Part shown: positions 1 to 64,000 of the stretch, in pieces
Layout of the letters: each line of letters starts with the position of its first letter
How positions within the stretch are numbered: position 1 is the first letter of the stretch
DNA from: Salisediminibacterium beveridgei
GTDB taxonomy: Bacteria; Bacillota; Bacilli; Bacillales; Salisediminibacteriaceae
NCBI RefSeq assembly: GCF_001721685.1
Contig: NZ_CP012502.1
Coordinates: 1,116,001 to 1,180,000 of the forward strand
Length of the DNA stretch: 64,000 bases
Direction: 5' to 3'
Notes under the pieces: generated by a model
What the model saw: only the letters and a program-made list of their open reading frames with translations
Database searches by the model: none
What the model was told of the DNA's origin: nothing
Program-made: the position numbers and the translations under genes

Positions 1-257
1 CTGCCAAAATGATGCAAATGACATTGCGCCTGGTTTACTTACTGGTATTCGGAACGGGTCTCATCATGATCTTTCTCGTACCAACAGTAAATGCCATCAT
101 CAAAGGAATTTTAGCCTTTGCACTGATTTTTATGATGGAATTGATTACGTCCCGTATGAAAAAAGGGACTCTGACCAAACAGCAGGTACCTGTATTCTGG
201 GGACTGTTTATCGTCCTTTTGGCCGTTGTCCTCTATTTCGGGTATTTCCTGACGTAA
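1..257 (+). CDS. YisL-like (UPF0344/DUF1516) membrane protein, 3' end only
   Basis: The reading frame is open to the left edge (codons in phase with the ATG at 9), so the gene starts outside the window and only about 84 C-terminal residues are present. They form three hydrophobic segments (about residues 5-25, 28-45 and 60-82 of the visible part) separated by a short basic stretch, SRMKKG. The pattern KMMQMTLRL followed by a TM, MELI and a final VLL-rich helix resembles my memory of the end of Bacillus YisL, a small integral membrane protein of unknown function. The stop is followed directly by a strong terminator, so this is the last gene of its unit. Family assignment is tentative. Confidence 0.6.
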   Translation, partial: AKMMQMTLRLVYLLVFGTGLIMIFLVPTVNAIIKGILAFALIFMMELITSRMKKGTLTKQQVPVFWGLFIVLLAVVLYFGYFLT

Positions 258-270
258 GAAGGCTGCATTG

Positions 271-317
271 AAAAAGCACGTCCCGTCTGTTTTATGAACA
301 GACAGGACGTGCTTTTT
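271..317. terminator. Rho-independent terminator, probably bidirectional
   Basis: AAAAAGCACGTCC is followed by CGTCTGTT, a short loop, AACAGAC and GGACGTGCTTTTT. The long near-perfect stem has A and T tracts on both sides. It closes the YisL-like gene on the plus strand and can also serve the minus-strand response regulator that ends at 461. Confidence 0.85.
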
Positions 318-460
318 GCATTCCGTAAGAACATCTGTCATTCAGAGGGTTCTGAATCCGAACACAGCAATGTTTTCAGCTGGTCAAACCTGCGAAATCG
401 ACAGGACATAGGCACGTTTAAGTATACTGAAAGAATCAAGCCAACGTGTCTTGATTGGCG

Positions 461-1078
461 TCAAATCAATTCCATCTGTTTGGCGATATCAAACCATTCA
501 TGTCTTGCGGATTTACCGAGTTTACGACTGATGTTCTGCCGATGTGTTTCTACGGTGTGAACAGACATGCGGTAGACCGAGGAGATGTCTTTATAGGCAT
601 AGCCCCGGACGAGCATGGTAAAGACCTCTTTCTCCTTCCTGGACAAAACCTGGGTCCCCCGGTCGGTGATGCTGGACTCAGAAGGATGGGGATAGCTTTG
701 TTTACCCGCAAGGACCAGATCCAGTCGTTCTACGATCTCTTCCTTGGTCATTTGCTTGCATAAAAAACCCGATGCATCACGCTGTCTCACCTGACGTTCA
801 AACAGGAGGTCATCACAATAGGTCAAGACTGCTGTATGTCTGATCCGGTTCGGAACAAGTTGTGAATCATGCAGCTGGTCTAGGAAGGTCAAACCGTCAA
901 GAGGCGTTGGTAGACAAAGCTCTGTGATTAATAGATCCAGCTGAAGGTCCCTTCGATCAGCCAGAAACTGCGCAGGACCCCTGTAGGTTAAAAAGTCATC
1001 GATGAAATACGACGCTTTCAATAACTGGCGTAACCCTTCACTGGTGACTTCCTGCGGATCAATGACTGCAATATTCAT
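461..1078 (-). CDS. LuxR/NarL-type response regulator with Glu at the phospho-acceptor position
   Basis: A 205-aa protein with an N-terminal receiver-like domain (about 1-120) and a C-terminal LuxR helix-turn-helix (about 142-205; LSRKEKEVF, then VHTVETHRQNISRKLGK). In the receiver the acidic pocket residue D7 and a conserved Lys in FLCK are present. The phospho-acceptor position in LLITELCLP is Glu53 instead of Asp. D-to-E at this site often gives phosphorylation-independent regulators, so it may be constitutively active or tuned by another signal. No histidine kinase lies next to it. It is transcribed divergently from the rhodanese lipoprotein gene across a 347-bp intergenic region, which makes it a candidate regulator of that gene and perhaps of the srr operon. 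That link is inference. Confidence 0.85.
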   Translation of the reverse strand: MNIAVIDPQEVTSEGLRQLLKASYFIDDFLTYRGPAQFLADRRDLQLDLLITELCLPTPLDGLTFLDQLHDSQLVPNRIRHTAVLTYCDDLLFERQVRQRDASGFLCKQMTKEEIVERLDLVLAGKQSYPHPSESSITDRGTQVLSRKEKEVFTMLVRGYAYKDISSVYRMSVHTVETHRQNISRKLGKSARHEWFDIAKQMELI

Positions 1079-1425
1079 ACCAGTAGCCTCCTGTCGAACA
1101 GATTATGAAATCCATGTGAAATAGCCCTTGGGGTATTAATGTTACTATTATCTTATCACGCTTTCACACGGATGTAATCCTGTAAAGTGGTGATCTTGTT
1201 AAAGTATTGTGACAAAAAGTCCACATCTTAACGGAAAGTCGGGTGTTTTTGAGACTGATTTGTGAAGAGTGGTGAACAACCTGTGAAAGTTTCAAACAAG
1301 TGTAGCGGAAGTACAGTCGCAGATTTGGCATTTTCTTCACATCTGTCGCTGTTCGCTATTTTTCGAAGGGAAACAGGACCTATACTTGGGACGTGGAACA
1401 AATTACATTACAGGGGGAATTACAA
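1079..1425. promoter_or_regulatory. Divergent regulatory region with phased TGTGAA repeats
   Basis: This gene-free region separates the response regulator from the first rhodanese lipoprotein. It contains three direct repeats, TGTGAA (1261), GGTGAA (1271) and TGTGAA (1282), spaced 10 and 11 bp, i.e. on one helix face. There is a further ATGTGAAAT near 1113 and TTGTGACA near 1207. A -10-like TATACT lies at 1381-1386 without a good -35, followed by GGGGG at 1412-1416 ahead of the ATG at 1426. The arrangement fits an activator-dependent promoter. TTTGTGAA resembles the published ResD-type core, but the cognate factor is unknown. Confidence 0.5.
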
Positions 1426-1941
1426 ATGAGAAGAGCAAAGCAGGTAATCGGAATCGTACTGGGTACAACATTGATGATGTCAATCGCAGCATGCGGGGAT
1501 AACAATGACGTTGAAAATGCAACAGGCGGAGAAAATGAAGCAGCGGCGGCTGAAGAAAATGTAAATAATGAGGCGCCGGAAGTAGACGAAGATGAAATCG
1601 TCATGCAGGCATCAAGAGCTTATTTCAACACCTTGCCTGAAGGCAGCTACATGATGTCTGCGGATGATGTTTATGAAGCATTAGATGATGTGGTGATTTT
1701 GGACATTCGTGCTGATGGTGACTTTGCCGAAGAAGCGATCGCAGGAGCAATGAATATTCCAATGGCGCAGCTTGGCACATCCTTTGACGAGATTCCGTCA
1801 GATGAAAAAGTCGTCGTTGTCTGCTACTCGGGCCAAACGGCTTCACAGGCCATGGCAGTACTCAGAATGGCCGGGTATGATACGTATATTGCAACCGGCG
1901 GCATGAACGGCTGGAACAGTGCAGAATTACCTGTAGAATAA
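1426..1941 (+). CDS. Single-domain rhodanese lipoprotein
   Basis: A 171-aa exported protein. The N-terminal lipoprotein signal ends in SIAAC, so Cys23 should be lipidated. An acidic, Asn/Glu-rich linker runs to about residue 60 and one rhodanese domain occupies about 75-171. The domain has LDIRADGDF and an active-site loop CYSGQTA starting at Cys133, plus GGMNGW near the end. Rhodaneses transfer sulfane sulfur (or selenium) through a Cys persulfide. An upstream GTG at 1393 is in frame, but the ATG at 1426 has the Shine-Dalgarno and starts directly with the signal peptide. It is monocistronic, with a promoter region upstream and a terminator downstream. It resembles the rhodanese lipoproteins of the srr operon 2 kb away and probably works at the same outer membrane face. 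Confidence 0.88.
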   Translation: MRRAKQVIGIVLGTTLMMSIAACGDNNDVENATGGENEAAAAEENVNNEAPEVDEDEIVMQASRAYFNTLPEGSYMMSADDVYEALDDVVILDIRADGDFAEEAIAGAMNIPMAQLGTSFDEIPSDEKVVVVCYSGQTASQAMAVLRMAGYDTYIATGGMNGWNSAELPVE

Positions 1942-1990
1942 TCCGTTCTGCCCTGAATCAATCTTTTTTGACAATACATCACAACCGACT

Positions 1991-2020
1991 GAAAGCTGCG
2001 GCTATTGCTGCAGCTTTTTC
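1991..2020 (+). terminator. Rho-independent terminator
   Basis: AAAGCTGC and GCAGCTTT form a stem around a short loop, followed by TTTTTC. It ends the transcript of the single-domain rhodanese lipoprotein and separates it from the chemoreceptor gene. Confidence 0.75.
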
Positions 2021-2107
2021 CTGTTTGTGATGGTCAATGATCCTGATTCATGGTACGATTAGCTGGAATGAATGACAATTCAGTCCACTTTTGGGGGAGG
2101 TCTTTTT

Positions 2108-3604
2108 TTGACGTCAAAACAAAGAGAACTTGACGGTCGTAACAAAATGATGGTGAAGCTGTTATGGTTTGCATTTTTGCTTGGGGTGGCCAGTAATTTT
2201 ATTACAGGGGTCAATATCGAGGGGATCCTTGCCTTTTCCGGAGTCGGTATACTCGCTGTTTTGGTATTGACGGTACTGGTGTACAGGTATCCGAAAACAG
2301 TACATATGATTCAGTATCTCGTTGCGGTGAATTTCTCCATTGTGATTGTAGCCATGGTCATGACGTCACCGCGGTTATCCAACTATCTGATGGTCTATGT
2401 GGCCATTGCATTTATCACGCTTTATCACAACAGCCGGTCCATTTTATTCATGACGGTGATTGGCTTCTTTTTATCCAACGGCTTTTTTGTATTTTATCAA
2501 GATGACATGTTTTTCGGTGCAGAGATGAGCATGTTGTTCTCTCTGAATGTCATGTACATCGTGATTACCTCGACCCTGTTTGCCCAGGCAAAAATCGGTG
2601 AACGGATGGAACGGGAAAAACTGGGCTACGTTGAACAGGTCAATACGTCTCAACAGGCTTTACAAAAGATGCTCGATGACGTTCAAAAATCCATCCGGCA
2701 GCTGGCTCAGTTTACGGATACATTGAAGCAGGTTGTTACCCGGGCCGATCGCATCACAGCGGATATTGTCCAGAGTTATGAGGATATGAGGCAAGGTGTG
2801 ACAGCGTCCGCATCAAGTGTGGAGCAGATACAGGGACAGGTGGCTGAAACAACCGAAGATATCCAGGAGATTACAGATCAGTTCACCGTCGTTCAGGATC
2901 GTTCGGAGAAAACTCTGACAGCCACCAAAAATGGCCGAGAAAAAGTGGAAACGGCGAATCAGGAAATGCGACGGGTTTACAGCGGTATTGAGGATCAGAC
3001 CGGACAGATTGAAACACTGTTTAAAAGCAGCAGTGAAATCGAACAGATTCTGGGTACGATCACCGGGATTTCAGAACAGACCAATTTACTGGCCCTGAAT
3101 GCATCCATTGAAGCTGCCCGGGCGGGAGAACACGGAAAAGGTTTTGCCGTCGTGGCAGATGAAGTTCGTAAACTTGCGGAATCCTCCCAGCAGTCGACAG
3201 AACAGATTGCCGGGATCTTAAAAGAGCTCACGGATCTGATCCATCAGGTGCGAAGTGGCTCTGATGCGAATTATCAAGCTGTGAAAACGAGCTTTGATTC
3301 CAGTAAGGAAGCGGTGGAACACTTCCAGGAAATCGAACGTTATGCGGAGGGAAGTTTTTCAGATCTGAAAACACTGGAACATAACATCACTGAACTCACC
3401 TCGGTCTTCAGTATGATCCAGGAACGGACGGATGACGTCACGTCATTTACTGAAGAAGCAGCCGCCTCAGTTGAAGCGGTTCAGCAGCTGGTCTATGATC
3501 AGGAAAAACAAATGACAGAATTGTCGACTCAGACGGATGAGCTTGAAGCCATGACGAACAGGCTTGAAGCCTTATCAGACAACATGTCCTCGAAGAGCTC
3601 CTGA
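2108..3604 (+). CDS. Methyl-accepting chemotaxis protein with six-TM sensor region
   Basis: A 498-aa chemoreceptor. The TTG at 2108 is chosen because GGGGGAGG lies 7 bp upstream; the in-frame ATG at 2072 has no such site. The N-terminal ~190 residues are about six hydrophobic helices with short loops and no extracellular ligand-binding domain or recognisable HAMP. A long cytoplasmic coiled coil follows. The signalling hairpin is canonical ([20 protein letters not shown], then [13 protein letters not shown]), so it should couple to CheA/CheW. Receptors with only a membrane sensor often respond to energy or redox state. It sits between two rhodanese lipoprotein genes just upstream of the srr operon, which suggests taxis linked to the same electron acceptor. 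That role is inference. Confidence 0.9.
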
Positions 3605-3679
3605 TTTCCGTGATGCAGCAGTGAAGGATTAGTGAGCTGGCGATTTTAACGGGGAGAGTAATCATATACGTAATGAATG

Positions 3680-3716
3680 ACGGTCATGGCGGCTATTCCG
3701 CTGTGGCCGTCTATTT
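3680..3716 (+). terminator. Probable terminator after the chemoreceptor gene
   Basis: ACGGTCA and TGGCCGT pair with one G-U, enclosing an inner GCGG/CCGC helix. The following T-run is weak (CTATTT), so termination may be inefficient. Confidence 0.45.
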
Positions 3717-3765
3717 GTGTCAAAGTCATGACAATTCAAAAGTATGAACGGCTGTTCACAGAATG

Positions 3766-3791
3766 ATTTCAGTGATTTCATGATCATTTCA
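3766..3791 (+). promoter_or_regulatory. Three ATTTCA direct repeats upstream of the srr operon
   Basis: ATTTCA occurs at 3766, 3775 and 3786 (starts 9 and 11 bp apart), with CTGTTCACAG just upstream near 3753. Read on the other strand the elements are TGAAAT repeats plus CTGTGAAC, close to the TGTGAA repeats in front of the first rhodanese gene. They lie about 75-100 bp before the srrE start codon, a usual place for response-regulator binding. I could not define a convincing -35/-10 pair. Confidence 0.4.
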
Positions 3792-3864
3792 TAATTGTTT
3801 TCTATGCTTAGGATGTAGAACAATACAACAGATAATTTTTGATAATAAAGGGGAGGTTGAAGAC

Positions 3865-4935
3865 ATGAAACACAAATGGACAGGGTTGTTGATGGGGACA
3901 TTGCTGTTGACAGCAACGGCCTGTAACAGCGAAGAAGCCAGTGTCATGGCCGATGAAGAAAACAACAATGGAAACGGTCAGGAAGAGGAAACACCGGTTG
4001 AAACAGACGTATTCAATGATCTGATGGAAATGTCGGCAGCGTATATGGAGGAGCCGAATTTTAATCTGATCACAGGTGAAGAACTACACAATAAAACCAT
4101 CTTTGAAAATCCGGAAGACTATTTCATTCTCGACGTCAGGGATACGACAACGTTTATTGAAGGCCATATTCCAGGGGCAGTCAGTATACCGTTCAGAGTT
4201 TCAGGAATAGAGCATTTGTATGTGGAATTACCGGAAGACAAAACAATTTATGTCGTCTGTTTTTCAGGGCACACGGCCAGTCAGACGGTTGGCATGCTGA
4301 ATGCAGCCGGCTATGATGCGAAAGCACTGCAATTTGGAATGGGCGGTTACGCAGCAGGAACCGGACTCGGTTCAGATATTCCTGGAGGACCTGCTGATTT
4401 ACCGGTCGTCACAACGGGCTATGAGTTGACGGAAACGTATGCGTTGCCTGAGGTGATGAGTGATGCTGATGACATGACTGCAGCGGCGTTTGAACAATCT
4501 CAAGTCATGCTTGATAAGGAACTGCCGGCTGTGATGGGCGCGCCAGCAGTGAAAGAACTGATCGATGAAGGAGAGCTGGATGAGTATCAATTGATCGATA
4601 CACGGCTTGAAGAGCATTACTCTCAGGGACATGTCGAAGAAGCGGCGAACATCCCTTATAACGAACTGTTTACAGAAGAGAACTTATCCTTACTCGATCC
4701 GGATAAGATGACGATCGTGATCGGTTATAACGGGTACGATGCCTCACAAATTACAAGATTACTCGGACAGCTTGATTACAAAGCAGCACCGCTTGCCTAT
4801 GGCATGAGCATCTGGAGCGGTGATGAAGAGGTCGTTGGAGATTATCTGTTTGACTTCTCCAAGGTATACGATCTGCCGGTTACTGAATTGAAATTTGATA
4901 TGGATTCTGGCGATGTTGAAGCAGGATGCAGCTAA
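3865..4935 (+). CDS. srrE: Tandem-rhodanese lipoprotein, SrrE-like
   Basis: A 356-aa lipoprotein with lipobox TATAC (Cys20) and an Asn/Glu-rich linker to about residue 50. It has two rhodanese domains. The first (about 68-170) has LDVRDTTTFIEGHIPGA and an active loop CFSGHTAS at Cys132. The second (about 225-320) keeps IDTRLEEHYSQGH, but its active-site loop reads GYNGYDAS, so the catalytic Cys is Gly and this domain should be inactive. GGGGAGG precedes the ATG. It is the first gene of the operon, 18 bp before srrA. The size fits my memory of the 38-kDa SrrE of B. selenitireducens. Its role is unproven; handling of reduced sulfur or selenium at the cell surface is plausible. Confidence 0.8.
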   Translation: MKHKWTGLLMGTLLLTATACNSEEASVMADEENNNGNGQEEETPVETDVFNDLMEMSAAYMEEPNFNLITGEELHNKTIFENPEDYFILDVRDTTTFIEGHIPGAVSIPFRVSGIEHLYVELPEDKTIYVVCFSGHTASQTVGMLNAAGYDAKALQFGMGGYAAGTGLGSDIPGGPADLPVVTTGYELTETYALPEVMSDADDMTAAAFEQSQVMLDKELPAVMGAPAVKELIDEGELDEYQLIDTRLEEHYSQGHVEEAANIPYNELFTEENLSLLDPDKMTIVIGYNGYDASQITRLLGQLDYKAAPLAYGMSIWSGDEEVVGDYLFDFSKVYDLPVTELKFDMDSGDVEAGCS

Positions 4936-4953
4936 CGAAGGGAGCGAATCAGA

Positions 4954-7170
4954 ATGGCAAAATTAAAACGACGAACATTTCTAAAAGCTTCTGCCGCGAC
5001 AGCAGCTGCAGCAGCTGTACCATTTCAGATGACGATGGGGGACTTCAAAAAAGCAGCAGCAGAAGGAGAAGACAGAACCATTTCTTCCACCTGTAACGGC
5101 TGTGCGAGCATGTGCGGGATCATTGCACATGTAAAGAACGACCGCCTCTGGTATGTCGAGGGACATCCGGTACACCTGAAATCCGGCGGACGTCTTTGTG
5201 CACGGGGTCACGGAATGGCTGCAGATATCTATGGGAAAGGCCGCGTCCAGGGACCGATGAAAAAAGTGGCTGAAGGCGAATTCGAACCAATCTCCTGGGA
5301 ACAGGCGTTTAAAGAAATTGGTGAAAAAATGGCAAGCCTGCGAGATCAGTACGGCGGCAATAACTTTCTGTGGTTGGAACACGGGGTCAGAGGCAAGCGT
5401 TACGCGGATCCGTTGCTTGATCGAATGGGTTCTTCCAACTACATTACGCACTATTCCACCTGCTTCACATCGAAAACGAATGCTTGGCAGCACATGGTCG
5501 GCAGTATGCCGGCAGGAGACCATGAACATTCTAAGTATATGATTTTTGAAGGTCGGAACTTTGCCGGTGCGATTATTCCAAACGGAATGAAGAAAATCCT
5601 GAAAGCAAAAGAGAATGGCGCAAAAATCGTCGTGATTGACCCGAGATACACAGAAATGGCAAAAATTGCCGACGAGTGGATCCCGATCAGACCGGGTTCC
5701 GACCTGGCACTTCGACTGGGGATGGCACATACGCTGATCTCAGAAAATCTCTATGATAAGACATTTGTAAACAAGTATGTGACGGATTTCGATGAATTTT
5801 GGAATATGAATAAAGACAAAGATGCGGAGTGGGCCGCTGAAAAAACCGGTATAGAAGCGGAAACGATCAGACGGATTTCCCGGGAGTTTGCTGAAAATGC
5901 GCCGCAGGCTTTCGTTGAGCCTGGTTGGCATGGCCTGCATGCTCACTATTTCAACAGCACACAAACGGCACAGATGGGTGTTATCCTCAATGCGCTCGTA
6001 GGGAATTTCTTTCAGCGTGGCGGTCTTATGCCATCTGCCGGTGTTGAATTTGGCGAATACATGCAAACGGATGTTGAAATGGTCGAAAAGGGACCGCGAG
6101 CAGATGGTGCCGGAGTTGAAGGCGAGCATATGACGGTGGAATCAAGCCGTGGGATTGCTCAATCTGTTCCGGAGATGATCGATAAGGGACGAGTCAAATC
6201 CGTGTTCATCTATCATTTCAACCCGGTTCGTACCGCTCCCGATCCGGAGTATCAAAAGAAGATTGCCAATGCCGAGCTGGTGGTTTCGATCCCGGTGGAC
6301 TGGAACGAAACGTCCGTTTATGCAGCAGATTATATTCTTCCGGAGAATTATTACCTGGAAAGAACCGAAGTGCCAATGCCAGTTTCCGGACATATTTCCC
6401 ATGACTGGCCGCAAATTTCAATCCGGCAGCAGGTGACCAACCCGTTGCATGATACCTTGCCGCTCCTCGACATTATGAGAGGCATTACAAAAGAGATGGG
6501 CTATGACAATCTCTATGATTACACGGTGGATGATGAAATCGCTGCAATGCTAGAACCGACTGGCGTTACACCGGAAGAGTTGAAAGAAAAAGGTACGGTT
6601 GAACTGCGAACGAATAAAGTGGAACCGGGATTCCCGGTCAACATGTCCGGTCAACCGGATCTCGGGACATTCAGCGGCAAGATCCAGTTTTCCGCCGAAC
6701 TGTTCAAAGTGGAAGGGAAGCGGGGCGTTCCGACCTGGATCCCGACGAAAGTGGAGCCTGATCTGAACAATCCTGAAGAATTCAGATTGATCCACGGGAA
6801 ACAGCCGTATCATTCACACTCAGTGACGAGCACCAACGCATCCTTACTTCGCATCACGGAAAAATATAAAGGCGAAGCAATGTGGATCAATGCACAGCGG
6901 GCAAAGGATCTGGGGATTGAAGATGGCGACACCGTATCGGTCAAATCGGACATTGCCGACAAAACCGTTCCTGTCCATGTGACTCAGCTCATACACCCTG
7001 AATGTGTCTGGATTCCATCCGCATATGGCGCATTCTCTCATAAAATTAAAGAAGGGTATCAATTAGGGATTAACTACAATGATTTTATCCCGATGATGAT
7101 CGAACCGTATTCAGGATCCACGATGTCCCAGGAAGTCGTTGTCCAAGTAAGAAAAGGTGGTGAAGCGTAA
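4954..7170 (+). CDS. srrA: Molybdopterin oxidoreductase catalytic subunit, PsrA/PhsA clade, probable respiratory selenite reductase SrrA
   Basis: A 738-aa DMSO-reductase-family enzyme. A twin-arginine signal (KRRTFLKASAA, residues 5-15) targets it across the membrane folded. The [4Fe-4S] motif is Cys47-x2-Cys50-x3-Cys54-x27-Cys82. Cys170 in HYSTCFTSK is at the expected molybdenum-ligand position, as in the PsrA/PhsA/ArrA group. The C-terminal part carries the pterin-binding fold (about 600-730). Length is typical of PsrA/PhsA and short for ArrA. Its neighbours srrB-srrC-srrD and two rhodanese lipoproteins give the same order as the published srrEABCDF operon, whose enzyme reduces selenite to elemental selenium in anaerobic respiration. 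Polysulfide or thiosulfate reduction cannot be excluded from sequence alone. Confidence 0.85.
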   Translation: MAKLKRRTFLKASAATAAAAAVPFQMTMGDFKKAAAEGEDRTISSTCNGCASMCGIIAHVKNDRLWYVEGHPVHLKSGGRLCARGHGMAADIYGKGRVQGPMKKVAEGEFEPISWEQAFKEIGEKMASLRDQYGGNNFLWLEHGVRGKRYADPLLDRMGSSNYITHYSTCFTSKTNAWQHMVGSMPAGDHEHSKYMIFEGRNFAGAIIPNGMKKILKAKENGAKIVVIDPRYTEMAKIADEWIPIRPGSDLALRLGMAHTLISENLYDKTFVNKYVTDFDEFWNMNKDKDAEWAAEKTGIEAETIRRISREFAENAPQAFVEPGWHGLHAHYFNSTQTAQMGVILNALVGNFFQRGGLMPSAGVEFGEYMQTDVEMVEKGPRADGAGVEGEHMTVESSRGIAQSVPEMIDKGRVKSVFIYHFNPVRTAPDPEYQKKIANAELVVSIPVDWNETSVYAADYILPENYYLERTEVPMPVSGHISHDWPQISIRQQVTNPLHDTLPLLDIMRGITKEMGYDNLYDYTVDDEIAAMLEPTGVTPEELKEKGTVELRTNKVEPGFPVNMSGQPDLGTFSGKIQFSAELFKVEGKRGVPTWIPTKVEPDLNNPEEFRLIHGKQPYHSHSVTSTNASLLRITEKYKGEAMWINAQRAKDLGIEDGDTVSVKSDIADKTVPVHVTQLIHPECVWIPSAYGAFSHKIKEGYQLGINYNDFIPMMIEPYSGSTMSQEVVVQVRKGGEA

Positions 7171-7709
7171 TGGCCCGATATGGACTGTTAATTGACTCAA
7201 GAAAATGTACAGGTTGTCATGCTTGCAGCATTGCCTGTTCAACGTATAACGAGCTGGAGCCGGAAGTGACGTATAACCGGCTGGAGTTTGTCGAAAGCGG
7301 CACGTATCCGAATGTGAAAATGGACATCCTGCCGATTCAATGCATGCACTGCGACGATGCACCTTGTGTCAAAGTGTGTTCAACACAGGCAACATTCAAA
7401 CAAGAAGAGGATGGCATTGTTGCTTTTAATCCGTCAAAATGTACAGGTTGTAAAGCGTGTATGGCAGCTTGTCCTTATGATGCAAGAGCGTTGAATGAGG
7501 CACGTCTGGCAGAAAAATGCCGCTGGTGCCCAGAGATGCTTACGCAGGGGAAACAGCCTGCCTGCTCGAGCACCTGCATGAATGAAGTCCGTCTCTTCGG
7601 TGATCTGGACGATCCGGACAGTGAAATCAGTAAGAAGATGGCTCAGTTTACAACAACGCAACTTCTTCCGGAAGCCGGCACGAAGCCGAGAATCTGGTAC
7701 ATCAAATAA
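7170..7709 (+). CDS. srrB: Electron-transfer iron-sulfur subunit (four [4Fe-4S]), SrrB
   Basis: A 179-aa ferredoxin-type subunit of the complex iron-sulfur molybdoenzyme family. Its ATG overlaps the srrA stop by one base (TAATG), indicating translational coupling. Four Cys clusters are visible: CTGCHACSIAC near the N-terminus, CMHCDDAPCVKVC, CTGCKACMAACPYDA, and CRWC with a distal CSSTC. These should hold four [4Fe-4S] centres that carry electrons from the membrane subunit to the molybdenum site. It has no signal peptide, so it is presumably co-exported with the Tat-bearing catalytic subunit. Similar to PsrB/PhsB/DmsB. Confidence 0.92.
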   Translation: MARYGLLIDSRKCTGCHACSIACSTYNELEPEVTYNRLEFVESGTYPNVKMDILPIQCMHCDDAPCVKVCSTQATFKQEEDGIVAFNPSKCTGCKACMAACPYDARALNEARLAEKCRWCPEMLTQGKQPACSSTCMNEVRLFGDLDDPDSEISKKMAQFTTTQLLPEAGTKPRIWYIK

Positions 7710-7725
7710 AGAGAGGTGAGAAACT

Positions 7726-8889
7726 ATGCTGAATCGTAATATATGGTACGGAATAGCCGGCGTGCTGATGATCTTTGGTATCGTTGGTATTGCAAATATC
7801 TTTATCCACGGTGAACACGTGATGGGCACCAGTAACTATGTGCCATGGGGATCCTTGATTGGTGCTTATGTTTTCTTTGTTGCCATCAGTACAGGGCTGA
7901 CGTTCCTGTCATCAATGGTGCACGTATTCAAAATCGAAAAATTCGCCTTTCTGACGAAGCGGTTAACGATGGCCTCGATTGCCACACTGTTGATGGGTTT
8001 TGTCATGATCGGTGTCGAACTGGGAAATCCATTGGCGATGGTGTATATTCTTGTGACACCGAACTGGACTGCTCCGATTTTCTGGATGGGTGCGTTCTAT
8101 GGTTTATATCTCTTGCTTCATGTCATTGAGTTTTTCTTTCAGATTAAAAACAATCATCAGATTGTCAATACGATCAGCCCGTTTGTTCTCGGTGTCGGCA
8201 TTGCAGCACAAAGTACACTGGGCGCCGTATTCGGGCTCAGTGTGGCAAGAGGACTATGGAATACGGCGTATCTGTCGATCTTCTTTCTCTTGATGGCGTT
8301 CGTATCAGGTCTGGCTGTTGCCATGATTATGGCGTTCTTCCTCTCGAAGACGAAAGTCATGCCGGAAGAAGACCGCAACAAGCTGCCGGGGATCTATCCA
8401 TTGATCACGAAATTGACCATGGGGCTGCTTGCAGTCGGGATCATTTTTGTCACCTGGAACTGGATCTATGCCTTATACAGCGGGAACACAAACCGATTGG
8501 CGTCCATGCAGTTAATGGTCGACGGTCCTCTCGCCGTTCCTTACTGGGTTCTTGAAGTCGGATTTGTGTTCCTGATTCCGCTTCTGATTTTGGGGCTTGT
8601 AAAAGTCAAGAAGGCGTCCACGATGTTAACGACCGGGATTGTACTCTTAATCGGACTGTTTGCGATGCGGATCATTCTGACCTTTGCCGGACAAATGGTA
8701 CCTCTTGAAGTGGTGACCGGGTCTTTGACGATGAATGAACTTCGCGATGTGTCGATTCTCTGGTCAGAATGGGCGACAATGATCTTTGGTCTCGGTGGAT
8801 CTGTCATGCTTTATCTTCTCGGGGAACAGTTCCTGGATTTGAATGAAGATGATCATCATGAGGAAACAGAAAGTACGAAAGTATCTTGA
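7726..8889 (+). CDS. srrC: NrfD/PsrC-family membrane anchor and quinol oxidase subunit, SrrC
   Basis: A 387-aa integral membrane protein with roughly ten hydrophobic segments, preceded by GAGAGGTG. It matches NrfD/PsrC anchors in length and in position after the four-cluster subunit. These proteins bind menaquinol without heme and pass electrons to the iron-sulfur subunit at the membrane face. The hydrophilic C-terminal tail ([17 protein letters not shown]) is acidic and should be cytoplasmic. It lies 16 bp after srrB and ends 35 bp before the chaperone gene, inside the same operon. Confidence 0.88.
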
Positions 8890-8924
8890 ACAGACATACT
8901 CAACCACAACCAGAAGGTGATCAT

Positions 8925-9545
8925 ATGACGATTGCAGATCGGCTTCAAGCCTATACAGAACTCGTAAAATTGATCGGGGAATTATACAAGTACCCGGATG
9001 ACGAAGTGGAACAGGCGATTGCAGAAGGCGTATTGGATCAGGAAGTACAAGGGTATCTTGCTGATATTCCTGAAATTCCGATTGAATCGCTTCGTTCTTT
9101 CAAAGATTTACGCGATGCTTCAAACACAGCGAAAAAACAGTTCATGACCGCTTACTCAGGGATTAGTGCACCGTTTCATCCGCCGGTGGAATCCCTTTAT
9201 AAACCATGGAGCGTTGATCCAGGGGATCAGACAGGGCTCTATAACAAAAAAGGATTCTACATGGGTGATTCTGCGCTTCATATGAAGCACCTTTTGGCAC
9301 ACTATCAGATTCAGGTGCCAAAAGACTATGAGATGATGCCCGATCACCTGGCAATCACGCTGGAGTTTTATGCGATGCTGATCGAGCAGGACCTTGAAGC
9401 TGCAGAAGTTTTTCGTCGGGATCATCTGAACTGGCTTGATGATTTTCACAAGAACCATCAGGAAATAGACGATGTACCTTTTTATGATTATCTGCTCAAC
9501 GTACTGATCGGCACGGTTTCGGTCAGTCCGAAAGAGCTCACTTAA
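8925..9545 (+). CDS. srrD: TorD/DmsD-family molybdoenzyme maturation chaperone, SrrD
   Basis: A 206-aa, mostly helical cytoplasmic protein. The ATG at 8925 is chosen because AGAAGGTG precedes it; an in-frame TTG at 8886 overlapping srrC would add 13 residues without a site. The family signature near residues 135-145, [11 protein letters not shown], is present, as is VESLY in the middle. TorD/DmsD proteins bind the Tat signal of the apo-enzyme and hold it until the molybdenum cofactor is inserted, so its client should be SrrA. It sits between the anchor gene and the last lipoprotein gene. Confidence 0.85.
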
Positions 9546-9561
9546 GAAAGGAGTGAACAGA

Positions 9562-10818
9562 ATGAAGAAATGGACAATCAGTTTCATTTCGCTTGCAGGT
9601 GTTCTTGCACTCAGTGCATGTGGCTCTTCGCAAGCAAGCGAATCAGAACCCACTTCGTTTCTGCCAATGGAACCCGATACATCTCCTTATATTATCGAAA
9701 CGGAAGAAGAGGATGACGGTCCGGAAGACGTTCCATACAACGAGGATTGGGATTATATTGATACCGCACAATTATCTCGGTTAATGGATGGATTACCGGA
9801 GATCAGTCAGGACCGGTCCACTTATGACGAGGTACCGCCTGAATGGGATAAGGTCGCACTGATTGACAGTCGCCCACCTGAAGTATATGCAGCCGGACAC
9901 ATTAACGGAGCCATCAATATCCCGGACAGCAACTTTGACAATTACAGTGACCTTCTTCCGGAGGATTTGGATACGAAACTGATCTTCTACTGTGGCGGTC
10001 TGCACTGTCCGTTAAGTGGCAGTTCGTCAGAAAAAGCTGAGGAAATGGGTTATGAGAATACCTACGTTTATCAGGAAGGAACGCCTTTTTGGAAAGAGGA
10101 AGGAAATTATTTTACGGTAACACCGGAATATGTGGAAGAACAGATTTTGGAATCCAATGTTGTACGAGACGATACTGAACCTGTCATGATTATTGATACA
10201 AGAACCTACGCCGGCTATTTCGGTGAACATATTCCTACTGCTGTATTTTGGGATGACACACAATACGGTTCGAAGTATCAAGGGTTTGCACCAGCAAATA
10301 AAGATGCAGAGATCATCATCTACTGTGGCGGTTTCTTCTGTCATAAGAGTCCCCAGTTGGCGAACGAATTGCTCGCAGATGGTTATACAAATGTGAAGGT
10401 GCTGTCAGGCGGAATGCCGGCCTGGAAGCAGGCTGGACTGCCGACATTCGGCATGGACACAGCGGATTCAGAGTTTGATGTGTCGGCCGGGAAAGTGGAT
10501 CGATCCGTTTCAGCAGATGAATTTGATGAATTTGTCGATTCCGGTGCAACCATTGTCGATGTTCGCGGTGACAGTGAAGTGGCCGGGGGAATGATTGATG
10601 GTGCGCTTCATATTCCGGATGGTGATATTCATGCCAACGATCCAAGCGTTGAGGAGAAATTGCCGGATGACTTGAGTACAACATTAGTGATACACTGTGC
10701 CAGCGGTGCCCGGGCTGCAGGTGTTGTGGAAAATATTGCAGATTTCGGCTATGAGGAAGTATATTATTGGGACGGCGGAATCTCGATTTCCGAAGATGGA
10801 AGCTATACGCTTGACTAA
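9562..10818 (+). CDS. srrF: Triple-rhodanese lipoprotein, SrrF-like
   Basis: A 418-aa lipoprotein (lipobox LSAC, Cys20). AAAGGAG ends 9 bp before the ATG at 9562; the in-frame GTG at 9553 would touch it. Three rhodanese domains follow an acidic linker: domain 1 with IDSRPPEVYAAGHINGA and loop YCGGLHCPLS, domain 2 with IDTRTYAGYFGEH and loop YCGGFFCHKS, domain 3 with VDVRGDSEVAGG and loop HCASGARAAG. All three catalytic Cys are kept. The first two loops carry a second Cys five residues later (CGGxxC), unusual for rhodaneses and able to form a disulfide or bind a chalcogen pair. It is the last operon gene and fits the 45-kDa SrrF I remember from B. selenitireducens. Confidence 0.82.
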   Translation: MKKWTISFISLAGVLALSACGSSQASESEPTSFLPMEPDTSPYIIETEEEDDGPEDVPYNEDWDYIDTAQLSRLMDGLPEISQDRSTYDEVPPEWDKVALIDSRPPEVYAAGHINGAINIPDSNFDNYSDLLPEDLDTKLIFYCGGLHCPLSGSSSEKAEEMGYENTYVYQEGTPFWKEEGNYFTVTPEYVEEQILESNVVRDDTEPVMIIDTRTYAGYFGEHIPTAVFWDDTQYGSKYQGFAPANKDAEIIIYCGGFFCHKSPQLANELLADGYTNVKVLSGGMPAWKQAGLPTFGMDTADSEFDVSAGKVDRSVSADEFDEFVDSGATIVDVRGDSEVAGGMIDGALHIPDGDIHANDPSVEEKLPDDLSTTLVIHCASGARAAGVVENIADFGYEEVYYWDGGISISEDGSYTLD

Positions 10819-10830
10819 TTTTTAAATCTG

Positions 10831-10866
10831 AAAAACCCTGATTGCCTCTTGGGCAATCAGGGTTTT
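10831..10866. terminator. Bidirectional terminator between srrF and ald
   Basis: AAAAACCCTGATTGCC and GGCAATCAGGGTTTT form a perfect 12-bp stem around a 5-nt loop, with A and T tracts on either side. It serves the converging srr operon and the ald gene. Confidence 0.9.
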
Positions 10867-10882
10867 AATCGTATGGTATCGA

Positions 10883-11998
10883 TCAAGGCATTACTTCATC
10901 CAGCGGTTTATATACGAGACCAAGATCCTTCGCAACGGCTTCATAGGTGATATAACCACCGGCGGTATTGACACCCTGCCTTAGCCCTGAAACATGTTTC
11001 AGGGCTTCTGTGAGGCCGAAATTTGCGACTCTCAGCGCGTAAGGGACGGTCACATTCGTCAAGCCGAGAGTGGACGTTCTCGGAACTGCCCCCGGCATAT
11101 TGGCTACGGCGTAATGGACCACGCCATGCTTTACATAGGTTGGATCATCGTGCGTGGTGATTGTATCAACGGTTTCTACAATTCCACCCTGGTCAATGGC
11201 CACATCGACGATGACAGACCCGGGATGCATCGTCTTGATCATATCTTCTGTGACGAGAGTGGGTGCTTTTGCACCCGGAATCAAAACAGCTCCGATGATG
11301 AGGTCCGATTCTTTCACCGCATGGGCAATGTTCAGCGGATTACTCATGATGGTATTGATTGCTGTGCCGAACTGATCGTCAAGCTGTCTCAGACGTTCCG
11401 GATTGAGGTCGATGATGGTTACATCCGCGCCAAGTCCCATCGCAATTTTCGCTGCATTGGTTCCGACGACACCGCCTCCGATGACGGTCACTTTCCCCCG
11501 TTTTACGCCAGGAATACCGGATAACAGCACGCCTGAACCGCCATGGGGTTTCTCCAGGAATTGTGCACCGATCTGAGATGCCATCCGTCCGGCGACTTCA
11601 CTCATCGGTGTCAATAAGGGCAGGGTACCGTTCACTTCAACGGTTTCATAGGCAATCGCGGTCGTCTTATTTTCAGTTAATGCTTTGGCGAGTGCCGGTT
11701 CGGCCGCGAGATGAAGGTAAGTGAACAAAATCAAATCCTCCCTGAACCATTTGTATTCAGGTTCAAGCGGTTCCTTAACCTTCATAATCATAGTGGACTG
11801 CTGCCAGACGTCTGCTGCATCATGCATCATTGTTGCACCGGCCTGTTCATACGCTTCGTCTGTGAAACCGCTTTCAATTCCAGCTGAACGTTCAACGTAT
11901 ATGTCATGTCCTGCCTGTTTGAATGTCATGACTCCGGCGGGTGTCAAGGCCACACGGTTTTCGTTATTTTTGATCTCTTTTGGAATTCCAATGATCAT
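10883..11998 (-). CDS. ald: Alanine dehydrogenase
   Basis: A 371-aa NAD-dependent alanine dehydrogenase (L-alanine + NAD + water to pyruvate + NH4 + NADH). It starts [20 protein letters not shown], the family signature. The Rossmann motif [13 protein letters not shown] is at about 170-185 and [15 protein letters not shown] near 260-275. Length is standard. In Bacillus the enzyme supports growth on alanine and spore-related metabolism. GGAGG lies 9 bp before the ATG. It is a single gene with its own promoter and the shared terminator at 10831-10866. Confidence 0.95.
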
Positions 11999-12041
11999 AA
12001 CCGACTACCTCCAAATGAATAAAATGAATAGCTCTGTTCCT

Positions 12042-12070
12042 ATCTTATCTGTTTAGAGGATGATATACAA
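12042..12070 (-). promoter_or_regulatory. Candidate sigma-A promoter of ald
   Basis: On the minus strand TTGTAT and TAAGAT are separated by 17 bp, about 43 bp upstream of the ald start codon. Confidence 0.55.
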
Positions 12071-12082
12071 TCATGCATAAAG

Positions 12083-12107
12083 AAAAACTTGCCAGAAGGC
12101 AAGTTTT
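12083..12107. terminator. Terminator of the KTSC-like gene
   Basis: AAAACTTGCC and GGCAAGTTTT flank a 4-nt loop. Read on the minus strand it ends in TTTTTC, downstream of the small gene at 12116-12331. Confidence 0.8.
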
Positions 12108-12115
12108 CGAAATCT

Positions 12116-12331
12116 TCAGTTTTTCATGTCTTCCGGAGGATACTTTTTCAGAATGGTATCTTCATAGTATCTTCTCATCTGACTGCTCGACAAAAGACCA
12201 ATGTAATCAAATTTATTGACTTCGTAGTGGAGGAAATATTTCCCTGAAGAGAATCGGACATGCAGTTGCTTGTTCGAATCATCAAACTTCAGGTGATCAA
12301 AATAACCATCGCGTATTGTAGTTTGTTCCAT
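12116..12331 (-). CDS. Small KTSC-domain-like protein
   Basis: A 71-aa protein preceded by AAGGAGG with ideal spacing. The pattern (hydrophobic strand LKFDDSNKQLHVRF, then SGKYFLHYEV, then a C-terminal helix with RRYYEDTILKKYP) resembles KTSC domains, short folds that often occur alone or next to nucleic-acid enzymes and whose role is unclear. The KTSC residues themselves are not all visible, so the assignment rests on overall pattern. It is a monocistronic minus-strand gene with its own terminator, between ald and the thioredoxin-like gene. Confidence 0.6.
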   Translation of the reverse strand: MEQTTIRDGYFDHLKFDDSNKQLHVRFSSGKYFLHYEVNKFDYIGLLSSSQMRRYYEDTILKKYPPEDMKN

Positions 12332-12399
12332 ATATCGACGCCTCCTTGAAATGTGGTCAGTATACAGAACTGTACCCGAAATACTGATTGTAAAAACGA

Positions 12400-12627
12400 T
12401 TACATGAAGTGATGGACAATTTCATCGCGACTTAATAACTTCCCGGTGGCAACCACCTTTTGATCGATGATCAACGCAGGGGAGTAAAAAACATGACTGG
12501 CGCATTCAGGACGCTTGGAAGAGATCAGAACATCCGCTTCAATGCCGAGCTCTTTAATGACTTCTTTTACCCGTTGTTCGAAGACCCTGCCTTTAATATT
12601 CTCATTTACATAGACTTGAATATTCAA
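12400..12627 (-). CDS. Thioredoxin-fold protein lacking the CxxC motif
   Basis: A 75-aa protein. The TTG at 12627 is chosen because AGAGGTGAT lies just upstream; the in-frame GTG at 12636 would sit inside that ribosome binding site. The C-terminal half (YSPALIIDQKVVATGKLLSRDEI) is typical of the small thioredoxin-like redox-active disulfide family, including the cis-Pro. The N-terminal position that normally holds CxxC reads NENIKGR, so no catalytic cysteine pair exists. One Cys remains in RPECASH. A disulfide exchange role is therefore unlikely; a binding role is possible. A perfect TATAAT lies upstream on the minus strand (about 12656-12661). Confidence 0.6.
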   Translation of the reverse strand: MNIQVYVNENIKGRVFEQRVKEVIKELGIEADVLISSKRPECASHVFYSPALIIDQKVVATGKLLSRDEIVHHFM

Positions 12628-12766
12628 AGCGATCACCTCTTTCCTCTGTACTTCTATTATAATACAGTGGATGGAAATCAGACCTTGTGAATTGTGTACA
12701 TTACTTGGCAGTTTTGTTATGTATTTGTGAACCTGAGCAGAAGGCCGCGCAAACTTCGTGAAATAC

Positions 12767-12796
12767 TTGCGAAAATAAATAAACTAAGTCTAAAAT
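12767..12796 (+). promoter_or_regulatory. Candidate sigma-A promoter of the GGDEF-EAL gene
   Basis: TTGCGA and TAAAAT are 18 bp apart. Transcription would start near 12803, supporting the ATG at 12869 as the start. TTGTGAA elements lie upstream at 12685 and 12725, with TCGTGAA near 12756. Confidence 0.5.
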
Positions 12797-12868
12797 AGAA
12801 TGTGTGATGATCGGGTTTTCATATGTGAAACATGGGTACTACAGCTTGCCAGACTGGGAGAGAAGCAA

Positions 12869-14650
12869 ATGAGCCGGAAATCAAAAAGTGTCGAATTGTT
12901 GAACGAGTGGATCGGTGAGTTCTTAAATACTGAATATACATACGCACATACGAGCTGTGATTTAACCAGGCAGCTGTCTTTGATCACGGAAATAATCGGA
13001 GAGTCTCTTAGTATCCTTGTGACGGATGATCAAGACAGGCTGGTCTATGCAAGTGACAGCTATTGTTCACTTTTCACATACGAGAAAGAGTTCCCATCAG
13101 GAGCGCACATCGATGATGTGATTCAATTCAGATTTTTGAATGATCACGATATGCGGGCATTGAATCAAGCACGTCAGTCCTCTTCGCATGTTTCGTTTGA
13201 CTGCGTTCAATCCACAGCGTTTGGAAAGCAGATTTCCTATAGAACATCGTTCGTTCCGATCAAAGATCACAAACAGGTGCATAGAGCATCCCTTTATGTC
13301 ATCGCCGATCAGAAGCCGGATAAGCAGGGATCTGTTGTGCAACAGGAGGTCGTGTACGATCAGATGACTGGACTGAAAAACCGTGATCAATTCGAACTGG
13401 AAGTGGAACAAAAATGTCAAAACCAGCATGAAGATGCTCAGTTGGCGTTGCTATTTTTCGATCTGGACCGGTTTAAATATTATAACGCAACGCTGGGGCA
13501 ATTAACGGGGGACAGGCTTTTAAAAGAAGTGGCTACTCGACTCACGGCCATCCAGGATCAGCGAATGGAGATCTATCGTTTCGGTGGAGACCAATTTGCG
13601 ATCTTGATTGAAGGCTACCCAAGTATGACGTATATTCATAAAGTGGCAAAAGACGTCTGTCATTTTTTCAAGCAACCATTTGTTCTCTCGAATCATGAAT
13701 TGAAAGTATCTGCAAGCGTCGGAGTGTCTTTATTGCCGGACACTGCAAAAACTAAGGGAGATCTGATTCACCAGGCGGAGATGGCGATGCAGGTATCGAA
13801 AGAGAAAGGCCCGTCAACTTATCATGTCTACATAGAGGAAATGCATTGTCATTACACCAAACAATTGACGCTGGAAAAACGTTTGAATAAAGCGATCGAA
13901 GAAAAAAGCTTTCAGCTTCATTATCAGCCACAGTATGATTTTTACAGCCAGCAGGTCGTCGGGTTCGAAGCCTTGATCCGCTGGTTTGATGAAGACCTGG
14001 GCTATGTGCCACCCGATCAGTTCATTACAGTCGCGGAAGAGACCGGCCTGATTATTCCCATCGGAAGACAAGTACTGGATCAGGCTTGTCAAAAGGGGAA
14101 AGACTGGTACGATAATGGCCTGAATATTCGTGTAGGAGTGAATGTTTCTCCGGTGCAATTCCAGCATCCTGATTTTATTCAATCGGTGAAATGGACGTTA
14201 GTAAAGACAGGACTGCCAGCAGAACGCCTGGATATTGAAATCACCGAGAATGTTCTCTTGTATAATAAAGAGGCCTGCATGAACACCCTCGAACAGCTCA
14301 AAGCCATCGGGGTGCATATTTCCATTGATGATTTTGGAACAGGGTTCAGTTCACTGAGTTATCTCCGTACGTTTCCCGTGGATATGCTGAAAATCGACCA
14401 ATCCTTCGTCAGGGAACTGAAGAGAAATCACAATGATCAGGCGATTGTCACTTCCATTATTCAGCTGGCGCATAATATGGGCATGAAAGTGATAGCGGAA
14501 GGTGTGGAGACAAGTGATTCATTGAATTTCCTCATGGATCAGCACTGTGATCAAATGCAGGGTTACCTCTACAGCAGGCCGATTCCGCCGGAACAATTAC
14601 CATTATTTTTAACCGAAAATCGTGTCATGCATCGATCTTCTGAAACATAG
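12869..14650 (+). CDS. PAS-GGDEF-EAL protein, probable c-di-GMP phosphodiesterase
   Basis: A 593-aa cytoplasmic protein. The ATG at 12869 follows GGGAGAG and lies downstream of the predicted transcription start; the longer frame from 12800 does not. A PAS-like sensor occupies about 35-150, GGDEF about 165-320 and EAL about 340-580. The GGDEF signature is GGDQF (239-243), with Gln replacing the Glu needed for cyclase activity, so diguanylate cyclase activity is doubtful. The EAL domain looks complete: EAL at 367-369, NVSPVQF, ITEN, DDFGTGFSSLSYL, KIDQSFV and AEGVET. The likely activity is c-di-GMP hydrolysis, perhaps with GTP sensed by the degenerate GGDEF. It is monocistronic with a terminator, next to a two-component system. 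Confidence 0.88.
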   Translation: MSRKSKSVELLNEWIGEFLNTEYTYAHTSCDLTRQLSLITEIIGESLSILVTDDQDRLVYASDSYCSLFTYEKEFPSGAHIDDVIQFRFLNDHDMRALNQARQSSSHVSFDCVQSTAFGKQISYRTSFVPIKDHKQVHRASLYVIADQKPDKQGSVVQQEVVYDQMTGLKNRDQFELEVEQKCQNQHEDAQLALLFFDLDRFKYYNATLGQLTGDRLLKEVATRLTAIQDQRMEIYRFGGDQFAILIEGYPSMTYIHKVAKDVCHFFKQPFVLSNHELKVSASVGVSLLPDTAKTKGDLIHQAEMAMQVSKEKGPSTYHVYIEEMHCHYTKQLTLEKRLNKAIEEKSFQLHYQPQYDFYSQQVVGFEALIRWFDEDLGYVPPDQFITVAEETGLIIPIGRQVLDQACQKGKDWYDNGLNIRVGVNVSPVQFQHPDFIQSVKWTLVKTGLPAERLDIEITENVLLYNKEACMNTLEQLKAIGVHISIDDFGTGFSSLSYLRTFPVDMLKIDQSFVRELKRNHNDQAIVTSIIQLAHNMGMKVIAEGVETSDSLNFLMDQHCDQMQGYLYSRPIPPEQLPLFLTENRVMHRSSET

Positions 14651-14685
14651 TCAAAAACTGTTCCCACTCAGGGGACAGTTTTTGA
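14651..14685 (+). terminator. Rho-independent terminator
   Basis: TCAAAAACTGTTCCC and GGGGACAGTTTTTGA form a long stem around a short loop, directly after the GGDEF-EAL stop codon. Confidence 0.85.
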
Positions 14686-14693
14686 TTTAACCC

Positions 14694-14722
14694 TGTGAAG
14701 TCGTGTACATTTCCGGTAAACT
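14694..14722 (+). promoter_or_regulatory. Candidate promoter of the two-component operon
   Basis: TAAACT lies 17 bp after TGTGAA, which occupies the -35 position. The weak -35 fits activator control. The stretch CTGTGAAGTCGTGTACATT resembles TTGTGAATTGTGTACATT at about 12685, upstream of the neighbouring GGDEF-EAL gene. Confidence 0.4.
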
Positions 14723-14753
14723 AGAGGCAGAAAGATACGCAGGAGGGTGTATA

Positions 14754-15455
14754 ATGGAGAATCAGAAATACACGATTTTAATCGCGGATGATGAGATAGA
14801 TATGGTGAATTTCCTTTCGGAGTATATTGCAGAGGAAGGGTACCATGCTGTTCAGGCATTCAACGGGAAAGAAATGCTCGAGGTCGTCAACAACAGGAAA
14901 GTGGATCTCGTATTGCTCGACGTCATGATGCCGGAAATGGATGGGATGGAAGCTTTGAAGGAACTGAGAACGCGTCGGAACATCCCGGTGATTATGGTCA
15001 CGGCAAAGTCTGATGAGAATGACCGGATCGAAGGACTGAAAAGCGGGGCAGATGATTACATCGTGAAACCGTTCAGCCCGAAAGAGCTGGTTGCGAGAAT
15101 TGAAGCTCAGCTTCGCAGAAGTTATGGTTTCAAAGAAGAAGAGGAATCGGAGGAATTGCAATTTCAGGATATCAAAGTCAACCTCGGTTCCCGAAAAGTA
15201 TTTACTGATGGAAAACCCGTTTCTTTAACGAGAAAAGAATTTGATTTGCTGGTTCATTTTATGACTCACCCGGATCAGGTCTTTAACCGTGAGCAACTCC
15301 TCGATCATGTCTGGGGTGTGAACTATACAGCGGGTGGCCACAGAACCGTTGATACACATATGAAGACAATGCGTTATAAAATGGGGCAAAGCGGGGATTA
15401 TTTCCGTACGGTTTATGGTGTTGGTTATGTTCTCGAATATGGTGACAAGCGATGA
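14754..15455 (+). CDS. OmpR/PhoB-family response regulator
   Basis: A 233-aa protein. The ATG at 14754 follows AGGAGGGTG. The receiver domain (about 6-120) has the DDE acidic pocket at 12-14, phospho-acceptor Asp56 in LLDVMMPEMDG, and the conserved Lys in IVKPFSPKEL. The C-terminal winged helix (about 135-233) carries SLTRKEFDLLVHF, VWG and RTVDTHMKTMR. It overlaps the kinase start by 4 bp (ATGA) and is its cognate regulator. Close in type to YycF/PhoP/ResD-like regulators, but I cannot assign the signal. Confidence 0.93.
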   Translation: MENQKYTILIADDEIDMVNFLSEYIAEEGYHAVQAFNGKEMLEVVNNRKVDLVLLDVMMPEMDGMEALKELRTRRNIPVIMVTAKSDENDRIEGLKSGADDYIVKPFSPKELVARIEAQLRRSYGFKEEEESEELQFQDIKVNLGSRKVFTDGKPVSLTRKEFDLLVHFMTHPDQVFNREQLLDHVWGVNYTAGGHRTVDTHMKTMRYKMGQSGDYFRTVYGVGYVLEYGDKR

Positions 15456-16876
15456 AAATCAGTCTCAGGCTGAAAACATGGGTGTTCATCATTTTATTTA
15501 CAGCAACTTCACTCATCTCGGTTGTGTTTTTGACGAATTATCTCTACGAATCCTTTTATTTAACAAACCAGGGTGATCAGCTCGAAGGCAGGGGAAACAA
15601 TCTGGCTGAGGTATATTATCAGGCAGAAACCGAAGCGCAATTTGAGTATTTTTATGACCTGGCAGAATTTATGTCCCGCTGTGCGGTGGCAAGTATCGCC
15701 ATCAATGAAATCGAGGAAGACGGGTTTAATGGGCGAATTTCCCGATCGATTCCGCTTGAAGAGGATGAATATGCGTTGACAGATGACGAACTGACGACAT
15801 TGACGGCAGGAGGAACCCTCCGTTTTACAAGGGAAGGCATCGACAAGGACCACCTCATTATCACGATGCCGTTGATGGATTCGGCTGAAGAGGATATGGA
15901 AGCCATTATTACCATTTCCACACCGGTGGATGCAGCATTTTCCCCTTTTGATTCCTTGCGTGGCATTTTATTCGTTGCCATGGGGCTGGCGTTCGTCGTG
16001 ATTGTATTTGTCCTGAATAAAGTAACAAGTTATGTCATCGATCCGATCAGACACATGATAACGGCTTCAAAAAAATGGGGACAAGGTGATTTTTCCGAAA
16101 AGGTTCAGGTTGCGACCAATGATGAAATCGGGCAACTGGCAGAAGCATTTAATCAGATGACGGATTCTCTGGATGCGGCCGATAAGCAGAAGCAGGAATT
16201 TCTCGGGAATGTATCTCATGAACTCCGAACGCCACTAAGTTACCTGAAAGGATACTCTGAGGTTCTCCTGGAAAAACACCGGAACGGGGAAGAACTCGAT
16301 GAGCGTCATATCGAAAAAATCCAGGCAGAGGGGAACCGGATGGAAAAACTGATTCATGACCTTCTCGATCTTGCCCGTTTGGAGGGCGATACGTACCCGG
16401 TTGAGAAAACACCGATTCCGCTTGCCCAACTTGTTGAAGACGTATGCGAACGAATGGACTTGATTGCAAAACATGACGAGATGGCCGTGAATACATCCCT
16501 TGATTATGGTATTATTATCGAAGGAGATGAGAGCCGCCTGGAACAAGTGGTCAGTAATTTGATTGAAAATGCGATCAGATATGGAAAAGATGGTGGCATT
16601 GTTGATGTCTCGCTTGAACAGTCCGGGAGCTCTGCCTTGTTGAAGGTGCGAGACTATGGACAAGGGATGCCGAAAGAAACACTGAACAGATTGACGGAAC
16701 GCTTTTACCGGGTGGAACGTTCCCGCTCCAAGTCGCTTGGTGGAACAGGACTCGGACTGACGATTGTGAATGAAATTGTGAAGAAGCATGAGGGTGTTTT
16801 GACCTTTGAATCCGAACCGGGAGAGGGAACGACAGCAGTCGTGACGATCCCGTGCTTTGAAGATGATTTTGCGTAA
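15452..16876 (+). CDS. Sensor histidine kinase
   Basis: A 474-aa membrane kinase. TM1 spans about 10-30, an extracytoplasmic sensor of ~140 residues follows, then TM2 at about 170-190, HAMP (about 195-247), and HisKA with phospho-acceptor His256 in NVSHELRTPLSYLKGY. The HATPase domain shows N-box NLIENAIRYG, G1 DYGQGMP and G2 GGTGLGL. It is the partner of the preceding response regulator. The acidic sensor domain matches no family I recognise. A small membrane protein gene follows 17 bp later and may belong to the same signalling unit. Confidence 0.93.
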   Translation: MKISLRLKTWVFIILFTATSLISVVFLTNYLYESFYLTNQGDQLEGRGNNLAEVYYQAETEAQFEYFYDLAEFMSRCAVASIAINEIEEDGFNGRISRSIPLEEDEYALTDDELTTLTAGGTLRFTREGIDKDHLIITMPLMDSAEEDMEAIITISTPVDAAFSPFDSLRGILFVAMGLAFVVIVFVLNKVTSYVIDPIRHMITASKKWGQGDFSEKVQVATNDEIGQLAEAFNQMTDSLDAADKQKQEFLGNVSHELRTPLSYLKGYSEVLLEKHRNGEELDERHIEKIQAEGNRMEKLIHDLLDLARLEGDTYPVEKTPIPLAQLVEDVCERMDLIAKHDEMAVNTSLDYGIIIEGDESRLEQVVSNLIENAIRYGKDGGIVDVSLEQSGSSALLKVRDYGQGMPKETLNRLTERFYRVERSRSKSLGGTGLGLTIVNEIVKKHEGVLTFESEPGEGTTAVVTIPCFEDDFA

Positions 16877-16893
16877 AAAGGAGGCAGTGTGTC

Positions 16894-17154
16894 ATGCAAA
16901 AACTGTTGATGTGGATTGGCCTTGGTGTATTGGGCGGATGGATTTTGGCCCTGTTAGTGAATTTTACGATTTATCAGGAAGTATCCACTTATTATATGGT
17001 GATCCATCCATTACTCGATGGGATCATCTTTATGACGGTCATGTTCGGGGCTTATCTTCTCGTATGGCGCAGTTATAAAAAGAGCGTGAAAACAGCGACG
17101 GTTCAACTTGGTTCGCTCGGACTGTTTTTCATGGTATTGGCATTTATCGTCTGA
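16894..17154 (+). CDS. Small three-TM membrane protein of unknown function
   Basis: An 86-aa protein of about three hydrophobic helices (about 4-26, 38-57 and 70-86) with a basic loop RSYKKSVK between the last two. AAAAAGGAGG lies upstream of the ATG and the gene starts 17 bp after the kinase stop with no terminator between, so it is probably co-transcribed. I recognise no family. Small membrane proteins in such a position sometimes modulate the neighbouring kinase, which is a guess here. Confidence 0.7.
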   Translation: MQKLLMWIGLGVLGGWILALLVNFTIYQEVSTYYMVIHPLLDGIIFMTVMFGAYLLVWRSYKKSVKTATVQLGSLGLFFMVLAFIV

Positions 17155-17239
17155 AGAAATCCCGGACAGTTTGCCAGAAACGGTTGGGGAAAACCTGTAG
17201 ATCCCTCTGTCATTCACCGAGGGTGAAAGATCTGCCATA

Positions 17240-17490
17240 AAAGCTCTGTTATCGTTTCGTGTTGATTACCAACACTCAGGGCGAACGCTTGCACCACAGG
17301 CACCTGAGCATCATCTGCTCGAAGTGAACGGCTCGCCCTCAACTCACATTCGCTTTATGAATGTGGATGTTCGGACTGTGCTTATCCTTTGGGCGTCGCG
17401 GGCTGCCCCTCTTTCCATCCTCCGATCAACAACAAGCTTTAACAAAGCTAATATGTAAAAAAACCGGCTGCTAAAGTCGGTTTTTTTGAC
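17240..17490 (+). ncRNA. Unclassified structured region, possible small RNA or structured 3' UTR, ending in a terminator
   Basis: This 410-bp gene-free gap contains, in order, hairpin GTGTTG-ATTAC-CAACAC (17259-17275); a long-range helix AGGGCGA (17278) with TCGCCCT (17333) enclosing hairpin GAGCA-TCATC-TGCTC (17306-17320); hairpin CACATTC-7 nt-GAATGTG (17345-17365); GGGC...GCCC (17391-17408); then a terminator. The series of perfect stems ahead of a terminator is what an independent small RNA looks like. It matches none of 6S, SRP, RNase P, tmRNA or a T-box as I know them. It may instead be the 3' end of the two-component operon transcript. The 3-prime 75 bp holds the marR promoter. Confidence 0.35.
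17457..17487 (+). terminator. Rho-independent terminator
   Basis: AACCGGCT, GCTA loop and AAGTCGGTT followed by a run of T. It ends the structured region or the two-component operon. Its last T residues form part of the marR -35 box. Confidence 0.85.
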
Positions 17491-17533
17491 TTCAAAAATC
17501 AATTCCTTTATGATTTAGAAAGTTAACTGTTAA
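17486..17533 (+). promoter_or_regulatory. marR/RND promoter with palindromic operator
   Basis: TTGACT (17486-17491) and TATGAT (17509-17514) are 17 bp apart. The perfect palindrome TTAAC-T-GTTAA (17523-17533) lies at the expected transcription start, where a MarR-type repressor would block initiation. Autoregulation by the first gene is the simplest reading. Confidence 0.65.
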
Positions 17534-17564
17534 TTATCTAAACAATCCGGAGGGCGGAAATAGG

Positions 17565-18011
17565 ATGAAGGAAAACCTTATACAGACGATTGAAGAACGC
17601 GTTTTTGATATCGTACTGATGTTTAACCAGGAATTCGGTTGTGAAGTGGATCATACGCTCACATCCAACCAGCAATTGCTGTTGTATCTGGTCACACAAA
17701 AGGAAGTTACTCAAGTGAAGGATCTGGCGCGCATCATTAACATTTCAGCCAGTGCGGTCAGTCAAATGGTGTCCAAACTTGAAGCAATGGATATCATCCA
17801 TCGGGAAATTGATCCTGAAAACCGGAGAAATTCGGTACTGAAAGCAGGCGAAAAAGGGAAAGAGCTGACGAAAGAGATGAATGATAAACGAACCGCTATC
17901 GTTTCTAAATATTTAAAAAAATTGAAACGGCAGGATCTTGAGGAACTTGACCGGATCATGGGGAATTTATCAGATATTATTCAAGACGAGAAGAGAGGGA
18001 GTCAGTCATGA
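17565..18011 (+). CDS. MarR-family transcriptional regulator
   Basis: A 148-aa winged-helix regulator. The central HTH reads LARIINISASAVSQMVSKLEAMDIIHREIDPENRRNS, with the wing residues DPENRR typical of MarR proteins, flanked by dimerisation helices. CGGAGGG lies ahead of the ATG. It overlaps the RND transporter start by 4 bp (ATGA), so both are translated from one message. It probably represses the operon from the palindrome at 17523-17533 and is relieved by a transporter substrate. The ligand is unknown. Confidence 0.9.
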   Translation: MKENLIQTIEERVFDIVLMFNQEFGCEVDHTLTSNQQLLLYLVTQKEVTQVKDLARIINISASAVSQMVSKLEAMDIIHREIDPENRRNSVLKAGEKGKELTKEMNDKRTAIVSKYLKKLKRQDLEELDRIMGNLSDIIQDEKRGSQS

Positions 18012-21000
18012 GAAATATTATCGGCTTTTCCATACGGCGTCCGGTATTTACACTGGTGTCGATGACATTATTTATATTGTTGGGGTTTGTGTCCTTGACG
18101 AATATACCGCTGAAGCTGATTCCGGATATTGATCCTCCGATCGCAGTGGTTGTCACAAGCTACGATCAGGCAGGACCGGAGGAAGTGGTGGACCGGGTGA
18201 CGACCCCCATGGAGAATAGTCTCTCGACGATTCAAGGGCTGAATAACATCAGTTCGGTTTCGTCTGAGGGCTCATCGCTGGTGCTCATGGAATTCTCATG
18301 GACGACCTCCATTGATGATATTGAAAATGACATCACTCAGCAGATGAACCAGACTCCTTTACCAAGTGGTGCGGGGAATCCGCAGTTTCTGAAGTTTGAT
18401 CCGTCTCAAATTCCGATCATCCAGCTCTCCTTGTCCACGATCAATGAAGACGATGAGAATTTCAGTGATCTCGTGGTCGATTTGGAGAATGAGCTCTTGA
18501 AGATCGACGGGATTGCCAATATCGATCTTCTCGGGGATGCGATGGATCAGATTGATATCCGTCTCGATCAGGATGATTTAGAGGAGAACGGCCTGACTCA
18601 GAATGCGGTGATTCAAACGCTGCAAAGCCATAATGTTACAGCTCCTGGCGGGGTGGTTTCCAATAATGGTTCGGAAATTTCAACGAGAATTTTGTTTCAG
18701 CTCCATGATGTGGAGGACGTGGAAAACATCGTTTTGACTGCTGATCCTGAGAGCGGGGACGATGTGACAGTCGCGGATGTGGCATCTGTCGGGATTAATC
18801 CTGAACCGATTGACACAATTACCAGAACCAATCAGGAAGATGCGATCCTGATGAATGTCCAGCAGCAGTCGGATGCCAATACGGCGAATGTGGCCCGTGA
18901 CTTTACCGAGCGGTTGAATGAACTGCTCGAAGAATCGAAGTACGAGGATCTCGACCAGGCAGTGCTTTTCAATCAGGGCGAATATGTTGATGATGCGATC
19001 GCGAACGTGGCATTGGCACTTGTTGCAGGTGGGGTCATTGCGATGATTGTCTTGTTCCTGTTCCTTAGAAATTTCAAAACGCCACTGTTGATTGGAATTG
19101 CCATACCATTTTCCGTGATTGTGACGTTTGTGCTCCTGTATTTCACGGATTTCTCTTTGAATATTATGACCCTCGGGGGACTGGCACTCGGAATCGGGAT
19201 GCTGGTGGATAACTCGATCGTCGTAATTGAAAATATCTACCGGCACTTGAATATGAAAAAAGATGCCAAAACAGCTGCCCTGGATGGCGCAAGTGAAGTA
19301 GCGACAGCGATTACGGCTTCGACACTGACAACCGTTTCTGTGTTTTTGCCCGTTGTGTTTATCGCGGGTATTATCGGGAACCTGTTCAGGGAATTTGCAT
19401 TGACCGTTGCGTTCAGTTTATTGGCTTCACTACTCGTTGCCCTGACGGTTGTGCCGATGCTTGCGAGCAAATGGCTCAAAACGCCGAAAGAAGACATGGA
19501 GAAAAAACGGGCTCGATCGAATTTTGTACAGACGTTTGACCGTTCGGCAAGATGGTCGCTCAGGCATAGGTTTGCCATCCTGTTTATTACTTTAGGTTTA
19601 CTTGGGGCGGGCGTTTTTGGAATTACAACGGTTGGCGTTCAATTCTTGCCTGCTACCGATGAAGGGTTTTTCCAGATTGATATCGAGAATGAATCGGGCA
19701 CACCACTGGAAACGACGTTCGAGGATATTGAGGAAATCGAGGAGATCCTTGACGGAGAAGCGGATGTCAGGCATTATACGTCCGTGACCGGATCGAGTGG
19801 TGAACAAGGGCCAAATGCCGGCACAGGAGGCAGTTCGAATGAGGCTGTTATTTATGTCACGATGGTGCCGCTCGAGGACCGGACGATCTCGACCATGGAT
19901 TTCACTGACGAAATTCGCCGGGATGTGGAGCGTGCTGTGCCGGATGGTGAAGTTTCCATTTCGATGGATGCATCGTTTGGTGCAGATCCGAATACGTTCT
20001 CGTTTGATTTAAACGATGCGAATCCACTTCAATTAGAGGAAGTGGCAGAAGATTTATTTGCGGAATTTGAGGACATGAGTGAGTTCAATGAAGTCACAAA
20101 TTCACTCGAAGAAACCATTGTGGAATTGCAACTTCAGATTGATGATGAGGCTGCTCGTGATGCAGGACTTTCACCTGCGCAGATTGCTTCCACTGTCGAT
20201 ACCATGACAAGAGGAGAGATGGCGACCCAGGTCGTGACTGAAGAAAATCAGGTTCTTGAAGTATATGTGCGTTACGACGATGGCTACACTGATACCGTGG
20301 AAGCATTGGAGAATCTCAGGATTCAGACGGGGGACGGTGATTTTGTCAACTTGTCTGAATTGGCGGACTTTGAGGAAGGGGATGCGCCGGAAACAATCAA
20401 CCGGACCAACCTGGAAGAATCCGTGCAATTCACACTGACGTTTTCCTCCGGCAATACGTTGAACGAAATCAACGAATTGGTCCAGAACACAGTGGATGAG
20501 TATGGCTTACCTGATGAGACGTCCATCTCGTACACTGGAGACCAGCAACTCCTCGAGGATGCGATATCTGATTTAACGTTTGCGCTGATTCTTGCCGTGC
20601 TGTTTGTCTACCTCGTGATGGCGGCACAATTTGAATCGTTGCGCTATCCGCTTGTGATTATGTTCAGTGTACCGCTTGTTGTGATCGGGGTCGCGATCGC
20701 GTTGACCGTGACACGCACACCCATCAGTGTCACAGCGATCATTGGACTGATCGTGCTGGTTGGGATTGTCGTAAACAATGCGATTGTGCTGGTGGACTAC
20801 ATCAACCAGCGCAAGGAAGAAGGCATGCGCAGCATGGAGGCGATTGTGACAGGCGTGAAGGATCGTGCCAGACCGATACTCATGACAGCATCCACAACGA
20901 TCCTGGCTTTGATTCCGCTGGCACTTGGATTTGGTGAGGGCAGTGAGATCCAACAGCCGATGGCGATCACAGTGATCGGGGGGATGATCAGTGCAACGTT

Positions 21001-21490
21001 CCTGACGCTGTTCCTGATCCCTGTTTTGTACAGCTTTATGGACAAGGAAACACGTTTTCTGAACCGGAAGTTCATGACACCTGATGGACAGGTTGTTCCA
21101 GCCTATCTGTTGGAGGAGTCGTATTCGGAAGAACAAGGACAAGGAAGAAGACATTTCAGTTCCTACCCTCAAGTGAAGGAAGAAGAGATCCCGTCTCAAC
21201 AGTCTGCCAGGGATTTCACTGACTTTTACCGGCCGGTGTCCGGCGCACCGCAAAAAGAAGAACATCTTTCGGAAACCTGGTTTGACGATACAAATCGCAA
21301 GGATCCGGATGTGGCAGGAGCAGATCGTCAACCTGAATCGGATACGTTTATGTACTCGGAAGAGGTTACTGATAAACTGCCGCCAAGAAGGGTTCGTCAC
21401 TCCGATAAGGACGTTACGAAAGAAGACATGGCACGGTTAATTGAAGAATTGCAACAACAGGAAAAACGCAATAAGCGAGATAAAGACTAG
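18008..21490 (+). CDS. RND-family efflux transporter (AcrB/SwrC-like) with long C-terminal tail
   Basis: A 1160-aa inner-membrane exporter with the HAE-RND layout: TM1 near 12-30, a large outer loop, TM2-6, a second outer loop, TM8-12. Family motifs include PDIDPP after TM1, GGLALGIGMLVDNSIVVIENI (TM4, with the proton-relay acidic residues) and GLIVLVGIVVNNAIVLVDY in the second half. Among Firmicutes it looks like SwrC/YerP, which confers surfactin and drug resistance. After the last TM (about residue 1015) there is an extra ~145-residue hydrophilic, Glu/Arg/Gln-rich tail, which seems longer than in SwrC. No membrane-fusion protein is encoded nearby. It is co-transcribed with marR and ends at a terminator. 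Confidence 0.92.
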   Translation: MRNIIGFSIRRPVFTLVSMTLFILLGFVSLTNIPLKLIPDIDPPIAVVVTSYDQAGPEEVVDRVTTPMENSLSTIQGLNNISSVSSEGSSLVLMEFSWTTSIDDIENDITQQMNQTPLPSGAGNPQFLKFDPSQIPIIQLSLSTINEDDENFSDLVVDLENELLKIDGIANIDLLGDAMDQIDIRLDQDDLEENGLTQNAVIQTLQSHNVTAPGGVVSNNGSEISTRILFQLHDVEDVENIVLTADPESGDDVTVADVASVGINPEPIDTITRTNQEDAILMNVQQQSDANTANVARDFTERLNELLEESKYEDLDQAVLFNQGEYVDDAIANVALALVAGGVIAMIVLFLFLRNFKTPLLIGIAIPFSVIVTFVLLYFTDFSLNIMTLGGLALGIGMLVDNSIVVIENIYRHLNMKKDAKTAALDGASEVATAITASTLTTVSVFLPVVFIAGIIGNLFREFALTVAFSLLASLLVALTVVPMLASKWLKTPKEDMEKKRARSNFVQTFDRSARWSLRHRFAILFITLGLLGAGVFGITTVGVQFLPATDEGFFQIDIENESGTPLETTFEDIEEIEEILDGEADVRHYTSVTGSSGEQGPNAGTGGSSNEAVIYVTMVPLEDRTISTMDFTDEIRRDVERAVPDGEVSISMDASFGADPNTFSFDLNDANPLQLEEVAEDLFAEFEDMSEFNEVTNSLEETIVELQLQIDDEAARDAGLSPAQIASTVDTMTRGEMATQVVTEENQVLEVYVRYDDGYTDTVEALENLRIQTGDGDFVNLSELADFEEGDAPETINRTNLEESVQFTLTFSSGNTLNEINELVQNTVDEYGLPDETSISYTGDQQLLEDAISDLTFALILAVLFVYLVMAAQFESLRYPLVIMFSVPLVVIGVAIALTVTRTPISVTAIIGLIVLVGIVVNNAIVLVDYINQRKEEGMRSMEAIVTGVKDRARPILMTASTTILALIPLALGFGEGSEIQQPMAITVIGGMISATFLTLFLIPVLYSFMDKETRFLNRKFMTPDGQVVPAYLLEESYSEEQGQGRRHFSSYPQVKEEEIPSQQSARDFTDFYRPVSGAPQKEEHLSETWFDDTNRKDPDVAGADRQPESDTFMYSEEVTDKLPPRRVRHSDKDVTKEDMARLIEELQQQEKRNKRDKD

Positions 21491-21493
21491 CAC

Positions 21494-21538
21494 ACCATGT
21501 AAAGGAGGAGTCCAAATACGGGCTCCTCTTTTACATGG
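21494..21538 (+). terminator. Rho-independent terminator
   Basis: CCATGTAAA plus GGAGGAG pairs with CTCCTC plus TTTTACATGG in a long, slightly imperfect stem just after the RND stop codon. Confidence 0.7.
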
Positions 21539-21625
21539 CCGCATTCCAAGGTGGGAGAAATCTCTTTTGCTGTTTCTGAATAAGTGGTAGACTATGAACA
21601 TGATATACGAAAAAGGAGCAATCGA

Positions 21626-22306
21626 ATGGGCACACTGACTCGCGGATCGTGGGGATTCGGATTCATTTTCATTGTTGCGATTCTTTTGACAGCCTGTCAA
21701 AATACGGTCAATGAAGAGGAAGCCTCTCTCAATCTCAATGACGAAGCATTAAATGAAGAGGATTTGGATACATTAATCTCAACAAATGAAAAACTGGTTG
21801 ACCAGTTGGAAGAGAAAACAATCATAAACGACAACCTGCGAGATGAAGTTGCCGAATTAGAGGAAGAGAATGCGGATTTGCGAGAGGATCTTCTCACGTA
21901 TCGGCAACAGACCCTCGAGACGGAGCAGTACGTCACCCGTTATCAGGAAGTCCGTTTGACGATTGATGAAATGACACGCAAGGTTTTTATGGCCATGCAC
22001 GACAGGGATCATGTGCTGCTTGATACGGTCACGACAGACCAGATTGAACCCGATGGCGACCGTAATCTTTTGGTGATTGAAACGGACGAAGATATGACGC
22101 GTTCTTTTCACTACTTGCAAATTGATTCATTTCAATCGATGAGACAAATGGAAGTGGACTATGATCGCGAAAATGAATCCGTTCAAGTGGTTTACGGTCT
22201 TTATTCCGTGGATGACGAATCATTTTTCAGGAATACCACAGTAAATTTGGAATTCATCCATGGGGATAATAATGAATGGCTGCTAGATCATATTGCATAT
22301 CAATAG
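21626..22306 (+). CDS. Coiled-coil lipoprotein of unknown function
   Basis: A 226-aa lipoprotein. The ATG at 21626 follows AAAAAGGAG; an in-frame GTG at 21584 lacks a site and would bury the signal peptide. The signal ends in LLTAC (Cys24). Residues about 50-105 are a heptad-patterned coiled coil (repeated EKLVDQLEEK, AELEEENADLRED). A C-terminal globular domain of ~120 residues contains aromatic strands. It resembles in layout the lipoprotein at 54564-55292 (signal, acidic linker, coiled coil, small C-terminal domain), though the sequences look different. I recognise no family. Confidence 0.8.
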   Translation: MGTLTRGSWGFGFIFIVAILLTACQNTVNEEEASLNLNDEALNEEDLDTLISTNEKLVDQLEEKTIINDNLRDEVAELEEENADLREDLLTYRQQTLETEQYVTRYQEVRLTIDEMTRKVFMAMHDRDHVLLDTVTTDQIEPDGDRNLLVIETDEDMTRSFHYLQIDSFQSMRQMEVDYDRENESVQVVYGLYSVDDESFFRNTTVNLEFIHGDNNEWLLDHIAYQ

Positions 22307-22359
22307 CAATGTGCCAAATGAATAACACGCATTGACGAAAAATAGAGAGAAACATTCAC

Positions 22360-22409
22360 CAGACTATTTCTATTCCTCGCTCACGTGGATATAGATAGTC
22401 TGTTTTTTT
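22360..22409 (+). terminator. Rho-independent terminator
   Basis: CAGACTAT and ATAGTCTG, extended by TTCTAT/ATATAG, close a 14-nt loop followed by TTTTTTT. It ends the coiled-coil lipoprotein transcript. Confidence 0.8.
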
Positions 22410-22439
22410 CAAATCGAATGTACAAGTGCGTCAAGATGT

Positions 22440-22468
22440 TTGATTTTGTCTGGTCTATAAGGTAGATT
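22440..22468 (+). promoter_or_regulatory. Candidate sigma-A promoter of the acetyltransferase-nitrilase gene
   Basis: TTGATT and TAGATT are separated by 17 bp, about 40 bp upstream of the start codon at 22507. Confidence 0.5.
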
Positions 22469-22506
22469 GAACAAAGTGTACAGAGCATGTAAAGGAGGTC
22501 TGCAGC

Positions 22507-24042
22507 ATGAGTTTTTTAGACATGTCCAAATTTGAGAAAAAAATCATTGTGCGTAATATCCGCCACGATGATATCGACGATATTATCGCTTTATCAAGCC
22601 AATGTTTCCCCAATATGGACCCTTGGACCAAACAGCATCTTCTCAGCCACTTGGAAGTGTTTCCTGAAGGGCAGTTCTGTGTGGAAGTAGAAGGGGAGAT
22701 TATCGGAACCTGTTCGAGTCTGTTGATTAATTTTGATGAGTATGATGACCAGCATACCTGGGATGAAATCACGGACGAAGGCTACATTACCAACCATGAC
22801 CCGGAAGGTTACAATATGTATGGCATTGAGGTAGCGGTTCACCCTGATTACCGTCGTATGAAAATTGGAAACCGGCTGTACGAAGCCAGAAAAGAACTTG
22901 CCCGGGAACTGAATCTGAAAAGCATCATCATTGGAGGAAGAATTCCGAATTTCCGCAAGTACAGCGATGAGATGACACCTCGGGAATACGTCGATGCGGT
23001 CATGAATCATCACATTTATGATCCGGTCCTGACGTTTCAGGTCATGAACGGTTTCACGCTGAAACGGATAAATGCCAGATATTTGACCGATGATAAGGCA
23101 TCGATGTCCTATGCGACATTAATGGAGTGGAACAATGTCGATTACCGTCCGACGACAAAGCGGCATTTTAAAACGGCTTTTCCGGTCCGGATTTGTGCGA
23201 TTCAGTATATGATGAAAAAGATTGATTCCTTTGATGATTTCGCGCAGCAGTGTGAATATTATGCAGACGTCGGTGCAAGCTACGAATCGGATTTTGTCGT
23301 ATTTCCGGAAATTTTTACAACCCAGCTGTTGTCCTTTATTGAGGAGAAGAGCCCGAGTCAGGCGATCCGCCGGTTAACGGATTTCACTGAGGATTACATC
23401 AATCTGTTCACGGAACTTGCCATTAAGTATAATGTCAATATTGTGGGAGGTTCCCACTTCGTTGAAGAAGATGGTGAGATTTATAATATTGCTTACCTGT
23501 TCAGACGCGACGGGACGATTGAAAAGCAGTATAAGGTTCATATCACACCGAATGAAAAGAAGTTCTGGGGTATTCGCGGTGGTGACAAAGTGGAAGTATT
23601 TGATACAGACTGCGGCAAAATTTCGATTCAGATCTGTTATGATATTGAATTCCCTGAGATGGCACGAATTGCGACAGAAAAAGGTGCGAATATCATCATA
23701 TCCCCATTCTGTACGGATGATCGTCAAGGGTATTTACGCGTCAAGTACTGTGCACAGGCCCGTGCCGTTGAGAATCAGGTGTATACGGTGATCACCGGGA
23801 CAGTAGGTAATATGACCCACGTTGAAAACATGGATATTCAGTATGCCCAGTCCGGAATCTTCACACCTTCTGATTTTACCTTTGCCCGGGATGGTATTGT
23901 CGGCGAAACGAGTCCGAATATCGAAACCGTTCTCGTTGGCGACGTCGACCTCGAGCTGTTACGTCGATCACGAAAATCAGGCAATGTGACACAGTGGAAG
24001 GACCGTCGAAAGGATCTCTATACGATTCAGCACAGATGCTGA
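22507..24042 (+). CDS. Fused GNAT acetyltransferase and carbon-nitrogen hydrolase (YhcX-like)
   Basis: A 511-aa two-domain enzyme, preceded by AAAGGAGG. The GNAT domain covers about 9-210, with acyl-CoA pocket residues in IEVAVHPDYRRMKIGNRL. The nitrilase domain runs from about 225 to 505, with the Glu-Lys-Cys triad visible as the Glu of FPEIF, the Lys of YKVHITPNEK and the Cys of QICYDIEFPE. Domain order and length match Bacillus YhcX. The hydrolase branch usually cleaves omega-amides or carbamoyl groups. The true substrate is unknown; acylation and amide hydrolysis of one amine substrate is possible. It is monocistronic between a promoter and a terminator. Confidence 0.9.
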   Translation: MSFLDMSKFEKKIIVRNIRHDDIDDIIALSSQCFPNMDPWTKQHLLSHLEVFPEGQFCVEVEGEIIGTCSSLLINFDEYDDQHTWDEITDEGYITNHDPEGYNMYGIEVAVHPDYRRMKIGNRLYEARKELARELNLKSIIIGGRIPNFRKYSDEMTPREYVDAVMNHHIYDPVLTFQVMNGFTLKRINARYLTDDKASMSYATLMEWNNVDYRPTTKRHFKTAFPVRICAIQYMMKKIDSFDDFAQQCEYYADVGASYESDFVVFPEIFTTQLLSFIEEKSPSQAIRRLTDFTEDYINLFTELAIKYNVNIVGGSHFVEEDGEIYNIAYLFRRDGTIEKQYKVHITPNEKKFWGIRGGDKVEVFDTDCGKISIQICYDIEFPEMARIATEKGANIIISPFCTDDRQGYLRVKYCAQARAVENQVYTVITGTVGNMTHVENMDIQYAQSGIFTPSDFTFARDGIVGETSPNIETVLVGDVDLELLRRSRKSGNVTQWKDRRKDLYTIQHRC

Positions 24043-24049
24043 TAAAGTG

Positions 24050-24079
24050 AAAAAGCTCTCCAAATTGGAGGGCTTTTTT
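24050..24079 (+). terminator. Rho-independent terminator
   Basis: AAAAAGCTCTCC and GGAGGGCTTTTTT pair around a 5-nt loop after the YhcX-like gene. Confidence 0.85.
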
Positions 24080-24131
24080 GCTGCACAAGGATAGCGGCAA
24101 CGTGCTGTGGTTGACTTACCGATAAATCAGG

Positions 24132-24148
24132 CATTTCAGGCTGAAATG
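24132..24148 (+). promoter_or_regulatory. Perfect palindrome at the glpP promoter
   Basis: CATTTCAG-G-CTGAAATG, two perfect 8-bp arms around one base, sits just ahead of a -10-like TTATACT (24151-24157) and about 33 bp before glpP. A repressor or activator site is likely; the factor is unknown. Confidence 0.45.
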
Positions 24149-24181
24149 AGTTATACTTAATCACATCAGGGGGGAATAGGA

Positions 24182-24727
24182 ATGAATCCATTTAAGACAG
24201 AGATACTGCCTGCCATTCGTGATCTGAAAGACCTCGACAAGGTAGTCGAGACAGACTATGAACATATCGTACTGTTAAATACACATATCGGGCAGTTGAA
24301 AAGTCTCATGAAAATGTTGAAGTCTCACGATAAAAAAGTGCTGCTTCATGCGGATCTGGTTCAGGGTTTAAAGACGGACGAATATGCCGCGCAATTTCTT
24401 TGCCGAGACATTAAACCATTTGGCATTGTTTCAACCAGGAAGAGTATTCTTCATACAGCAAAAAAAGCGGGGCTTTTGACAGTACAGCGGATGTTTCTGC
24501 TCGACTCACTGGCACTTGAATCCAGTTTTCAAATGTATGAAAGCATTCAACCGGATTGCATCGAGGTACTGCCGGGCATTATGCCGCACATTATCTCAGA
24601 AATTAAAGAAAAAACCGGATCAACGATCATTGCAGGTGGACTGATTCGTACCGAACTCGAAGCAAGAGCGTCACTGAATGCAGGTGCGAGTGCTGTCACG
24701 ACGTCGAATAAAAGTTTGTGGTTGTGA
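24182..24727 (+). CDS. glpP: Glycerol-3-phosphate-responsive antiterminator GlpP
   Basis: A 181-aa protein of the GlpP family (TIM-barrel-like RNA-binding antiterminator). Characteristic stretches are visible: LLHADLVQGLKTDEYAAQF, KPFGIVSTRKSILHTAKK, QPDCIEVLPGIMPHII and IAGGLIRTELEARASLNAGA. It binds glycerol-3-phosphate and then prevents termination in the leader mRNAs of glpFK and glpD. Its position directly upstream of an attenuated glpF leader confirms the role. AGGGGGGAATAGG precedes the ATG. It has the same place as in B. subtilis. Confidence 0.95.
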   Translation: MNPFKTEILPAIRDLKDLDKVVETDYEHIVLLNTHIGQLKSLMKMLKSHDKKVLLHADLVQGLKTDEYAAQFLCRDIKPFGIVSTRKSILHTAKKAGLLTVQRMFLLDSLALESSFQMYESIQPDCIEVLPGIMPHIISEIKEKTGSTIIAGGLIRTELEARASLNAGASAVTTSNKSLWL

Positions 24728-24803
24728 AATGTTGAACAATCCTTTTGTACCAGTTGTTTTCCTTAGATTTGAAAAAAACTTTACTATTTTTTTGATTATT
24801 CTG

Positions 24804-24832
24804 TTGACAACGCTTACAATCGATGGTTAAAT
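24804..24832 (+). promoter_or_regulatory. glpF promoter with a CcpA cre box over the -35
   Basis: TTGACA (24804-24809) and TTAAAT (24827-24832) are 17 bp apart. TGACAACGCTTACA (24805-24818) matches the cre consensus TGWNANCGNTNWCA at every position and overlaps the -35, so CcpA binding should block transcription when glucose is present. Confidence 0.85.
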
Positions 24833-24869
24833 GAGTCTTAAGTTAATTAGTTTTCGTGGAGACGATGAG

Positions 24870-24927
24870 ACCAACGAAAAGCAAACCCTGGACCATGGCC
24901 AGGGGTAGCTTTTCGTTGGTTTTTTTT
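24870..24927 (+). terminator. GlpP-controlled leader terminator (attenuator) of glpFK
   Basis: ACCAACGAAAAGC and GCTTTTCGTTGGT form a perfect 13-bp stem followed by a run of T, about 40 nt after the predicted transcription start and 37 bp before glpF. The stem encloses an inner CCCTGG/CCAGGG helix. A terminator ahead of the first gene, beside glpP, is the known GlpP antitermination layout. Confidence 0.85.
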
Positions 24928-24964
24928 GTGCCCACACACATTATTTCTTGAGGGGGAAATAAAC

Positions 24965-27432
<2,468 letters not shown>

Positions 27433-27497
27433 CATTTTCACCAAACAGCTTGATATGATATGCTGTCGTTAAGTTCATATTCTGTCTGAGATGCTGA

Positions 27498-27559
27498 GAG
27501 ACGACAACATGTATGATTTTCCCTCTGGGGTAATCTGCCTCTGTGTCGTCTCTTTTTTT
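27498..27559 (+). terminator. Terminator after glpK, possibly a second GlpP attenuator
   Basis: GAGACGACA and TGTCGTCTC form a perfect 9-bp stem around a 37-nt loop, followed by TTTTTTT. It shares GAGACGA and a GGGGTA element with the glpF leader (GAGACGA at about 24860, GGGGTAG at 24902). It may be the glpFK terminator, or a glpD leader attenuator if glpD is transcribed from a promoter between glpK and this site. Confidence 0.7.
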
Positions 27560-27633
27560 CCATTAAGTTGAAAAGCTGTGGTTGTTGTTGGTGGTCAAGT
27601 CAAAACGAGGCTATGCATTCACCAAAAAAGGAC

Positions 27634-27664
27634 GTTGACCGTCAACAAGAACGACAAATATGAT
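27634..27664 (+). promoter_or_regulatory. Candidate glpD promoter with palindrome over the -35
   Basis: TTGACC (27635-27640) and TATGAT (27659-27664) are 18 bp apart. The palindrome GTTGAC-C-GTCAAC (27634-27646) covers the -35, a typical repressor position. Transcription would start after the terminator at 27498-27559. Confidence 0.5.
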
Positions 27665-27720
27665 CCAAATCATCATGGGGTAGTTATAGTGATAGTATTA
27701 ATTTAGGAGGTTGTTAGGAT

Positions 27721-29385
27721 ATGGTTAAACCATTCAGTGCATTGCAACGTAAGGGGTATTTGGAACAAATGGCGAATGAAGAGCTGGATATTCTTGTAAT
27801 CGGAGGAGGCATCACCGGAGCAGGTATCGCGCTTGATGCTGTCGATAGGGGTCTGCATACAGGACTCGTTGAAATGCAGGATTTCGCTGCAGGGACATCA
27901 AGCCGTTCAACAAAACTGGTTCATGGGGGACTCAGGTATTTGAAGCAGCTGGATTTCAAAGTGGTATCCGAAACCGGGAAGGAACGGGCAATTGTGTATG
28001 AAAATGCCCCGCATGTCACGAATCCTGAATGGATGATGCTGCCGATCATTAAAGGCGGTACTTTCGGAAAGACGGCGACCTCAGTTGGACTGAGAGTCTA
28101 CGATCTGTTAGCAGGCGTTCGTCGCAAAGAACGGCGAAAGATGCTCAGTAAAGACGAAACCATGCAGCGTGAGCCACTTCTCAGAACAGATAAGCTGAAA
28201 GGCGGCGGGGTCTATGTGGAATACAAAACTGATGATGCCCGTCTGACACTTGAAACTGTGAAAGCGGCAGTGGAGCGGGGTGCTCTGGCCACAAATTATA
28301 CAAAAGCTGAACGATTGATTTATGAACAGGGGAAAGTGAAAGGTGCAGTGGTGAAAGACCTTGAATCTGGAGAATCTTATGAAATCAAAGCGAAAAAGGT
28401 CGTGAATGCCGCAGGTCCATGGGTTGATGAATTACGGGAACAGGACGGATCAAAAACCGGGAAATACCTGTATCTCACAAAAGGCATTCATATCGTATTC
28501 GACAAGTCCAGATTCCCGCTGAAACAAGCGGTGTATTTTGATACAGAAGATGACGGGCGGATGATCTTCGCTATTCCAAGAGGCAATAAGACCTATGTAG
28601 GGACAACGGATACCTACTACAACGAAGAAATCGCTCATCCGAGAATGACGGAAGAAGATTTGGACTATGTCATTAACGCAGCCAATTACATGTTTCCGAA
28701 TCTTCGCCTGACACGGGCAGATGCTGAATCAAGCTGGACGGGGCTCAGACCACTGATCTATGAGGAAGGTAAGAGTGCCTCTGAGATCTCGCGAAAAGAT
28801 GAAACATTCGAATCTGAAAGCGGACTGCTTTCCATTGCCGGTGGGAAATTGACCGGTTACAGGAAAATGGCTGAGCGGATTATCGATATTGTAGCGAAAC
28901 AGCAGGGCATTAAAACGAAGTGCCGTACCGATAAGATCGTTCTTTCCGGTGGGGAAGTCGGCGGATCCGCTCAGCTGGATGCTTTCATCGCTGAGAAAAC
29001 CGAAGCGGGTAAGAAACTCGGGTTATCTGAAGCTGTCGCAAACCGGTTGGCACATCTGTATGGTTCCAACGTTGACCGTGTTTACGAAATCATGGAAACG
29101 ACTGGGGATGAAGGAGAAAACTATGGTCTTCCGAGAGACGTGTTTGCTGCCTTGATCTACGGCATAGAAGAAGAAATGGTGGTTGCGCCGATTGATTTCT
29201 TCAACCGGAGAACCAGTGCGCTGTTCTTTGATATTGATTATGTAAATCAGTGGAAAGATGGTGTGATGCAGTATATGAAAACCCGATTCGGCTGGACTGA
29301 GAAACAAGTAGAGACTCATAAACAATACCTTGAGGAAGAGATTTATTACGCTGCGAATCCTGTTGAGACGCGGGAAGCAAATTAA
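27721..29385 (+). CDS. glpD: Aerobic glycerol-3-phosphate dehydrogenase
   Basis: A 554-aa membrane-associated flavoenzyme oxidising glycerol-3-phosphate to dihydroxyacetone phosphate and passing electrons to menaquinone. The FAD-binding motif ILVIGGGITGAGIALDAVDRG is at about 23-43, followed by GTSSRSTKLVHGGLRYL (the family signature) and, near 380, SIAGGKLTGYRKMA. Length matches B. subtilis GlpD. AGGAGG lies 10 bp before the ATG. It completes the glycerol pathway after glpF and glpK and supplies triose phosphate to glycolysis. Confidence 0.96.
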   Translation: MVKPFSALQRKGYLEQMANEELDILVIGGGITGAGIALDAVDRGLHTGLVEMQDFAAGTSSRSTKLVHGGLRYLKQLDFKVVSETGKERAIVYENAPHVTNPEWMMLPIIKGGTFGKTATSVGLRVYDLLAGVRRKERRKMLSKDETMQREPLLRTDKLKGGGVYVEYKTDDARLTLETVKAAVERGALATNYTKAERLIYEQGKVKGAVVKDLESGESYEIKAKKVVNAAGPWVDELREQDGSKTGKYLYLTKGIHIVFDKSRFPLKQAVYFDTEDDGRMIFAIPRGNKTYVGTTDTYYNEEIAHPRMTEEDLDYVINAANYMFPNLRLTRADAESSWTGLRPLIYEEGKSASEISRKDETFESESGLLSIAGGKLTGYRKMAERIIDIVAKQQGIKTKCRTDKIVLSGGEVGGSAQLDAFIAEKTEAGKKLGLSEAVANRLAHLYGSNVDRVYEIMETTGDEGENYGLPRDVFAALIYGIEEEMVVAPIDFFNRRTSALFFDIDYVNQWKDGVMQYMKTRFGWTEKQVETHKQYLEEEIYYAANPVETREAN

Positions 29386-29461
29386 GAGAAAAAACTTTAC
29401 TCCCTTCATGTCTTAACGGATAATGGAGGGAGATTTATGTTTATAAAGGAGGAGTATATCA

Positions 29462-31195
29462 ATGACATGGCACCAGGAGTATGAGCGTTGGGATCAGTTC
29501 AGACATCTCGATGATAAGGTGAAGAAACAGCTTGATGGACTGAAGGGAGATGAAAAGGCCCTAGAAGATCATTTTTATAAGACATTGGAGTTCGGCACAG
29601 GTGGAATCCGCGGGGAAATCGGACCAGGTACGAACCGGATGAATGTTTACACGATGCGTAAAGCAGCGAAAGGGCTGGCGGACTATGTCAGTTCCAAGGG
29701 GGAAGAAGCTAAGAAACGCGGTGTTGTGATTGCGTATGACAACCGTAGAATGTCCAAGGAATTTGCCGTTGAAGCGGCAGAAACACTGGGTGCAAACGGG
29801 GTGAAGGCTTATGTCTTCTATGAATTGCGTCCTACACCCATGTTATCTTTTGCTGTCCGGCATCTTAACACATATGCAGGGGCAATGATTACAGCAAGTC
29901 ACAATCCGCCGGAATACAACGGTTTTAAGGCATACGGAGAAGATGGCTGCCAGATGGTTCCGGCTGATGCCGATCAGCTCATCGGGTATGTCAATGCTGT
30001 GGAAGATGAATTGAGCGTCGAAACTGGAGATCAGAATGAACTCCTGTCTCAAGGTTTGATGCAATGGGTACTTGATGATGTGGATGAGGCCTATCTGCAG
30101 GAAATGAAGGCGGTGATCATGGATCAGGCACTCATTGATGAAATGGGAAAGAACCTCTCAATCGTCTTTACGCCACTGCACGGCACTGCACAGAAGCCGA
30201 TGATGCAGGCATTTGATATGGCCGGATTTACAAACATTCACTCCGTAAAGGCTCAGGCAGAACCGGATACAGAATTCTCTACGGTGAAATCGCCAAATCC
30301 TGAGGAACACAGTGCTTTCGAGTTGGCGATTCAACTCGGGGAAGAAGTCAATGCGGACCTGTTAATCGCTACGGATCCCGATGCAGACCGGATCGGGCTT
30401 GCGGTGAAGAATCATGCCGGGGATTACCAGGTCTTCAATGGTAATCAAACCGGCGGTCTGTTACTCGATTACCTGTTAAGGAAGCGAAAAGAACAGAATC
30501 GGTTACCAGAAAACGGCATGGTGATCAAAACGATCGTCACTTCTGAATTGGGTCGCAAGATTGCTGAGAGCTTCGGGATGAATTCTCTGGATGTCCTGAC
30601 GGGCTTTAAATTCATCGGTGAGAAGATCCGTCAATACGAACAGACGGGTGAACACACTTTCTTGTTCGGATATGAAGAAAGCTATGGTTATCTGATTGAA
30701 CCATTCGCCCGGGATAAAGATGCAATCCAGCCTGGTCTTCTTGCCGCTGAAATGGCTGCTTATTATAAGAAGAAGGGTATGACGCTTTACGATGCATTGC
30801 TTGAGATGTACAAAACATACGGGTACTACTATGAAGATCTGATCAGCTATACCTTCAAAGGAAAAGAAGGCTCTGAGAAAATCAACAAGATCATGGATAC
30901 ATTCAGACAGAATGTGGCTACTGGCAACATTGATCAGGACGTTGTAGCTGTTGAAGACTATAAGACAGGGAAACGAAAAGATGTTTTAACGGGTGCAGAA
31001 ACAGCCATTGATTTACCCGCTTCGAATGTTTTGAAGATGTTTCTCTCCGATGGTTCCTGGTATTGTCTCAGACCATCCGGGACTGAACCGAAGATCAAAT
31101 TCTATGTCGGAGTGAACGGTGATTCTCATGAAGAATCAACTGCCAGGCTCGCGGAAGTCAAAGCGACGCTGATTGCTAAAGCGGAAGAAGTATAA
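29462..31195 (+). CDS. pgcA: Phospho-sugar mutase, alpha-phosphoglucomutase/phosphomannomutase (PgcA-like)
   Basis: A 577-aa alpha-D-phosphohexomutase interconverting glucose-1-phosphate and glucose-6-phosphate. The active-site serine loop TASHNPPEYNGFKAYG is near residue 140, the Mg-binding loop ATDPDADR near 305, the sugar loop FGYEESYGYL near 400, and the phosphate loop RPSGTEPKIKFY near 535. Size and motifs match Bacillus PgcA (YhxB), which feeds UDP-glucose, teichoic acid and glycolipid synthesis. AAAGGAGG precedes the ATG. It lies 76 bp after glpD with an inverted repeat but no T-run between, so partial co-transcription is possible. Confidence 0.92.
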   Translation: MTWHQEYERWDQFRHLDDKVKKQLDGLKGDEKALEDHFYKTLEFGTGGIRGEIGPGTNRMNVYTMRKAAKGLADYVSSKGEEAKKRGVVIAYDNRRMSKEFAVEAAETLGANGVKAYVFYELRPTPMLSFAVRHLNTYAGAMITASHNPPEYNGFKAYGEDGCQMVPADADQLIGYVNAVEDELSVETGDQNELLSQGLMQWVLDDVDEAYLQEMKAVIMDQALIDEMGKNLSIVFTPLHGTAQKPMMQAFDMAGFTNIHSVKAQAEPDTEFSTVKSPNPEEHSAFELAIQLGEEVNADLLIATDPDADRIGLAVKNHAGDYQVFNGNQTGGLLLDYLLRKRKEQNRLPENGMVIKTIVTSELGRKIAESFGMNSLDVLTGFKFIGEKIRQYEQTGEHTFLFGYEESYGYLIEPFARDKDAIQPGLLAAEMAAYYKKKGMTLYDALLEMYKTYGYYYEDLISYTFKGKEGSEKINKIMDTFRQNVATGNIDQDVVAVEDYKTGKRKDVLTGAETAIDLPASNVLKMFLSDGSWYCLRPSGTEPKIKFYVGVNGDSHEESTARLAEVKATLIAKAEEV

Positions 31196-31208
31196 GACGA
31201 TGAATCAG

Positions 31209-31248
31209 GATAAGAACACAAGAATTTTTTGTGTTCTTATCTTTTTTT
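31209..31248 (+). terminator. Rho-independent terminator
   Basis: GATAAGAACACAA and TTGTGTTCTTATC form a 13-bp stem followed by TTTTTTT, just after pgcA. Confidence 0.9.
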
Positions 31249-31353
31249 GTGGCATTCAACAATTGGCACCTCATTGGAAACGTGATATAATCTGTTTACC
31301 CTATTTGGGAATATTAGACGTCAGACGAACGCACAAAGGGAAGTGTACGCAAT

Positions 31354-31530
31354 ATGAATAGTCGTTTATTAAAAGAGATCGAAGATAAACGATTCATTAT
31401 GGTCCAGACTGTTTTGCATGATGGGATCAGTTCTGAAAAAGCGATCAGGTACAGTCAGGAACTCGACGTGCTGATCAATCAGTATTTGCATATGTACCGG
31501 ATACAGGAAGGTTCCTGCTCTCCACAATAA
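31354..31530 (+). CDS. Spo0E-like aspartyl-phosphate phosphatase
   Basis: A 58-aa protein. It starts MNSRLLKEIEDKRFIMVQTV and contains the family signature SQELDVLINQY (about 34-44) after the GISSEKAIRY turn. Spo0E-family proteins are two-helix hairpins that dephosphorylate Spo0A-P and delay sporulation. The SxELD core is intact. GGGAAG precedes the ATG at moderate spacing. It stands alone between a terminator and another tiny gene. The presence of the family points to a spore-forming lineage or a descendant of one. Confidence 0.8.
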   Translation: MNSRLLKEIEDKRFIMVQTVLHDGISSEKAIRYSQELDVLINQYLHMYRIQEGSCSPQ

Positions 31531-31600
31531 TCGGGTTTAGGATACAATACATCGGGTAAAGTGTACCAACTTCATAAAAAAGAATGGGGTGCGGTGACTG

Positions 31601-31762
31601 ATGGCGATATACTATGTCTGCAAGGTTTGCCACGGACGGGGTAAAGTTGAAAAGAAAGTGCTGTTCAAGCTCAAGAAAGTAACTTGCGACCGCTGTCAGG
31701 GAACAGGGAAGATCAAAAAAGTCCGCATTCCAGCGGACGATCAAACAGTAGTGAAATCATAA
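31601..31762 (+). CDS. Small DnaJ-type zinc-finger protein
   Basis: A 53-aa protein with two CxxCxGxG-like units: CKVCHGRGKVEKK at the N-terminus and CDRCQGTGKIKK in the middle, the pattern of the DnaJ cysteine-rich domain and of the small YuiA-like zinc proteins of Bacillus. The four Cys should bind one Zn. The basic character suggests RNA or protein binding. A GGGGTG is the only Shine-Dalgarno-like element. It sits between the Spo0E-like gene and a terminator. Function unknown. Confidence 0.7.
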   Translation: MAIYYVCKVCHGRGKVEKKVLFKLKKVTCDRCQGTGKIKKVRIPADDQTVVKS

Positions 31763-31796
31763 CCAGAATCCGGAATCACCCGGATTCTGGTCTTTT
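31763..31796 (+). terminator. Rho-independent terminator
   Basis: ACCAGAATCCGG and CCGGATTCTGGT flank a short loop, followed by CTTTTTT, immediately after the zinc-finger gene. Confidence 0.85.
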
Positions 31797-31799
31797 TTG

Positions 31800-31837
31800 A
31801 AAAAAGCCAGCGCCTCATTAGAGACGCTGGCTTTACT
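31800..31837 (-). terminator. Terminator of prfC
   Basis: AAAGCCAGCG and CGCTGGCTTT form a stem; on the minus strand it ends in a run of six T, 18 bp after the prfC stop codon. Confidence 0.85.
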
Positions 31838-31854
31838 ATAGAGTCGTTCGATTG

Positions 31855-33408
31855 TTACTCGAGAATTTCCCAGCCGGATGAGAGTTCGAAACCTGGATTT
31901 TTATCCTGGAACCAGCGCATGGCAAACTCGTTTTCAAACAAGATAACCGGACGCTTTTGCTGATCTTCAACGAGCATTTTACGGCTGTCGCTGACGATAT
32001 CAGAGACATCCCCTTTGGTGACCCATCGCGCCAGTTCATGTGTCATATGATTTAATTCAATATCGACGTTGTACTCGTTTTTCATACGGTAGTCGAATAC
32101 CTGGAACTGCAGTTCACCGACAGCACCGAGAATGTAGTCCTCGAAATACGGGGTTTTATAGAGCTGGATGGTTCCTTCTTGAACCAGTTGTTCAATGCCT
32201 TTATGATACTGTTTATGTTTCATCGCATTTTTCGCAGTCACTTTGGCAAATTTCTCAGGTGGGAACTGAGGCATTTCTTCATATTGAATTCGCTCTCCGC
32301 CACCGATCAGTGTATCTCCAACCTGGAAGTTGCCGGAATCATAGATCCCAACGATGTCACCAGGCCTTGCGGTGTTAACGGTCTCGCGATCAGACGCGAA
32401 GAAGGAGTGACTCTGACTGAGCTTCATTTTTTTCCCGGATCTCGATAAGATAATTTCCATACCCCGTTCAAATTCCCCTGAACAAACGCGCAAAAAGGCG
32501 ATCCGGTCCCGATGATTCGGATTCATATTCGCCTGGATTTTGAAAATGAAACCGGAGAACTGATCCTGTTCAGGGTTGATCATCTGACCGGAAGCTTTCC
32601 GTGGTTTCGGTTTGGAAGCAAGGTTGACGAAGGCATCCAGAAAGGACTGTACGCCGAAATTTGCCAAGGCACTTCCGAAAAAGACCGGGGTCATCGTACC
32701 GTTCTGGATCTTCTCTTGTGAAAAATCATTTCCTGCTTCGTCAAGCAGCATGATTTCTTCCTCGAGATTCTCCCGCTCATGATCCTGCAGATTATCGGCA
32801 TCTTTTAACGGGATGATCTGGCGGTTACTATGACTATCTGTAAACGTCTCAATCGTTTCGTTCTGTAAATCATAAATGCCTTTCAGGCGTTTCCCTGTTC
32901 CGATCGGCCAGTTCATCGGGAAAGTTTCCATCTCAAGGGTCTCTTCAATTTCCGACAAGAGGTCGAGGGGTTCCTTCCCTTCACGGTCAAGTTTGTTGAT
33001 GAATGTCAGAATCGGAATACCACGCATCCGGCAGACTTTGAACAGTTTTAAGGTTTGTGCTTCGATCCCTTTAACGCTGTCGATCACCATGACTGCGGTA
33101 TCTACAGCGGTCAGAGTCCGGTAGGTATCTTCACTGAAATCCTGGTGACCAGGAGTATCAAGAATATTGACTTGTACATCATTATAAACGAGCTGCATCA
33201 CACTGGAGGTCACGGATATACCGCGTTGCTTCTCGATTTCCATCCAGTCAGATGTGGCGAATTTACCTGATTTTTTTCCTTTTACAGTCCCTGCAGATCG
33301 AATACTCCCTCCAAGAAGCAGGAGTTTCTCAGTCAGTGTGGTCTTTCCCGCATCCGGGTGGGAGATAATCGCAAAAGTACGTCGGGGTGCAGCAGTAGAA
33401 ATTGTCAT
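31855..33408 (-). CDS. prfC: Peptide chain release factor 3
   Basis: A 517-aa translational GTPase that recycles RF1/RF2 from the ribosome. The G domain is at the N-terminus: P-loop SHPDAGKTT (about 16-24), switch II region [16 protein letters not shown] (about 78-93) and FINKLDREG (G4). The EF-Tu-like domain 2 and the C-terminal RF3 domain follow. Length matches family norms (about 520-530). GAAAGGA precedes the ATG. It is a single gene with its own terminator. Confidence 0.95.
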
Positions 33409-33537
33409 GTTTAAAATCCTTTCTTTTCACACAATTCGAATGTTACTGTCGACAGTCAATTATAACGCATTTCGAGGTCTATGAATAGTCGTTTTGTTTC
33501 AGTTATATCAGGGTAATTGGTTGAAGAGGTGAAACGT

Positions 33538-34230
33538 ATGGAGAGAATTTGGGAACAATTCAAAGAAGTGGCTATGGCAATTTTTCCGATGGCTGCTTTG
33601 ATTATTATACTACAGTATACGGTTATTGGACTTCCTCCGGAGCTTTTCTTCCGTTTTATTGCAGGTGTTGTTATGGTAGGCTTCGGTTTATTTTTATTTC
33701 TTGTAGGGGTACAAATTGGGCTCCTTCCGGTAGGTGAAATGATCGGTTCGACGTTACCGAAGACGGGAAAATGGAGTCTTGTCATTGGCATTGGATTTAT
33801 TCTGGGCGTCGTTGTGACTATCGCCGAACCCGACGTACGGGTTTTGGCTTCGCAGATTGACGATGTATCAGGAGGCGATATCTCCAACACCGTTCTTGTC
33901 TATTCGGTAGCACTCGGCGTCGGGTTTTTCGTCGCGGTAGCGATGGCGAGGACGCTGTTTAATATTCCACTGAAATATATTTTGGTTGTGAGTTATGGTC
34001 TGGTTATCCTGCTGATGACGCAGGTGCCGCCAAATTTCATACCAATTTCATTTGATGCTGGTGGTGTGACCACGGGTCCGATGACCGTTCCGTTTATCCT
34101 TGCCTTGGGTGTTGGTGTGGCATCTGTTCTCCGCGGAAAATCATCTACAAGTGACAGTTTCGGTTTGGTTGCATTGGCTTCCATCGGCCCTATTTTTGCT
34201 GTTATGTTGTTGGGAGTGATTTACGGATGA
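33538..34230 (+). CDS. DUF1538-family membrane protein, first of a pair
   Basis: A 230-aa integral membrane protein. The ATG at 33538 follows GAAGAGGTG; the in-frame TTG at 33517 has no site. About seven hydrophobic segments are visible. Conserved DUF1538 elements are AEPDVRVLASQID (about 92-105) and FDAGGVTTGPMTVPF (about 170-185), the latter a Gly/Thr-rich re-entrant-like stretch that could line a pore. It overlaps the second DUF1538 gene by 4 bp. Function is unknown; with the paralogue and the P-II-like gene it looks like a two-subunit transporter under P-II control. Confidence 0.8.
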   Translation: MERIWEQFKEVAMAIFPMAALIIILQYTVIGLPPELFFRFIAGVVMVGFGLFLFLVGVQIGLLPVGEMIGSTLPKTGKWSLVIGIGFILGVVVTIAEPDVRVLASQIDDVSGGDISNTVLVYSVALGVGFFVAVAMARTLFNIPLKYILVVSYGLVILLMTQVPPNFIPISFDAGGVTTGPMTVPFILALGVGVASVLRGKSSTSDSFGLVALASIGPIFAVMLLGVIYG

Positions 34231-34964
34231 GCCACGTTGCGATGTTATTCGAAGGGTTTGATCATGTACTTGCAGAGGTTACAATGGCCATTGTACCCTT
34301 GATTATCTTTTTTTTCATCTTCCAGCTGATCTTTTTGAAACTGGAATGGAAAAAAATCAAAGACATTTTAATAGGCATCGTCTTCACCTTTTTCGGACTT
34401 TTGTTCTTTCTGCAAGGCGTTGAGGTTGGCTTCTTTCCTGCAGGCGAAGCGATTGGTGAAATACTGGGAGAGAAAGAGAATACCATCATCCTTTTGCCGG
34501 CATTGGGTTTTTTATTCGGTTTCGTTGCTACATTTGCAGAACCGGCCATCCGGGTTCTGAATTATGAGGTGGAAAAAGTCACTGCCGGTTCGATTTCAAG
34601 GAATGTGATGCTGATTACGCTCTCGATCGGTGTCGGTGTCGCGATCTCTCTTTCCATGATCAGAATCGTACTGGGCATCCCGCTATTGTACTTTATCCTG
34701 CCAGGCTATATACTGGCTTTGATCCTTGTTTTTGTTTCAAGCCCCCGGTTTGTCGCGATTGCCTTTGACTCAGGTGGTGTAGCGACAGGGCCCATGACGG
34801 TAACCTTTATCATGGCCATTGCCGTTGGTGTAGCTTCAGTAACAGAAGGGAGAGATCCATTGCTTGATGGATTCGGGATGATTGCTTTAGTGGCTTTGAC
34901 ACCGATTCTGGCTGTATTGGTATTAGGGATGATCTACCGGACAAAGGAGCGGATGACCTCATGA
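34227..34964 (+). CDS. DUF1538-family membrane protein, second of a pair
   Basis: A 245-aa paralogue of the preceding protein with the same layout: AEPAIRVLNYEVEKV near 105 and AFDSGGVATGPMTVTF near 175. The ATG lies in an ATGA overlap with its neighbour, and its own stop overlaps the P-II-like gene, so the three proteins are translated together in equal amounts. The two membrane proteins may form a heterodimer of inverted or parallel halves. No substrate can be read from sequence. Confidence 0.8.
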   Translation: MSHVAMLFEGFDHVLAEVTMAIVPLIIFFFIFQLIFLKLEWKKIKDILIGIVFTFFGLLFFLQGVEVGFFPAGEAIGEILGEKENTIILLPALGFLFGFVATFAEPAIRVLNYEVEKVTAGSISRNVMLITLSIGVGVAISLSMIRIVLGIPLLYFILPGYILALILVFVSSPRFVAIAFDSGGVATGPMTVTFIMAIAVGVASVTEGRDPLLDGFGMIALVALTPILAVLVLGMIYRTKERMTS

Positions 34965-35662
34965 TGTTTCAACACATTCGAAAAGACCACAAATTGCTTG
35001 TCACCATCGTCAAACGTGATCAGGCAAAAAAAGTGATGAAAGCAGCCAAAAAAGCAGGCTGTGATGGCGGAACCATTATGCTTGGGACGGGCATAGGTGT
35101 CCATGAAAAGAAAAAAGTATTCTCGATCGATACGCTCTATGAAAAAGATATTGTGTTCAACATCGTTCCGGAAGATCTTTTGCCTGATGTCATAGACGAA
35201 ATCAACAGTATTGTGAAACTCAATAAAAAAGGCCGTGGCATTGGATTCGTTTTGGATATTTTAAAAACCATTGGCATGGCGCATATGGATTATGAAGAGA
35301 TCGAGAAAGGGGCGTTGGACATTTTGACTGATAACTTAAAGCACGACGGCTTTGATCTGATTATTACCATCGTCAATAAAGGAGATGCCGGTGAAGTCAT
35401 TGATGCATCCAAGCGTGGCGGAGCTGAAGGCGGGACGGTGATTAACGGCAGGGGCAGCGGCATTCACGAAAAAGCAAAATTGCTCTCGATTAACATTGAA
35501 CCCGAAAAGGAAATCGTCCTTACTATTGTTAAAAGGGACATCACAAAAGACGTTTTACAAGCCATTGAACGGGAGGTTCATATCGATGAGCCTGGAAAAG
35601 GCATCGGTTTTGTTCTTCCGGTGGAAGAGACGATCGGTATGCCTCATTTAAGCAAAATATAA
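34961..35662 (+). CDS. Tandem P-II-like regulatory protein
   Basis: A 233-aa cytoplasmic protein made of two P-II folds. Domain 1 (about 5-115) has LLVTIVKRDQAKKVMKAAKKAG, GTIMLGTGIG and GRGIGFVLDI. Domain 2 (about 122-233) has LIITIVNKGDAGEVIDASKRGG, GGTVINGRGSG and GKGIGFVLPVEETIGM. Both keep the ligand-loop glycines; domain 2 looks more canonical. P-II proteins sense ADP/ATP and small metabolites and often gate a membrane partner (GlnK-AmtB, SbtB-SbtA). Here the obvious partners are the two DUF1538 proteins, with which it overlaps. No GS or AmtB gene is close. Confidence 0.8.
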   Translation: MMFQHIRKDHKLLVTIVKRDQAKKVMKAAKKAGCDGGTIMLGTGIGVHEKKKVFSIDTLYEKDIVFNIVPEDLLPDVIDEINSIVKLNKKGRGIGFVLDILKTIGMAHMDYEEIEKGALDILTDNLKHDGFDLIITIVNKGDAGEVIDASKRGGAEGGTVINGRGSGIHEKAKLLSINIEPEKEIVLTIVKRDITKDVLQAIEREVHIDEPGKGIGFVLPVEETIGMPHLSKI

Positions 35663-35758
35663 AGAAACCAGGCTTGCCGCCAAAATTAAATGGCGAAAGG
35701 CTTAGCGGCACTTCTACTTTAAACCGTAAATAAAGTTAAATTCGCTAAAGTAAAAAAT
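35660..35758. repeat. Degenerate ~100-bp dispersed repeat, copy 1
   Basis: It aligns end to end with 48183-48285 at roughly two-thirds identity by eye: both start TAAAGAAA and CC-GGCTT, share CGCCAA..TT.AATGGC.AAAG, and end AAGTAAAAAA. Each can form an 11-12 bp hairpin around an 8-nt loop (here AGGCTT, CGCCA, loop, TGGCG, AGGCTT with G-U pairs). It lies between the stop of the P-II gene and the leuD terminator. Confidence 0.6.
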
Positions 35759-35798
35759 AGCCCTCATTGCCATGAAAACGTGGCGATGAGGGCTATCA
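35757..35798 (-). terminator. Terminator of the ilv-leu operon
   Basis: ATAGCCCTCATTGCCA and TGGCGATGAGGGCTAT pair around an 8-nt loop. On the minus strand a TTTTTT run follows, directly after the leuD stop codon. Confidence 0.9.
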
Positions 35799-36386
35799 TT
35801 ATACTTTCTGTTCTTCATACTGACTGATTTTATCATCAAGGGTCAAGGTGACGGAAATTTCGTCCCAGCCGTTTAAAAGCATCTCGCGGCGGTAATCGGC
35901 GATCTCAAACGTGACGGCCTGTCCATCAGGACCTGTAACAGTCTTGTTCTCCAGATCAACCTGGAAGCTTGCTCCAGCGTCACTTTCTGCTTCTTTGGCC
36001 CATGTCGAGACGATCTCGTCAGGGAGCTCGATGGGCAGAATGCCGTTTTTTGTGCAGTTATTTGAGAAGATATCTGCAAAACTTGGGGCGATAACGACTC
36101 TGAAGCCGTAATCCTGTATGGCCCAGGGGGCATGTTCCCGTGAGGATCCACAGCCGAAGTTCTCTCCGGCGATCAGGATACTGACATCCTGATATTTTGG
36201 ATCGTTCATGGAGAAGTCTTCCCGTGGGTTGTCATTTTCATCGAAACGCCAGTTGTAGAAGAGGAACTGGCCGAACCCTTGCCGTTCAATCCGTTTCAAA
36301 AATTGCTTCGGGATAATTTGGTCGGTATCAATATTGGCACGGTATAGGGGATAAGCCTTACCTGTATGCTGTCGAATGGGTTCCAT
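35799..36386 (-). CDS. leuD: 3-isopropylmalate dehydratase small subunit
   Basis: A 195-aa swivel-domain subunit that with LeuC isomerises 2-isopropylmalate to 3-isopropylmalate. DTDQIIPKQFLKRIERQGFG is near the N-terminus and GCGSSREHAPWAIQDYGFR around residues 77-95, the substrate-binding signature. Length is standard. AGAAAGGAG precedes the ATG. It is the last gene of the operon, 28 bp after leuC, before the terminator. Confidence 0.96.
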   Translation of the reverse strand: MEPIRQHTGKAYPLYRANIDTDQIIPKQFLKRIERQGFGQFLFYNWRFDENDNPREDFSMNDPKYQDVSILIAGENFGCGSSREHAPWAIQDYGFRVVIAPSFADIFSNNCTKNGILPIELPDEIVSTWAKEAESDAGASFQVDLENKTVTGPDGQAVTFEIADYRREMLLNGWDEISVTLTLDDKISQYEEQKV

Positions 36387-36414
36387 AAAGGGTTCTCCTT
36401 TCTTTCATTGGTTA

Positions 36415-37830
36415 TTATACGGGTGCTGGTTCATAAGATCGGATATCCGTGAAACGTCCTTTGATGGCAGCGATAGCAGCCATTTCAGGTGCAACGAGGT
36501 GCGTCCTGGCACCATTTCCCTGACGCCCTTCAAAGTTCCGGTTGGACGTCGAAGCACAGCGTTCACCATAAGGGACAATGTCATCATTCATCGCGAGGCA
36601 CATGCTGCAACCGGCATCGCGCCATTCGAATCCGGCATCGATGAAGATCTTGTCGAGGCCTTCGGCTTCCGCCTGCTGTTTGACCGTTTGCGAACCGGGC
36701 ACAATTAAGGCTCGGACGCCATTATGAACGGTCTGTCCTTCAATGATTTTTGCCGCTCTTCGAAGGTCACTGAGTCTGGAGTTGGTGCAGGAGCCGATGA
36801 AGACGTGTTGAATTTCCACTTCGGAAATGGGGGTGCCTCCTGTGAGCCCCATATATTCAAGAGCCCGTTCGATTTCATCGCGATCCATATTGTCATCCGC
36901 GTCCTCAGGAGAAGGAATGTTAGCACTGACAGGAATCGACATGGAAGGATTCGTTCCCCATGTGACCTGCGGTTCAATTTCAGAAGCATCGATCGTCAGG
37001 GTGGTGTCATACGTTGCACCGGAATCGGTTGCCAGTGCGCGCCACTCAGCTTCTACCTGTTCAAATGCTTCACCTTCAGGCACGTGACGACGACCTTTCA
37101 GGTAGTTGATGGTCGTATCGTCGGGACTGATCAGACCGGCTCTTGCCCCACCTTCAATCGACATGTTGCAGATGGTCATACGTTCCTCCATCGTCAGGTT
37201 CCGGATGGCTTCGCCTGTGTATTCGACCACGTGGCCGGTTCCGAATTTGACACCGAATTTTCCGATAATGGCGAGAATCAGATCTTTGGAAGTTACGGCA
37301 GGAGAGAGTTCTCCGGTCACTTGGACGTTCATTGTCTTCGGCTTTACTTGCCACAGGGACTGGGTTGCCAGCACGTGTTCCACCTCGCTGGTGCCGATTC
37401 CAAAAGCCAGGGCACCGAATGCTCCATGAGTGGAGGTGTGACTGTCACCACAGACGATGGTTTTGCCAGGCTGGGTGAGTCCCAGTTCCGGTCCGATAAC
37501 GTGCACAATACCCTGATCAGGATGATCGATTCCCGTCAGTGGAATATTGAATTCTTTACAGTTATCCTCAAGTGTATCCATTTGCTTTTTAGAAATGGGA
37601 TCATAAACGATATGCCGCGCGATCGTCGGTACGTTATGATCCATGGTGGCAAATGTGCGGTCCGGGCGTCTCACTGTCCGGTTTTTCATGCGAAGTCCTT
37701 CAAATGCCTGTGGGGAAGTGACTTCGTGTACAAGATGAAGATCGATGTAAAGGAGATCCGGTTTATTCGCCTCTTCGTGTACAATATGTTTCTCCCAAAT
37801 CTTTTCGATAATCGTCTTTGGTTGACTCAT
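36415..37830 (-). CDS. leuC: 3-isopropylmalate dehydratase large subunit
   Basis: A 471-aa aconitase-family iron-sulfur enzyme. [4Fe-4S] ligands are the Cys of [10 protein letters not shown] and the pair in [39 protein letters not shown] is the aconitase signature. It catalyses the second leucine-specific step with LeuD. It lies between leuB and leuD on one transcript. Confidence 0.96.
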
Positions 37831-37874
37831 AACAGGTTCATCCTTTCTCTTTCGTCTTATCTGTGCGGAATCTT

Positions 37875-38981
37875 TTATGCATAGCAGCGCATGATGCGGT
37901 CCGAAGCAGATTCTTCTTCAATGAAATCAATCACTTTCTCGGTAATCTCTTTTGTTCCAAGTTTCGTGCCGTTTTTCACGTGAAGATCCGCTGTATGATA
38001 GCCTGCGGACAACGTGTTAGCGACGGCTTGCTCAATCAGCTGAGCTTCGTGATCCATGTCGAAGGAGTAGCGGAGCAACATGGCTGCAGAGAGCATGGTG
38101 GCCAGCGGATTCGCGATGCCCTGGCCGGCGATGTCCGGGGCTGAACCATGGGCAGGTTCATACAGTCCGAAGCCATCTTTACGGAGACTGGCGCTTGGCA
38201 ACATGCCAAGGGACCCTGTAAGGACAGAAGCCTCGTCACTGAGAATATCACCGAACATATTCTCTGTGACCATGACATCGAATTGTGTAGGGTTTGTGAT
38301 GAGTTTCATCGCTGCAGCATCCACAAGCACATGTTCAACGGTCACTTCCGGATAATCTTTTGCTTTTTCTTCGACGATTTCCCGCCACATTTTGCTGGAT
38401 TCAAGTACATTGGCCTTATCTACGGAAGTGAGGTGCTTTTTTCTTACCATGGCGGCATCAAAGCCGGTTTCGATGATACGTTCCATTTCTTCTCTCGTGT
38501 AGGCGAGGGTGTCGACGACGGATTCTCCGTTGTCTCGACGTTCGCTTGGCTCACCGAAATAGAGTCCGCCTGTCAGTTCCCTTACGATGAGCAGATCACT
38601 TCCGTTGACGACATCGTATTTGAGCGGGGAGGCGTGAAGCAGTTCGGGAAACCCTTGTACAGGTCGTAAATTCGCATATAAACCAAGCGACTTCCGAATA
38701 CGAAGCAATCCTTTTTCAGGTCTGAGGTGAGATGGGTTCTGATCCCATTTGGGTCCACCTACAGCGCCAAGAAGAACAGCATCTGCCTGTTTGCAGGCTG
38801 CTTCTGTTTCTTGTGGAAGGGGATCGTTGAATTGGTCGATGGCGGCTCCGCCGATGGCATGCGTGGCATAATCGAATGAATGATCACATGCAGAAGCGAC
38901 GGCATCGAGTATACATTTGGCAGATTCAACAACTTCCGGGCCGATTCCATCGCCCGGAAGAAGTACAATTGATTTATGCAT
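37875..38981 (-). CDS. leuB: 3-isopropylmalate dehydrogenase
   Basis: A 368-aa NAD-dependent dehydrogenase producing the precursor of 2-oxo-isocaproate. It starts [13 protein letters not shown]; the YFGEPSERR and [26 protein letters not shown] stretches and [10 protein letters not shown] mark the isopropylmalate class. AAGGAGG precedes the ATG. It lies 11 bp after leuA. Confidence 0.96.
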
Positions 38982-38992
38982 GATGGTCCTCC

Positions 38993-40555
38993 TTAAGTCA
39001 AAATCGTGTGTTCTTTGCCAGGGGTGGTTCCTTCTTCAAGGGCACGCTGGTGAATGAAGCGGTTTACCGCATTGACAAAGGCCTTTGCTGATGCTTCGAG
39101 TACGTCCTGGGAGCTGGCCCGGCCAGTAACGTTTACACCTTCCACACTCATCTTCACATGGGCTTCAGCCAAAGCGTCACGACCACGGCCGACTGAATTC
39201 AATTGATAATCAGTCAGGTGAAGTTCTTCCTGAATAATGGCATCGAGTGTATTATACAGAGCTTCGACACTGCCGGAGCCTGTTCTTGCTTCTTCGTATT
39301 TTTTGCCGTCGGGACTTGTCATGGCAACGGTTGCGGTTGGCAGATTACCCGAGCCGTAGTGCACCTGAAAAGAGGTCAGGTCGTAGGACGAAATGTCATA
39401 CGCGGAAGTCTGAATGTCTGTCATGATCGTAAAGAGATCATCGTCCGTAATCGTTTTTTTATGATCTGTCAGCTGCTTGAATTCACCGAAGGCTTTTGAA
39501 AGCAGTTCATCGGACATGTCATAGCCGAGCTTTTTCAGGCGGTCTTTAAATGCGTGCTTGCCGGAGTGCTTCCCGAGCACAAGGTCGTTGGAGTGTACAC
39601 CAACGAGTTCAGGTGTAATAATTTCATACGTTTCAGCATGCTTTAAGACACCATCCTGGTGGATTCCTGATTCGTGGGCAAATGCATTTTGGCCGACAAC
39701 CGCTTTATTCCTCGGTACAAACATGCCTGTGAGCTTACTGACAAGGTCACTGGTGCGTTTCGTTTCCCCGAGATTGATGCTTGTATCGATGTTGTAGTAA
39801 TCTTTTCGGATATGCAGGGCAACTGCAAGCTCTTCAAGGGCTGCGTTACCGGCTCGTTCTCCGATTCCGTTAATCGTACCTTCGACCTGAGTTGCTCCGT
39901 TTTCAATCGCTGAAATGGAATTGGCAAGCGCCATACCCAGGTCATCATGGCAGTGAGCAGACAGGATCGCTTTATCAATATTTGGCACATGTTCAGTTAC
40001 ATAACGGAACATTTTTCCATACTCATAAGGTGTGGTGTAACCAACGGTATCTGGCAGGTTAATCACGGTCGCACCGGCATCAATGACTCTTTCGATGATG
40101 TGTACGAGGAAATCCAGATCCGATCTGGATGCGTCTTCCGCAGACCATTCGACTTTAGGGAATGTTTTTCTCGCATATCGGACCATCTCTTCTGCAGTGG
40201 CAACCACCTGATCAGGGGATTTCTTTAGCTTATGAGTCATGTGAATGGGGGAGGTGGCGATAAAGACGTGCAACCTTGGATCAACACCGCCTTTTAAAGC
40301 GTCCCATGCAGCATCCACATCGGATTTCACTGCCCGGGCAAGACCTGTGACAGAGGCATTCTGGATCGTATTTGCAATGGATTTCACCCCTTCGAAATCG
40401 CCCCGTGAGGAAGCAGGGAAACCTGCTTCCATCACGTTAACCCCAAACCGCTCAAGCTGCTTTGCGATTTCCAGCTTTTCAAGCTGATTCAGGTTCACAC
40501 CAGGAGATTGTTCACCATCACGAAGTGTCGTGTCAAATATATTTATGCGAGTCAT
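38993..40555 (-). CDS. leuA: 2-isopropylmalate synthase
   Basis: A 520-aa enzyme condensing acetyl-CoA with 2-oxoisovalerate. The catalytic barrel starts with [32 protein letters not shown] binds the metal; [11 protein letters not shown] and the C-terminal LeuA dimer domain (about 390-510) for leucine feedback follow. The first leucine-specific step, placed 17 bp after ilvC. Confidence 0.96.
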
Positions 40556-40572
40556 AACAAATCACTTCCCTT

Positions 40573-41619
<1,047 letters not shown>

Positions 41620-41666
41620 TTACCTCTTTGTTCTGGGTGAACAAGAGTGATGAAACCATGTTTTTG

Positions 41667-41709
41667 GTATACTTCGCAGTAAAGTGCAGTTTTGCTGAAG
41701 GAAGTATAC
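41667..41709 (-). other. Intercistronic hairpin upstream of ilvC
   Basis: GTATACTTC and GAAGTATAC form a perfect 9-bp outer stem, with an inner 7-bp helix (CAGCAAA with TTTACTG, one mismatch-tolerant pair). No T-run follows on the minus strand. In B. subtilis the ilv-leu message is processed and a stem-loop protects the 5' end of the ilvC-leu part; this hairpin is in the equivalent place. Confidence 0.65.
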
Positions 41710-41758
41710 ATGAAGCTCAGGCTTTCGCCATCGAATCGGGTGAGGTGCCGAGTACGCC

Positions 41759-42280
41759 TTATTTCAATAAGGAGAAAGTTGGTGACTCAGCGACCTGAGG
41801 CTGATGCCCGCGGGTAAAGGCTGTAATCCCCGTTCTGGCAATGTCCTTGATGCCATAGGGCCTTAAGAGATCGATAACGGCTTCAATTTTTTCCGGCTTT
41901 CCGGTGACCTGAATGGAGAGGGAATCACGGCTGACGTCAATGACATCTGCACGGAACGGTTCAATGATCCCCTGAATTTCCATCCGGTGCTGCGGAGTAC
42001 AGACCACTTTAATGAGCGCAAGTTCTCTTGCGACAACAGCCTGTTCGGTCAAATCGGATACTTTAATGACATCAATTTGTTTATTTAACTGTTTGGTCAG
42101 TTGTTCAAGTTTCCGGAAGTCTGCTACATCCACCACAAAGGTCATTCGTGAAATGCCGTCGGTTTCCGTACGGCCAACGGAAATGCTTTCGATATTGAAT
42201 TGCCGCTTTTGTAATAGTCCGGTGAGGCGGTTTAATACACCGCTTCGGTTTTGGACAACTGCTGTGATGATCCGTTTCAT
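41759..42280 (-). CDS. ilvN: Acetolactate synthase small (regulatory) subunit
   Basis: A 173-aa regulatory subunit with an N-terminal ACT domain ([32 protein letters not shown]), the valine-sensing site, and a C-terminal activation domain ending in [10 protein letters not shown]. It overlaps ilvB by 4 bp, giving balanced synthesis. Length is typical. Confidence 0.94.
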
Positions 42281-44022
42281 TGCGGCTTCACTCCAATCAT
42301 GTCGTTGATGGACTTACCTGGTGCTACCATCGGGTAGACGTTTTCTTCCCGCAGTACTCTGCAGTCCAGGAGACATGGCTTATCATTACTGAGGAATTCT
42401 GGTGCAATTTCCATGAAGTGTGCTTGAGATTCAATCTTCACACCTTCGATCCCGTAACTGTCGGCGAGTTTGACGAAATCCGGCTGAACGCCCATCAGTG
42501 ACTCGGAATAGCGCTTGTCGTAAAAAGCTTCCTGCCACTGACGAACCATGCCGAGGGCTTCGTTATTCACGATGACGATTTTTACCGGGAGTTGCCGTTC
42601 CTGCAGAACAGAGAGTTCTTGCATCGTCATTTGAAACCCACCGTCACCAACAATGGCAAGGACTTTGTCATCCGGTTTGGCGAGCTGCGCACCAATGGCG
42701 GCAGGGAAGCCAAAGCCCATTGTGCCGAGTCCGCCGGAAGTGACCCAGCGATCCGGGCGGTTAAACCGGTAATATTGAGCGGACCACATCTGGTGCTGTC
42801 CAACGTCTGTTGTGATGATTGCATCACCCTTTGTGATGTCACAGATTGAAGAGATCAGCCATTGTGGAATCATCTTTTCTTCCGGTTTATTATACCAGAG
42901 CGGATTTTCCATGCTGTATTCTTTCAAGTGGCTTCGCCATTCGGTATAATCCCCTGGCTCTTCCAGGTGTTTCAAAAGCGAGATCATCGCGGCTTTACTG
43001 TCACTGACGACCGGAATATGCGTTGGTACGTTTTTGCCGATTTCTGCAGGATCAATGTCCACATGAACGATTGTGGCATCGGGTGCAAAATGACCGAGAT
43101 TACCAGTCAGCCGATCGTCGAAACGGGCACCGACATTGATGAGAAGATCACATTCGGTGATGGCCATGTTGGATGCATAGGTGCCATGCATACCAGCCAT
43201 ACCAAGAAATAATTCATGGTCCCCGGGGAACGCTCCGAGACCCAAAAGGGTGGACGTTACCGGGATCTGATAGGATTCTGCCACTTGCAGAAGCCTTTCT
43301 GAGGCTCGTCCGTGAAGGACGCCGGCTCCTGTAAGAATCAAAGGTTTCTTGGCAGTTTTGAGTGCTTCGGCGACCTTTCGGATCTGCATCGGATTCGGTT
43401 TGATGGTTGGTTGATATCCTTGCAGATGAAAGGCTTCCGGTCCTTTTTCTGTTACAATGCCTGCTGAGATATCTTTAGGGATATCGACAACAACCGGTCC
43501 TGGCCGGCCTGTGGAAGCAATATGAAAGGCTTCGTTGATGATTCTAGGGATGTCGTAACTGTTCTGTACCTGGTAGTTATGCTTTGTAATCGGTGTTGTG
43601 ATGCCCATTACGTCTGCTTCCTGGAAGGCATCAGTACCGGTGACAGCTGTTGCGACCTGACCCGTAATGACGACGAGAGGAAGGGAGTCCATCATGGCAT
43701 CCGCAATGCCTGTAACAAGGTTTGTAGCACCGGGTCCGCTTGTGCCGATGACGACTGCAGGTTCATTGGTAACCCGTGCATAGCCTTCAGCAGCGTGAAT
43801 GGCACCTTGCTCGTGCCGGGTCAGAATGTGATCGAAATCGCCGTCGGAACGGTAGAGGGCGTCATAAATCGGAAGAACAGCTCCTCCTGGATATCCGAAA
43901 ATGGTCTTCACTTTCTGTTTCATCAGTTGTTCCACCAGGATATCGGCTCCGGTTCTTGGCGTGGGTGTCTTTTCGGCTTCTTCTTGAGCCTGAGCCGGCT
44001 CTGGCATTGTTCTTACTTTCAT
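42277..44022 (-). CDS. ilvB: Acetolactate synthase large (catalytic) subunit
   Basis: A 581-aa thiamine-diphosphate enzyme making acetolactate (valine, leucine) or acetohydroxybutyrate (isoleucine). The ATG at 44022 is preferred to the GTG just before it because of its distance from AGGAGGGG. The active-site Glu lies in [15 protein letters not shown]...[14 protein letters not shown], and the ThDP motif is [15 protein letters not shown]...[12 protein letters not shown]. It is the first gene after the T-box leader. Confidence 0.95.
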
Positions 44023-44063
44023 CACGATTCCCCTCCTGTTAAATTCAATTTCATCTTATACAC

Positions 44064-44335
44064 GTCAAAAGACCCTTCCTCTCCGCCTTCGTCAGGGGTG
44101 AAAATGCCACTGACGGAGAACGGGGAGAAAGAGCCTTTGTCTTTTCTCGGTACCACCCGGGTTCATGAACGGCTTGCACCGTTCATCTTAAGAAGCTGAA
44201 AACAGCTCCATTTTGGTAACGGGTCTTTCAAGAGACCCGGTGCTGCCTACTGGATCACTCGTTCAGCAGCACGCTCAGGGATGATGTCGAATGAAGGAGT
44301 ATTACCGGTTTCCAGCAGTACCGGCTCTCTGTAAA
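44064..44335 (-). promoter_or_regulatory. T-box leader of the ilvB operon, probable Ile specifier
   Basis: On the minus strand: a stem I start ACAGAGAGCCGG near 44330, a second GGAAACCGG near 44312, the candidate specifier ATC (44285-44283) in CGACATCATCCCTGAG, a GGGTCTC hairpin near 44230, and the T-box core GGGTGGTACCGAG (44159-44147) that pairs with uncharged tRNA. The terminator (GGCTCTTTCTCC with GGAGAGGAAGGGTC, then TTTTG) ends 40 bp before ilvB. Uncharged tRNA stabilises the antiterminator and lets transcription enter ilvB. The ATC specifier would make it isoleucine-responsive; that reading is by eye. Confidence 0.8.
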
Positions 44336-44391
44336 TACCTGTAACTTCAATCTTTTTTCCCGTCATCGGTTTGAGATTTAGATGGTGTTTC

Positions 44392-45297
44392 TTAAACGAT
44401 CGCTTTTGTTTGAGATTTATCGTAACATTGTGTGCCGTCGCTGACAACAACTTTTCTGAATTCTCTTAACAAATGATTGGTGATATGACCTGGTTTGCCG
44501 TCATTTACTTTTCGTCCATCGACTTCGACTGCTGCGATGACTTCCACGGCTGTACCGGTTAGGAAGACTTCATCGGCAATGTAAACATCGTGGCGGGTGA
44601 AAGGCGTCTCATGGACATTGTAGCCAAGCTCTGCCGCGATGTTGAGGATCGCGTTGCGTGTGATCCCTTCCAAAGCTCCCAGATAAACCGGCGGTGTTAA
44701 AATCGTGTTGTTTTTTACGATGAAGATGTTATCGGCTGACCCTTCTGTGACATAGCCCTGATCGTTCAGCATCAGAGCTTCATCCACCCCCGCCTGATTC
44801 GCTTCCAGTTTAACGAGGATGTTGTTCAGGTAGTTTAAGGATTTGACCTGTGGACTTAAGACATCCGGCCGGTTTCGCCGGCTTGCAACGGACGCAATAC
44901 GTAAACCTTGATTGTATAGCTCTTCAGGGAACATCCGCAGATTTTCTGCGATGATGATCACCTTTGGATTGCTGCAAGAAGAAGGGTCCAGACCCAAATT
45001 ACCGGGGCCACGCGATACGACGATACGAATATAAGCAGACTGGAGTTCATTCTTTCGAACAGTCTCGACAATCAACTGTTCCATTTCCTCCTTGTCGTAT
45101 GGAATTGTTAGCATGATCGACTGTGCTGATTGGTACAATCGTGTCAAGTGTTCACTGAGTTTAAAAACGTTCCCGTGATAAACCCGAATGCCTTCGAACA
45201 CCCCATCTCCGTAGAGAAATCCATGATCGTACACACTGACGACCGCATCTTCTTTCTTGACGAACTCACCACCAAGGAAGATCCACTGGCTGCTCAT
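44392..45297 (-). CDS. ilvE: Branched-chain amino acid aminotransferase
   Basis: A 301-aa class IV PLP aminotransferase for the last step of Ile, Leu and Val synthesis. The pattern FVKKEDAVVSVYDHGFLYGDGVFEGIRVY opens the fold; the PLP Lys lies in SPQVKSLNYLNNILVKLEA, and EGSADNIFIVKNN and EGITRNAILNIA follow. AGAAAGGAG precedes the ATG. It lies upstream of the T-box, so its expression can be set apart from the rest of the cluster. It has its own promoter. Confidence 0.94.
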   Translation of the reverse strand: MSSQWIFLGGEFVKKEDAVVSVYDHGFLYGDGVFEGIRVYHGNVFKLSEHLTRLYQSAQSIMLTIPYDKEEMEQLIVETVRKNELQSAYIRIVVSRGPGNLGLDPSSCSNPKVIIIAENLRMFPEELYNQGLRIASVASRRNRPDVLSPQVKSLNYLNNILVKLEANQAGVDEALMLNDQGYVTEGSADNIFIVKNNTILTPPVYLGALEGITRNAILNIAAELGYNVHETPFTRHDVYIADEVFLTGTAVEVIAAVEVDGRKVNDGKPGHITNHLLREFRKVVVSDGTQCYDKSQTKAIV

Positions 45298-45381
45298 ACC
45301 GACCCACTCCTTTCTGATAGACTCTGGTCTGTCTGTTTTAATCGTTGTTGAAATCGTTGAAAAAATCTGATATTGATGGTT

Positions 45382-45410
45382 ATATTACATCCTGCAGACA
45401 ACAATTGCAA
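45382..45410 (-). promoter_or_regulatory. ilvE promoter
   Basis: On the minus strand TTGCAA (45410-45405) and TAATAT (45387-45382) are separated by 17 bp, about 85 bp upstream of the ilvE start. A weaker CodY-like site (11 of 15 to AATTTTCWGAAAATT) covers 45424-45438, just upstream of the -35. Confidence 0.65.
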
Positions 45411-45496
45411 CAGCTTTGTGTAAAAAATTCTGACAGTTCAAACGCTTGCGGCAGTAGGGAAGAGCCGAATTACCTTGACACGACTGAGTTTGCGTG

Positions 45497-45537
45497 AATT
45501 TTCTGATAAATTGTAAATTTTTCTGAAGCGCTTTCAT
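45497..45537. promoter_or_regulatory. CodY-like box and cre-like site upstream of ilvE
   Basis: AATTTTCTGATAAAT (45497-45511) matches the CodY consensus AATTTTCWGAAAATT at 13 of 15 positions. TGAAGCGCTTTCAT (45524-45537) is a near-palindromic cre-like site. Both lie 120-165 bp upstream of the predicted ilvE start of transcription. In B. subtilis ilv-leu, CcpA activates from an upstream cre and CodY represses, so the pairing makes sense. Confidence 0.55.
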
Positions 45538-45575
45538 AAAACGGCTGATGTGCCGGTGATTGTGAGATTGAAGTG

Positions 45576-45609
45576 AAAACTGCAGCCGGAATCAAAATCC
45601 GGCTGCAGT
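45576..45609 (-). terminator. Terminator of pgeF
   Basis: CTGCAGCCGG and CCGGCTGCAG form a perfect 10-bp stem around a 9-nt loop; on the minus strand TTTTC follows. Confidence 0.8.
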
Positions 45610-45615
45610 CCGTAA

Positions 45616-46452
45616 TCAGTTTGATTGTGTAATCCAGCCTGCCATTCGACCGGTTTGTCCTGTTGTTCTTCGATGAGAGAAAAAGTGCTCTTGTTCACGA
45701 TTTACACAGATTGGTGACACATGAATTTGACTGTCATGAAGACCCGCGTTTCGAAGGAGAAGCACATTTAATTTTTTCAAATCAAGGAGAAAGCGGTCCG
45801 GATCAAGTTTCTGATAAGGGACCTCTTCAATCGCCAGTTCATTCAATGTTTCATCAACGGATTTGATGATACGCTCGTCCACTTCGTACTGTGCTTTGGA
45901 GATGCCGGGGCCGATCACTGCCTGAATTTCTGAGCGATCGACGCCTTCAGCATCTTCCCACAGTTTGACCATTTTCCCTGCAATGTTCAGCACAGTGCCT
46001 TTCCAACCGGCGTGGGCAATGCCGATGAGATGCTTTTCAGGCGCACTGAAATAGATTGGAATACAATCCGCGTACAAAAGGGCAAGAACGATACCGTTTT
46101 CCTTGGTATACAGGCCATCTGTGTCTCGGATCGCTCCAGCTTGAGAACGTGCACCGCTGCCTTTCAGGATGTGGGGAACCTTAACGATCTGATCGCGGTG
46201 CGTCTGTTCAGAAAATACCCATTGTTCCAGTGGGATGCCGACAGCTGATGCCAGACTGTGCCGGTTTCTTGTCACATGTTCCGGGTTGTCGTTGACATGG
46301 TAGCCGAGATTCAAGGATTCGTATTCCCCATTGCTCGCTCCACCTTTTCTTGTTGAAAAGCCAGCTTGGACCCCATCAGTAAACAGTGCAGGCTTTTCAA
46401 TCACGAATGTTCTTTCATGTCGAAGTTTAAATAGTGGGCATAAATCAGCCAT
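45616..46452 (-). CDS. pgeF: Peptidoglycan editing factor / polyphenol oxidase family protein (YlmD/YfiH-like)
   Basis: A 278-aa DUF152-family protein. Conserved elements are FSTRKGG, NLGYHVNDNPEHVTRNR, a metal/active-site region LLYADCIPIYF with GIAHAGWKGTV, and VIGPGISKAQYEV. In this family a Cys-His pair (CIPIY and HAGWKG) holds Zn or Cu. Proposed activities include removal of mis-inserted L-Ser from peptidoglycan precursors and purine nucleoside phosphorolysis. Here the gene stands apart from division genes. Confidence 0.85.
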   Translation of the reverse strand: MADLCPLFKLRHERTFVIEKPALFTDGVQAGFSTRKGGASNGEYESLNLGYHVNDNPEHVTRNRHSLASAVGIPLEQWVFSEQTHRDQIVKVPHILKGSGARSQAGAIRDTDGLYTKENGIVLALLYADCIPIYFSAPEKHLIGIAHAGWKGTVLNIAGKMVKLWEDAEGVDRSEIQAVIGPGISKAQYEVDERIIKSVDETLNELAIEEVPYQKLDPDRFLLDLKKLNVLLLRNAGLHDSQIHVSPICVNREQEHFFSHRRTTGQTGRMAGWITQSN

Positions 46453-46458
46453 ACATTC

Positions 46459-46662
46459 TCAGTCCTTCTTTTTATCGGATTGTTCGTTTTTTGTATATTC
46501 ATACATGTCATAGGCTTTCGGTTCAGGTTTATCCGTTTGCTGTTTCCGTGACTTCTTCATTTTATAAACGGTGAATGATGCAGCGATCAAGACAAAGATT
46601 AACATGATATAGGCATAGCCCATCATTGGATCGTTCGGATCGGGCACTGTAAAGATATCCAC
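46459..46662 (-). CDS. Small single-pass membrane protein
   Basis: A 67-aa protein with one TM helix (about 14-33) and a basic, then charged C-terminal tail. The GTG at 46662 follows AAAGGTGGTG, so it is the likely start. It ends 6 bp before pgeF and is probably co-transcribed with it. No family recognised. Confidence 0.55.
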   Translation of the reverse strand: MDIFTVPDPNDPMMGYAYIMLIFVLIAASFTVYKMKKSRKQQTDKPEPKAYDMYEYTKNEQSDKKKD

Positions 46663-46780
46663 AGGGATGACACCACCTTTCAGGCTGACACGTACTCTTA
46701 ATTAGAAGTATAATGAAACTGAAGGCAATACGAAAGCGGAACGTCTTTTGGAGAATCTGATACATGAAGGAGTTGAAGGA

Positions 46781-47086
46781 ATGACGAAACTGGCAAGTCA
46801 CCCGTATTACAAAGTGCTGCGCGAAGTCAGAAAATTGGAGCAGGAGAACGTGGAGTATGAACGTGAAATCGAATTATACGAGGATCGTGTGGAGACGAAA
46901 TACCGCTCTTTCCCGATCGAGACGGTCATGGACATGTCGTATCGTGAGATGCCTGGTGATGAAGGAATCTTGTATCTGCATACGACCCGGGGCGTCTATT
47001 CGTATATGGTAAAAGAAGCTCCGGCACAATTTTTGAAAGCATACCGGGAACTCGATGAACGGTTAAGAGAAAATGAAATGAGATAA
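46781..47086 (+). CDS. Small coiled-coil and PH-like domain protein, uncharacterised
   Basis: A 101-aa cytoplasmic protein. The ATG at 46781 follows GAAGGAG; an in-frame ATG at 46748 has no site. Residues about 12-40 are a charged helix (VRKLEQENVEYEREIELYEDRVE). The rest alternates short strands, RSFPIETVMDMSYREM and GILYLHTTRGVYSYMV, ending in a helix, a pattern seen in bacterial PH-like domains. I recognise no named family. It is divergent from the small membrane gene at 46459-46662. Confidence 0.6.
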   Translation: MTKLASHPYYKVLREVRKLEQENVEYEREIELYEDRVETKYRSFPIETVMDMSYREMPGDEGILYLHTTRGVYSYMVKEAPAQFLKAYRELDERLRENEMR

Positions 47087-47163
47087 ACGCGTTTTGTATC
47101 ATGCTCAAAAAGGAACATGGATGAATAGAGCAAGATGAACGATTGAAAAAAGGAGATGATTGT

Positions 47164-48147
47164 GTGCATTATCGACAGTTAGGCAGTACGGATTTAAAGA
47201 TCAGTGAATTGAGTTTCGGCACCTGGGCCATTGGCGGCGCGTGGGGATCCAATGACGATGACGACTCATTGAAGGCTTTGGATAAAGCCATGGGCGAAGG
47301 CGTCAATTTCTTTGATACCGCGGACGTCTATGGCGGTGGTCACAGTGAGGAACTCTTGAAAAAAGCGACAAAAGGCAAGGAAGACGAAATCCATATCGCG
47401 AGTAAATTTTGCCGTGCAGGAGATATTCACAGCGCAAAAACATATTCAAAAAAGCAGGTCAAAGAATACTTAACAGCAACGCTTTCGCGCCTTGGGCGTG
47501 AGCAGATTGATCTCTATCAGATTCACTGCCCTCCGCTTGACATTATTCAGGACGGCGAAGTATTTCAGGTGCTGGATGATCTTCAACAGGAGGGACTGAT
47601 CCGGCATTACGGTGTGTCCGTTGAATCCGTTGAAGAAGGCCTTGCATCCCTGGCTTATCCGAATGTAAAAGCACTTCAGGTGATCTTTAACATCTTCCGG
47701 CAAAAACCGGCCCGTGAGTTATTCCCGAAAGCACAGGAACAAGGAGTTGGGATTCTTGCTCGTGTACCTTTGGCCAGTGGACTGCTCACAGGGAAATTCA
47801 ATGAAAACCACGCGTTTGAAGAAGACGATCACCGAAAATTCAACCGGGACGGCCAGATGTTTAATGTCGGCGAGACATTTGCGGGGCTTCCCTTTGAAAA
47901 AGGGGTTGCACTCAGTCGGAAGCTGGAGTGGATTAAGGAGGGGCGTGAATCGATGACGGCTGCCTCGCTTCGCTGGATTCTTGAGCACGATGCCATTTCA
48001 GCCGCAATCCCCGGTTTTAAGAATACAAAGCAGGTGGAGAGTAATCTGAAGGCGGTGGATGTTAAACCGTTTACGCCATCTGAGCTGGATCAGCTGAAGC
48101 GGTTTTATGATGAGCAGGTGCATGAGCACATCAGAGGCTCTTATTGA
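47164..48147 (+). CDS. Aldo/keto reductase
   Basis: A 327-aa NADPH-dependent oxidoreductase of the YhdN/Tas-like group. The GTG at 47164 follows AAAAGGAGATGAT; the longer frame from a TTG at 47143 starts inside that site. Catalytic residues are visible: FDTADVYGGGHSEELL (Asp, Tyr), IASKF (Lys) and YQIHCPP (His). The C-terminal AIPGFKNTKQVESNL binds the cofactor phosphate. The substrate is unknown. It ends in the repeat and shared terminator region. Confidence 0.88.
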   Translation: MHYRQLGSTDLKISELSFGTWAIGGAWGSNDDDDSLKALDKAMGEGVNFFDTADVYGGGHSEELLKKATKGKEDEIHIASKFCRAGDIHSAKTYSKKQVKEYLTATLSRLGREQIDLYQIHCPPLDIIQDGEVFQVLDDLQQEGLIRHYGVSVESVEEGLASLAYPNVKALQVIFNIFRQKPARELFPKAQEQGVGILARVPLASGLLTGKFNENHAFEEDDHRKFNRDGQMFNVGETFAGLPFEKGVALSRKLEWIKEGRESMTAASLRWILEHDAISAAIPGFKNTKQVESNLKAVDVKPFTPSELDQLKRFYDEQVHEHIRGSY

Positions 48148-48182
48148 TGGTTTTGAAGAAGCAACAATAACATTGAATTCAT

Positions 48183-48285
48183 TAAAGAAAACCTGGCTTT
48201 TCGCCAAGCTTTAATGGCAAAAGCCAAGTTGCGCTTATCCTTCAATCCTTTAGCGAACGTCAACATTGCGATTAAGTAAAAAACA
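48183..48285. repeat. Degenerate ~100-bp dispersed repeat, copy 2
   Basis: Homologous to 35660-35758 along its length. The hairpin here is GGCTTTT-C-GCCA, an 8-nt loop, TGGC-AAAAGCC, with compensating changes relative to copy 1. It also lies at a convergent gene end (aldo/keto reductase and pepF) and directly abuts a terminator. Confidence 0.6.
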
Positions 48286-48286
48286 A

Positions 48287-48329
48287 CCCCGGGCAGATGC
48301 GTTTTGAAATGCATTTGCCCGGGGGTTTT
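48287..48329. terminator. Bidirectional terminator
   Basis: CCCCGGGCAgATGC and GCATtTGCCCGGGG pair around a short loop. TTTT on one side and AAAACAA on the other allow use by both the aldo/keto reductase gene and pepF. Confidence 0.85.
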
Positions 48330-48353
48330 GATTGATGTGCGATACATGCTGTG

Positions 48354-50048
48354 TCAGGAAGATACTTTCTGAAGTTCGTCTTGCAAAAACGTCATAAGTT
48401 CCTGGATTTTCTCTGATGAAAAGTCGAAGGATATGCCTGCGGCTTCGTAAATATCAAACAGTGAACCGGTATTGCCGAGGGATAAAGCCTGTTTATAGTT
48501 AGCCAGTGCCTGATCGGGGTTCTCCCGGTATTGTTTAAACATCTGCAATGCACCCAATTGGGCAATGACATATTCAATGAAATAAAACGGGACTTCAAAG
48601 ATATGAAGAATGCGCAGCCAACTGTTTTCGGCATATTGCTCATAATCGCTCCAATCCACCGTTTCACCGTTCAACTTCTTTTGCAGTTCAAAGAACTTTG
48701 CGTTTCGTTCTTCTGCGGTGTGTGTTGGGTTCTCATACAGCCAATGCTGAAACTGATCGACAGCAATGCCCATCGGTAAAAATTGAATGATACCTTCGAG
48801 GTGCTCTTTTTTGGCCCGATTCAGGTCTTCGTGGTTACTGTAGAATTGATCCCACTTGTCCATTGTGAAGAGCTCCATGGTCATGCTGGCAAGTTCTGAA
48901 GACTCCATCGGTGTGTCGCGGTAAACAGCCAGCGGCAAGTGACGTTTGAGGTCATTATGAATGCAGTGCCCCATTTCGTGCAGCAGTGTAATCATATCAT
49001 CTTGAGTTGTAGCCGCATTCATAAAAATGAAGGATAAACCTGATACCGGGAGGGGCGCACAGAACCCGCCAGGAGCCTTTCCTTTCCGGGTCGTTAAATC
49101 AAGCATCCCCCGCTCATCCATCGTGGACAGCAGTCCGGAAAATCGCTCATCGAGCTGTTGAAAAATGCTGTGACTGGTATTGACGAGCTCATCGCGGTCT
49201 TGAAACGGTTGTAAGGGTGTCTGACCTGGCAGGACGGCTTTCGTATCCCATGGACGGTAGGTGTCGACACCCAGTTCGGATTGGTGTTTTTTCTGAATGG
49301 ATTCTTTTAGTGGTGTAACATGTTTCTGAACAGCGTCAGCAAGGGTGTGACAATCTTCCGCCGTGTAATCAAAGCGCTCGTATTTTTTGAACATATAGTC
49401 CCTGTAATTGTCGAGCCCTGCATTTTTCGCTTTTTGTTGGCGGATGGCGATCAGTTCATTCATGATGGTTTGCAGTTCGTCTTTAACGGACTGATAGGCT
49501 GACCCATTTTTCTCATAGGCCAGTTTTCTGGTTTCCCGTTCTTCGTCCTGAAGGTGAACGGCGATTTCACTCAAGGTTGATTCCTTTCCGTGCCAATCAA
49601 CCATCAGACCACCGGTGTGTTCGAAATAATCTGTGGACAGTTTGTTTTCCTGGACTTCGAGTTCAATGTTCTCGGATCTGAACAGTTGCTGTGCGTTTTG
49701 TTTGGAACGGATCAGACGGGCGTATTTTTCCTTATGAAGCGAGTCAACATAAGGGCTTTTCAAAAACTTATCATCGAGTTCAGCTTCATATTTCTTCAGA
49801 ATCGGTTCGATGATCGTCTGATCATGCTCAAACGCTTTCTTTGCTTCTTCTGAATCACTTTGACACTGAAAATCAATATAGTGGCCCGTTAATCCCTCTT
49901 CGAGCTGATCATACAAATCCGACTGGTCAATCAGCCATTGTTCGAGTTCCTCCGAGCTCTCGATATCCCGTGTGAGCAACTGGATTAATTTCTGTTCGAT
50001 CTCCTCGGGGTGCTGAAAGGGGAGTGTCTCTTGATAAAAACTTCCCAT
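48354..50048 (-). CDS. pepF: M3-family oligoendopeptidase (PepF-like)
   Basis: A 564-aa cytoplasmic zinc metallopeptidase that cleaves short peptides. The HExxH site is LLHEMGHCIHND (about residues 355-366), with the third ligand in the following MESSELASMTMELF. Length matches the PepF/M3B group. AGGAGAGG precedes the ATG. It stands alone. Confidence 0.9.
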   Translation of the reverse strand: MGSFYQETLPFQHPEEIEQKLIQLLTRDIESSEELEQWLIDQSDLYDQLEEGLTGHYIDFQCQSDSEEAKKAFEHDQTIIEPILKKYEAELDDKFLKSPYVDSLHKEKYARLIRSKQNAQQLFRSENIELEVQENKLSTDYFEHTGGLMVDWHGKESTLSEIAVHLQDEERETRKLAYEKNGSAYQSVKDELQTIMNELIAIRQQKAKNAGLDNYRDYMFKKYERFDYTAEDCHTLADAVQKHVTPLKESIQKKHQSELGVDTYRPWDTKAVLPGQTPLQPFQDRDELVNTSHSIFQQLDERFSGLLSTMDERGMLDLTTRKGKAPGGFCAPLPVSGLSFIFMNAATTQDDMITLLHEMGHCIHNDLKRHLPLAVYRDTPMESSELASMTMELFTMDKWDQFYSNHEDLNRAKKEHLEGIIQFLPMGIAVDQFQHWLYENPTHTAEERNAKFFELQKKLNGETVDWSDYEQYAENSWLRILHIFEVPFYFIEYVIAQLGALQMFKQYRENPDQALANYKQALSLGNTGSLFDIYEAAGISFDFSSEKIQELMTFLQDELQKVSS

Positions 50049-50189
50049 TATGTATCCTCTCCTTGTTCATAGACTATTGGATCACTACCATCATAATACA
50101 GATGAGCATCGGATTGTGAACTTTTCGAGAAGAAATCAGGCACCTGTGATAGAATGTAGTGTGGAATTTGTGTGAGGGGTCTGATTGTT

Positions 50190-51353
50190 GTGAAAAAAAC
50201 GTTGTTGATCGTTGTATTTATTCAATTTATTGTTTATGCAGGCTTCGGGATGGTCATTCCTGTCATGCCGGAGATTGTGACAGAGCTCTCAGGCATTGCA
50301 GGGCATATCGGAGGCATGCTGGCGATTTATTCTGTCGCATCATTTATTACGTCACCGTCCTGGGGAGCACTGGCCGATCGAAAAGGGCGAAGGCTGGTAT
50401 TAATCATCGGATTAATCGGTTACGCTGTCGGATTCTTCATTTTTGCCATCTTCATTGATTCATTGATGATGATGTACCTGTCCCGCTTTGTCAGCGGGAT
50501 CTTTGCCGGGGCACTGTATGCGGCTGCGATGTCGACATTGTCCGATATTTCGGATGATACCACGCGAAACCGGAATCTGGGACTTGCAGGTATGGCGATT
50601 GGCCTCGGGTTCATATTTGGACCTGCAACCGGAGGCTTGTTAAGTCTGGTCAGTCTTGCTGCACCGTTTTACTTAGCGGGTACATTGATGCTGTTGCTCG
50701 TTCCAATCGTACTGATCACAGTGAAAGATGCCTATTGGGTACCGGTGGTTGAAGTGGATAAAAGCCGCTTGCTGCCAAAATTGGAGTTGCCGGATGCGGG
50801 TCTGTTGAAGCTCTTATTGTTTATGTCATTTACAGCTTCTTTTCTGTTGACAGGGCTCGAGAGTGTGTTTCAGGTGTTTGGCATTGATCAGATCGCGATG
50901 ACTCCTGCTGAAATGGGCCTCTTGTTCTTTATCGGAGGCACAGCATTGGCGATCGTCCAGGGCGGTTTCCTGCGGAAAATTAAGACGGGGAAGGAATACA
51001 TCTGGATTACCGTAGGACAAGTGATGTCCGGCCTGGCGTTCGTTTTGATGGTGGTGCATTTTAATCTGATTCTCGCTGGCGTGTACCTGATTCTCTTCAT
51101 TGTCGGGAATGCCATGATCCGCACCCTCAGTTTGTCTTTGATTACCCGGGCAAGCGGGAACCGGTCGGGTTATGCGTCAGGGCTGCAATTCTCTGCCGAT
51201 AGTCTGGGCCGTATTTTTGGCCCGTTGGTTTTTGCATTTACGTACGATGTGTTGTCCGGAACAATCTTTTTGATTGCCGGGGGGATCTCTTTTATACTGA
51301 TCATAGTGATATTATTCAATCGCAGTCGCCTGGCACAAATTGAGGCTGCCTGA
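50190..51353 (+). CDS. MFS multidrug/tetracycline-type efflux transporter
   Basis: A 387-aa 12-TM proton antiporter of the DHA1 group. The GTG at 50190 follows GAGGGG; the in-frame GTG at 50172 overlaps that element. Motif A, GALADRKGRR, lies between TM2 and TM3, and the antiporter motif C region, GMAIGLGFIFGPATGG, in TM5. It is similar in layout to TetA(L)-type and YfmO-type pumps. The substrate is unknown. Confidence 0.85.
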   Translation: MKKTLLIVVFIQFIVYAGFGMVIPVMPEIVTELSGIAGHIGGMLAIYSVASFITSPSWGALADRKGRRLVLIIGLIGYAVGFFIFAIFIDSLMMMYLSRFVSGIFAGALYAAAMSTLSDISDDTTRNRNLGLAGMAIGLGFIFGPATGGLLSLVSLAAPFYLAGTLMLLLVPIVLITVKDAYWVPVVEVDKSRLLPKLELPDAGLLKLLLFMSFTASFLLTGLESVFQVFGIDQIAMTPAEMGLLFFIGGTALAIVQGGFLRKIKTGKEYIWITVGQVMSGLAFVLMVVHFNLILAGVYLILFIVGNAMIRTLSLSLITRASGNRSGYASGLQFSADSLGRIFGPLVFAFTYDVLSGTIFLIAGGISFILIIVILFNRSRLAQIEAA

Positions 51354-51382
51354 AACAAAATACTGTCTTGGAGGGAACGACA

Positions 51383-52135
51383 TTGATCGAACGTAAATCA
51401 ACACGTGAAGTGGAGAATATGATTATCGCAGGGGATCTGGTGGCATCGATCCACCGGAAACTTCGGGATCTGGTGAAGCCGGGTGTTACGACAGCTGAGC
51501 TGGACCGTTTTGTCGAAAAAGAAATGAAACGTGCCGGAGCCATGCCGGCTCAAAAAGGTTATCAGGGGTATGAGTTTGCCACGTGTGCTTCAGTAAACGA
51601 TGAAATCTGCCATGGTTTTCCACGAAAAGAACCATTGAAAAATGGGGATATCATTACGATGGATTTCGTATTGGACTATGAAGGTGCAATGGCGGACAGC
51701 GCCTGGACCTACGAAGTGGGGGAAGTCTCCGAGGAAGTACGGCAACTGAATGAGGTTACAAAAGAGGCGTTATACCGTGGTATTCGAGCTGCAAGAGCAG
51801 GCAACCGGATCGGGGATATCGGTCATGCGATTCAACAATTTGTCGAGCCTTACGGTTATGGCATCGTCCGGGAATTTGCCGGACATGGGATCGGTCCAAC
51901 GATTCACGAAGAACCCAATATCCCGCATTACGGTCAGCCTGGACGGGGTGCAAGGCTGAAAGAGGGGATGGCCATTACCATCGAGCCGATGATCAACATC
52001 GGTGGCTGGCGCGCAAAAATGGATGAAAACGGGTGGACAGCCAGAACGCGTGACGGCTCCTTGTCCACCCAGTTCGAGCATACATTAATTATCACGGACG
52101 GCGAACCGATCGTGACAACCGAACAAGAAAAGTAA
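51383..52135 (+). CDS. map: Methionine aminopeptidase, type I
   Basis: A 250-aa metallopeptidase removing N-terminal Met. The TTG at 51383 follows GGAGGG at good spacing. Metal ligands are visible: Asp in TMDFVLDYEGAMADSAWTY, His in GHGIGPTIHEEP, Glu in TIEPM and Glu in TQFEHT. It resembles the second Bacillus enzyme (YflG/MapB) rather than the one in the ribosomal cluster, since it stands outside that cluster. Confidence 0.92.
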   Translation: MIERKSTREVENMIIAGDLVASIHRKLRDLVKPGVTTAELDRFVEKEMKRAGAMPAQKGYQGYEFATCASVNDEICHGFPRKEPLKNGDIITMDFVLDYEGAMADSAWTYEVGEVSEEVRQLNEVTKEALYRGIRAARAGNRIGDIGHAIQQFVEPYGYGIVREFAGHGIGPTIHEEPNIPHYGQPGRGARLKEGMAITIEPMINIGGWRAKMDENGWTARTRDGSLSTQFEHTLIITDGEPIVTTEQEK

Positions 52136-52165
52136 ACGAAACAAAATCAGTTTTAATCAGAGGGA

Positions 52166-53107
52166 TCAATCCTGCACGGTTGATGCAAAGAAGCCGAGGA
52201 CGTAAGCGAGGTATTCCTCTGGATATTTGTAAAATCCTTGCACATGATCGGCGCCTTCGGGGATCCACAGCTCGAAGGCGTCTTCGTATGTTTCGACCAT
52301 CTGAATGCTTTCAGTATGAGGGATATAGTCGTCTTCATCGCCATGAATAAAGAGAACAGGTCTTGGGTGGATAGCCTCAAGGTCGCGGATCGGACTCAGT
52401 TCAGCAGGTTCAATCCCCACCAGATGAGGAATCAGCGTCATCGTCAGTGATGTGAACGGAATAGCAGGGAGGCCGGTCCAAACAGGCAAATTCGCTTTCA
52501 GATAACGTTCGAGATCGCTGAAGGGACTGTCGGCAATGACACCATCCACTTCATCTGTAAGTGCAGCCGCAGACAATGATGCGGATGCCCCCATCGAGAC
52601 ACCATAGAGCAACAGCGGTTCCTCGAAATGGGTGGTCATGTAATCCACAGCACCCAATACGTCATAGCGTTCCAAGATCCCAATGGAGGTCAAATCTCCT
52701 TCAGATTCACCGGCATTCCTGAAATCAAACATCAATACACGATGCCCCTCGCCCAGAAGGCCTTGAGCCAGTGCGAAGAAACCAGCTCCGCTCTCGTGAC
52801 GATTACCCCGGTAACCGTGACTCATAATGACACTTGAAACCGGATCCTCTTCAGGTTCCATCAGCCAGCCGTTCAAAGCGACACGGTCATCGTGGGCGCT
52901 GACAAAAGAGACTTCTTCATAGGGCATGCTGTACATTGCAGGATTGAGCGACAGTTCCCGGGGTTCGGTTCGTGTCATGCTGAGTCCGATATAGATCGTG
53001 ATGGCAGTGAACAGCAATAGAATGAACAGCAAAGAGAATGCTGCCCACAGAAACTTACGGCGGTGTGTTTTGCGACGTGGTACCGATACAGGAATGTGTC
53101 CATACAT
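52166..53107 (-). CDS. Membrane-anchored alpha/beta hydrolase (YqkD-like)
   Basis: A 313-aa protein with a basic N-terminus and one TM helix (about 18-40), then an alpha/beta-hydrolase domain. The oxyanion region is SHGYRGNRHESG, the nucleophile Ser lies in YGVSMGASAS, the acid in FIHGDEDDYIPH and the His in GADHVQGF. The catalytic domain is likely extracytoplasmic, since the basic tail precedes the TM. The substrate is unknown; esterase or lipase activity is likely. Confidence 0.85.
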   Translation of the reverse strand: MYGHIPVSVPRRKTHRRKFLWAAFSLLFILLLFTAITIYIGLSMTRTEPRELSLNPAMYSMPYEEVSFVSAHDDRVALNGWLMEPEEDPVSSVIMSHGYRGNRHESGAGFFALAQGLLGEGHRVLMFDFRNAGESEGDLTSIGILERYDVLGAVDYMTTHFEEPLLLYGVSMGASASLSAAALTDEVDGVIADSPFSDLERYLKANLPVWTGLPAIPFTSLTMTLIPHLVGIEPAELSPIRDLEAIHPRPVLFIHGDEDDYIPHTESIQMVETYEDAFELWIPEGADHVQGFYKYPEEYLAYVLGFFASTVQD

Positions 53108-53189
53108 AAATCAAGAGCCTCTTTTCGTTTCAAACTAGTATTATTAATGTACCATGCAGCAGTAAGAAATGGAAATCATACAAATATGT

Positions 53190-53218
53190 GTGACAATTCT
53201 TTTGATTCACCGTAAAAT
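53190..53218 (+). promoter_or_regulatory. Candidate promoter of the STAS operon
   Basis: GTGACA and TAAAAT are separated by 17 bp, about 40 bp upstream of the start at 53256. I see no sigma-B type box. Confidence 0.45.
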
Positions 53219-53255
53219 AGAAACAAGGATCATCTTTTTGAAAGGATGAATGTTT

Positions 53256-54110
53256 ATGACAGCGACATTACTTGAAGATGTTGGGCATGCTTTTCAATCG
53301 CGAAGTGAGACGATTGCGACTGAAATCGTTCAGTCATTTTCCGGGGAATACGAGCGCAGTTTCACTCGTATGGCAGAAGATAAACTGATCAATGAATTCC
53401 ACCATTTAACAGACCTGATCAGTGAACAGATGATTTTACAGGAATATACAGCCTTTAGTGGCAAAGTGTTTGAGTGGGGAAAACGATTCGGTCAAACGGC
53501 GATCAGATCCGGCGTCAATGTTGAAGAAGGGCTTTTGATTGTCCCTTTTTTCCGGAAAGTGATTATTCGGCATATTCGTGACATCTTCCTTAAGAACAAC
53601 CATGGCATTGAGGAGTATTTCGTAATGGCGGATTTTCTTCATCCAATGATTGATCAGACTGTCTACGCCTTCACCGAAGCCTATGTGGAGCATCACCATG
53701 CGACCTATCAGCATGCGCAAGATGAGCTCTTGGAGTTGTCTGTACCCTTGGTGCCATTAACCCGTGATGTCGCAATTCTTCCAATCATCGGGACCATGAA
53801 CACGCATCGCTCAGAGGAGTTATTGCATAAAGCTTTGAATCGCGGGCGTGAGCTGGAACTCAGCTTTATTATAATTGATTTATCCGGTGTACATATGATT
53901 GATACGGCTGTGGCGCACCATCTGTTTCAGCTCCATGATGCCTTGAAGGTCATTGGTATCACCGCCGTGTTTTCAGGCGTTCGTTCCGAACTGGCTCAGA
54001 CGATGGTGAATTTAGGAATTTCTTTTAATCACATGCATGTCACGGGGACGTTACCCCGCGCTTTGGAGCTGGCGGGTGTCGTGATTAAAACGAAGGAGGA
54101 TCAATCATGA
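53256..54110 (+). CDS. RsbR-type STAS-domain protein (stressosome component)
   Basis: A 284-aa protein. The ATG at 53256 follows AAAGGA by 9 bp. The N-terminal ~165 residues form an all-helical domain like the globin-like sensor of RsbR paralogues. The C-terminal STAS domain (about 170-280) has LPIIGTMNTHRSEELL, IIDLSGVHMIDTAVAHHL (with the Ser/Thr that RsbT-like kinases phosphorylate) and FSGVRSELAQTMVNLG. RsbR proteins assemble the stressosome that controls sigma-B. No rsbS, rsbT or sigB lies nearby. It overlaps the GNAT gene by 4 bp. Confidence 0.88.
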   Translation: MTATLLEDVGHAFQSRSETIATEIVQSFSGEYERSFTRMAEDKLINEFHHLTDLISEQMILQEYTAFSGKVFEWGKRFGQTAIRSGVNVEEGLLIVPFFRKVIIRHIRDIFLKNNHGIEEYFVMADFLHPMIDQTVYAFTEAYVEHHHATYQHAQDELLELSVPLVPLTRDVAILPIIGTMNTHRSEELLHKALNRGRELELSFIIIDLSGVHMIDTAVAHHLFQLHDALKVIGITAVFSGVRSELAQTMVNLGISFNHMHVTGTLPRALELAGVVIKTKEDQS

Positions 54111-54550
54111 GTCGTTATTATTGGGACTGGCTGAAAAATGACCAGGCACTGGAGATTGCCGAATGGACGTACGATTCCCCCCTCGACAGGCTTGATTTAC
54201 AGGAAAATGATGAGGCACTGGACCATTTTTTGAACCCGTTTAACTGGCGGAACCGTTTTGCGGTTTTTAAGGATGATGTTCTTCTCGGATACATCGATTT
54301 CCAGCTGGAATCCGAGGCCAGCGCTTTTGTATACATGCAATGTTCCCCTGATTTTATCGGTCAAGGTGAAGGGAAAGCTTTGGCAGAAGCTGCGCAGGAA
54401 ATTGTGGAAAAGCATTATGCACTGGGTGAGCTTCAAGCAAAAGTCCTTTCTATTTCCCCGGCCGGGGAACGTTTATGTGAAGAAATGGGTGGGAAGAGAA
54501 TGCAAAAGGATCAAGGGATCTTTTATAGTTGGACATTCAACAGATTTTAA
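54107..54550 (+). CDS. GNAT-family N-acetyltransferase
   Basis: A 147-aa single-domain GNAT. The CoA-pyrophosphate loop CSPDFIGQGEGKALAEAA (about 85-100) is the clearest motif, close to the Q/RxxGxG/A signature. The start overlaps the STAS gene (ATGA). Substrate unknown. Co-transcription with an RsbR-like protein and a lipoprotein suggests a stress role, which is inference. Confidence 0.8.
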   Translation: MSRYYWDWLKNDQALEIAEWTYDSPLDRLDLQENDEALDHFLNPFNWRNRFAVFKDDVLLGYIDFQLESEASAFVYMQCSPDFIGQGEGKALAEAAQEIVEKHYALGELQAKVLSISPAGERLCEEMGGKRMQKDQGIFYSWTFNRF

Positions 54551-54563
54551 AGGAGGGCTCAAC

Positions 54564-55292
54564 GTGAACTGGCGAACCATCATGATTTTGATGACGTTGA
54601 TCATTGCAGCAGGATGCGCCAATGATGAGGGTGAAAATGAAGCGGGTATCAACGATGAGAATGCCAATGAAACGTCTGATCAGTCCGTGAATAACGAACA
54701 GAACGAGGAAATCGAAGAACTCGAAACGACCGTAGCGAATCTGGAGGAAGAGCGTGATCAGCTGCTCGATGAGATCAGTGCTTTGGAAGCCGAACAGCCT
54801 GATGAAGATCAAGGCGAAGAGGCAGAAACGCAGGAAAGTCCGTTTGGCGAGAATTGGACGCCGCATGGAGATCGCTTTTATGATCAGGTTTGGATGTACC
54901 AGGAACAGACAGAATTAGAAGCAGAAGTGGGATATGAACGGGAGAGTCTTGATTGGACCGCTGCATTTGGAGAAATCAGTGAAGAGTTTAATACGGAGTA
55001 CCCTGATCTGGAGACGGCCGAGGATCTGGTTTACACGTGGATCGGTGAACGGAATATGTTGACGCGTCCGGATTCTTTTGATGAGCTGACTGTAAGGATG
55101 AATCATACTGAAGACAATGAGGCGGAGGCTCTGATTATGAAGTGGGGCCTGCGCGACGATGCCATAGCCGGTGAGGATTTCCTTTTGTACCTCGAGTCTG
55201 AAGACGGTACCTGGCAGATTAGGGATCTCGAGCAGCGGATCCACTGCCGCAGGGGAACGACCGAATCAGATGGCGATGTACTTTGCCAATGA
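54564..55292 (+). CDS. Coiled-coil lipoprotein of unknown function
   Basis: A 242-aa lipoprotein. The GTG at 54564 follows AGGAGGG; the longer in-frame ORF upstream is a shadow of the GNAT gene. The signal ends in IAAGC (Cys18). An acidic Asn/Glu linker and a coiled coil (about 48-85, ETTVANLEEERDQLLDEISALEAE) precede a C-terminal globular domain rich in Glu/Trp. Same layout as the lipoprotein at 21626-22306. It is the third gene of the STAS operon and is followed by a terminator. Confidence 0.75.
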   Translation: MNWRTIMILMTLIIAAGCANDEGENEAGINDENANETSDQSVNNEQNEEIEELETTVANLEEERDQLLDEISALEAEQPDEDQGEEAETQESPFGENWTPHGDRFYDQVWMYQEQTELEAEVGYERESLDWTAAFGEISEEFNTEYPDLETAEDLVYTWIGERNMLTRPDSFDELTVRMNHTEDNEAEALIMKWGLRDDAIAGEDFLLYLESEDGTWQIRDLEQRIHCRRGTTESDGDVLCQ

Positions 55293-55314
55293 ACTGATCA
55301 GAGGGCAAAAGAGT

Positions 55315-55353
55315 AAAGGCCAGGCGATAAATTTTCATCGCCTGGCCTTTTTC
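55315..55353 (+). terminator. Rho-independent terminator
   Basis: AAAGGCCAGGCGAT and ATCGCCTGGCCTTT form a perfect 14-bp stem followed by TT, after the STAS operon. Confidence 0.9.
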
Positions 55354-55378
55354 TGTGCTCTATTCAGCGTGCGTTGGA

Positions 55379-55702
55379 TTATTCGTGGTCGGTTGTTTTG
55401 TTTTCCATCCGATTCAGTCGTTCTTCAAGGTCATTAACCCTTGCTTCAAGTGCGTTGTACTCTTCTTTCGTGAACAGGTTTAAATCTGTCATCAGCTGAT
55501 TCAGTCGTTCTTTTGACTGGTAGTTCCATTCCTCTTCCTTGGATTCACCTTTCTTAATCAGGTCATGATACAGCTCGTCGAACTCTTTCGGTGTGATTTT
55601 CCCTTTGACAAGCATTTCGTCAAGGTACTGATCCATCCGTTCTTTTCCTTGAACTGCGGCACCTAGACCTAATAAAAAACCCGTTTTTAAAATGTTACTC
55701 AT
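55379..55702 (-). CDS. Phasin-like protein (COG3937 type)
   Basis: A 107-aa protein. A short hydrophobic N-terminal helix (about 5-18) is followed by a charged helical region with KGKITPKEFDELYHDLIKKGE and a C-terminal coiled coil (EEYNALEARVNDLEERLNRM). This is the pattern of the small phasin-related proteins annotated as polyhydroxyalkanoate synthesis regulators. GAGGAGG precedes the ATG. It lies 29 bp after the ABC1-kinase gene, a pairing common in Firmicutes. No PHA synthase lies near, so a role in PHA granules is not shown. Confidence 0.7.
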   Translation of the reverse strand: MSNILKTGFLLGLGAAVQGKERMDQYLDEMLVKGKITPKEFDELYHDLIKKGESKEEEWNYQSKERLNQLMTDLNLFTKEEYNALEARVNDLEERLNRMENKTTDHE

Positions 55703-55731
55703 TTTGCATTCCTCCTCATTTATAGTACGAT

Positions 55732-57378
55732 TTATGATTCAAAACGGCTGTTGCTCTGGATAAACCGTTTGTGTCTGAAAATGGTGATCATTAAAGTAAT
55801 CAACAACAGGACTGCGACGATCCCGCTGAGTGATAATACGATTGTGCTGTTTAAAAACCATCCGGCTGCAGTGAAGCCGATTGTGGCAAGCAAAATGATG
55901 ACCTGCAGCGCTGTTAACAATAAAAAGCGCTGATGCTCCAACCTGGACCAGTGATGAACCTCTTCTTGCTGCCGCTTTTGTTCCGGAGCTTCTAGGAATT
56001 CATTTAAATGACGGGGCAGCGACAGGAAAGGTTTCAGCGTATCCTTGACAAGTTGAATTTGCAGGGCATCTTCATCGTCTTCCTTTTCCTGCATCCATTG
56101 ATTGACAACCGGTTTCCCCAGCGTCATAAAATCGATGGACGGATTCAATGAGGTGATTACACCGAGCCCGATGGAAGCGGCCCGGCCAAGAAATGCGAAT
56201 TCAGCGGGCAACTGAATCGGCTGTTCCCGAACGAATTCCTGCAAGTCCTCGAAAATTTCCTGCACGATTTCCTGATCCATCTCATTGATATTCTGTTCGA
56301 GGTAAATATCGATGTATTCCCTGAGTTTCTGCTCAATTTTGTATTTATCAGCATGGGGCAAAAGAAAGCCCAGTTTTTCCAATTGTTCGATGGCAAGCTG
56401 GTAATCATCCATGACGAAGCCCTGGATCATTTTTCGTACGTTTCGGGCATCGTTGCGGCTGATTTGACCTACCATGCCAAAGTCGAGAATGATCAACGTC
56501 CCGTCACTTTTGATCATAATATTCCCTTGATGGGGATCGGCGTGAAACTTTCCGTAATCCAGAAGCTGATCGACAAGGAACAAAAACAGCTTTTCGGCGG
56601 TCGCTATGGGGTCAATCTGATGCTCGCGGTACCAGACAAGATCCGTGACTTTTCTGGCCTCGATCCATTCCATAACCAGTACCCGCCGGGTGCAGTATTC
56701 TTCATAGAATTGAGGAATGTAGATCGATTCGCTGCCATTGTATTTCTTTTGAAAGTATTGGGCATTTCGAAGTTCCTTGTAGTAGTTCAGTTCATCCCCA
56801 ACGACTGAAACAACTTCTTTATACAATGCTTTTGTGTCAATTTCCTTCCCGAATCGTGTGAAGTTCCGGGTGATCCAGAGAACGATGTTCATGGCCTTGA
56901 AGTCGGATTTAATGATTTTGTCAATATCAGCACGCTGCACTTTAATGGCGACTTCCTGTCCGTTCAAAAGTGTGCCTTTGTATACTTCTCCAATGGAGGC
57001 TGAGGCTACGGGGCGGTCACTGATATCGAGCAGAAAATAATCCAGCGGTTGTCCCCATTCTTTTTCAATAATGGCTTTGGACACTTCCGGTGGAACAGGA
57101 GGCACCTGATCGATCAAATCCTGCAGTTCTCTTAAAAAGGCTTCAGGCATAATGTCGGCGCGGGTGCTGAGGAATTGTCCGACTTTGATCATCAACCCTT
57201 CGAGATCAAGTGCCCGTTCCCTGTATTCAATCGCTTGTTTGGCAACGAGTGTTTCCCATTCTTCCCGCGTTGATGCATCCCATGCTTTATGTTTTTTGCC
57301 GAAAATATAAAGTTGCAGGACAAATTTAATAAACATCCTGACGATCACGAAAATTCTGTATAATGAAAAGTTTTTCAC
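55732..57378 (-). CDS. ABC1/AarF/UbiB-family atypical kinase
   Basis: A 548-aa membrane-associated protein. The GTG at 57378 follows AGGAGG by 7 bp. The N-terminal KxGQ motif (MIKVGQFLSTRADIMP) and Ala-rich loop SASIGEVYKG are typical of UbiB kinases, followed by VAIKVQR (catalytic Lys), HADPHQGNIMI and LDFGMVG. Two C-terminal TM helices (about 490-540) anchor it. UbiB proteins support ubiquinone or isoprenoid lipid metabolism; a menaquinone-using Firmicute would use it for another lipid role. Confidence 0.88.
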   Translation of the reverse strand: MKNFSLYRIFVIVRMFIKFVLQLYIFGKKHKAWDASTREEWETLVAKQAIEYRERALDLEGLMIKVGQFLSTRADIMPEAFLRELQDLIDQVPPVPPEVSKAIIEKEWGQPLDYFLLDISDRPVASASIGEVYKGTLLNGQEVAIKVQRADIDKIIKSDFKAMNIVLWITRNFTRFGKEIDTKALYKEVVSVVGDELNYYKELRNAQYFQKKYNGSESIYIPQFYEEYCTRRVLVMEWIEARKVTDLVWYREHQIDPIATAEKLFLFLVDQLLDYGKFHADPHQGNIMIKSDGTLIILDFGMVGQISRNDARNVRKMIQGFVMDDYQLAIEQLEKLGFLLPHADKYKIEQKLREYIDIYLEQNINEMDQEIVQEIFEDLQEFVREQPIQLPAEFAFLGRAASIGLGVITSLNPSIDFMTLGKPVVNQWMQEKEDDEDALQIQLVKDTLKPFLSLPRHLNEFLEAPEQKRQQEEVHHWSRLEHQRFLLLTALQVIILLATIGFTAAGWFLNSTIVLSLSGIVAVLLLITLMITIFRHKRFIQSNSRFES

Positions 57379-57469
57379 GGTAGTCCTCCTGTACAATCCT
57401 TATAAAAAACCAATACCCCATTTCCTGCGAAAGTATGTTACAATCAATACAAACAACAGATGTTATATG

Positions 57470-57483
57470 AACAAACATTTGTT
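57470..57483 (+). promoter_or_regulatory. Palindrome ahead of psuK, possible operator
   Basis: AACAAA-CA-TTTGTT, two perfect 6-bp arms, lies 2 bp before the Shine-Dalgarno of psuK. The kinase carries its own N-terminal winged helix, so autoregulation is conceivable. A -10-like TACAAT is at 57439-57444. Confidence 0.4.
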
Positions 57484-57498
57484 TATAGGAGGTGTGAC

Positions 57499-58596
57499 AT
57501 GAATGAGAAAGAGAAGATCATCATCGAACTGATCAGACAGGACCCGTTTATCACACAGCAGGATCTTGCTGAGCGCCTGAATGTATCCCGTTCTGCTGTC
57601 GCAGGGTATATCTCGTCGTTGACTCGTCAAGGGATGATCAAAGGCAGAGCTTATGTGATGAACGAAGGACCAGGTATCCTTATTATTGGTGGTGCCAATA
57701 TGGACCGTAAAATCACATTGACTGAGAAAGTCAATATGGGTGATTCCAACCCGGCAGCGACAGGCAATACGAGAGGCGGCGTGGCAAGGAATATTGCCGA
57801 AAACCTGGTGCACATGGGCATGGACCCTAACCTGCTGACCGTTCTGGGTCAGGATCAGGACAGTGAACATTTACGAAAGCATGCCGCGGAATGCGGTCTG
57901 GATCTTTCTTTGTCACTGACCAGGAGCGATCAATCGACTGGAAGTTATACAGCAATATTTAATCCGGATCACGATCTGATTCTCGCAGCTGCTGATATGG
58001 CCATTTATGATACGGTTATGCCGGATGAGGTGAGAAAAAGTTTCCGTAAGGCCGGTCATTGTGAATGGGTCGCAGTGGATACAAATTTCAGCCTTGAAGC
58101 AATGCGGGAAATACTGACACAAACAGCCGCTTCAAAAGGAACAAAGCTTGCCGTTATCCCGGTATCTGCCTCGAAATTAAACCGGATCCCTTACCGTCCG
58201 GAACAGATTAACTTGCTGATCCTGAATCATTTTGAGGCAATCACGCTGGTTAAGAACTGGACCGGTCATGTCACAGAAGATGAAAAGGAACTGATGCATC
58301 ATCTGACGGAAGAAGGGGTTGAACAAGTAATCATCACAAAAGGCGCTGAAGGTGCTTATTATCAGGAAAGAGGAAGTCAGATGCGTCATCAGCCGGCACC
58401 GCAGACAAATGTTGTGGACGTTACCGGCGCAGGAGATGCATTCAGCTCGGGTGTCCTGTTCAGCTTGAGTCACAACAATCCGCTGGACGAGGCTGTGAGA
58501 ACCGGACTGCTGGCCGCAAAGGCCACACTGGAATCGACAGACACCGTTACAAGCACGGTGAATGAAACATGGATAAAATCCATACAACAATCATAA
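57499..58596 (+). CDS. psuK: PfkB-family pseudouridine kinase with N-terminal winged helix
   Basis: A 365-aa protein. The ATG at 57499 follows TAGGAGGTG. The N-terminal ~55 residues are a winged-helix domain (DPFITQQDLAERLNVSRSAVAGYISSLTRQG). The PfkB domain has GGANMDRKI, a Gly-rich GGVARNIAENL and the catalytic GAGDAFSSG near residue 310. Together with psuG it degrades pseudouridine: the kinase makes pseudouridine 5'-phosphate, which PsuG splits to uracil and ribose 5-phosphate. The neighbour defines the substrate; HTH-PfkB fusions such as YeiI are known. Confidence 0.85.
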   Translation: MNEKEKIIIELIRQDPFITQQDLAERLNVSRSAVAGYISSLTRQGMIKGRAYVMNEGPGILIIGGANMDRKITLTEKVNMGDSNPAATGNTRGGVARNIAENLVHMGMDPNLLTVLGQDQDSEHLRKHAAECGLDLSLSLTRSDQSTGSYTAIFNPDHDLILAAADMAIYDTVMPDEVRKSFRKAGHCEWVAVDTNFSLEAMREILTQTAASKGTKLAVIPVSASKLNRIPYRPEQINLLILNHFEAITLVKNWTGHVTEDEKELMHHLTEEGVEQVIITKGAEGAYYQERGSQMRHQPAPQTNVVDVTGAGDAFSSGVLFSLSHNNPLDEAVRTGLLAAKATLESTDTVTSTVNETWIKSIQQS

Positions 58597-58611
58597 CAGG
58601 AGGAATGAAAA

Positions 58612-59544
58612 ATGAATCAGCATTATCTTGAATATGCACCTGAAGTAAAAGAGGCGATGGAAAAAGGGCAACCTGTGGTGGCGTTGGAGTCAACGATTAT
58701 TTCCCACGGCATGCCGTACCCACAGAACCTGGAAACCGCGATGGAAGTAGAAGATATCATCCGAAAAGAGGGGGCAGTTCCGGCAACCATTGCTTTGATC
58801 GATGGAAAAATCAAAATCGGAATGACCCAAGAAGAACTTGAAGCATTCGCTAAAGGCGATGCGATTGAGAAAGTCAGCCGCCGGGACTTCCCGAAGGTAC
58901 TTGCCAAGAAAACAGCCGGAGCAACCACTGTAGCTGCTACGATGATTTGTGCAGAATTAGCCGGTATTCAAGTCTTTGTAACAGGGGGAATCGGTGGCGT
59001 TCACCGGGGCGCGGAATCCAGTATGGATATTTCTGCCGATCTTCAGGAACTGGCAAAAACGAATGTGGCGGTTGTCTGTGCCGGTGCGAAATCGATCCTC
59101 GATATCGGGTTGACACTGGAATACCTGGAGACACACGGTGTGACAGTGATCGGCTATGAAACGGATGAATTCCCGGCTTTCTATACAAGAAAAAGCGGGT
59201 ATGGTGTGGACGCAACAGGTGAAAATCCCGCGGATGTTGCATCTATGCTGCAAGTGAAACGGGATCTCGGCCTTAGCGGCGGCGTCGTCATCGCCAATCC
59301 TGTACCCGAAGAGGCAGAAATGCAAAAAGAAGATGTCGATCGTATGATTCAAATCGCTTTGACAGAAGCGATTGAAGAAGGAATTAAAGGAAAAGACACC
59401 ACACCTTATCTTTTAGGACGTTTGAAAGAATTGAGTGACGGACAGACGCTGGTTACCAATATTGCACTTGTGAAGCATAACGCTGTAAACGGCGCGAAAG
59501 TGGCTGTGAAGTTGAACGAACAAGGCCGGAAACAGAAGGTTTAA
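58612..59544 (+). CDS. psuG: Pseudouridine-5'-phosphate glycosidase
   Basis: A 310-aa C-glycosidase. Family stretches visible: [69 protein letters not shown] and [23 protein letters not shown]. It cleaves the C-C bond of pseudouridine 5'-phosphate. It starts 15 bp after psuK with CAGGAGGA. Length is normal. Confidence 0.95.
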
Positions 59545-59560
59545 CCACGTGATACGCAAA

Positions 59561-59597
59561 AAGTAAGGACCCGGCCAAACAGGCCAGGGTCCTTACT
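59561..59597. terminator. Rho-independent terminator
   Basis: AGTAAGGACCC and GGGTCCTTACT, with an inner GGCC/GGCC pair, form a long stem between psuG and the convergent ABC permease gene. AAAAA on one side and little T on the other suggest main use by the minus-strand genes. Confidence 0.75.
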
Positions 59598-59614
59598 CAA
59601 TCTACAGCAGGTTA

Positions 59615-60625
59615 TTAATGACCTGAAACAGTTGTTAAGCGCATATCCATTACTTTACGAATAATCAGTACAGTGAACAGTAAGAAGATTGTAAAACCGA
59701 TCCAATACGTTAAAATCCGCAAAATGTCCGCGCTCCAAGGTGAAAGAGATGTAATAAAGGATCCGCCGAAGAAAGACATCATCCCGGCGATGATAACCAG
59801 CAAATAAGGCTGTACACGTTTGAAGACAAGAAATTCCCCATTGTGTTCAGCGGGTGACATGCGATAGAGCATCATGCCCAGTATGAAAAACAGTCCGATC
59901 CCGATGAAGCGAAAGCTGAGGTACGGTCCCCCTTGTCCGCCGTCAAAAACATAGATAAATGGGGTGATAAACTCCACCCACCTCGGCAGTGGTATGACCA
60001 TACCAAAATGAACATCGATCAAGTCCTGGACGAGATAAAAGACACCTAAAGGAAAAAATGCGATCAGACCGGTCAGACCAAGCTGAGAAAGCATATCTCC
60101 GGTGATCGTCCCAATCATTAAAGCAAATGTGTAGAGCAGGATAAAGCCAAGAAGCGGCTCGAGCAGAATCTCACTCAATGTCACCTGTTCAAAACTCATC
60201 TGGTGCGGGGACTGATAGATAATGGCATAGGCAACCCAGAAGTTCACAAGATGAAAGAGCGTTATGGCCAGTGTACCGTATAACCATTTGTGAAAAAAAG
60301 ACGACGAACGGCTGTATGGCAAGGACAAGGTGAAATCCTGTCTCCTCGTATTTCGCTCCAGTCCAATGAGCATCGCAGCCAGTCCGATCAGGGCAATGAC
60401 AAGAAAGACGGTGACTGCGCCTTCTGAGAATACTTGAATCAGATCAAAGCGTTGGACTTCATATACATAGTTGTCGATGGTATCTGCCATATCCGCCCGT
60501 TCATTCCAATGTTCGATCGACAGAGTTGCCTGAAAGGGCATATGAATGACAAAAAGCGCAAGGATAATCCAGAGTAAAAGCTTGGTATGTTTATAATTCT
60601 GATAAAACAGCGCCTTATAAAACAT
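59615..60625 (-). CDS. ABC transporter permease
   Basis: A 336-aa integral membrane protein with about six or seven TM helices. The second ATG of the pair at 60628/60625 is best spaced from GGGGGA; the longer frame from 60664 overlaps the ATPase gene. It overlaps the ATPase 3' end by 11 bp. It resembles the ABC-2 type permeases paired with short ATPases in Firmicutes (YtrC/D-like). Substrate unknown. Confidence 0.8.
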   Translation of the reverse strand: MFYKALFYQNYKHTKLLLWIILALFVIHMPFQATLSIEHWNERADMADTIDNYVYEVQRFDLIQVFSEGAVTVFLVIALIGLAAMLIGLERNTRRQDFTLSLPYSRSSSFFHKWLYGTLAITLFHLVNFWVAYAIIYQSPHQMSFEQVTLSEILLEPLLGFILLYTFALMIGTITGDMLSQLGLTGLIAFFPLGVFYLVQDLIDVHFGMVIPLPRWVEFITPFIYVFDGGQGGPYLSFRFIGIGLFFILGMMLYRMSPAEHNGEFLVFKRVQPYLLVIIAGMMSFFGGSFITSLSPWSADILRILTYWIGFTIFLLFTVLIIRKVMDMRLTTVSGH

Positions 60626-61493
60626 CATCTGTTCCCCCCAGCCGTGCGAGAAATACGTCTTCAAGCGTCAACTTCAATTCTTCGAACAACACCGGGTCAT
60701 GGTCCTGAATCTCATTATAAATGGCTGAGTCCGCTGCGGAAATAAGCACAGCATATACACTGCCGCTCTGACTGACCGGCGTTACCCGTTTTAACAGGTC
60801 TGGCGGGAAAGATCCTGATTGGAAGGCCAATTGGAGTTTCCGGTAGCGTGTTTTTAATTCACCGATCGCAAAATGTTCTTCCACTTCGCCGTTTCGGAGA
60901 ATCAAGACATCATCTACCATAAAATCCAATTCCTCAAGGCGGTGGCTGGCAATCATGACAGCCACTTGATTGGCCCTTGCCTGTTCAACGAGAAAATCGA
61001 GCACCTTTCGTTTCACGATCGCATCAAGACCATCTGTAGGCTCATCCAGCAGAAGATAATCCACCCGGCTCGAAAATGCCAAAATCAGCACAAACAGAGC
61101 TTTCATTCCTTTTGATAATTGGCTGATCCGGTTCACATCCGGAAGGGAAAAATGGGCACGCATGTGATTGAAATAGTCCATGTCAAACCCGGGATAGACC
61201 ATCTTGTACAACGTAATTAATTCGTTCGTACTGTATGTTTTCAGGGAGTCGAGATTGTCAGGAATGAAGATCATTGTCTGTTTTTTTGCAGGATGCTTGA
61301 GGATGCTGTGATTGCCGATGAAGACATCTCCCGAACTCGGAAGGAGAATGCCGGCCATCGTTCTGAGCAGTGTGGTTTTCCCCGCACCGTTGCGGCCGAT
61401 AATGCCGGTGATCGTTCCAGGGGATACTTCAAACGAAATGTTGTTCAGGATCTGTTGTTGTCTAATGGTTTTCGATAGGTTTTTGACTTTCAT
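60615..61493 (-). CDS. ABC transporter ATP-binding protein
   Basis: A 292-aa ATPase. The ATG at 61493 follows GGAGG by 8 bp. Walker A GRNGAGKTT (about 33-41), Q-loop, signature LSKGMKALF, Walker B YLLLDEPTDGLD and the H-loop ASHRLEELD are all present. The C-terminal ~80 residues are a regulatory extension, as in YtrB/BcrA-type ATPases. It probably exports a peptide, antibiotic or lipid with the permease. Confidence 0.9.
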   Translation of the reverse strand: MKVKNLSKTIRQQQILNNISFEVSPGTITGIIGRNGAGKTTLLRTMAGILLPSSGDVFIGNHSILKHPAKKQTMIFIPDNLDSLKTYSTNELITLYKMVYPGFDMDYFNHMRAHFSLPDVNRISQLSKGMKALFVLILAFSSRVDYLLLDEPTDGLDAIVKRKVLDFLVEQARANQVAVMIASHRLEELDFMVDDVLILRNGEVEEHFAIGELKTRYRKLQLAFQSGSFPPDLLKRVTPVSQSGSVYAVLISAADSAIYNEIQDHDPVLFEELKLTLEDVFLARLGGTDDVL

Positions 61494-61564
61494 CTCATTT
61501 GCCTCCGAACAAGTAAAGATCAATATGTATCCAGATAACTAGTATACCCCGAAACCAGGATCAA

Positions 61565-61597
61565 AAAAACCGGACTCATCAATCGAGTCCGGTTTTG
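61565..61597 (-). terminator. Terminator of the cyd operon
   Basis: AACCGGACTC and GAGTCCGGTT flank a short loop; on the minus strand TTTTTTT follows, directly after cydS. Confidence 0.9.
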
Positions 61598-61598
61598 A

Positions 61599-61727
61599 TT
61601 ACTCACCTTCCGATGACTTGACCCACTCCGGTGTTTTTGCTTTAGCCGCCCAGATAAATACAACGGCCACACTCACTGCCAGGAGGAGCGGGGAAGCCAG
61701 CATAATCATAAATGTATGCATATCCAT
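61599..61727 (-). CDS. cydS: Cytochrome bd small subunit CydS
   Basis: A 42-aa single-TM protein, MDMHTFMIMLASPLLLAVSV at its N-terminus and a short acidic tail. AAAGGAG precedes the ATG. In Geobacillus and related Firmicutes CydS of this size shields heme b595/d in the cytochrome bd complex. It lies 17 bp after cydB on the same transcript. Confidence 0.85.
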   Translation of the reverse strand: MDMHTFMIMLASPLLLAVSVAVVFIWAAKAKTPEWVKSSEGE

Positions 61728-61744
61728 GGGAAAAACTCCTTTCG

Positions 61745-62758
61745 TCATTTTTTACCTTGAACATACTCAGGGTCAAACAGGAACATTCTCATTAATAAAT
61801 ACAATGACGGAATTAACAAGAACAATCCTGCAACAAAGGCAATTATCAGTGCCAGTGCCATCGATTCATTGGTGAACCCGTCATAAATGGTCAAATGCGG
61901 ATAGAGTAAATAAGGCAGGTGCGCTGAACCGTACGCAAAGAAAGCCGTAAAATATTGTATGGTAACCAGAAGGAATGCAGTCCCGTAGGAGCGCTTTTGC
62001 CAAACAAGGTATACCGCACCAGCGAAAGCGACAGCAGAAACTGCGAATGCCCACCATAAATCCAGCATGTTATTAAACTGGGTGGCATTCCGCTGGCTGA
62101 GCAGCATAAACACGATGATACCCATCAAAATCGTCGGGCCCGCCCAGCTAAGTGCGTATTTCCGGACTGTGGCAAGTGCCTCATGATCCTGTGCTTTACC
62201 GGCGTAATAAACGAGGAACATCGCCGAGATAAACAGGACACTCGCGATGGCCAGAAGGACAACGCTCCAGGAATAGATGCTCGTAAATAGTTCACCGTAA
62301 AGGAGTGAGACATTGCCGTCTGAGACCTGGATATACCCACCGAGTGATACGGTGAGCACAACCGTTAATGAGGCAGGAATCAACAGTCCCGTTGCCCCGT
62401 ATAGAAAGGAGAACAATTTGCTCTCTTCAGCGCCGTAGGTATTGAACGCGTAATAAGAACCGCGTATAGCCAGCAGAATGACAGCGATGCTGCCTGGAAT
62501 CAAGAGCGCAGTGCCGTAATAGTAGGCTGAATCCGGGAAGAAACCGATAATCCCGATCAAGAAGAAGATCAAAAAGACGTTGGTGACTTCCCATACCGGG
62601 GAGAGATACCGTTGAATGACTTTGTTCAGGACAAAGTCATTCTTTCTGTATTTGGCGTCAAAACTGAAGAAACCGGCACCGAAATCTACAGAAGCAACGA
62701 TCAGATAGCCGAAGAGAAAAGTCCAGAGAACGATGATTCCTAACAGTTCATACGTCAT
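61745..62758 (-). CDS. cydB: Cytochrome bd menaquinol oxidase subunit II
   Basis: A 337-aa membrane protein with about eight TM helices. The start LGIIVLWTFLFGYLIVASVDFGAGFFSF contains the conserved GxxFGAG region of CydB, with W and R residues in the Gly-rich loops. With CydA it forms the oxygen-reducing cytochrome bd. It overlaps cydA by 4 bp (ATGA). Confidence 0.93.
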   Translation of the reverse strand: MTYELLGIIVLWTFLFGYLIVASVDFGAGFFSFDAKYRKNDFVLNKVIQRYLSPVWEVTNVFLIFFLIGIIGFFPDSAYYYGTALLIPGSIAVILLAIRGSYYAFNTYGAEESKLFSFLYGATGLLIPASLTVVLTVSLGGYIQVSDGNVSLLYGELFTSIYSWSVVLLAIASVLFISAMFLVYYAGKAQDHEALATVRKYALSWAGPTILMGIIVFMLLSQRNATQFNNMLDLWWAFAVSAVAFAGAVYLVWQKRSYGTAFLLVTIQYFTAFFAYGSAHLPYLLYPHLTIYDGFTNESMALALIIAFVAGLFLLIPSLYLLMRMFLFDPEYVQGKK

Positions 62759-64000
62759 GATTCCTCACCCCCATTTAGAGTAGATTCGGGAATATTCCGC
62801 TTTTCCATTTCTTTCTCAACAGGATTTTCCTTGAACATCTTTCTTAATACAATGACCGAAGTGACTCCGAGCAAGGTGTACAGTGCAATGAAGAGCCAGA
62901 GCATCGTGTCCACATGATTCGATGTGGTGGCCCCTTCACTGACGGTCATGACACCGTTGATGATCCACGGTTGCCGGCCTACTTCAGCGAAGATCCAGCC
63001 TGCCTGAATCGCCAGCATGGATAGAGGTCCGCCTGCGACGATTAATTTCAAGATCAGCGGATGCATCGGATTGATCCGCCTTAACGGGTTAAGTCGGTGC
63101 TTGAAGCCGGCGGCCACGAACAAGATTGAAACCGCGGCCAGATACATCCCGATAAAGACCATGCTGTCGAAGAAATAATGCACCCATAGTGGTGGCAGGT
63201 AATCCGGATCGAAATCGTTCAGCCCGGTAACGACAGTGTCTGGTGTACCACCGGCCAGAATACTCAGTGCATATGGAATCTCCAGGGCAAAGCGGACTTC
63301 ATTGTCTCCTGTCAGAATGCCGCCGAGAATCAGCGGCGCTTCTGATTCGGTCTCGAAATGCCATTCGGCAGCTGCCAATTTCTCGGGCTGATATTCGTGA
63401 AGGTATTTTCCGGAGAAATCCCCAATCACAGCGGTGGCAATCGCGAATACGGCTGCAGCGGTTATGTTCAGATGCAATGCTTTTTTGTAATATTCGGAGC
63501 CCTTGTTCTTCAGAAGCTTCAACGCAGCAACCATCCCGAGAATAAACGCAGCGGTCAAATAAGCCGTAATGATGACATGAGATATTTTCGTCGGTGTGGC
63601 CGGGTTAAACATAGCACTGAGCGGGCTGACATCTGTCAATACACCATCGACGATCTGAAAACCGGTCGGATAGTTCATAAAAGCGTTGACGGATGTAATA
63701 AAGAAGGCACTGGCCGTTGCCCCGATGACAATCGGAATAACCAAAAGGAAATGTTTCATTTTGCTTTTAAACCGATCCCAGGTATAGAGGTAAATGCCAA
63801 GGAAGATGGCTTCAAAGAAAAACGCGAAGGTTTCCATAAACATCGGCAGGCCGATGGTGTGACCGGCGGCTTGCATGAAATTCGGCCACAACAAGGCCAG
63901 TTGAACAGCAATCGCTGTCCCGGTAACAACACCGACTGCCACCGAAATAACAAACCCTCTTGCCCAGCGGCGGGCCATTAACGTGTAATGAGGATCCTTG
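62755..64000 (-). CDS. cydA: Cytochrome bd menaquinol oxidase subunit I, 5' end outside the window
   Basis: The frame stays open to the right edge of the window (codons upstream of the ATG at 63978 continue as KDPHYTL), so the N-terminal ~50 residues with the first heme ligand are missing. The visible 415 residues include FVISVAVGVVTGTAIAVQ, FMETFAFFFEAIFLGIYLYTWDR, the short Q-loop (EAPLILGGILTGDNEVRFALE) and the GRQPW motif (AEVGRQPWIINGV) typical of CydA. The short Q-loop matches the Firmicute form. First gene of cydABS. Confidence 0.93.
   Translation of the reverse strand, partial: KDPHYTLMARRWARGFVISVAVGVVTGTAIAVQLALLWPNFMQAAGHTIGLPMFMETFAFFFEAIFLGIYLYTWDRFKSKMKHFLLVIPIVIGATASAFFITSVNAFMNYPTGFQIVDGVLTDVSPLSAMFNPATPTKISHVIITAYLTAAFILGMVAALKLLKNKGSEYYKKALHLNITAAAVFAIATAVIGDFSGKYLHEYQPEKLAAAEWHFETESEAPLILGGILTGDNEVRFALEIPYALSILAGGTPDTVVTGLNDFDPDYLPPLWVHYFFDSMVFIGMYLAAVSILFVAAGFKHRLNPLRRINPMHPLILKLIVAGGPLSMLAIQAGWIFAEVGRQPWIINGVMTVSEGATTSNHVDTMLWLFIALYTLLGVTSVIVLRKMFKENPVEKEMEKRNIPESTLNGGEES

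Follow-up and report, generated by a model that had tools for sequence, protein, structure and literature searches.

A SrrEABCDF-type locus in Salisediminibacterium beveridgei and the conserved C-terminal cysteine, or predicted selenocysteine, of the rhodanese-fold lipoprotein SrrE

The Srr locus of Salisediminibacterium beveridgei

The window analyzed in this work, i.e., a stretch of 64,000 nucleotides of the S. beveridgei genome (NZ_CP012502.1, positions 1,116,001 to 1,180,000), contains an SrrEABCDF-type operon, recognized by gene order and sequence comparison. Its genes lie on the forward strand: srrE (3865..4935), encoding a lipoprotein with two rhodanese-fold domains; srrA (4954..7170), encoding the Tat-exported Mo-bisPGD catalytic subunit (Pfam Molybdopterin, Molydop_binding, Molybdop_Fe4S4 and TAT_signal); srrB (7170..7709) for a 4x[4Fe-4S] electron-transfer subunit (Pfam 4Fe-4S dicluster domains, 16 Cys); srrC (7726..8889) for an NrfD-type membrane anchor (Pfam NrfD); srrD (8925..9545) for a TorD-like chaperone; and srrF (9562..10818) for a lipoprotein with three rhodanese domains. 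SrrD was counted from the ATG at 8925 (206 aa), as in S. selenitireducens, and SrrF from the ATG at 9562 (418 aa), while the listed open reading frames begin at a TTG (8886; Pfam Nitrate_red_del in 8886-9545) and a GTG (9553), respectively.

Upstream, also on the forward strand, there are genes for a single-domain rhodanese lipoprotein, here named RhdL (1426..1941; lipobox Cys23, active-site Cys133), and a methyl-accepting chemotaxis-type protein (2072..3604; MCPsignal). RhdL does not adjoin srrE, as this chemoreceptor gene and two terminator-like hairpins on the same strand, one following RhdL (1991..2018) and one in the interval from the chemoreceptor gene to srrE (3679..3711), lie in between, and it likely forms its own transcription unit. 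These hairpins are consensus matches only; such matches numbered 15, compared with a mean of 9.1 after shuffling. A gene for a LuxR-type response regulator (461..1078, reverse strand) is divergent from the locus and occurs at the same place in the S. selenitireducens locus (58.4% identity).

The number of Pfam Rhodanese matches was one for 1426-1941, two for 3865-4935 and three for 9553-10818, and each of the three proteins has a lipobox Cys, which places them outside the membrane. This confirms the preliminary description of this DNA, in which six rhodanese domains, spread over three lipoproteins, were listed and the Mo enzyme, the 4x[4Fe-4S] subunit, the NrfD anchor and the TorD chaperone were placed between the two multi-domain ones. 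The concentration is far above chance, with six of the 23 Rhodanese matches of the 3.58-Mb genome falling within 9.4 kb. The active-site-loop Cys is kept by five of the six domains.

The identification as srrEABCDF, already proposed in that description together with an alignment to the proteins of strain MLS10 (whose Srr operon belongs to another species of the same genus), was borne out by comparison with the reference genome G002, taken as S. selenitireducens. The gene order is the same, and the identities amount to 90.2% (SrrA), 91.1% (SrrB), 84.5% (SrrC), 74.3% (SrrD), 77.6% (SrrE) and 82.1% (SrrF). The masses predicted for the G002 locus, i.e., 38.4 (SrrE), 43.1 (SrrC), 24.2 (SrrD) and 45.6 kDa (SrrF), agree with the values of 38, 43, 24 and 45 kDa given for S. 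selenitireducens in the accessible part of PMC12481199, the agreement being poorer for SrrA (82.2 versus 80 kDa, unprocessed) and SrrB (19.9 versus 17 kDa). As summarized in the same paper, the Srr operon comprises six genes. No structural difference was found between the window and the S. selenitireducens locus, RhdL and the chemoreceptor gene being common to both. The idea that RhdL widens the set known from that species is therefore not upheld, since S. selenitireducens carries it at the same place (70.8% identity).

SrrA and its clade

SrrA has a Tat signal, one [4Fe-4S] site and a Cys Mo ligand, Cys170, which aligns with Cys173 of the Thermus thermophilus structure 2vpw. In the phylogenetic tree, which was built without any characterized PsrA or PhsA sequence, it groups with the G002 protein (L046) with 100/100 support, and the SrrA sequences form their own clade (also 100/100) against seven of the next-scoring proteins. 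His143, His326 and His331 are identical in 40/40 clade members, while the seven next-scoring proteins have D, N or Y in the His143 column and R, K or (in one case) H in the His326 column. SrrA was also considered as a PhsA thiosulfate reductase and rejected as such, since its score with the NCBIfam PhsA equivalog model, 403 bits, is below the cut-off of 694.

The S. selenitireducens enzyme reportedly has selenite reductase activity and none with thiosulfate. The preliminary description named as a refutation that SrrA falls among thiosulfate or polysulfide reductases that lack selenite activity, and this applies in part, as a clade member occurs in Desulfuribacillus alkaliarsenatis, which, according to the accessible part of its description, uses sulfur and thiosulfate and is unable to use selenite. 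The name "respiratory selenite reductase SrrA" should be used with caution, as it is applied to a species described there as not respiring selenite. Both Desulfuribacillus loci (L094 and L095) encode an SrrA-clade enzyme with no SrrE upstream, which implies that SrrA can work without SrrE in these bacteria.

Rhodanese genes in the neighborhood of srrA

At least one rhodanese gene was present within 5.5 kb of srrA in all 41 SrrA-clade loci examined, which makes this association an old one. Upstream of srrA, such genes were found in 39/41 loci (with two domains in 37 of them and a single domain in L010 and L011), and downstream in 38/41, the three remaining contigs ending first. The srrE-srrA gap measured 6-112 bases in 33 of the 38 listed cases, and the outliers (L016, L020, L023, L091 and L092) were mostly due to read-through or a split gene. 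No rhodanese gene was seen near eight lower-scoring SrrA relatives (seven distinct, one on a 5.3-kb contig). Only G000 and G002, the two loci from Salisediminibacterium, showed RhdL upstream of srrA. It was seen there in none of the 39 other clade loci, three of which have less than 1.8 kb of upstream sequence; additional rhodanese genes are present at other places, downstream, in L003, L013, L094 and L095.

In SrrF of the window, domains 1 and 2 contain CGGxxC loops and domain 3 contains CASGAR. Both CGGxx[C/U] motifs were found in 24 of the 25 three-domain SrrF genes. The pattern of the third loop is matched by 22 of the 24 as well, and the two that deviate from it (L008 and L013) still have a Cys at this place.

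The C-terminal tail of SrrE

SrrE of the window carries the lipid-anchoring Cys20 and a loop Cys in domain 1 (Cys132), while domain 2 has the loop IGYNG, without a catalytic Cys. Across 39 SrrE proteins, the loop Cys was present in domain 1 in 19 and in domain 2 in seven, and a conserved catalytic loop Cys is thus not a trait of this family. What is kept throughout lies at the extreme C-terminus. The window protein ends with EAGC355-S (codons for the penultimate Cys355 and the last Ser at 4927..4932, forward strand), and the corresponding position is Cys in 26/39 proteins and an in-frame UGA, followed by one codon, in 13/39. With UGA counted as a residue, this position is penultimate in 37 proteins and antepenultimate in two (L007 and L012), and it is the only thiol site, apart from the lipid anchor, that all 39 proteins share. 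A further Cys after each of the two rhodanese domains accompanies the UGA forms (13/13) far more often than the Cys forms (2/26), and these two residues are possible resolving partners.

The structural model of SrrE shows a rhodanese fold, and the 50 listed of its 556 Foldseek matches are rhodanese-fold or rhodanese-domain proteins. The model is confident except for residues 349-356 (pLDDT below 50), which may point to a flexible tail, although low pLDDT values are common at C-termini.

In-frame UGA codons in SrrE and SrrF

On the tree, the 13 UGA loci, to which the window does not belong, go back to no more than about two to three independent changes, and UGA-form SrrE was found in some members of the Clostridia, Halanaerobiia and Negativicutes. 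No other UGA occurs within SrrE of these loci. In all 13 cases, one codon and then a stop come after the tail UGA, and a hairpin lies at +14 to +18 nt; no such hairpin follows the tail codon in the 26 Cys forms, the mean MFE being −10.1 kcal/mol for the UGA forms and −1.5 kcal/mol for the Cys forms. The stems differ in sequence while pairing is kept, each of the six inner positions showing three or more pair types. In three loci, SrrF also has an in-frame UGA, which takes the place of the second Cys in the CGGxxC loop of domain 2.

At least one of tRNA-Sec, SelB and SelA was found above cut-off in all 13 UGA-form genomes, although the search was uneven, i.e., SelA was found in 7/7, SelB in 8/9 and tRNA-Sec in 7/9 of the genomes in which each was sought. 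The window SrrE is a Cys form, yet its genome has tRNA-Sec and SelB, which is also true of 18/21 Cys-form genomes tested; Sec is therefore not obligatory, and the machinery does not predict the form. From the pattern of UGA codons and hairpins, we predict that SrrE constitutes an unrecognized selenoprotein family. Gene models ending at the UGA, as seen for the NCBI entry of Natroniella (356 aa, ending with ...GDGG), would then need correction, and a candidate family would be added to the selenoproteins.

A proposed role for SrrE and SrrF

Respiratory Mo enzymes of the Psr/Phs/Srr type have to deal, outside the cell, with chalcogens that dissolve poorly or are reactive. For the SrrEABCDF locus, we lean, with modest confidence, toward a reading in which the tail thiol or selenol of SrrE most likely carries the chalcogen to or from SrrA, and SrrF is most likely the protein that unloads or reduces the adduct. 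SrrC would take up electrons from quinol, and the four Fe-S clusters of SrrB would hand them on to the exported SrrA, the enzyme that reduces selenite in S. selenitireducens. The flanking lipoproteins SrrE and SrrF would be dedicated partners of SrrA. SrrE would then be a membrane-tethered scaffold of two rhodanese folds with a flexible tail, on whose penultimate Cys or predicted Sec an Se or S adduct may form, to be carried to or from SrrA in analogy to DsrC and DsrAB; in the presumed order of transfer, SrrF, with its two CGGxxC loops and one CASGAR, would act on this adduct outside the cell. Arguments against this reading are the Desulfuribacillus loci without SrrE upstream, the Cys forms in genomes with Sec factors and the small number of independent UGA changes. 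The chalcogen relay of the preliminary description survives in the favored reading, except that in SrrE it would depend on the C-terminal Cys/Sec and not on the rhodanese Cys.

The alternatives are not all mutually exclusive, and their likelihoods need not sum to one. SrrE, SrrF and RhdL may be Sud-like external sulfurtransferases whose loop Cys pass S or Se to SrrA, with the tail Cys secondary. The retained loop Cys of the window and the well-kept SrrF loops agree with this, but the loop Cys is absent from SrrE domain 1 in 20/39 and from domain 2 in 32/39 proteins, the tail Cys/UGA from none, and the UGA of SrrE is located in the tail and never in a loop, which makes this explanation rather unlikely. 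A tail that passes electrons or disulfides without carrying chalcogen, and so keeps SrrF/SrrA thiols reduced or reduces Se adducts, would fit the penultimate Sec of the -U-G/-U-S tails, which is similar to the GCUG terminus of the mammalian thioredoxin reductase, as well as the Cys pair of the UGA forms and the CGGxxC pairs of three-domain SrrF; we consider it improbable, as Pfam revealed no flavin or other electron-donor domain in SrrE or SrrF of the window, which would leave SrrB or SrrA as the donor. Equally improbable is a purely protective function, in which the external rhodaneses bind reduced Se/S, shielding the cell wall or seeding elemental selenium, but are not involved in catalysis. 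Compatible with protection is that a single 80-kDa protein was reportedly present in the active Srr band of S. selenitireducens. The lipoboxes, as well as the rhodanese-like extH of the selenite/tellurite-linked ext cluster of Geobacter (in the accessible part of PMC5877670), also agree with it. The position of srrE close before srrA and the lack of rhodanese genes near the lower-scoring relatives examined argue, not decisively, for a partner role.

It is also conceivable that the UGA is an ordinary stop, so that SrrE of these loci ends one residue before the Cys position, with the second stop and the hairpin reflecting chance or a terminator. The NCBI annotation of the Natroniella protein follows this assumption, a further stop two codons downstream is in itself no great rarity (4/87 other UGA-ended ORFs of these loci), hairpins of −5.5 kcal/mol or lower are common (57/88), and both together occur in 2/88. 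By a stricter hairpin criterion, which was drawn up after inspection of the data and without a curated bSECIS model, a hairpin follows all 13 SrrE UGA codons and 5/87 control ORFs, and its combination with the second stop was found in 13/13 versus 0/87. With the pairing kept despite sequence change, the Sec factors present, and the residue to be lost being, besides the lipid anchor, the sole universally kept thiol site, termination at this UGA appears very improbable.

A bolder version of the favored reading is that SrrE is an extracytoplasmic, lipid-anchored DsrC analogue whose tail Cys/Sec binds the chalcogen covalently and brings it to the active site of SrrA or takes it away from there, and that SrrE and, in some lineages, SrrF are unrecognized selenoprotein families; we put this forward tentatively, as a possibility short of an even chance. 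If true, SrrA would handle protein-bound selenium or sulfur and not free selenite alone, and an enzyme of chalcogen respiration would rely on a partner protein with genetically encoded selenocysteine. The natural Cys and UGA versions of one conserved tail residue offer a direct mutational test.

Comparison with known systems

PsrABC/PhsABC share the Mo/Fe-S/NrfD module with Srr, and the T. thermophilus structure 2vpw, with its aligned Cys Mo ligand, is the best solved relative (E-value 1.3e-85). Sud of Wolinella succinogenes, a polysulfide-sulfur transferase, is a periplasmic partner of a Psr-type Mo enzyme. According to its description, Sud has a single Cys, whereas the kept thiol of the SrrE family is located on the C-terminal tail and not in the loop.

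In DsrC, according to the accessible part of PMC3397948, the penultimate Cys is strictly conserved and belongs to a flexible C-terminal arm, which binds sulfur and reaches DsrAB. DsrC is cytoplasmic, in contrast to the lipoprotein SrrE. Membership of SrrE in the DsrC/TusE family was rejected by fold, as the matches listed for the model are rhodanese-type proteins and there is no sign of homology, so that the likeness is functional only.

Rhodanese selenoproteins combine the rhodanese fold with Sec, as predicted for UGA-form SrrE. The accessible part of a 2026 review (PMC13188914) distinguishes forms 1-5, i.e., UxxS, UxxG, CxU, UxxG and UxxxxU of TsoB. These are internal-type motifs, and neither SrrE nor a C-terminal Sec rhodanese is among those given there. 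The CGGxxU site of SrrF is close in layout to that of TsoB, and the NCBIfam TsoB model gave 87 bits for SrrF, under its cut-off of 805.

The ext cluster of Geobacter, with the rhodanese-like gene extH, is likewise linked to selenite/tellurite reduction (PMC5877670); as far as described there, it is a cytochrome/porin system, unlike Srr. The Srr operon itself was already known for selenite respiration, and what the sequences point to as new is an overlooked tail arm of SrrE, which may carry Se or S.

The srr Locus and Its Counterpart in Salisediminibacterium selenitireducens

The window covers 1116001-1180000 of G000:C1, the single contig of a 3,582,268-bp genome. The gene layout read for 1426..10818 in the preliminary description was borne out by the ORFs and Pfam domains. 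The gene of a single-domain rhodanese lipoprotein, here called RhdL (1426-1941), is followed by that of an MCP-type receptor (2072-3604) and by srrE (3865-4935), srrA (4954-7170), srrB (7170-7709), srrC (7726-8889), srrD (ending at 9545), and srrF (ending at 10818). In the congeneric genome taken as S. selenitireducens (the species of strain MLS10), the gene order is identical, RhdL, the MCP gene, and a divergent response regulator included. The likeness to srrEABCDF of this species, suggested earlier, was confirmed by alignment (SrrA 90.2, SrrE 77.6, and SrrF 82.1% identical), and identities were found also for SrrB (91.1%), SrrC (84.5%), SrrD (74.3%), RhdL (70.8%), the MCP (64.8%), and the regulator (58.4%). 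The masses predicted for the S. selenitireducens proteins agree with those given for the operon in PMC12481199, although the fit is poorer for SrrB (19.9 kDa vs. 17 published) and SrrA (82.2 kDa, unprocessed, vs. 80 kDa).

No Rfam match at the gathering threshold was found anywhere in the window, and sigma-70-like promoter sites showed no excess (16 found vs. 16.9 expected). Directly upstream of the window (G000:C1, about 1111300-1116300; L045:5324-10271), a phosphate-type ABC transporter (PBP_like_2, two permeases, and ATPase) and PhoU are encoded, and the S. selenitireducens locus is likewise preceded by ORFs of comparable size. Downstream of an alanine dehydrogenase, positions 12800-14650 of the window encode a large diguanylate cyclase/phosphodiesterase-like protein (family assigned by eye only), followed by a two-component system. 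Elsewhere in the genome, two single-domain rhodanese genes of equal scores and lengths (G000:C1:2186593-2186859 and 2201232-2201498), located about 14.6 kb apart, are likely the result of a recent duplication.

Delimitation of the SrrA Clade

The protein search with SrrA (7995 candidates scored) gave, among the best 120 of 257 sequences above the threshold, 96 with at least 838 bits, the next one reaching 579. The analyzed set comprised 41 SrrA loci, i.e., those of the window and S. selenitireducens (L046), 26 of a 32-locus set, and 13 more from whole-genome searches; L026-L029 (below 600 bits) and L031 and L032 (no match or only a partial one) were excluded. Extra loci from genomes already sampled were not added to the count, and L081 and L082 were omitted because their scores suggested that they duplicate L006 and L022. 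Two loci taken as those of two Desulfuribacillus species (L094 and L095) are devoid of SrrE and hence stand outside the 39 SrrE loci, which include near-copies (L009/L078, L024/L088, and L005/L093).

L023 was excluded from the tree, as its srrA is split into two frames (L023:10001-12210, Bacillus sp. ISL-45), which is either a true split or a sequencing error. The remaining 40 SrrA proteins form a single clade (support 100/100) against seven of the next-scoring proteins, and Cys170, aligned with Cys173 of 2vpw, is identical in all of them, as are His143, His326, and His331. In L022 (17194-19915), a second PhsA/Psr-like molybdoenzyme and its Fe-S subunit are encoded after the srr locus.

Rhodanese Genes Around srrA

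A rhodanese is encoded upstream of srrA in 39 of the 41 loci, and it has two domains except in L010 and L011 (one domain). In both Desulfuribacillus loci its place is taken by a Sulf_transp gene (L094:2176-3351 and L095:2022-3239); the L094 protein stays under the cut-off of both the YedE/FdhT and the TsuA model, and its gene adjoins that of a LysR regulator. The downstream SrrF has three domains in 24 and two in 14 of the 41 loci, the contigs of the remaining three (L009, L016, and L020) ending before it. Near eight lower-scoring SrrA relatives (seven distinct, one on a 5.3-kb contig), no rhodanese genes were seen.

RhdL had been thought to widen this rhodanese set, which was not upheld, since the S. 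selenitireducens locus has it too. It was also rejected as a conserved module member, being found upstream of srrA only in the window and L046 among the 41 loci (upstream sequence available in the other 39: at least 3.6 kb in 27, 3.4-3.6 kb in nine, and 1.0-1.7 kb in L009, L019, and L020). In two Clostridia, srrE is directly preceded by a gene for the alpha subunit of formate dehydrogenase (L007:5835-8519 and L012:5924-8593; over the cut-off of NCBIfam Fdh-alpha).

A C-Terminal Cysteine or In-Frame UGA in SrrE

All 39 SrrE carry either a Cys (26) or an in-frame UGA, predicted to encode selenocysteine (13), at the extreme C-terminus, this site being the penultimate residue in 37 proteins and the antepenultimate one in two. 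In every UGA form, a single codon (Ser or Gly) separates the UGA from the stop. A Cys follows each rhodanese domain in 13/13 UGA forms vs. 2/26 Cys forms. Three changes are required to account for the UGA form on the SrrA tree, and well-supported branches force at least two of them.

A hairpin of 6-9 bp starts 14-18 nt past the UGA in all 13 UGA-form genes, and three or more kinds of base pair are represented at every one of the six inner stem positions. The mean MFE after the site is -10.1 kcal/mol for the UGA forms vs. -1.5 for the 26 Cys forms, and the ranges do not overlap. Hairpin energy alone was rejected as a proof of bSECIS, because 57 of 88 UGA-ended control ORFs reach -5.5 or lower; position and loop were therefore added, post hoc, to the criterion (stem of at least 6, start at +13 to +19, and G within the first two loop bases). 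Such hairpins occur in 13/13 UGA forms, 0/26 Cys forms, and, within the same loci, 5/87 other UGA-ended ORFs and 56/3728 UGA triplets. Combined with a second stop, they are present in 13/13 UGA forms vs. 0/87 control ORFs (2/88 when the hairpin is defined by an energy of -5.5 or lower alone).

At least one of tRNA-Sec, SelB, and SelA scored over the cut-off in each of the 13 UGA-form genomes, the search being uneven across the three. The idea that the UGA form tracks the Sec machinery was dropped, as tRNA-Sec and SelB are over the cut-off in 18 of 21 Cys-form genomes tested; neither is in those of L007, L012, and L016. The window's genome probably uses selenocysteine, given its tRNA-Sec (G000:C1:1846763-1846855) and SelB (1844713-1846575), both over the cut-off; its SrrE has Cys despite this.

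In L008, L013, and L078, a UGA stands at the second Cys of the domain-2 CGGxxC of SrrF, with a hairpin after it in each case. In L010 (14541-15797), SrrF has Cys at this site, yet where the UGA forms have their hairpin there is a hairpin-like sequence, which may be left over from a Sec form. Selenocysteine was rejected for SrrA, with no UGA inside the match in 41/41 loci (L023 by the longer piece of the split gene), and for SrrB, with none in 39 of the 40 loci having a match. In the exception, L050, the UGA falls in a 16-residue fragment, and ordinary ORF calling gives an open srrB of 179 aa; apparent srrB gaps in L015, L017, and L024 are ORF-caller artefacts.

In NCBI, the S. selenitireducens protein (P0123) is named 'respiratory selenite reductase-associated lipoprotein SrrE', and that of Natroniella (P0135, 356 aa), which ends at the UGA, only 'rhodanese-like domain-containing protein'. 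Further SrrE-like database proteins, judged by their protein sequences only, seem to stop just short of the expected site. The consulted part of a 2026 review (PMC13188914) lists five rhodanese selenoprotein forms, neither SrrE nor a C-terminal form among them, and the portions of the literature searched do not describe such an arm, whether Sec or Cys, at the C-terminus of SrrE; it may have been mentioned elsewhere.

Substrate and Possible Role of SrrE

Desulfuribacillus alkaliarsenatis has a clade member named SrrA by NCBI (P0051; L095), with no SrrE upstream of its gene. According to PMC3386488, strain AHT28 of this species uses sulfur, thiosulfate, and arsenate, and not selenite or selenate. 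Selenite respiration by an SrrA-type enzyme has been identified in MLS10 only, according to a 2025 review (PMC12481199). Both points call for caution with the name SrrA across the clade.

The AlphaFold model of the window's SrrE (25-sequence alignment) is confident over about residues 42-348 and has a pLDDT below 50 at 349-356, which places Cys355 on a probably flexible tail. From this tail and its likeness to DsrC, we propose that SrrE serves SrrA as an arm with a chalcogen-carrying or redox function. A Sud-like relay would instead run through the rhodanese loops, which are degenerate in SrrE (in the alignment of 39 proteins, Cys in domain 1 in 19 and in domain 2 in seven), and we regard it as unlikely. 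Slightly less probable still, and equally so, are a purely redox tail of SrrE and a role of the rhodaneses as detoxifying scavengers.

The proposed arm has a known parallel in DsrC. In that protein, as described in PMC3397948, the penultimate Cys is strictly conserved and sits on a flexible arm, by which sulfur is bound and the reductase is reached. SrrE would follow the same logic, with its conserved, mostly penultimate site on a tail that the model suggests to be flexible.
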